Source: Zancudomyces culisetae (Eukaryota > Kickxellomycota > Harpellomycetes > Harpellales > Legeriomycetaceae). From it: a stretch of 24,132 bases of DNA. Of the stretch, positions 1 through 24,132 are shown piece by piece. Numbering within the stretch: the stretch's first letter is position 1; each line of letters opens with the position of its first letter. Both the position numbers and the translations under genes were made by a program. Where the stretch lies: NCBI GenBank assembly GCA_001969505.1, contig LSSK01001684.1, positions 1 to 24,132 on the forward strand, given 5' to 3'. The notes beneath the pieces are model-generated. The model searched no databases. It saw only the letters and a program-made list of their open reading frames with translations, and was not told the DNA's origin.

Positions 1-546
1 TTCATATTCTCCAAACTACTTGATTCTAAGCTTTCTAGAAAAAAAAGAGGATTTATATCGGTACTTACACTGTATGGCTTTTTGAATGCAGTTTGGATAC
101 TAGCATACTTCCAGCACACAAAGTTTGAGGCAATACTCAGTGAGCACCAAGGGCACATACACACACCTGTTCTATACAACTACAAATCTACAGGAAGTGA
201 ATATATACTACCATGCCTAATATATTCGTTTTTTGGAATGCTTGATGCGATGATCCAGAGTTTGCTTATATGGTTGATCGGCTGCCTTGATTCTAACAAC
301 ATTGTTTTGTCAAGGTATTTTGCGTTTATGAAAAGTGTCCAAAGTATTGGCTCGGGGATTGCATGGGCTCTTAATGCAAATAAGATAAGTACAACGGCAC
401 AGTTTTTTATAACCTTTTCGCTTCACTTGCTTTCAATACCAAGCACACTGTACCTGTGTTCTGTTATTCAAAATACTGAAGAGATTAAGGAAAGTTTGAC
501 CAAAAAAGACGAGATAGTATCAGTTGAAGAGAAAGGAAGCCCTTGA
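1..546 (+). CDS. UNC93/DUF895-like major-facilitator membrane protein, C-terminal part
   Basis: The frame is open from the first base of the window to a TGA at 544-546 (181 codons), so the gene begins outside the window. The residues fit the C-terminal half of fungal UNC93-like (DUF895) membrane proteins. A segment reading YSFFGMLDAMIQ, followed by WLIGCLDSNN and then LSRYFAFMKSVQSIGSGIAW, matches the family's characteristic 'YGFFDAxxQ...YWxxGxxSND...LARYxGFYKxxQSAGAAxxW' stretch. At least four hydrophobic segments are visible, and the protein ends in a charged Lys/Glu-rich cytosolic tail. The family is a divergent MFS branch; substrates of the fungal members are not established, so I give no transport role. 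The next gene (PNP) is convergent. Family assignment is from motif recognition only. Confidence 0.8.
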   Translation, partial: FIFSKLLDSKLSRKKRGFISVLTLYGFLNAVWILAYFQHTKFEAILSEHQGHIHTPVLYNYKSTGSEYILPCLIYSFFGMLDAMIQSLLIWLIGCLDSNNIVLSRYFAFMKSVQSIGSGIAWALNANKISTTAQFFITFSLHLLSIPSTLYLCSVIQNTEEIKESLTKKDEIVSVEEKGSP

Positions 547-1248
547 ATTTTTTGGCTAGGTCAACAAAAACCGTATCATAGCGGCCTGGCTAGGCTAGAA
601 CCTGTAACAAACTCGGATTTTCATACCTTGATTTTTAAGGGTGTACATATTAATTTACACTATACAAAGTTAGGCATACCATTGTTACAACTAGTACACT
701 TTTCTCTTACTCAACTACATACCTTTTTTAAAAAACATAAAAATAAAAAAAAATGAAAACATTTTCAGTTGATTGATGCATCGATGACCTGAACATTCGC
801 CCTTAAGTTAGTTGTAATAGTAAGCTCATAACGGTATTTTTATTTCCGAATACGGGTAAACTTGATGGAAATGTTAAATTTGTGTTTTTCAATGTTGCAC
901 ATTCACAAAGTTTAATAGCATGACATACCTTTAGCATTGTAAAAAGCCACCATAGGCTATTATTCTCGTTTCTTTGAGATATAACCTCCAAATTCTAGCA
1001 CAACGCATGTAATACTACATCCCTCTCCCCTAGTACTACGAGCTTTGGTAGACATAGCTTGAATGTCTTGAGAAATATTCACTTGAAGCATACAGGTATT
1101 AACTCAATTTATACTATATTATACTATATTTATTTGATATCAAACTCATAGAAAATGCAGCTTTTCACACCAGGTCATCATAGCTGGTTCAAACAAGAAA
1201 CCTCTCATACCAAAAACCACTCATAACGACATTGTAACAAAATTTAGT
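547..1248. other. Convergent 3' intergenic region, no gene seen
   Basis: This stretch lies between the 3' ends of the UNC93-like gene (+) and PNP (-). I see only AT-rich DNA, short A/T runs and a near-tandem 'atactatatt' pair at about 1111-1130. TTTATT at 1129-1134 reads AATAAA on the minus strand and could serve as the PNP poly(A) signal, about 115 bp after its stop. A 62-codon minus-strand frame here has no recognisable sequence and is probably chance. Confidence 0.6.
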
Positions 1249-2172
1249 CTAGATTCTACCCAAAAAGTCCTTAATTAAGGTTTGAAGGTCAAGAGCTCTT
1301 GCATTCGCAACCTCCATCACTTCTTCATGGTTTGCGAAATTCTCAACCTTTCTTTCAATTGGCTCGTTGTTTAGTTTTGCTCTGGCAATATCAAGGGAGC
1401 TGGGCTCTTTAGTGAGAACAGCTCTGTTGGTAATGAGGGATACTGCAAGAACTTCCAATCCGCAGTGTTTGGCCACAACAACCTCTGGAACAGTGCTCAT
1501 ACCGACAGCATCGCAGCCGAGCTTCAAGAGTGCGCGGCACTCAACTCTGGTTTCGTAGCAAGGGCCAGTGACCATCCCGTAAACTCCTTCGTGAACCACC
1601 AAGTTTTTCTCGTCTTTAAGGTGTGTATTTGTAAGGTAGCACTCTGCAAACAATTCACGGAGACGTGGTGTGTATGCATCTGAGATGGCAGGAAAACGTG
1701 GTCCAAAATCGTCAATATTGGGTCCGATAAGTGCGTTCAGCCCAGCCATTCCAGCATGTGCATAGTGGTCAGAAATGAGCATCAAATCACCAACATTGAA
1801 GTCGGGGTTCAAACCTCCAGCCGCATTTGTTACAATTACTATCTTTACACCCAAGAGTTTAAAGACTCTAATAGGGAATGTCGCAACATGAACACTGTAG
1901 CCTTCGTAGCAATGGAATCTGCCCTTCATGCAAACAACGTTCTTTCCTGACAGTTTACCAAAAACTAGTTCGCCTGCATGGCCATGAGCTGTGCTTCCAA
2001 CAAATCCTGGTATTTTTTCATAATTAACGCTTAGTACATCACCTTCTAGAGATTCTGCAAGACCTCCCAGGCCGCTACCACATATTATAGCAATTTCAGG
2101 AAGTTCGTGTCCCTTTCTGAGTTCTTTGATGGAGTTTGCAGATTCTTCGTAATCTTGAAGAGTAAAAGCCAT
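1249..2172 (-). CDS. PNP1: Purine nucleoside phosphorylase (NP-II / trimeric type)
   Basis: This 307-residue protein has the usual length for the fungal/animal trimeric enzyme. It cleaves inosine and guanosine with phosphate to free base and ribose-1-phosphate, in cytosolic purine salvage. Visible motifs in order are: GSGLGGL at 32-38 with the phosphate-binding Ser33; the phosphate loop GRFHCYEGY at 84-92 (Arg85, His87, Tyr89); NAAGG at 116-120; GVYGMVTGPCYET at 196-208 with the purine-binding Glu207; GMSTVPE around Met225; and LITN ending in the base-specificity residue Asn249. His282 in ANHEEV corresponds to the ribose-contacting His of the human enzyme. Between Asn249 and His282 there are about 19 more residues than in the human protein, as I would expect for fungal members. 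No intron. The gene is divergent from PUS4 across a 611 bp spacer. All catalytic residues look intact. Confidence 0.96.
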   Translation of the reverse strand: MAFTLQDYEESANSIKELRKGHELPEIAIICGSGLGGLAESLEGDVLSVNYEKIPGFVGSTAHGHAGELVFGKLSGKNVVCMKGRFHCYEGYSVHVATFPIRVFKLLGVKIVIVTNAAGGLNPDFNVGDLMLISDHYAHAGMAGLNALIGPNIDDFGPRFPAISDAYTPRLRELFAECYLTNTHLKDEKNLVVHEGVYGMVTGPCYETRVECRALLKLGCDAVGMSTVPEVVVAKHCGLEVLAVSLITNRAVLTKEPSSLDIARAKLNNEPIERKVENFANHEEVMEVANARALDLQTLIKDFLGRI

Positions 2173-2783
2173 TTTGTTAGTCCTGGTACTTTTTTTAAAA
2201 GAAAACTATATTGTGTTTTTTTTTCTAATTAAAATACAAAAGAGAGAAAAAGTTTATGAGAGGAGGGAAGGCATATTTTTCACCAAAAACGCTGCTTTTT
2301 ATAGATAATTTCCAAAACTGCCACTTTGGAACAGTTACAAGAATCAAATCCATGAAATTATTTAACCAGTTGGAGAAAAAGAAAAAAACTCGGAATCTTT
2401 TATTTTGCAAACCCGTATGTTCAGAGTCAAGAATCTACTGTTTCTCAGTTTATTTTGTAAGAAATTAGGTTCCAACTAAACTGGTTCTACGCTTGGAACT
2501 ATATGATTTGATTCTTGCCATTAGGTCACTATAATTTTGAAATTCTGAACTTTCTAAATCCAGTAACTAGCTTTTTGTAAATCCGTTATAATAAACACTT
2601 GCTGGATCTGATTGGTAGTTTTTTTTCTTTGAATAGGACAGGCTGGCAAGGCGTACACCGAACTGCACGATTAAATAGAAATACAAGTACAAGTACAAAT
2701 AAAGATATAAACAAAAATACATGCATATAGAAAACGAGAACGAGAGATAAATCAGGCAGTTAAAAAAACAAAGGAATCTAACA
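2173..2783. other. Divergent promoter region between PNP1 and PUS4
   Basis: This 611 bp AT-rich spacer must hold the promoters of both PNP1 (-) and PUS4 (+). Several poly-A/poly-T runs are visible, which are typical of nucleosome-poor fungal promoters. A short degenerate repeat of 'tacaag' occurs at about 2683-2698. I see no clear TATA box placed convincingly for either gene. Short frames here are low-complexity and not credible genes. Confidence 0.55.
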
Positions 2784-4246
2784 ATGATCGACGTAGCCCG
2801 AGGAATCAATAGAGCGATGAGAGTTCATGGTTTTTTGGCCGTAAATAAACCAAAAGGTCTATCGAGTGCGAGCGTCCTGCGGTTTTTGAAACAGCTTTAC
2901 TATCCCTCTATGAATAAGAACCACAGAAAATCATTTTCCGAATATTTTTCTGTTGAAAATGAAAGAGTGCTTGAACGGGTAAAAGCTGGAGAAAACGTTA
3001 GAAAATTACCTTGGAAAGTTGGACATGGTGGCACTTTGGTGAGTCGAACAATTTATTAAAAGAAATTGACAACTTATGATATCTTTCAATGGGATTTAGG
3101 CTTAATCCGTGTTAAATTAGATATCGTGGGACAGGCTAAAGTGTTTTTTATTTAAAATAGGATCCTGAGGCCTCAGGGGTACTGTGTAAGCATGGTTTCT
3201 CTTTTTTTGAATCTATCTGACTCTGAAACTTTTTAGTGTGGAATTTGATATGCAAAAGAAACAAGGAATATCAGCCTCTGTTATACAAAAAGCTTGCTAA
3301 AATACTGAATAGTAATCACGCTTGGGAATGGATGCAAAAGCCAAAAATACTTTGAAAATTTTCACAAAGTAAGAAATACTACGATTAATCTGTTCTCTAG
3401 AAAAGGCAGTTGTAAGGGGGACGGTGTTTGTATAATTTCTATCCCGAGTTAAATGATGAAATGTGGCAGAGTTGATAATGCTAATGCTTGACAAAAAAAA
3501 ACTGTGCGATAGGCATATATAGGTAGGGCTATACTTGGATACGCCACAGATACATTGGATATGGATGGAACAATTGTAAAAAAAGCTCCGAGGCTGGAAG
3601 ATACCAAGAATAAGATATTATCAGTAATCCCAAGATTTATTGGACAGATTAACCAGGTTCCTCCTTTGTATGTTGCGATTAAAATATATACGTAGTATGT
3701 AAAATTCTTCTCTGAGACATGTCTTCAAAATAAACTAGATATTCTGCTGTAAAGCTTTTGGGGAAACCTCTATATTCATATGCACGCAAGGGTATTCCCG
3801 TAGATTCCACAGCAAAGTTAAGAAAAACCACCATAAATTCGATAAACTTGGATTGGTATTACGACTCAATTACTGAAAAACTTCGAGAACAGCCTTCAGA
3901 TAAAGGTCAGCTTGCATACCAAGGCACTAACAGAATTGAAATCGGGGATCCAGCAACCAAGCTACTCAGTACAGACGAGGGGAAGGGGTACTTTCAAGTA
4001 TCTGTCAAGTGTAGTAGGGGTACATACATAAGAACATTGATTGACGATATGTGTAAGGAGATCGGAAGTTGTGGTGTCACCTCTGATATTATCAGAACTG
4101 AAGAAGGGCCGTTTAAGTTGGGTGTAAATACAATAGAGCTTAGCGAGCTTGAAAATGTCGAAGGTGTTCTAGCTGCTGTTTCCGAATGCTGCAAACTTCT
4201 GAACTATAACGGAAACCCTGATGGGGCCATAACACTTAGTGTATAG
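2784..4246 (+). CDS. PUS4: tRNA pseudouridine-55 synthase (TruB/Pus4 family), five exons
   Basis: It isomerises U55 in the T-loop of tRNAs. I join exons 2784-3038, 3161-3185, 3313-3368, 3513-3667 and 3739-4246, which give 999 nt and 332 residues. Every intron starts GT and ends AG (donors GTGAGT, GTAAGC, GTAAGA, GTATGT), and the joins rebuild TruB motifs with family spacing. Exon 1 carries the KPKG motif (23-26) and ends in GHGGTL. Exon 2 opens with the catalytic Asp86 (DPEASGVL). Exon 3 gives LGNGCKS. Exon 4 gives KAY with the base-stacking Tyr114, then LGYATDTLD and QVPPL. Exon 5 resumes YSAVKLLG, then SYARKG, and later CSRGTYIR (255-262) with the conserved Arg262. A possible later start is Met12. 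A 'ctaat' near 3481 suits the intron 3 branch point. The joins come from reading the DNA and would be confirmed by cDNA. All core residues are present. Confidence 0.9.
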
Positions 4247-4562
4247 AAATCACTCAGTTGATACTGTCCGGTTCTGCTAATGGTTTTATTCCCATCTTTG
4301 AAATGTGCCTCCGAGCAATGTTGAGAAGCAGAAAAACTGAACCAGAGGCAATGGTATTTAATTTGTGAGCTTTTAATAGATTACACTAGATTTATTTAAA
4401 AAAAGTTTTAACAGTTCAAACTCCTAACTAGAAATTGAGCTTGAACTTAAGTATAAATATAATTACAAACATATATTTATCAAATTCCATCTCGACTTTA
4501 TCATGAAATTGGTAAAAAGTGCCATTTTTTAGCAGGTAACTGAACAAATCACAGCAAAGATA
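4247..4562. other. Convergent 3' spacer between PUS4 and histone H4
   Basis: This 316 bp AT-rich stretch lies between the stop codons of PUS4 (+) and H4 (-). TTTATT at 4391-4396 reads AATAAA on the minus strand and may be an H4 polyadenylation signal. I looked for the metazoan-type histone 3' stem-loop next to the H4 stop and do not see one, consistent with polyadenylated fungal histone mRNA. Confidence 0.55.
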
Positions 4563-4901
<339 letters not shown>

Positions 4902-5021
4902 TTATTGAATATTCTTATAAAGTTCAACGATTTAAAAAAAAATGCGCTGACACTCTTCAAACTGGCTGGAGAATTAAATTTTTTGATAAGTAATGTATTT
5001 GTGTATGTGGGAAATGTGAAG

Positions 5022-5038
5022 TATTTATAAGAAATTGG
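5022..5038 (-). promoter_or_regulatory. H4 core promoter: TATA box with adjacent CCAAT
   Basis: On the minus strand TATAAATA occupies 5029-5022, with CCAAT at 5038-5034 just upstream. The TATA lies about 148 bp before the H4 ATG. The same octamer lies about 130 bp before the H3 ATG, so the two histone promoters share design. Confidence 0.6.
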
Positions 5039-5128
5039 TTCCATCACGTTGTTCCTTGCAACCTTCAGGAGCAAGTGGAAAAAAAAATCCTCTCATCTAC
5101 ACAAGGTTTGAATTTGCACGAAACTTGG

Positions 5129-5134
5129 ACGCGT
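5129..5134. promoter_or_regulatory. ACGCGT (MCB-type) element upstream of H4
   Basis: The palindrome ACGCGT is the core of the MBF-bound MluI cell-cycle box known from yeasts. It sits about 100 bp upstream of the H4 TATA, where S-phase control is expected. It is a short motif that also occurs elsewhere in this window (8006, 20945, 22545), so the regulatory reading is inference. Confidence 0.35.
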
Positions 5135-6798
5135 TTGACTTTTTTTTTTCTTGAATAATTTTTCGGTTTCTGTTCAGCTTGATGTCATCTTAAAGTGGCA
5201 TCTGTTCTTGTGGATGAAAAAAAAATGGTTGATTTAAATTACCTCTTCAGATATACAATTAGAAGTTCGCAAAAATGATTTTCTTTGGGGGCTACAGGCA
5301 GTTTCATTGGTCAGACATTTTTTGTATACAGCATTTCGATTATCATTTTGAAAAAAAACTTGTGATGCAGATGCGATATCACATCCAAGTGTTGCATTTT
5401 TCTATTTTCGTATCACTTATTTGTGTGCGTAGTCCAATTTAAAATTTTTTCACATCCAGAAAAGAAAAAATCCAACTTTGAAACACGAACCTTTGGTCAG
5501 CAAATAAGCATTGATTCTAGTTGAGGTTAAACCAAAAAGAGGAACAGGGGAAAGGAAAAGAAACAAGCAGAATTTTTTCTTTGTGACTTTTTTATCCGAG
5601 TCATGCTAGGTACAAGACCCGAAACTTTATGGGTAATTGCAGTGATTTTAAAAAGTAAAAAAAGTGCTGCTTGCCTAGAAGTATGATTACAAAAGTAAGA
5701 GATGTTCCAAGCAGACGAAGAGTACTCAGTCCGCTCCTTTTTCGTAAAGGCGCCAACTTACGTGAAATAAAAAAAATTTTACTTCAAATAAAAATTCAAC
5801 AAACGCCAAAGTCTGTTTAATGTAGTGCCCCACCAGATTTGCACTATCCGCACTTAGCAGGAAATAGGCTTGGTAGAGTTATATCCTTTTTTTTATCGTA
5901 AAATAGTAGAGTTGGGAATTGTGTTTGTAATAAGCAAACAAGCAAAAGCAGATAGGCTAAGAAAATTGGTGTGGTTCATCTAGAACAAGCGCATCAATTC
6001 TATATTTTTCAGCAAACTCTATACAGAAGGGCTGGGTGAATCAAGAAAGTAAAAGAAAAACAAAAAAGAATAGCCTTGGGTTTACACTTTTCTCCACATA
6101 CACACAAGCATCTCCATCCCAACGTTTTATTAAAAACTTGAATTCTGTTGGCCATACTGCTCGTTCTTGCCATCCTAGTTTTGGCTATTTGGGCTACCAG
6201 TTGATACAAAAAGAAGAGCTCTTGTATTACAAAAAATAATAGTGAATGTACCTGTGCACATGTATCCATATTTAGTGTCATATTTACAAAAATAAAGCAG
6301 CTAAAAGACGTTAACCAGCGCGGTTTAGCACATATCGCGTTAAAGAGGACGTGTATATTAACACACGATTGCCTCTACACACGTACACACACATACACAC
6401 GCTATTTTCAAATATACATCATATACACAAGTGAAAATGGTGGTTAGGATAATTACAGCCACAGTTGTAGCTTCACAACTATACAAGGCAGGATTTGCAA
6501 ACCATCAAAGAAAAAACTCCCCAAAAGAATGAACTCTTTGTGTCAGTGCCAGTAAAATATCAAGCTGTACAACTTATTGTAATAATAAAAAATGCTATTA
6601 ATAGGTTCTTTTGCTATGGGTGGCGTTCGAGTTCATCCCAAGATAGATTGTCACTCACATTATTTGGACTACATTTGAGGTTTATTTGCTGCAAACATTT
6701 AAAGCGCATTTTGGATTTTCTCACTTAGCCAATCCCCACCCATGCCGTTAATAATAATAAAAGTAAAAGATGGGGAGGAAGTAGGAGTGAGAGTGAGA

Positions 6799-6868
6799 GT
6801 GGAAGTGGAAGTGGAAGTGGAAGTGGAAGTGGAAGTGGAAGTGGAAGTGGAAGTGGAAGTGGAAGTGG
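6799..6868. repeat. Hexanucleotide microsatellite (GTGGAA)n, about 11.5 units
   Basis: Eleven uninterrupted GTGGAA units plus a partial unit run across this span. They are preceded at about 6786-6798 by diverged GTGAGA units. The purine-rich strand is the plus strand. It lies in the H4-H3 spacer and encodes Val-Glu dipeptides in one frame, which I regard as incidental. Confidence 0.95.
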
Positions 6869-7084
6869 GTGAATTTAGTCTAGTGGATAAAAATGCTTTA
6901 AGCACAATTTACTTTTTTATTTTAAGAATCGCGCGACCTTCGATTTCTGAAGGTTAGCTTCGAATCAATCTGCACAAACAATATTCTAAATTTGAATTAA
7001 CTCGGGAATTTATCTTCCAAAAGTTGATGAAAAAGTTTGTTTTTTTTGAAAAGCTAACAATACAGTCATGTCACGAATTTGAAA

Positions 7085-7096
7085 ATTTCGCGAAAT
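7085..7096. promoter_or_regulatory. 12-bp palindrome ATTTCGCGAAAT upstream of H3
   Basis: This is a perfect 12-bp palindrome centred on CGCG, about 105 bp upstream of the H3 TATA box and so mirroring the ACGCGT placement upstream of H4. It resembles E2F/MBF-type recognition sequences. A GCGAAAAA run follows at about 7162-7169. Role inferred from position and palindromy only. Confidence 0.4.
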
Positions 7097-7200
7097 GATA
7101 ACTCAAAAGAGTTCAGCGTTATTTTCCCGGAATTTATAATTTGGCATATTCCTGCTCCTTTGCGAAAAAAAAAGCATAGGAAAATTTTTTTACTGTCGAG

Positions 7201-7208
7201 TATAAATA
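7201..7208 (+). promoter_or_regulatory. H3 TATA box
   Basis: TATAAATA lies 129 bp before the H3 ATG. It is identical to the octamer upstream of H4, which supports both as real core promoter elements. Confidence 0.6.
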
Positions 7209-7288
7209 TCCCACAAATGCGCCCAAGTTGAAAAAAGTCATTGTACTCTAATACTGGCTTTCCAAGTCTGAAACAGAAATATTATTAA

Positions 7289-7747
<459 letters not shown>

Positions 7748-7860
7748 GGATGGATGGCTGTGTGTATTCATAGTTAGAGAACATCTTGTAGTTGATATTT
7801 TTATTATTAGTTAATCGAGTTGGTAGTTTAAAAAAACATGCAAGTGTATATATAGTACTG

Positions 7861-7866
7861 AATAAA
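7861..7866 (+). terminator. Likely H3 polyadenylation signal AATAAA
   Basis: AATAAA occurs 114 bp after the H3 stop codon, followed by T-rich sequence from about 7905. The placement suits a fungal 3' UTR of ordinary length. Confidence 0.4.
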
Positions 7867-8162
7867 ACTAGTTCAGATAGATGTATGGTGGCAATATGGT
7901 CATTTTGTATTTTTGGTATTATTTTTTTCTCTTCCTCTTGAATGAAAACCAGAGGCAGGAAAATGCTGAACTTAACTCATTATCAAAAATGTGTGTGCCG
8001 AGAAAACGCGTCGGTTGGAGAAATGTACCCTTATATACTGGAAGTCTCCATGCTTGGTGTCGTTTGAGCTTGTCGCATTCAGTCTCTGCGTGCAGCTGCC
8101 AAAATGTTGGACTAAACGGTACAGTTCGCTTTTGTTGTTCTTGTTACTCTACATAAAGGATG

Positions 8163-8192
8163 CCACTACACGCATGGCTATGTGTGTAGTGG
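8163..8192. other. Strong hairpin: 13-bp stem, 4-nt loop
   Basis: Arm 8163-8175 (CCACTACACGCAT) pairs with 8180-8192 (ATGTGTGTAGTGG) around a GGCT loop. All positions are Watson-Crick except one G.U at 8172/8183. A weaker 6-bp stem (TGGAGA/TCTCCA, near 8014-8050) lies upstream, and a T10 run begins 52 bp downstream. The local sequence is less AT-rich than its flanks. It could be part of a structured or Pol III transcript, but I recognise no RNA family and see no A/B box. Confidence 0.55.
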
Positions 8193-9830
8193 TTGGGTGT
8201 GCTATGTGGTGAATGATCTGCGCAGCTCAGGTTGCCGATAGTATTTTTTTTTTAAAAAAAAAGACTAATCATTGCCAAATGCATACTTTGTATCGCTACT
8301 GTTCTTGTAAGTTTAAAAAAATTAAAGGCTAGTTAGTTGTTCATTGTGTACAAAATACAAGAGAACAGGGCAAAGGTAATTAAACCATACCCATTTCATC
8401 ACGAAACTTTATGCATATCACATTTTCGTAAGCAGTTTTTACAATACATGTTTTAAGATATTTGGTTCTAACACTTTATCACATTTTTATTAGCTGTAGC
8501 ATGGTGGTTGAACTCTGACAGCTATCGCGCTGCCTTTACACGTTGATGATATCAGGTGCTAATATACTTTTTGGTACCATTTCTGGCACACTAACCCTAA
8601 AACTTGATATACACCGTCACCCACTCTGCACCTGTGCATGATTTGCGTGTCAATCTGTGTTATATAATAATTTTATTGGGAAACAACTGGCATATTATTA
8701 TTACAGCAGCCTATAAGCGCAAAAACAAAGGTGTTTTTTATCAAAGCTCTGTTTTTAATATACACATTACCTTTATTTTTGTTTTTTTTCTCTAACCTTG
8801 GTTCCTTTTTTGCACTCATTTTTTTGCGAAAATAGATGCAAGGTTTCTGAAAAAAAAATTGACCAACAATTTACAAGCTGGAGAAATGTTAATTGTTCAA
8901 CGCAATCAAGTCAAAAAATAACCACAAAACAAAGTAAATAAAGACTAGCTATAATTAAACCAAAATGTTCATCTCAGCCCAAATACAAAGATATTTGCCC
9001 AGTTTCGCCCTTTGGGACCTTTAAGGTGATTTGCTTTGACACCTTCTTATTCTAACATCTGAAACCTGGGTTTTCACGCAAAAAATAAAATAATAAAATT
9101 CAGACAGTGTTCACACAAATATCAGCAATAAACTTTGTCTTACGCAGGTCCGTGGTAAAAAAAAACATAGCAAAACAAAGCATAACAGGGCTGACTTGAT
9201 ATTCAATTTTTAATTGATACAGAGCATCTGAGTACCAAATATACTCGGATGGTTACCTCTTTCCACAAAAAGCTCTATATCTCATACAAGGACCAGAATA
9301 CTATCCATCACACAGCTCAATTTAGCCATCCTCCAATAATGTAGTAAAATACGAAAAGCTACCTAAATATCACTACCTATACCCTGGAGACAACACACAT
9401 CAATATTATGGAAAGTTTCTTGATATCGTAAATACCGGTATAGTTGCCTTACACGTATAATTTAAATATTCTCGACTGAACATAAGGGTTACTTTATGTG
9501 TAGAGTATATAATTTTTTATGGTGATTCGGTTTTTTAGAAAATTCTATTATTAATTTTGAGGTTTAGAACGATCTGATAGAAAACATATACATGTAAGGA
9601 TAAAGAGAACAAACGACGAATATATTTGAAGTTTAGGGTAGAACAAGAATATTTATGTATGCTTATGTGTGTTAGGAATCGATCGTATCACATTTTCATA
9701 CTTACAAGATATTATTCCAGGCAAAAGAAATTGTTGAACCTGAACATTTTGATTCATAGTAAGGGAGTAGAGCAAGAATAGTTACACAGATCGGGACGAC
9801 TGAAATAAGACCCAGTCTCGAATATTATTG

Positions 9831-9838
9831 TATAAAAA
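9831..9838 (+). promoter_or_regulatory. TATA box of the ATPase-like gene
   Basis: TATAAAAA sits 88 bp upstream of the ATG at 9926, with a purine-rich leader between. This supports the gene being transcribed and the chosen start. Confidence 0.45.
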
Positions 9839-9925
9839 GTCCTATCGGTTAGAAACCAGTTTCTGAAGAAAGAGTGGGAAAAAAATAATAAAGAGAATAA
9901 AGAAGGAGGGAGGATCAACATCAAG

Positions 9926-12900
9926 ATGTATGCTGAATCCACAAGTCAACACTACAGGGAAAATGACATCACCATCTTAGAAATAGATGGGATGTATAGT
10001 ACATCCTGTGTTGAAAGTATAAAAACAATACTGCAAGCCGCCGAAGGAGTATTTGATATAAGCGTTGATTTAGATACAGGAGAAGCGACTATAGTACATT
10101 GCCTAGAAAGCATAACCAGTGATGACATATTGAGTATAGTTGTGAGAATGGGGTATAGTGCAACTATAAAGCAAACTGAGAGGCCTCTGTATAATCATAC
10201 ATCCATAAAGCTTAGCAACAGTTTACAGGTGTGCAGTGAACTTGATGGCGAGGATTATGCGCTGCAGAATAATGAAAGCACTTTGAGCAACTTTGAACAT
10301 ATTCCACAAGATAATAGCTCATACTTGGAAATAAAACTAAAATTATCTCCTCCAATAAAGGGAATTATAGAAGGAGAGTGTATAAAAAATCTTGTCCTTG
10401 GAAAAAAAGGGATCTTAGGAGTAAACGTATGTATATTCACCTCAGAAGTGTTGGTAAGATATATACCTACATGTGCCGGTCCAAAGGAGGTAATTTCTAA
10501 AATAGAAAGACTGGGATATTCAATAACTGAAAAAAATAAAGATGAGTTGTTGGTAAATGTGAAAGAGTCATTCTTCTGGATTATGAACGAATCTATAAAC
10601 GAACTAGTTAAAAGGAAAAAAAAAGATAAAAACAGGATGCTGAAGTCGGTATATCTATCAATACCAACAATCTTGATAGCTTCCATACTTAGTATAAAAG
10701 AATATACATCGTCTGGCCTATATTCATTTTTTAACAGATATCTATTCGAGGGTATACGACTAAAGGCAATAATTTCGTTGCTTTTCGCTACAACATCACA
10801 AATCTTTTTTGGAATCAGAATTTACCGAAAGATGGTGCTTTCAATTTTAAAGAAAAGGATGGATATAGACTTATTATATGGAGTTGTGTTGATTCTCATG
10901 TTTTTGGAAGGAATAGTAGCTTTGTTGATAAAGCAAGGTGATACAAAACACTTCTTGGATTCTGTAGTTATTATCACCACGTTATTCTTGCTACAGGAAT
11001 ATATTGAATCAGCAAAGAAACTACACACATATAATATGTATCAGAAGAATATAGAAAAATCAAAAATGGGATACTTGGTTGTATTGGAGAACATCGGAAC
11101 TGACACTGTTTCAAATAAACTAGGGCTATACAATGTACAGGAGTTGCAGATAGGCGATTTGATACAACTAGGAGTTAACGAAGTAGTACCTAGTGATGGA
11201 ATTCTAGTGAGTAAAATCGGTGTATTCAGCAATCTTGACTTTATGGGAAATAAATCTCCGCTACTAAAACAAAGAACCGATTCAATAATCGCGGGTTCTG
11301 TAAATATTGGCGAGGTGTGTTATATCCGGTTAACCAAAAAGATAAACGAGTCGATACTGGATACCATATTTCAAAGCATTTACTATATTTCAGAACACAG
11401 CAAGTCCAAGTTTCAACTACTAACCGAAAATATTGATAAAGTGTTTTTTCCATTAGGGGTATGTATGTCAATACTGGTATTTATAATATGGACCAATCTA
11501 AATATTTTTAATTCCACGTCATCCAATTTTTCCCAAAACAAACTGATACTGATTCTCTTTAAAGACTATTACATAAATACACGCAATAATGAACAAACCG
11601 AAAACGTGATACCTGCTGGAGGAATAAGTAAAAGTGGAATAAACAACCTTGTATTTAATGGAATAACTCAGGCCACAACAAGTGCTTTAAGTATAATCAT
11701 TATCTTATGTTCGATATCTTTATCAAGATACGTCAACTATATCATAAACTTGAGTGTTTGTGCTCTTGCAAAAAGCGGGATATTAATAAAAGACAAATAT
11801 TTGGTATTTAGCAAGGCTGCAACCTCAAATGTGGTTGTATTCAAAAGAACGGGTGTCTTGACTGTCGGGAAACCAAGGGTGCTAGATTTTGTCTCTGATT
11901 TTAAAAGCCAAGTCAGAGTACCCAAGGAATTTGAGGAATTTATTATTGGAGAATTAACCTGTTACTTTGAGAACATTGTTAGTAGTGCTGAAAGTATTAA
12001 AAAAAACCACATTGCAAAGGCTATTGTAGAGCATATCCAACTCAAAAAACCACCACCGCAAAAATACGTTACGCAAAATAAGGATCCAGTAATCCAACCC
12101 CGTATCACCAGGGATAACAGTTGTCAAAACTCTGCTGCTTCATCTGAAAATGAAATTAATATCAGCCTAGCATCGAACAATGATAGTATTTCAGAAAAAA
12201 GAAATCCTGGTGTTAGCTGTATAAACTCACTTTGTTCGTTCTCCATAGGCTCAGTAGCTTCGTCAGATATAAAACAAGGCTATGGTAGTTCCTTTTATAG
12301 TGTGGGTGATGAGACAAAAACTAAAGACAACTCCCTACTAGATACCTTTCATGTTGTCAAAGAAAACTATGATATGACTGGAAAGGAGGGTTGTGCAACT
12401 GATAAAATGTTTAAAAATATCATAGACTCATCTGTGAACCCCGAAAACCCGGACGATTGTATTCAGCAAATTTTAGATATTCCAGGAAAAGGGATGGTAG
12501 TAACAATTAGCCCATCTGTGTTTATAAAAAGTCATCTAAGCACCAACTCTGATTTAAAGGCAATCAACCTGTATATAGGGGGAGTAAAATGGCTGATAGA
12601 GAGTGGATTCAAACTTTCCGAACTCATGCGACTAAAAATTTCTAATTGGGAAAATCAGGGGCTAACGTGTATTGCTGTCGGAATTTCAGAAGTGTTGGAG
12701 AAGCGGCCATCCAGAGTTAAAAATGAGTGTATCTCAGAGTACTTTTTAAGATCAATATACACTCCAAATGGTGACCTCAAACAAAGCACTCATAAGACAA
12801 ACATGAAACATGTTTCTTTTTTTGAGAACGCAGATGAGGATAAAGATGGCGACTATGATATCGGTAACAGCTATGTGATATGTGCCTATTGTGTAGGAGA

Positions 12901-13807
12901 CAGTGTTAGGGAAACTACCAAACATGTTGTAGAGTATTTGAAGTCAAGTGGTGTGCAGGTATGGCTTGTTTCTGGTGATTCAAATGCAAGTGTCAGGAAT
13001 TTTGCGAGTAAAGTTGGCATAGAGGAGTGTATAGCTGAGACTCACATCAATAAGGTGCCTCAAATAATTAAGTTACTACAAGAAAATAGGATTCAGAGCA
13101 ATGACACAGGTGTCGAAAAATCCAATGATGGAGGTGAATCTGATATTTTTTCCGCATCCAAGACATATATAAGTTCCTTTCGGAATAATAAAATCAAGTT
13201 ATCGACTGATTACAATTTGGAAAACTACGAGTCGTTGACGCAAAAAACACTGAAAGGTACATCTTTGCCTGCAAACAGGAATCGGTTTTATAACAAAAGG
13301 AAAAATATTTTTGCGCAAGCATTTTATGGGACTTTAGACTCTCTTTTCTATCTTGTGAGATTAGTGAAGAACAAGCTAGCTAAGAAAAGTCACAATTCTT
13401 TTTGCAAAAACAATAGCAATAAAAAATCTAGGGTTATATTTGTATCCAACAACAGTACAATGGACAGTGTCTTTAATGCAGCTGATATTGGGATCTTGAT
13501 GCACACAGAAGTAGAATTAGCACGTTTAGGTAATGCTCCGATTGTTGTCCTGAATGAAACTCTCTCTTCGGTTCTGAGAATTATACTATTTGTAAAAGCT
13601 ACAAATATTTATGTAATTGTGTGCATATTGTTGTGTTCTATTTACTTTGCGCTTGTAGCGATAGTTGCAACTGGTATCTTGGTTCCTGGTTCTGGGATTG
13701 GTGCCGACCCTGTACTCTCACAGGGCTTTTTAATAGCTTTAAGTGGTTTTATGCATTTATTGAATATTGTTTTTATAAAATATTGCAGAGTTAGACTTTT
13801 GAGTTAA
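9926..13807 (+). CDS. P1B-type (Ccc2/ATP7-like) copper ATPase homologue lacking catalytic residues; probable pseudoenzyme
   Basis: This is a single intronless frame of 1293 residues. Two HMA-like domains (about 14-81 and 133-200) are followed by eight predicted membrane helices: MA and MB (about 239-298), M1 and M2 (314-361), M3 (507-527), M4 (584-612), M5 (1222-1250) and M6 (1262-1285). An A domain (about 370-500) and an N/P region (615-1205) complete the P1B layout; GILIK (618-622), KRTGVLT (640-646) and AADIGI (1185-1190) anchor the alignment. Key residues are replaced: TGES is MGNK (440-443), CPC is CSI (595-597), DKTGT is KRTGV with Lys640 for the phosphorylated Asp, SEHP is KKNH (692-695), GNR is GGV (885-887), TGDN is SGDS (1016-1019), and GDGIND is SNNSTM (1174-1179). 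Each HMA keeps only its second Cys. Asp992 and Asp1018 remain. I infer no ATP-driven transport; a sensing or regulatory role is possible. It is longer than yeast Ccc2 (about 1000 residues) through polar insertions. Confidence 0.85.
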   Translation: MYAESTSQHYRENDITILEIDGMYSTSCVESIKTILQAAEGVFDISVDLDTGEATIVHCLESITSDDILSIVVRMGYSATIKQTERPLYNHTSIKLSNSLQVCSELDGEDYALQNNESTLSNFEHIPQDNSSYLEIKLKLSPPIKGIIEGECIKNLVLGKKGILGVNVCIFTSEVLVRYIPTCAGPKEVISKIERLGYSITEKNKDELLVNVKESFFWIMNESINELVKRKKKDKNRMLKSVYLSIPTILIASILSIKEYTSSGLYSFFNRYLFEGIRLKAIISLLFATTSQIFFGIRIYRKMVLSILKKRMDIDLLYGVVLILMFLEGIVALLIKQGDTKHFLDSVVIITTLFLLQEYIESAKKLHTYNMYQKNIEKSKMGYLVVLENIGTDTVSNKLGLYNVQELQIGDLIQLGVNEVVPSDGILVSKIGVFSNLDFMGNKSPLLKQRTDSIIAGSVNIGEVCYIRLTKKINESILDTIFQSIYYISEHSKSKFQLLTENIDKVFFPLGVCMSILVFIIWTNLNIFNSTSSNFSQNKLILILFKDYYINTRNNEQTENVIPAGGISKSGINNLVFNGITQATTSALSIIIILCSISLSRYVNYIINLSVCALAKSGILIKDKYLVFSKAATSNVVVFKRTGVLTVGKPRVLDFVSDFKSQVRVPKEFEEFIIGELTCYFENIVSSAESIKKNHIAKAIVEHIQLKKPPPQKYVTQNKDPVIQPRITRDNSCQNSAASSENEINISLASNNDSISEKRNPGVSCINSLCSFSIGSVASSDIKQGYGSSFYSVGDETKTKDNSLLDTFHVVKENYDMTGKEGCATDKMFKNIIDSSVNPENPDDCIQQILDIPGKGMVVTISPSVFIKSHLSTNSDLKAINLYIGGVKWLIESGFKLSELMRLKISNWENQGLTCIAVGISEVLEKRPSRVKNECISEYFLRSIYTPNGDLKQSTHKTNMKHVSFFENADEDKDGDYDIGNSYVICAYCVGDSVRETTKHVVEYLKSSGVQVWLVSGDSNASVRNFASKVGIEECIAETHINKVPQIIKLLQENRIQSNDTGVEKSNDGGESDIFSASKTYISSFRNNKIKLSTDYNLENYESLTQKTLKGTSLPANRNRFYNKRKNIFAQAFYGTLDSLFYLVRLVKNKLAKKSHNSFCKNNSNKKSRVIFVSNNSTMDSVFNAADIGILMHTEVELARLGNAPIVVLNETLSSVLRIILFVKATNIYVIVCILLCSIYFALVAIVATGILVPGSGIGADPVLSQGFLIALSGFMHLLNIVFIKYCRVRLLS

Positions 13808-14114
13808 TTTCAATTTTTGATAGTGGAGGGGATAAAGATAGAGGTAAAATCCATGTGTGAATATATATAAATATGTGTTTGTGATCAAGAAAAGGTATTG
13901 AATGTAAAATATAATATAATACGTCAACAATAAGTTGATGAGATTTAGATTTGTGCATAAGTTTATTGTATACACTGTTGGTTGTAGATTACTAATTTTA
14001 TGAAAGTTCACTCTTGATATAACAGCTTCAAAAAAATTGTAAATAAAAAACTTGGTGAGTAGATAACAAAAATGGTGAGGAAAAAAAATACTAAAATAGG
14101 TAAAAACGAGCTGG
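13808..14114. other. Convergent 3' spacer between ATPase-like gene and permease
   Basis: This is 307 bp of very AT-rich sequence. TTTATT at 13962-13967 reads AATAAA on the minus strand and may serve the permease. A minus-strand frame running through here is an artefact of A/T richness and overlaps the ATPase-like gene's end. Confidence 0.5.
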
Positions 14115-15557
14115 TCAAAGCGTATATCTAAAGTTGGGATGTGCATCATAGAGAAGCATTTGCTCATCTTCGGATAAATGTGTGATATCTACAGGGCTTT
14201 TATCCCGCCTTGCGTTTTCGCTCTTAAAGTACTGAGCCATAAAGAATATCAACACCATCCCAATGACGCCACAGGCAATGTTATAAACAAAACCAATTGT
14301 ATAGCTAGGACTGTATTTGGTGGTAAACATAAATGGTACAACGGCACCAGCTGCATTTCCGAATGCAAAACAAACGGCGGAGACCACCAAGCGCTTACCA
14401 ATACCACCCTGGTTTATAGACATCCACGACAAAAATATAGGAAACGCTGGATTGGTGAATCCACCAAGTGTGAATGCAATTAATCTTATTGTTTTTCCTT
14501 TTGCAAATGCCATTATTGTACCAAATGTCGTGGCAATGAGCATCATAGATACAATCACAACATACATAGGAATTCGTTTTGGAATAAAAATCGAGCCTAT
14601 TATCGCAACTACACCAAGTGCTGATGGTAGTATGGTTAGGTACGTTGCATTTACGCCACTGTATCCCAAAGATACCATAAGAGTAGGTCCAAAATAGCCG
14701 TATGTGATTAGTCCATTTGCAATACCAAGGCTTCCCATACAATATACTACTGTTTTCCAGTCAAGCATGGAGTTAATAATTGTTTTAAAATTGAGCGTTG
14801 TTTTGGAGGCAAGACCCTGGTCAGCGCTCAGTTTCTTTAAGAGCACTGCTCGCTCTTCATTTGTTAACATTGTACAAGTCTCTGGGTAGTCTTGTATTAA
14901 AAAGATAGCAACAATTCCACAAATAAGGGTTATCCCCCCCTCTACCAAAAATATCATCTGAAATGGGTGTAGATTAGATTTAATTGACACTAGAGCAGCG
15001 GCCAGGGGACTACCAATTATTCCTGAAAGTGGAAGTGATGCAAAAAATATCGACATTCTTGAGCCAATCTCCTCTCTCGTATACCAGTATGGTAGGTATG
15101 CAATAATCCCAGGTGAGAATCCAGCATCAAATGCACCCAAAAGCGTTCTAAGAATTATCATGACCAACGCAGACTTTGCTAGTGCTTGGAGCATACAAGT
15201 AATTGACCAGCATATGGCAAGAGTACAAAACCAAACTCTTGGCTTTAGCTTTTTTAAAAGAACATTAGCAGGTAGTTCGAGCGTTATGTAAAACAAGTAA
15301 AACATGGATGTTATCAGTGCTTGCTCAGTGGGAGTTAGTTTCATAGTTCTGATCATCCCGTTTACGAGTGCTGCACCAACATTTGCTCTGTCCATTAAAG
15401 ACCCAATCTAAAGAACCACGAGTGTGGGGAGGAGTCTGGTATCCAATTTTCTCAAAACCCTTTTTGCAGCAGCCTGCTCCTGTGGTGTCAGCACCACCTT
15501 TGTGTTGAGTGTTACTTTCTCATTATATGCTATACTGCTCTTTTCAACATCTTCCAT
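14115..15557 (-). CDS. MFS permease of the anion:cation symporter family (Dal5/Tna1-like), interrupted by one in-frame TAG
   Basis: From ATG at 15557-15555 the frame runs 480 codons to TGA at 14117-14115, the usual length for fungal ACS permeases (allantoate, nicotinate and similar small-anion uptake), with one TAG at codon 50 (15410-15408). Upstream of it, KRVLRKLDTRLLPTLVVL is the family's pre-TM1/TM1 start; downstream, IGSLMDRANVG is the end of TM1 and the DRxNxG motif. The stop occupies exactly one residue position, so spacing is normal. The remainder is intact: RTLLGAFDAGFSPG and the WYTREE loop of the N-terminal half, FLVEGG, then DYPET and LTNEER in the central loop, and a full set of C-terminal helices. 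The longest uninterrupted frame starts at Met55 (15395) and lacks TM1. It is a recent pseudogene, a read-through or edited gene, or a sequence error. Substrate cannot be told. Confidence 0.85.
15408..15410 (-). other. In-frame TAG within TM1 of the ACS permease
   Basis: On the minus strand the codons are GTT CTT TAG ATT GGG. In relatives this position is usually a large hydrophobic or aromatic residue such as Tyr, so a single substitution (TAT or TAC to TAG) would explain it. The context is not the TAG-CAA-TTA type known for efficient read-through. Confidence 0.85.
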
Positions 15558-16123
15558 GGCTTTTGGATGGCTATACCTTTTTTTCTAAAATTGTATAATT
15601 AGCAGTATCAAAACGGTTTTCGTTGTTTTAATTCTCTCTTTTGGTTTTAAAAATGTATATTTCAAAAACACAAACTCGTGTTACAGAGAGAAAAAAAGGA
15701 GTGTAGTTGTTGGATTTATAGAGTTTTTAAGGCTATGTTACCCGCGTGGAACGTTAAAAAAGTAAAAGTGAAAGTGAAAATGGTTTAAAAGTCTGTTACC
15801 CTTACACCCATTCAATCATATATTCCTGTAGGGTTAGGATGCCTTCATGCTTTCACGAGTAAAGCTGAAACAACAGACACACCTTTTTGTTGTGATGAAT
15901 ATACTAAACAGATGCCACATGAAACACCAAAAAAAAATTTCACATAAATCTAGCTATATCCAACTTTCACTATCCTGTTAGGAGCCTACATGCTTACTGG
16001 GGGGTGGCGCAAATATCAAAAAGAGAACAGATGAAAAAATGTTGATTCATCAACAGAAAATTCCAAAATTTACTACATCTACAAACCTAGGCGCTACTAC
16101 TTTAAGCTTTGCATTGTGGCAGA

Positions 16124-16154
16124 CAAAAAAAAAGGGGAAGGGGGGGGGGAGAAG
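16124..16154. repeat. Homopurine tract with A9, GGGG and G10 runs
   Basis: About 31 consecutive purines on the plus strand include A9, then GGGG-AA-G10. Such tracts can adopt triplex or guanine-stacked forms and are prone to length error in sequencing. No coding or known regulatory meaning is visible. Confidence 0.7.
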
Positions 16155-16658
16155 ACAAAAAGGTAGATGAAAAAAGACTAATTCTAAATATCAAAGACCT
16201 AGTAAATCTGTTTTCCATTTGTTCCAGTATACCAATAATCAGTAGAGCGAGTATTAGATGTCTTTTCAATCGATAGCTCATTTATCACATATATTTATAG
16301 TGCAAAAAGTCGCTAGTTCTTTGGATAAGAAGGAGAAGAGGGGGTCCTTATAAATTTATGTGAAAAATTATTGTGAATATAATACCTAATGTTTTTTACG
16401 ATGCGTATCTTTTCAATTCAGATGGATGTTCAAAACTAAAAGATACCAAGTTTACAACATAAAGATCAATCGTTACTTATCGCAAAATAGCACAAATAGC
16501 TGGTACAGATACTACATTTTAAACACATTATGAAAAAATATGGGTTCAAGACACAGTACATGGCGTTGAAAGGCTGATAGCACGGAAATCAATAGTGTTT
16601 GTGACTTATACAGTATGTATATAGATAGCTACACTATCACTTCATGGTTTACTATCGA

Positions 16659-16688
16659 GTGTCACCACGTGCTACCAAGTGCCACCAT
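16659..16688. repeat. Three tandem 10-bp units, consensus GTGYYACCAN
   Basis: GTGTCACCAC, GTGCTACCAA and GTGCCACCAT follow one another without a gap. The first junction creates CACGTG (16666-16671), an E-box. A 10-bp period places each unit on the same face of the helix, which would suit cooperative protein binding. Function unknown. Confidence 0.7.
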
Positions 16689-19541
16689 TTAAGTAACATT
16701 ACCGGTGTTAATTTGTTCTCTAACCATATATACTATTTTTTTGAGGGTTTAATTTATCCCTTTTTGGAGAGGACCAAAATGCATAATATGAATGAGAATT
16801 AAATCTTAGATAGCTTTGGCCGTTTCCTGTACAATACTGTGATTTTTAATTGAAATAACAAGTAGAATTCGTTGTAAAAAAGGAAAAGCCCATACATAGA
16901 TGTGTAACCGCATTTTGTTAGCAGGTAGTAGGGCTACTGGTGACAGTGATCACACTGGCTAATCTCGGTACACTATGAGCTGTACAAAATACTAACTTCA
17001 TCTCAATACTGTAAGAAAGAACAGTTTCATTTAAAGAACCGCTTTAAAATATTACATGGTATTAAAGTAGAGGATATTTATTACTGCGTGAAAAGACACC
17101 AAGAAGACAGAATACACGTTTTGTGTATGACCACGCGTGGCCTGTAGATTTACTAATGCTAAGCTTTACAAAAAAAGGGTACTAGTTGTGCTGTTTTAGT
17201 AGGCAGTTTAGTCATTTAGGTGCGGATAAATACAGCTTAGTCAAGAGAAGTTTTTTCTGTAATCAGAGATTATTGCTGTCATTTAGAGGGTACCTTATTT
17301 TTATATATGCACATGCTTATAGTTGTATATAAACAAAAGATAATAGATTTTTTCCGTTCTCTGGTTTTCCTATCTTTTCCCCCCTGTTATTAATTAAAAC
17401 AACGCAAATTAAAGGTATTGGGTGTTTTTAACACCATAACCAGTGATATAAACAGAGAAAATCTATCAGTTTGCATGTGGTCTGTTCTCTGATGATAGTA
17501 AGGTCTGGTTGTGTAGTCGTAATGCTCAAAGCATCCCCAAATATATTAGTGACAAATCCAAACTAACCAATCACATGACACAAATGTACAAAACAATGCG
17601 ATTGGATGCAAGATTTGAACAAGATGTGATGTCTATTTAGTTTTTAAGGTATTTGTGAGAGAGAGAGGTGGGTGGGGTGATAAGTAAAGTACCCTTTTTT
17701 TTAGTGGGAAGGTCTATCGTAATGGCTAGAGGCTAAATTAAAAACGTGTACAATTGTTGCAAGCACTTGAGACCAAGCTTAAGTCAGGTAAAAGTCATTC
17801 GTTACAGCCAGCCGGCATAACCCTAGATATTTACACAGATAAATAAATATAGCCAGCCTCCTAGGGTATACTTGTTTGGTAGTGATTTATAGAAAGGTGT
17901 GCGTAAAATATATACTTTAGTAAACGGTAGTAGTAGTAGTAATGATTGAAAGATGACACGATCCTATGAGCTAGAATGATCTTTTGATGAAAACTGGTTT
18001 TTTCAATTATGGGTTCGGCCATAGGGGTTAGGAAAACATCAATTTACTTTTATTAGTAAAGGTTTGGAATATTTGAAGCAAGGTTGGGTGTGTCTGCTTT
18101 TTCTTGACTCTGGTTCATTTGGTTTAGCATGCCTTGATATTGAATTAAAATTGATGACCATGTATATACTTGGGAGTGGTTTTATTTTCTGGTAGAAATT
18201 TGTCAGCTGAAACCGAAATAAATAATACAGCTTTACTCTAATAAAATTATAAAATGAGGATTTTGCGAATCAGCTCAATAAATGAATTAAAATCACACAC
18301 TCGTACTACCTTCCAAGACATGGCTAGTCGTTCTTTGGTTATTGATTAATTACAAAACATTTGGATGATGGATGTTTAAAGGATGTCAAAAGTATACAAA
18401 GCCCCTAGCTTTTGTCTGAATAGAAGAAAAGGGGTATAAAAAATGAGGTGTGATAAATACCCTTAGCTATCATAAAGTGATGCTGAGAACTACGCTACTA
18501 ACACAAAGCAAATAAATAAAGAAATAATATCAGGCAGAAAACGCTGGAACCCTGGTTGCAGTTTTATGTAACGCTAGACTATGCACTATTTTTTGCTACA
18601 AACACAGTACCACCAATCAACATTAGTTATCATTGTCTAAGTGATACAAAACGAACTATTTAAGCACCAAATTGTGAATAAAGAGGTCAAAGAGAACAGG
18701 ATTGACAATCTTGGGAATTTGCTTCATAAGAATTAATAATACTTTGCAAAAGAAAAGGGGAAGAGGGGATGGCTTTGGGTAGAATAATAAGTTATGGAAT
18801 CTTGGGAAACATGGAAGAGTTATGCTTTAATAACGCCTAAGAACGGATTGGTTATAACCCACAATTTTATGTGGATATTATATATTTTCAAAAAATCAAG
18901 TCTCATTAAAAGAAAAACAATTTATCTTTATTTGCCAATACAGCAGTTATTTATGAGGAACCATATCAACTTCCTAATTAGCTTATTTCTTAAATAGTAA
19001 ACTCTCAGAAACAGAAAGGGAATCGAAGACGTCAAAGTTAAAGAAAAAATAAACGGAGTATTGCAATGATACCAGTATTGGGGGCAGGTTTATTTTTTTT
19101 GAGAACTTTTGATTGGCTTTGTAGAAGCTTCTGTAGAAACCATAAACAAATGCTGACCTCACGAAAACACAAATCCGAATCCCTATCAACTGGTCAAGTC
19201 ATTTACAAAAACAATAGTCTGCAAATCTTAAAGCGAACAATAGAAATTTCTGTCAATTTTATCAGGTAAAAAAGAAAAAACAGCAATAAGGTGATAAATG
19301 CATAAATTCCCATAAACTAGTAAATAATAGGCGCGAAATGAAATAACAACAACATAAACTATATAAGAACTGTAAGTAATTTTGTAATGGTCATTGAAAA
19401 AAGAAAAAGATTAGTGGTATACTTGATATTCATTAGCTGAAATAAAAAGGATTTGTAATTAATTTAGATCAAAAGCTAATAATAGGAATACCTTTAATTT
19501 CCGTTGATTTTGTCCACAAAAAAATAATAAACCATACCCTT

Positions 19542-19557
19542 CCTTTATATATAAAGG
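19542..19557 (+). promoter_or_regulatory. TATA box of the GH17 gene inside a 16-bp palindrome
   Basis: CCTTTATATATAAAGG is perfectly palindromic and contains TATATAAA, about 215 bp before the ATG at 19772. This is the best TATA candidate for the GH17 gene. The palindromy may be incidental to the TATA core. Confidence 0.45.
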
Positions 19558-19771
19558 CTTTGAAGCAAAGGAAAAAAAGTTTGTAGACTTATCTTAAGTT
19601 ATATTTACGTCGTATCTCAATAAAAAAATAAGGTTGAAAGAAATAGACTTTTTTTCAAACAAATACATTTTTGTGCATAGAGTGTAGTGTAGTAACGTTA
19701 ATACTGACGACTTTTAGTGACCTGGATATCATTAGGAGTAAATAAAAACAAAACAACATATAATAACGAAA

Positions 19772-20944
19772 ATGAGGATTGTAAACAAAGTTTCACTTGT
19801 ATTGGGAGCTCTCACGTCGCTGGCAGTCTCAGCGCCAATCGATCTTTCAGGAGCGGTTAAACAGCACAATAAACGTGATGTAGTTGTAGTCACTAACTAT
19901 GTGTATGTCGACGAAATGTCTCACGAACAACAGTCAGCTGACTTAGCCCCAGCCCCAGCACCATCTGCTGAAGTTCCACAATACGCACCAAGTGCAAACC
20001 CAGAGCAACAGGTAGAGACTGTGGTATCTCTAGCACCAGAATCAGCCCCAGAATCAGTTCCGGCGCAAGAATCAGCTCCATCATCAACACCAGCCCCAGC
20101 AACCTTGAGCAATGATAGAGTGTTCTCCGGACTGACATATTCCCCATACCAAAGCGACGGTAGCTGTGGAACTTATGAATCAGTAGCTGCCGACCTTATT
20201 AAAGTAGGGCAAATAACAGGGAACATTAGAATTTACTCTACAGATTGCTCACAGCTTGACTACATTACACAAGCAATTACACAAAACAATCTATCACTCA
20301 AGGTTCATGCTGGTATATGGACCTCGAACGGAAGCGATAGAGTAAGCTCAGAAACTGCTGATCTTATCCGCGTACTCTCAAACCCAGCCAACCGCAATGT
20401 CATTGCTGATGTGTCTGTAGGTAATGAGGAAATTTACAAGGGTGCAATGGATGAGGCCACACTGATAGGCTATATCAACTCTGTAAGATCAGCATTGAGG
20501 CAAAATGGCTATTCTCTGCCAGTTTACACAACCGAAATTGATAGTTTGTATTCATCAAACTTGATTGAGGCTAGCGATTTAGTACAGGCAAACATTCACT
20601 CCTGCTTTGGTGGAGATAATGTATCACCAAAAGACTTGGCTACTCTCACCGTAAACCGATACAATGCTCTTAAGGCACGTGCTGGATCCAAATACGTCAG
20701 AATTGGTGAAACAGGTTTCCCATCTAGCGGACAAACCAGCAACTGTCAAGGAAGCATTGAGAACCAAGATGCATATACTGCCAGCTTTGTTTGTCAAGCC
20801 AGAGCTAACAACATCGATTATTTCTACTTTGAAGCAAAGGATTCTCTTTGGAAAGTAAATGCTCCATCCTACGAAAGAAGCTATGGAGTCTTGAACTCTG
20901 ATGCTTCCGCCAAGATAAACCTTGGCTTCCTTGGCCAATGTTAA
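19772..20944 (+). CDS. Secreted GH17 cell-wall glucan-modifying protein (SCW4/SCW10/BGL2-like)
   Basis: This 390-residue intronless protein acts on beta-1,3-glucan of the wall as a hydrolase or transglycosylase. A signal peptide covers about residues 1-20 (hydrophobic core LVLGALTSLAVS, cleavage near Ala21). Lys34-Arg35 is a likely Kex2 site, as in Scw proteins. A Pro/Ala/Ser/Glu-rich linker (about 58-112) with AP repeats is probably O-glycosylated. The GH17 domain (about 117-390) shows GLTYSPYQSDGSC, IRIYSTDC, VHAGIW, the acid/base Glu219 in VSVGNEE, the nucleophile Glu313 in IGETGFPSSG, and YFEAKDSLW near the end. There is no hydrophobic tail, so it is secreted rather than GPI-anchored. Both catalytic Glu are present. 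Exact class (Scw-like versus Bgl2-like) is uncertain; the Kex2 site and linker favour Scw. Confidence 0.93.
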   Translation: MRIVNKVSLVLGALTSLAVSAPIDLSGAVKQHNKRDVVVVTNYVYVDEMSHEQQSADLAPAPAPSAEVPQYAPSANPEQQVETVVSLAPESAPESVPAQESAPSSTPAPATLSNDRVFSGLTYSPYQSDGSCGTYESVAADLIKVGQITGNIRIYSTDCSQLDYITQAITQNNLSLKVHAGIWTSNGSDRVSSETADLIRVLSNPANRNVIADVSVGNEEIYKGAMDEATLIGYINSVRSALRQNGYSLPVYTTEIDSLYSSNLIEASDLVQANIHSCFGGDNVSPKDLATLTVNRYNALKARAGSKYVRIGETGFPSSGQTSNCQGSIENQDAYTASFVCQARANNIDYFYFEAKDSLWKVNAPSYERSYGVLNSDASAKINLGFLGQC

Positions 20945-22672
20945 ACGCGTTTTAATATGCCCACTTATACTGGCTTTCTTATAACCCAAGAATTTATTAT
21001 GATTACATCCCATGACTTCATCCTTTTTTGTAACCAACTCTCTCGTTTAGGATTCAGGAAATCTTCACCACTTAGCCTGTGGCTATTATTTCTCTAACAC
21101 CTTAAAGTAGATCTTTACCTCATACTGTCTGTGTTCCGGTTAACACAGATCTGTCTCTTTTTCATAACTCTAACTTATTACATTTGGTTGCTTTTACGAA
21201 GAAATGAGCTTCTTTATTTTTAGAGCAACTAGATTTTGCATAACATATATTTTATATTACGAATAGTTTTGCCATTCAATAAACTATGCTACAAGTATTT
21301 ACAAACTCTTTGCGTTTTGCAAATTGTCCTCTATATGTTTGCACATGAATATGTGTATGTGTATACTTGTGATAGCAGTTTAGTTGTTTGCACAAAGCCA
21401 CTTTTCTTGTTTTTGCACCCATGGGTTACCAAAACCCACTTGGCTCAAAGCACAATAGTCTCTTCAGCTGTTAGCCCATCTGAGACCCTTTACATCATCG
21501 AAATTCTTGTAACCAATTAATATATATATATATATATACATATTTGCAATCGGTGATGGCAAGGTGTTTATATATTTTTATATTTAATAGGTACACCACG
21601 GCTGTAGTAATCGCTTGGATGCAAAAACAATATTTTACACTTTATTATTGATAACTGGTGACCAAAATATTCGAACATTCTTTATGATAAAAGTCTTGAT
21701 TTACGTTGATGTTGCTTTTCCAAATTAATATCTAATATGCAACTCGTCAGTATAAAGGTATATGGCTCCTTATGGTAAGGGTCGTTAATGTGAATATAAC
21801 CTAGAAGCCTCAAGTTAACTTGGTACAGGCTTTGTATGTAACAAAAGAAAAGTTCAGGACATAAAAGTTACAGCCTTAAACCAATTTGGTCAAGGTCTGA
21901 TCCAATTGGCTTGCTAAAAAAAAAAGCTCAATTTGAATAAACTACTGCATATACTGTTACCCAGTCAATAAACTGTTTTATTAGTAAAATGAGTTAGGTG
22001 TATCTAAATGGTCTGCGAAAAAAAAAAACGATAAAAAAAAAGCAAAATTGGCCTACCCAAATTGGCCAATTATCTTGTGAAAATAGCATCAGAGTAGTTA
22101 AACACTGTTGAATCCAAAGATTGCCAATATTAATTCCATTTACATAAAGCGAAAAAAAAGTGTAGAAAAATTTTTAGGAAATAATAACTGAAACTGAGTA
22201 TATCTTTTTTTCATTATCCTAAAGTCCACTCCTAAGAGCATAAACTTGTAAGACAAAAAGAGGTAAGAAATGGTTTATTTTCGACATGACTATGCGTGTA
22301 TTGTGTCAACAGAGCACTGTTGCATTTTGTGAGAGGGGATATACCTTTTGTTTCAACAGGTTAAATAAGCAGCGATTCTTTTTCGAGTTCTTAATTTGGG
22401 ATTCGAATCGTAAATGCACCATATATACGAGCTTTACTTGTAAAGGAATGGAATTGAGTTGATATAAAATTCTAGCAGAGAATTTATCGTTAAAGAACTT
22501 TTGACCAACTTACTCTTCAGTGCTGTATTTGTCTGGTTGTTGTGACGCGTACCAGGGTTTTTATAACAGATTTTTATGATATACACTATTGTATCACTGA
22601 CAAAATATAGAATTAATGTTTTAATATCTAAACTATATTACTCTTTAGGGATAATTTTGTAGAAAATCAAAA
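20945..22672. other. 1.7 kb intergenic region between GH17 gene and RPL2
   Basis: No gene is supported. A 94-codon frame at 21236-21520 has no recognisable features. The stretch holds an AT dinucleotide repeat at 21519-21538, several A8-A11 runs around 21913-22040, a palindromic AAACGCGTTT overlapping the GH17 stop (20943-20952), and ACGCGT at 22545 upstream of RPL2. CTCTTTAG at about 22641-22648 just before the RPL2 ATG looks like a 3' splice site, so a 5'-UTR intron is possible but unproven. Confidence 0.5.
21519..21538. repeat. AT dinucleotide microsatellite
   Basis: About ten uninterrupted AT units lie in the spacer downstream of the GH17 gene. Confidence 0.9.
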
Positions 22673-23437
22673 ATGGGTCGAGTTATTCGTTCACAGAGAA
22701 AGGGTGCCGGAAGTATCTTCAAATCACACTGTCACAAGCGTGAGGGAGCGGCCAAATATAGATCAGTAGACTTTGCCGAACGAAATGGTTATATTAGAGG
22801 ATTGGTAAAGGAGATTGTTCACGATGCCGGACGTGGCGCTCCTCTTGCTCGTGTACAATTCAGAGATCCATACAGATACAAGACCCGTACAGAATTGTTT
22901 ATTGCTCCAGAAGGTATGCACACTGGACAATTTGTGTTCTGCGGAAAGAAGGCATCTTTGGTTGTTGGAAACGTCTTGCCAGTTGGAATTCTTCCAGAAG
23001 GTACCGTTGTATGCAACGTCGAGGAGAAGCCAGGAGATAGAGGAGCATTGGCTCGCACATCCGGAAACTACGGTACCATCATTGGTCACGGTGATGATGG
23101 CCGTACAAGAATCAAGCTTCCATCCGGTTCCAAGAAGACCGTCTTGAGTGCATGCAGAGCAACAATTGGTATTGTTGCTGGTGGTGGTCGTATCGACAAA
23201 CCATTGCTCAAGGCCGGAAGAGCATTCCACAAATACAGAGTCAAGCGCAACTCATGGCCCAAGACAAGAGGTGTTGCTATGAATCCAGTGGACCATCCTC
23301 ATGGTGGTGGTAACCATCAACACATTGGTCACGCTTCTACTGTTGCCAGAGACTCCTCAAAGGGTCAAAAGGTTGGTCTTATTGCTGCCCGTCGTACTGG
23401 TCTTTTGCGTGGTTCCAAGAAGACAAAGGATCAATAA
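22673..23437 (+). CDS. RPL2: 60S ribosomal protein uL2 (Rpl2 / L8)
   Basis: The 254-residue protein matches eukaryotic uL2 over its whole length. The start [16 protein letters not shown] is the invariant N-terminus, which fixes the [37 protein letters not shown] and [10 protein letters not shown] are the core motifs. [18 protein letters not shown] is followed by the peptidyl-transferase-proximal loop [11 protein letters not shown] (207-217), which carries the histidine needed for peptide bond formation. It binds 25S rRNA next to the catalytic centre of the large subunit. The residues [20 protein letters not shown] and the ending [14 protein letters not shown] lean towards basidiomycete and zygomycete-type sequences rather than ascomycete yeasts. 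No intron in the coding part. A LINE fragment lies 150 bp downstream on the same strand. Confidence 0.98.
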
Positions 23438-23587
23438 TTTACATGTTTGTTTCTTCTATTTTGTCTTTTTTTGTTAAAATTCGTACTTCATATCACTAAA
23501 TAAATACTTTTATTTAAGGTAGAATAAAAACTTGACTTTTCACTTTGTCTTTTCAATGTTTCAAGAGATTTGGTTAATATATTAAAA

Positions 23588-24132
23588 ATGAACGCAAATG
23601 TAAACAGGTTGATAGACAAGTCGAATATTACAAAGTGGATAAAGGAAGTTGGAGCAGGCCGACAAAGGAACTGGGTCGACTTACAAGCGGCCTTTCCACA
23701 GTACATGAAACACATTCTTTTCGTAGGTCGAATTCGAATAGGTCAATTTTGGACCGCCACGAGATTAGCAAATTCGGGTTTTATAGATCCAGATTACAAA
23801 GCCAAATGTCCGTTCTGTAAGAAAGAAGAAAAAGAAACAGTTGAGCATTACTTATTAGATTGCAATAGATGGGACGAAATTAGGAAGGATTTACTTACTG
23901 AATTTATAGATTTTTATAGTTCTTTTTTATCTAGCACGATTTCCGAGTGTGTTGAGCTTCGCAGGAAAATCGTGGGTAAACTCCTGGGGGAGGAGTTAAA
24001 GCTCAAACTACCTGGGATTCTTCGGGATCCAAACGCCACTTGCGTTAGAGCAGTGGTTTCCACAGCCCGGTTTCTTAACGAGACCTTTTTACCTCGCTAC
24101 CTAGTGTTGAAAGACATTAGTGTAGTCCCACT
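23588..24132 (+). mobile_element. C-terminal zinc-finger tail of a LINE-type (non-LTR) retrotransposon protein, running off the window
   Basis: From ATG 23588 the frame is open to the last base (181 codons plus 2 nt); the nearest upstream stop in frame is TAA 23525-23527. Residues 46-73 (VGRIRIGQFWTATRLA...) are followed by C74-PF-C77-x9-H87-x4-C92. This is the CCHC zinc knuckle (zf-RVT type) found after the reverse transcriptase in many non-LTR elements, whose upstream RxRxGH-like helix is also visible. No reverse transcriptase or endonuclease domain lies upstream, because RPL2 ends at 23437, so this is a 5'-truncated copy or a solitary tail gene. It is less AT-rich towards the right edge than the surrounding spacers. 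The frame has no internal stop, so it is either young or retained. Confidence 0.72.

Follow-up and report, generated by a model that had tools for sequence, protein, structure and literature searches.

A full-length relative of copper P1B-ATPases lacking phosphotransfer residues: a candidate pseudo-pump in Zancudomyces culisetae

Introduction

What is the status of a P-type pump gene whose catalytic residues have been replaced while its reading frame stays open? This question is raised by a locus of the harpellalean fungus Zancudomyces culisetae (assembly GCA_001969505.1), found in a stretch of 24,132 nucleotides with 36.3% GC (contig LSSK01001684.1, positions 1 to 24,132 of the forward strand), which is called here the window. 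The DKTGT motif is considered characteristic of P-type ATPases. The original prediction, made from the sequence alone, described at this locus a copper-ATPase-like protein (hereafter the pseudo copper-ATPase) deprived of its catalytic residues, and explained it as a full-length P1B pseudoenzyme conserved for another role. The roles of the family motifs on which such an argument relies (TGE, DKTGT, GDGxND, CPC, YN, and CxxC) are partly assumed here from general knowledge of P-type ATPases.

Results and Discussion

Coding Frame, Second Copy and Architecture

The frame check of the window reproduced the 1293 codons without a stop that had been predicted: the frame is single and stop-free, its length and coordinates are exact (Table 1), and from stop to stop it comprises 1323 amino acids with zero internal stops. 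The window represents contig C655 of a 23.1-Mb, 859-contig assembly, a size that includes duplicated contigs; four Harpellales assemblies were reported to have about 25–29 Mb and 32–38% GC (PMC5954228). The C655 region is repeated on contig C449 with 99.92% identity over 23.2 kb (18 mismatches and one gap opening). The frame is intact on both contigs, a single base within it being different (Ile413 to Leu). This makes errors of sequencing or assembly less plausible, and the latter were ruled out. The neighbouring genes look ordinary and have no evident copper link: those with a Pfam match are PNP, a weak TruB piece, histone H3, an MFS transporter, a GH17-like protein, and ribosomal protein L2/L8. 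Scanning the window for Rfam families and tRNAs gave no matches.

Table 1. Features of the pseudo copper-ATPase, in positions of the window
Feature	Position	Strand	Basis
Pseudo copper-ATPase coding frame, 1293 aa	9926..13807	+	uninterrupted frame
HMA domain 1, residues 18-77, CxxC replaced by SxxC (GMYSTSC)	9977..10156	+	Pfam PF00403 1.5e-9, genome scan
Degenerate HMA domain 2, ~residues 140-203, ExxC for CxxC (GIIEGEC)	10343..10534	+	alignment with C113, ATP7B
Membrane helices 1-4, model helices residues 215-377 (authors' reading)	10568..11056	+	AlphaFold2 model, hydropathy
Actuator (A) domain, residues 402-482	11129..11371	+	Pfam PF00122 3.3e-16 (402-526 matched)
MGN for TGE (dephosphorylation motif), residues 440-442	11243..11251	+	alignment
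Membrane helices 5-6, model helices residues 495-616 (authors' reading)	11408..11773	+	AlphaFold2 model, hydropathy
CSI for CPC (membrane copper site), residues 595-597	11708..11716	+	alignment
KRTGV for DKTGT, Lys640 at phosphorylated-Asp position	11843..11857	+	alignment
Asn694 for N-domain His of SEHP	12005..12007	+	alignment, may shift by one residue
N-domain insertion, ~residues 705-850, mostly low model confidence	12038..12475	+	alignment, AlphaFold2 model
SGD, kept form of TGD, residues 1016-1018	12971..12979	+	alignment
Val1044 for P-domain Lys	13055..13057	+	alignment
117-aa insertion ahead of GDG strand, residues 1053-1169	13082..13432	+	same site as shorter Harpellales copper-ATPase insert
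SNNSTM for GDGIND, residues 1174-1179	13445..13462	+	alignment
Membrane helices 7-8, model helices residues 1214-1290 (authors' reading)	13565..13795	+	AlphaFold2 model, hydropathy

Pfam matches over the cut-off were obtained for the N-terminal HMA domain, which is a criterion of the P1B-1 group, for the E1-E2 ATPase actuator (Table 1), and for a HAD hydrolase domain (5.1e-6, residues 965–1039); HMA domain 2 had no Pfam report. Among solved structures, the closest in sequence are chains of ATP7B (3.3e-34 for chain 7si3), and, together with the Pfam matches, this indicates a likeness exceeding chance. The NCBIfam model of P1B ATPases (TIGR01525) is matched in two pieces of 111.2 and 37.9 bits, under its curated cut-off of 346.25, and the intact copper ATPase of the same genome, designated C113 after its contig, reaches 561.7 bits (for a frame including its neighbours).

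In the AlphaFold2 model, the A, P, and N domains are placed on a helical membrane core, which corresponds to the P-type fold; Pfam, the structure–sequence match, and the model agree on the predicted copper P1B-ATPase fold from the HMA domains to the last membrane helix. The structure prediction that had been proposed as a check thus returned the A/P/N fold, but with a mean pLDDT of only 65.7. The whole-chain Foldseek TM-score by query length is 0.38 for the best match and at most 0.53 among the 50 matches listed. This fold match is partly fed in because the input alignment was made of canonical pumps 19–23% identical to the pseudo copper-ATPase (33 of the 138 fetched homologues, including the incomplete P0005, P0016, and P0039). 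Folded alone without relatives, the A domain has a pLDDT of 44.5, too low to be informative.

Replacement of Catalytic and Copper-Binding Residues

The pseudo copper-ATPase was aligned with C113 and 5 of the 138 fetched homologues in a first alignment, and with C113 and 36 of the 138 for the analysis of invariant columns, the three incomplete sequences named above being omitted from the latter and from the tree. The predicted replacements of TGES by MGNK (in register with the canonical homologues), of the phosphorylated Asp by Lys640 (an AAA codon), and of GDGIND by SNNSTM all stand at the positions given in Table 1, so that the DKTGT Asp, the TGE Glu, and the Asp residues of GDGxND are all absent. 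Changes not listed in the original prediction are those of CPC into CSI, of the P-domain Lys into Val1044, of the N-domain His into Asn694, and of YN into YF (1240–1241), as well as the alteration of CxxC in HMA1 (SxxC) and HMA2 (ExxC); none of the P1B-1 hallmarks represented by the HMA CxxC, the transport-helix CPC, and the next-helix YN is therefore found. The GILIK block, Thr642-Gly643, Thr646, both GxG glycines, and SGD are retained. GILIK, TGVLT, AADIGI, and SGD do align with C113 and the 36 canonical homologues, as had been claimed, and misalignment was ruled out as the cause of the motif changes since the flanking blocks align with these 37 sequences.

Of the 46 columns invariant in at least 95% of the 37 canonical sequences, the pseudo copper-ATPase retains 23 and differs in the remaining 23. 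The kept columns include 7 of the 19 with a catalytic, nucleotide, or copper role and 16 of the 27 others (p = 0.23), a division into classes that was chosen after the column list had been viewed; the losses are therefore not statistically focused on functional residues. As far as it can be drawn from the sequence, the pseudoenzyme argument depends on the identity of the lost residues, chiefly the five of phosphotransfer.

The altered copper ligands bear on the earlier suggestion of a copper sensor, and on a related one, a copper store, both of which would employ cysteines, either in the HMA domain that remains or elsewhere in the protein. HMA1, recognised by Pfam, keeps one of its two cysteines, and the protein has 25 cysteines in total, including one CxxC (986–989) located in the P-domain stretch at a position that is non-canonical for copper. 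However, an HMA domain with only one Cys offers a poor site for Cu(I), and the alteration of both CxxC pairs together with CPC and YN weakens the suggestion: with the known copper ligands gone, a role as sensor or store seems improbable.

Relatives and Maintenance of the Frame

A search of the genome with the pseudo copper-ATPase returned only its own two copies and C113. The latter provides the separate intact Ccc2/ATP7-type gene that the original prediction had proposed to look for: it comprises about 1350 aa and is intact, with DKTGT, TGE, CPC, and GDGIND. Among the proteins found, C113 is closest to Smittium (52% identity to S. angustum and 47–48% to S. mucronatum and S. simulii; of the other proteins fetched, that of Entomophthora muscae comes next with 39%), as in a Harpellales-like genome. 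Its second copy, on contig C50, is a 667-aa frame with 99.9% identity stopped by the contig end, and was therefore rejected as a broken copy of the true copper ATPase. Altogether, PF00122 is matched at 27 places of the genome, of which two are the pseudo copper-ATPase copies and 25 are others. DKTGTL occurs in 16 of 17 such other places covered by the scan, which left out eight (on C465, C716, C535, C157, C803, and C510, and two on C809). At the 17th place, on C240, DKTGTL was unseen; the match, on the minus strand, ends 45 bases from the contig start, and the motif would thus fall outside the contig. For the places scanned, the possibility that P-type ATPases of this host are unusual in general is ruled out.

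No orthologue of the pseudo copper-ATPase was found in a search of 5.8 billion proteins in which the 7999 candidates sharing most words were scored; being word-based, such a search may miss relatives under about 30% identity, and the shared-word estimate used an assumed word definition. All 18 matches obtained have DKTGT, and those covering about half of the protein are 20–22% identical to it. A second search with residues 432–535 gave 50 candidates, none at E ≤ 10. Three Smittium species are present in the searched database, and their copper ATPases were found with C113 at 29–36% identity in the searched part, so that a similarly close orthologue of the pseudo copper-ATPase would probably have been findable.

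In a tree of 22 rows (the pseudo copper-ATPase, C113, and 20 of the 138 fetched homologues), the pseudo copper-ATPase has no supported partner, and its branch measures 10 changes per column. The AU test speaks against grouping it with the Harpellales pumps (p = 0.007), a result that so long a branch makes unreliable. The P-domain insert site between TGD and GDGxND is common to the pseudo copper-ATPase, C113, and three Smittium pumps. The spacing between the TGD block and GDGxND is 69–75 aa in all four Harpellales rows versus 37–41 in 120 of the 121 others measured, the exception being a Varanus row with 142 aa. In content, the inserts are not distinguishable from chance: 136 of the 1855 shuffles reported (2000 were made) score as high, while 29 stretches elsewhere in the protein all score below the insert comparison. 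The pseudo copper-ATPase may stem from a duplication in Harpellales or from an older event.

This long divergence (19–24% identity to the relatives at hand) could also belong to a decaying pseudogene whose frame is kept by chance. Such a reading agrees with the length of the branch, with the orthologue search, with a synonymous-codon fit weaker than that of C113 (0.023 vs. 0.065, where C113 lies inside the reference pool and is flattered by it), and with the fact that the sole base difference between the two copies changes an amino acid. Against it, neutral drift to the observed distance would be expected to produce about 68 stops, and none is present; moreover, hydropathy is kept and the frame is intact in two copies. 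A loss of function too recent for any stop to have arisen, although conceivable, would not account for a frame that stayed open through so long a divergence. We consider decay quite unlikely, and the absence of the expected stops suggests that the pseudo copper-ATPase is probably a maintained protein.

Probable Role

The pseudoenzyme proposed originally is supported by the intact frame, the lost catalytic residues, and the coexisting intact pump. In SERCA, Na/K-, and H/K-ATPases, replacement of Asp by Asn at the DKTGT site is reported to halt the cycle (PMC13322241). With Lys at the Asp site and with the GDGxND, TGE, and P-domain Lys residues gone, a phosphorylation cycle is very unlikely; judging from the residues, the pseudo copper-ATPase is predicted to lack catalytic activity, it is very unlikely to be a working pump, and it probably serves some non-pumping job. 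We give about an even chance to the reading that the protein derives from a eukaryotic copper P1B-ATPase and is maintained as a pseudo-pump acting through its fold. Having the architecture of a pump (HMA, actuator, phosphorylation/nucleotide, and membrane parts) without the aspartyl-phosphate residues and the known copper ligands, such a protein would be unable to pump; it would function as a folded component of the membrane, and this most likely through contact with some other membrane protein. As a candidate partner, C113, the active copper ATPase, comes first into consideration, and its level, location, or cycle could be modulated. This choice is suggested by ATP7B, which is reported to dimerise, and whose co-expressed mutants, one of them inactive, shift each other's location (PMC7418023). 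By analogy with pseudokinases, one can suggest a more specific role, namely that of a dedicated non-pumping regulator in this fungal lineage, a non-catalytic partner of C113 that would be the first described P1B pseudo-ATPase; this proposal is tentative and rather doubtful.

Alternatively, the cytoplasmic domains may serve as a scaffold for a membrane part re-purposed for an ATP-independent activity, such as that of a passive channel or the scrambling or binding of lipids. Although its copper ligands have been lost, the membrane core preserves its hydrophobic segments and model helices, and in the P-type-like TMEM94 a lipid is reported in the gorge between membrane helices (PMC12134183). However, the sequence indicates no substrate, and the stretch of helices 1–4 is the least conserved part of the protein (12.4% identity to C113), which makes this possibility unlikely, though less so than the sensor or the pseudogene.

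Comparison with Known Systems

With copper P1B-1 ATPases (ATP7A/ATP7B, Ccc2, HMA4, and CopA), the pseudo copper-ATPase shares the HMA-M-A-M-P/N-M order, GILIK, TG.LT, GxG, and (T/S)GD, and in the model its A, P, and N folds appear alike. It differs from them in the phosphorylated Asp, the TGE Glu, GDGxND, the P-domain Lys, and the N-domain His, in CPC, YN, and CxxC, and in its long N- and P-domain inserts. The intact Harpellales copper ATPases (C113 and Smittium P0022, P0033, and P0042) have the same insert site, whereas the inserts show no detectable resemblance and these pumps are not grouped with the pseudo copper-ATPase in the tree; C113 is 47–52% identical to the Smittium pumps but only about 20% to the pseudo copper-ATPase. 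Homologous to the P1B ATPases yet lacking what working members possess, the protein is, on the residues compared, well supported as a P-type pseudoenzyme.

The original statement that no such family is described was too strong in its broad form. Within P1B, no pseudo-ATPase in print was found among the matches listed from the open-access literature, and a word search of one pseudoenzyme review did not find the words ATPase and transporter (PMC10211241). In one survey, DKTGT is reported as kept in 99.77% of the P-type ATPases identified, and 22 with point-altered DKTGT (5 eukaryotic and 17 bacterial) are catalogued as possibly sequencing errors, non-functional, or highly specialised (PMC3896382). 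They resemble the present case in that the phosphorylation motif is changed in an otherwise recognisable pump; as catalogued, these are single changes, whereas in the pseudo copper-ATPase the tested catalytic motifs are altered together.

The closest precedent is TMEM94/ERMA of animals, for which a P-type architecture without TGES and with GSSANL in place of GDGVND is reported (PMC12134183, PMC13322241), and the activity of which is disputed: ATP-dependent Mg2+ uptake was described for ERMA (PMC13322241), while another group detected no ATPase activity of TMEM94 (PMC12134183). By this example, the pseudo copper-ATPase might be an active non-canonical ATPase with migrated catalytic residues, and its GxG, SGD, and Thr642 are indeed kept. 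However, ERMA is reported to retain the Asp in DKQGIL, where an Asn mutant abolishes uptake (PMC13322241), and here the retained Asp is missing, Lys640 being in its place; the P-domain Lys and both Asp residues of GDGxND are absent as well, so that we regard this reading as highly improbable. ERMA also has ten membrane helices and was found to be most like SPCA, whereas the pseudo copper-ATPase has eight (according to our reading of the model), an HMA domain, and P1B descent. If a relative of full length and with an intact frame lacks all five phosphotransfer residues that were checked, it would represent a clean natural case in which to ask what a pump scaffold does without pumping, and a second one beside the disputed TMEM94/ERMA.

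Contig edges and the cysteine pair

At its 5' edge the window carries a stretch that blastn does not match in C449, the second contig with the same region, the match being otherwise 99.92% identical. The frame running off the 3' edge is probably the tail of a retrotransposon. In the pseudo-pump, a CxxC pair (CAYC, residues 986–989) occurs in the P-domain stretch and is sited apart from the canonical copper sites.

Positions of the features in the window
Feature	Position	Observation
5' edge	1–958	unmatched in C449
CAYC	12881–12892	
Open frame	23570–24130	runs off contig; weak zf-RVT match (1.1e-4), below cut-off

Intact copper ATPases of the Harpellales

A P-domain insert of ~31–37 residues between TGD and GDGxND is common to the Harpellales copper ATPases, namely those of three Smittium species (P0022, P0033, and P0042) and the intact enzyme of the same genome (C113; locus L012, genome G000), and is absent in 120 of the 121 other rows measured. 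The membrane-proximal HMA domain of the C113 enzyme (residues ~404–470) lacks CxxC and has GMGEEDEG instead, while all three Smittium relatives retain GMTCSSC at this site.
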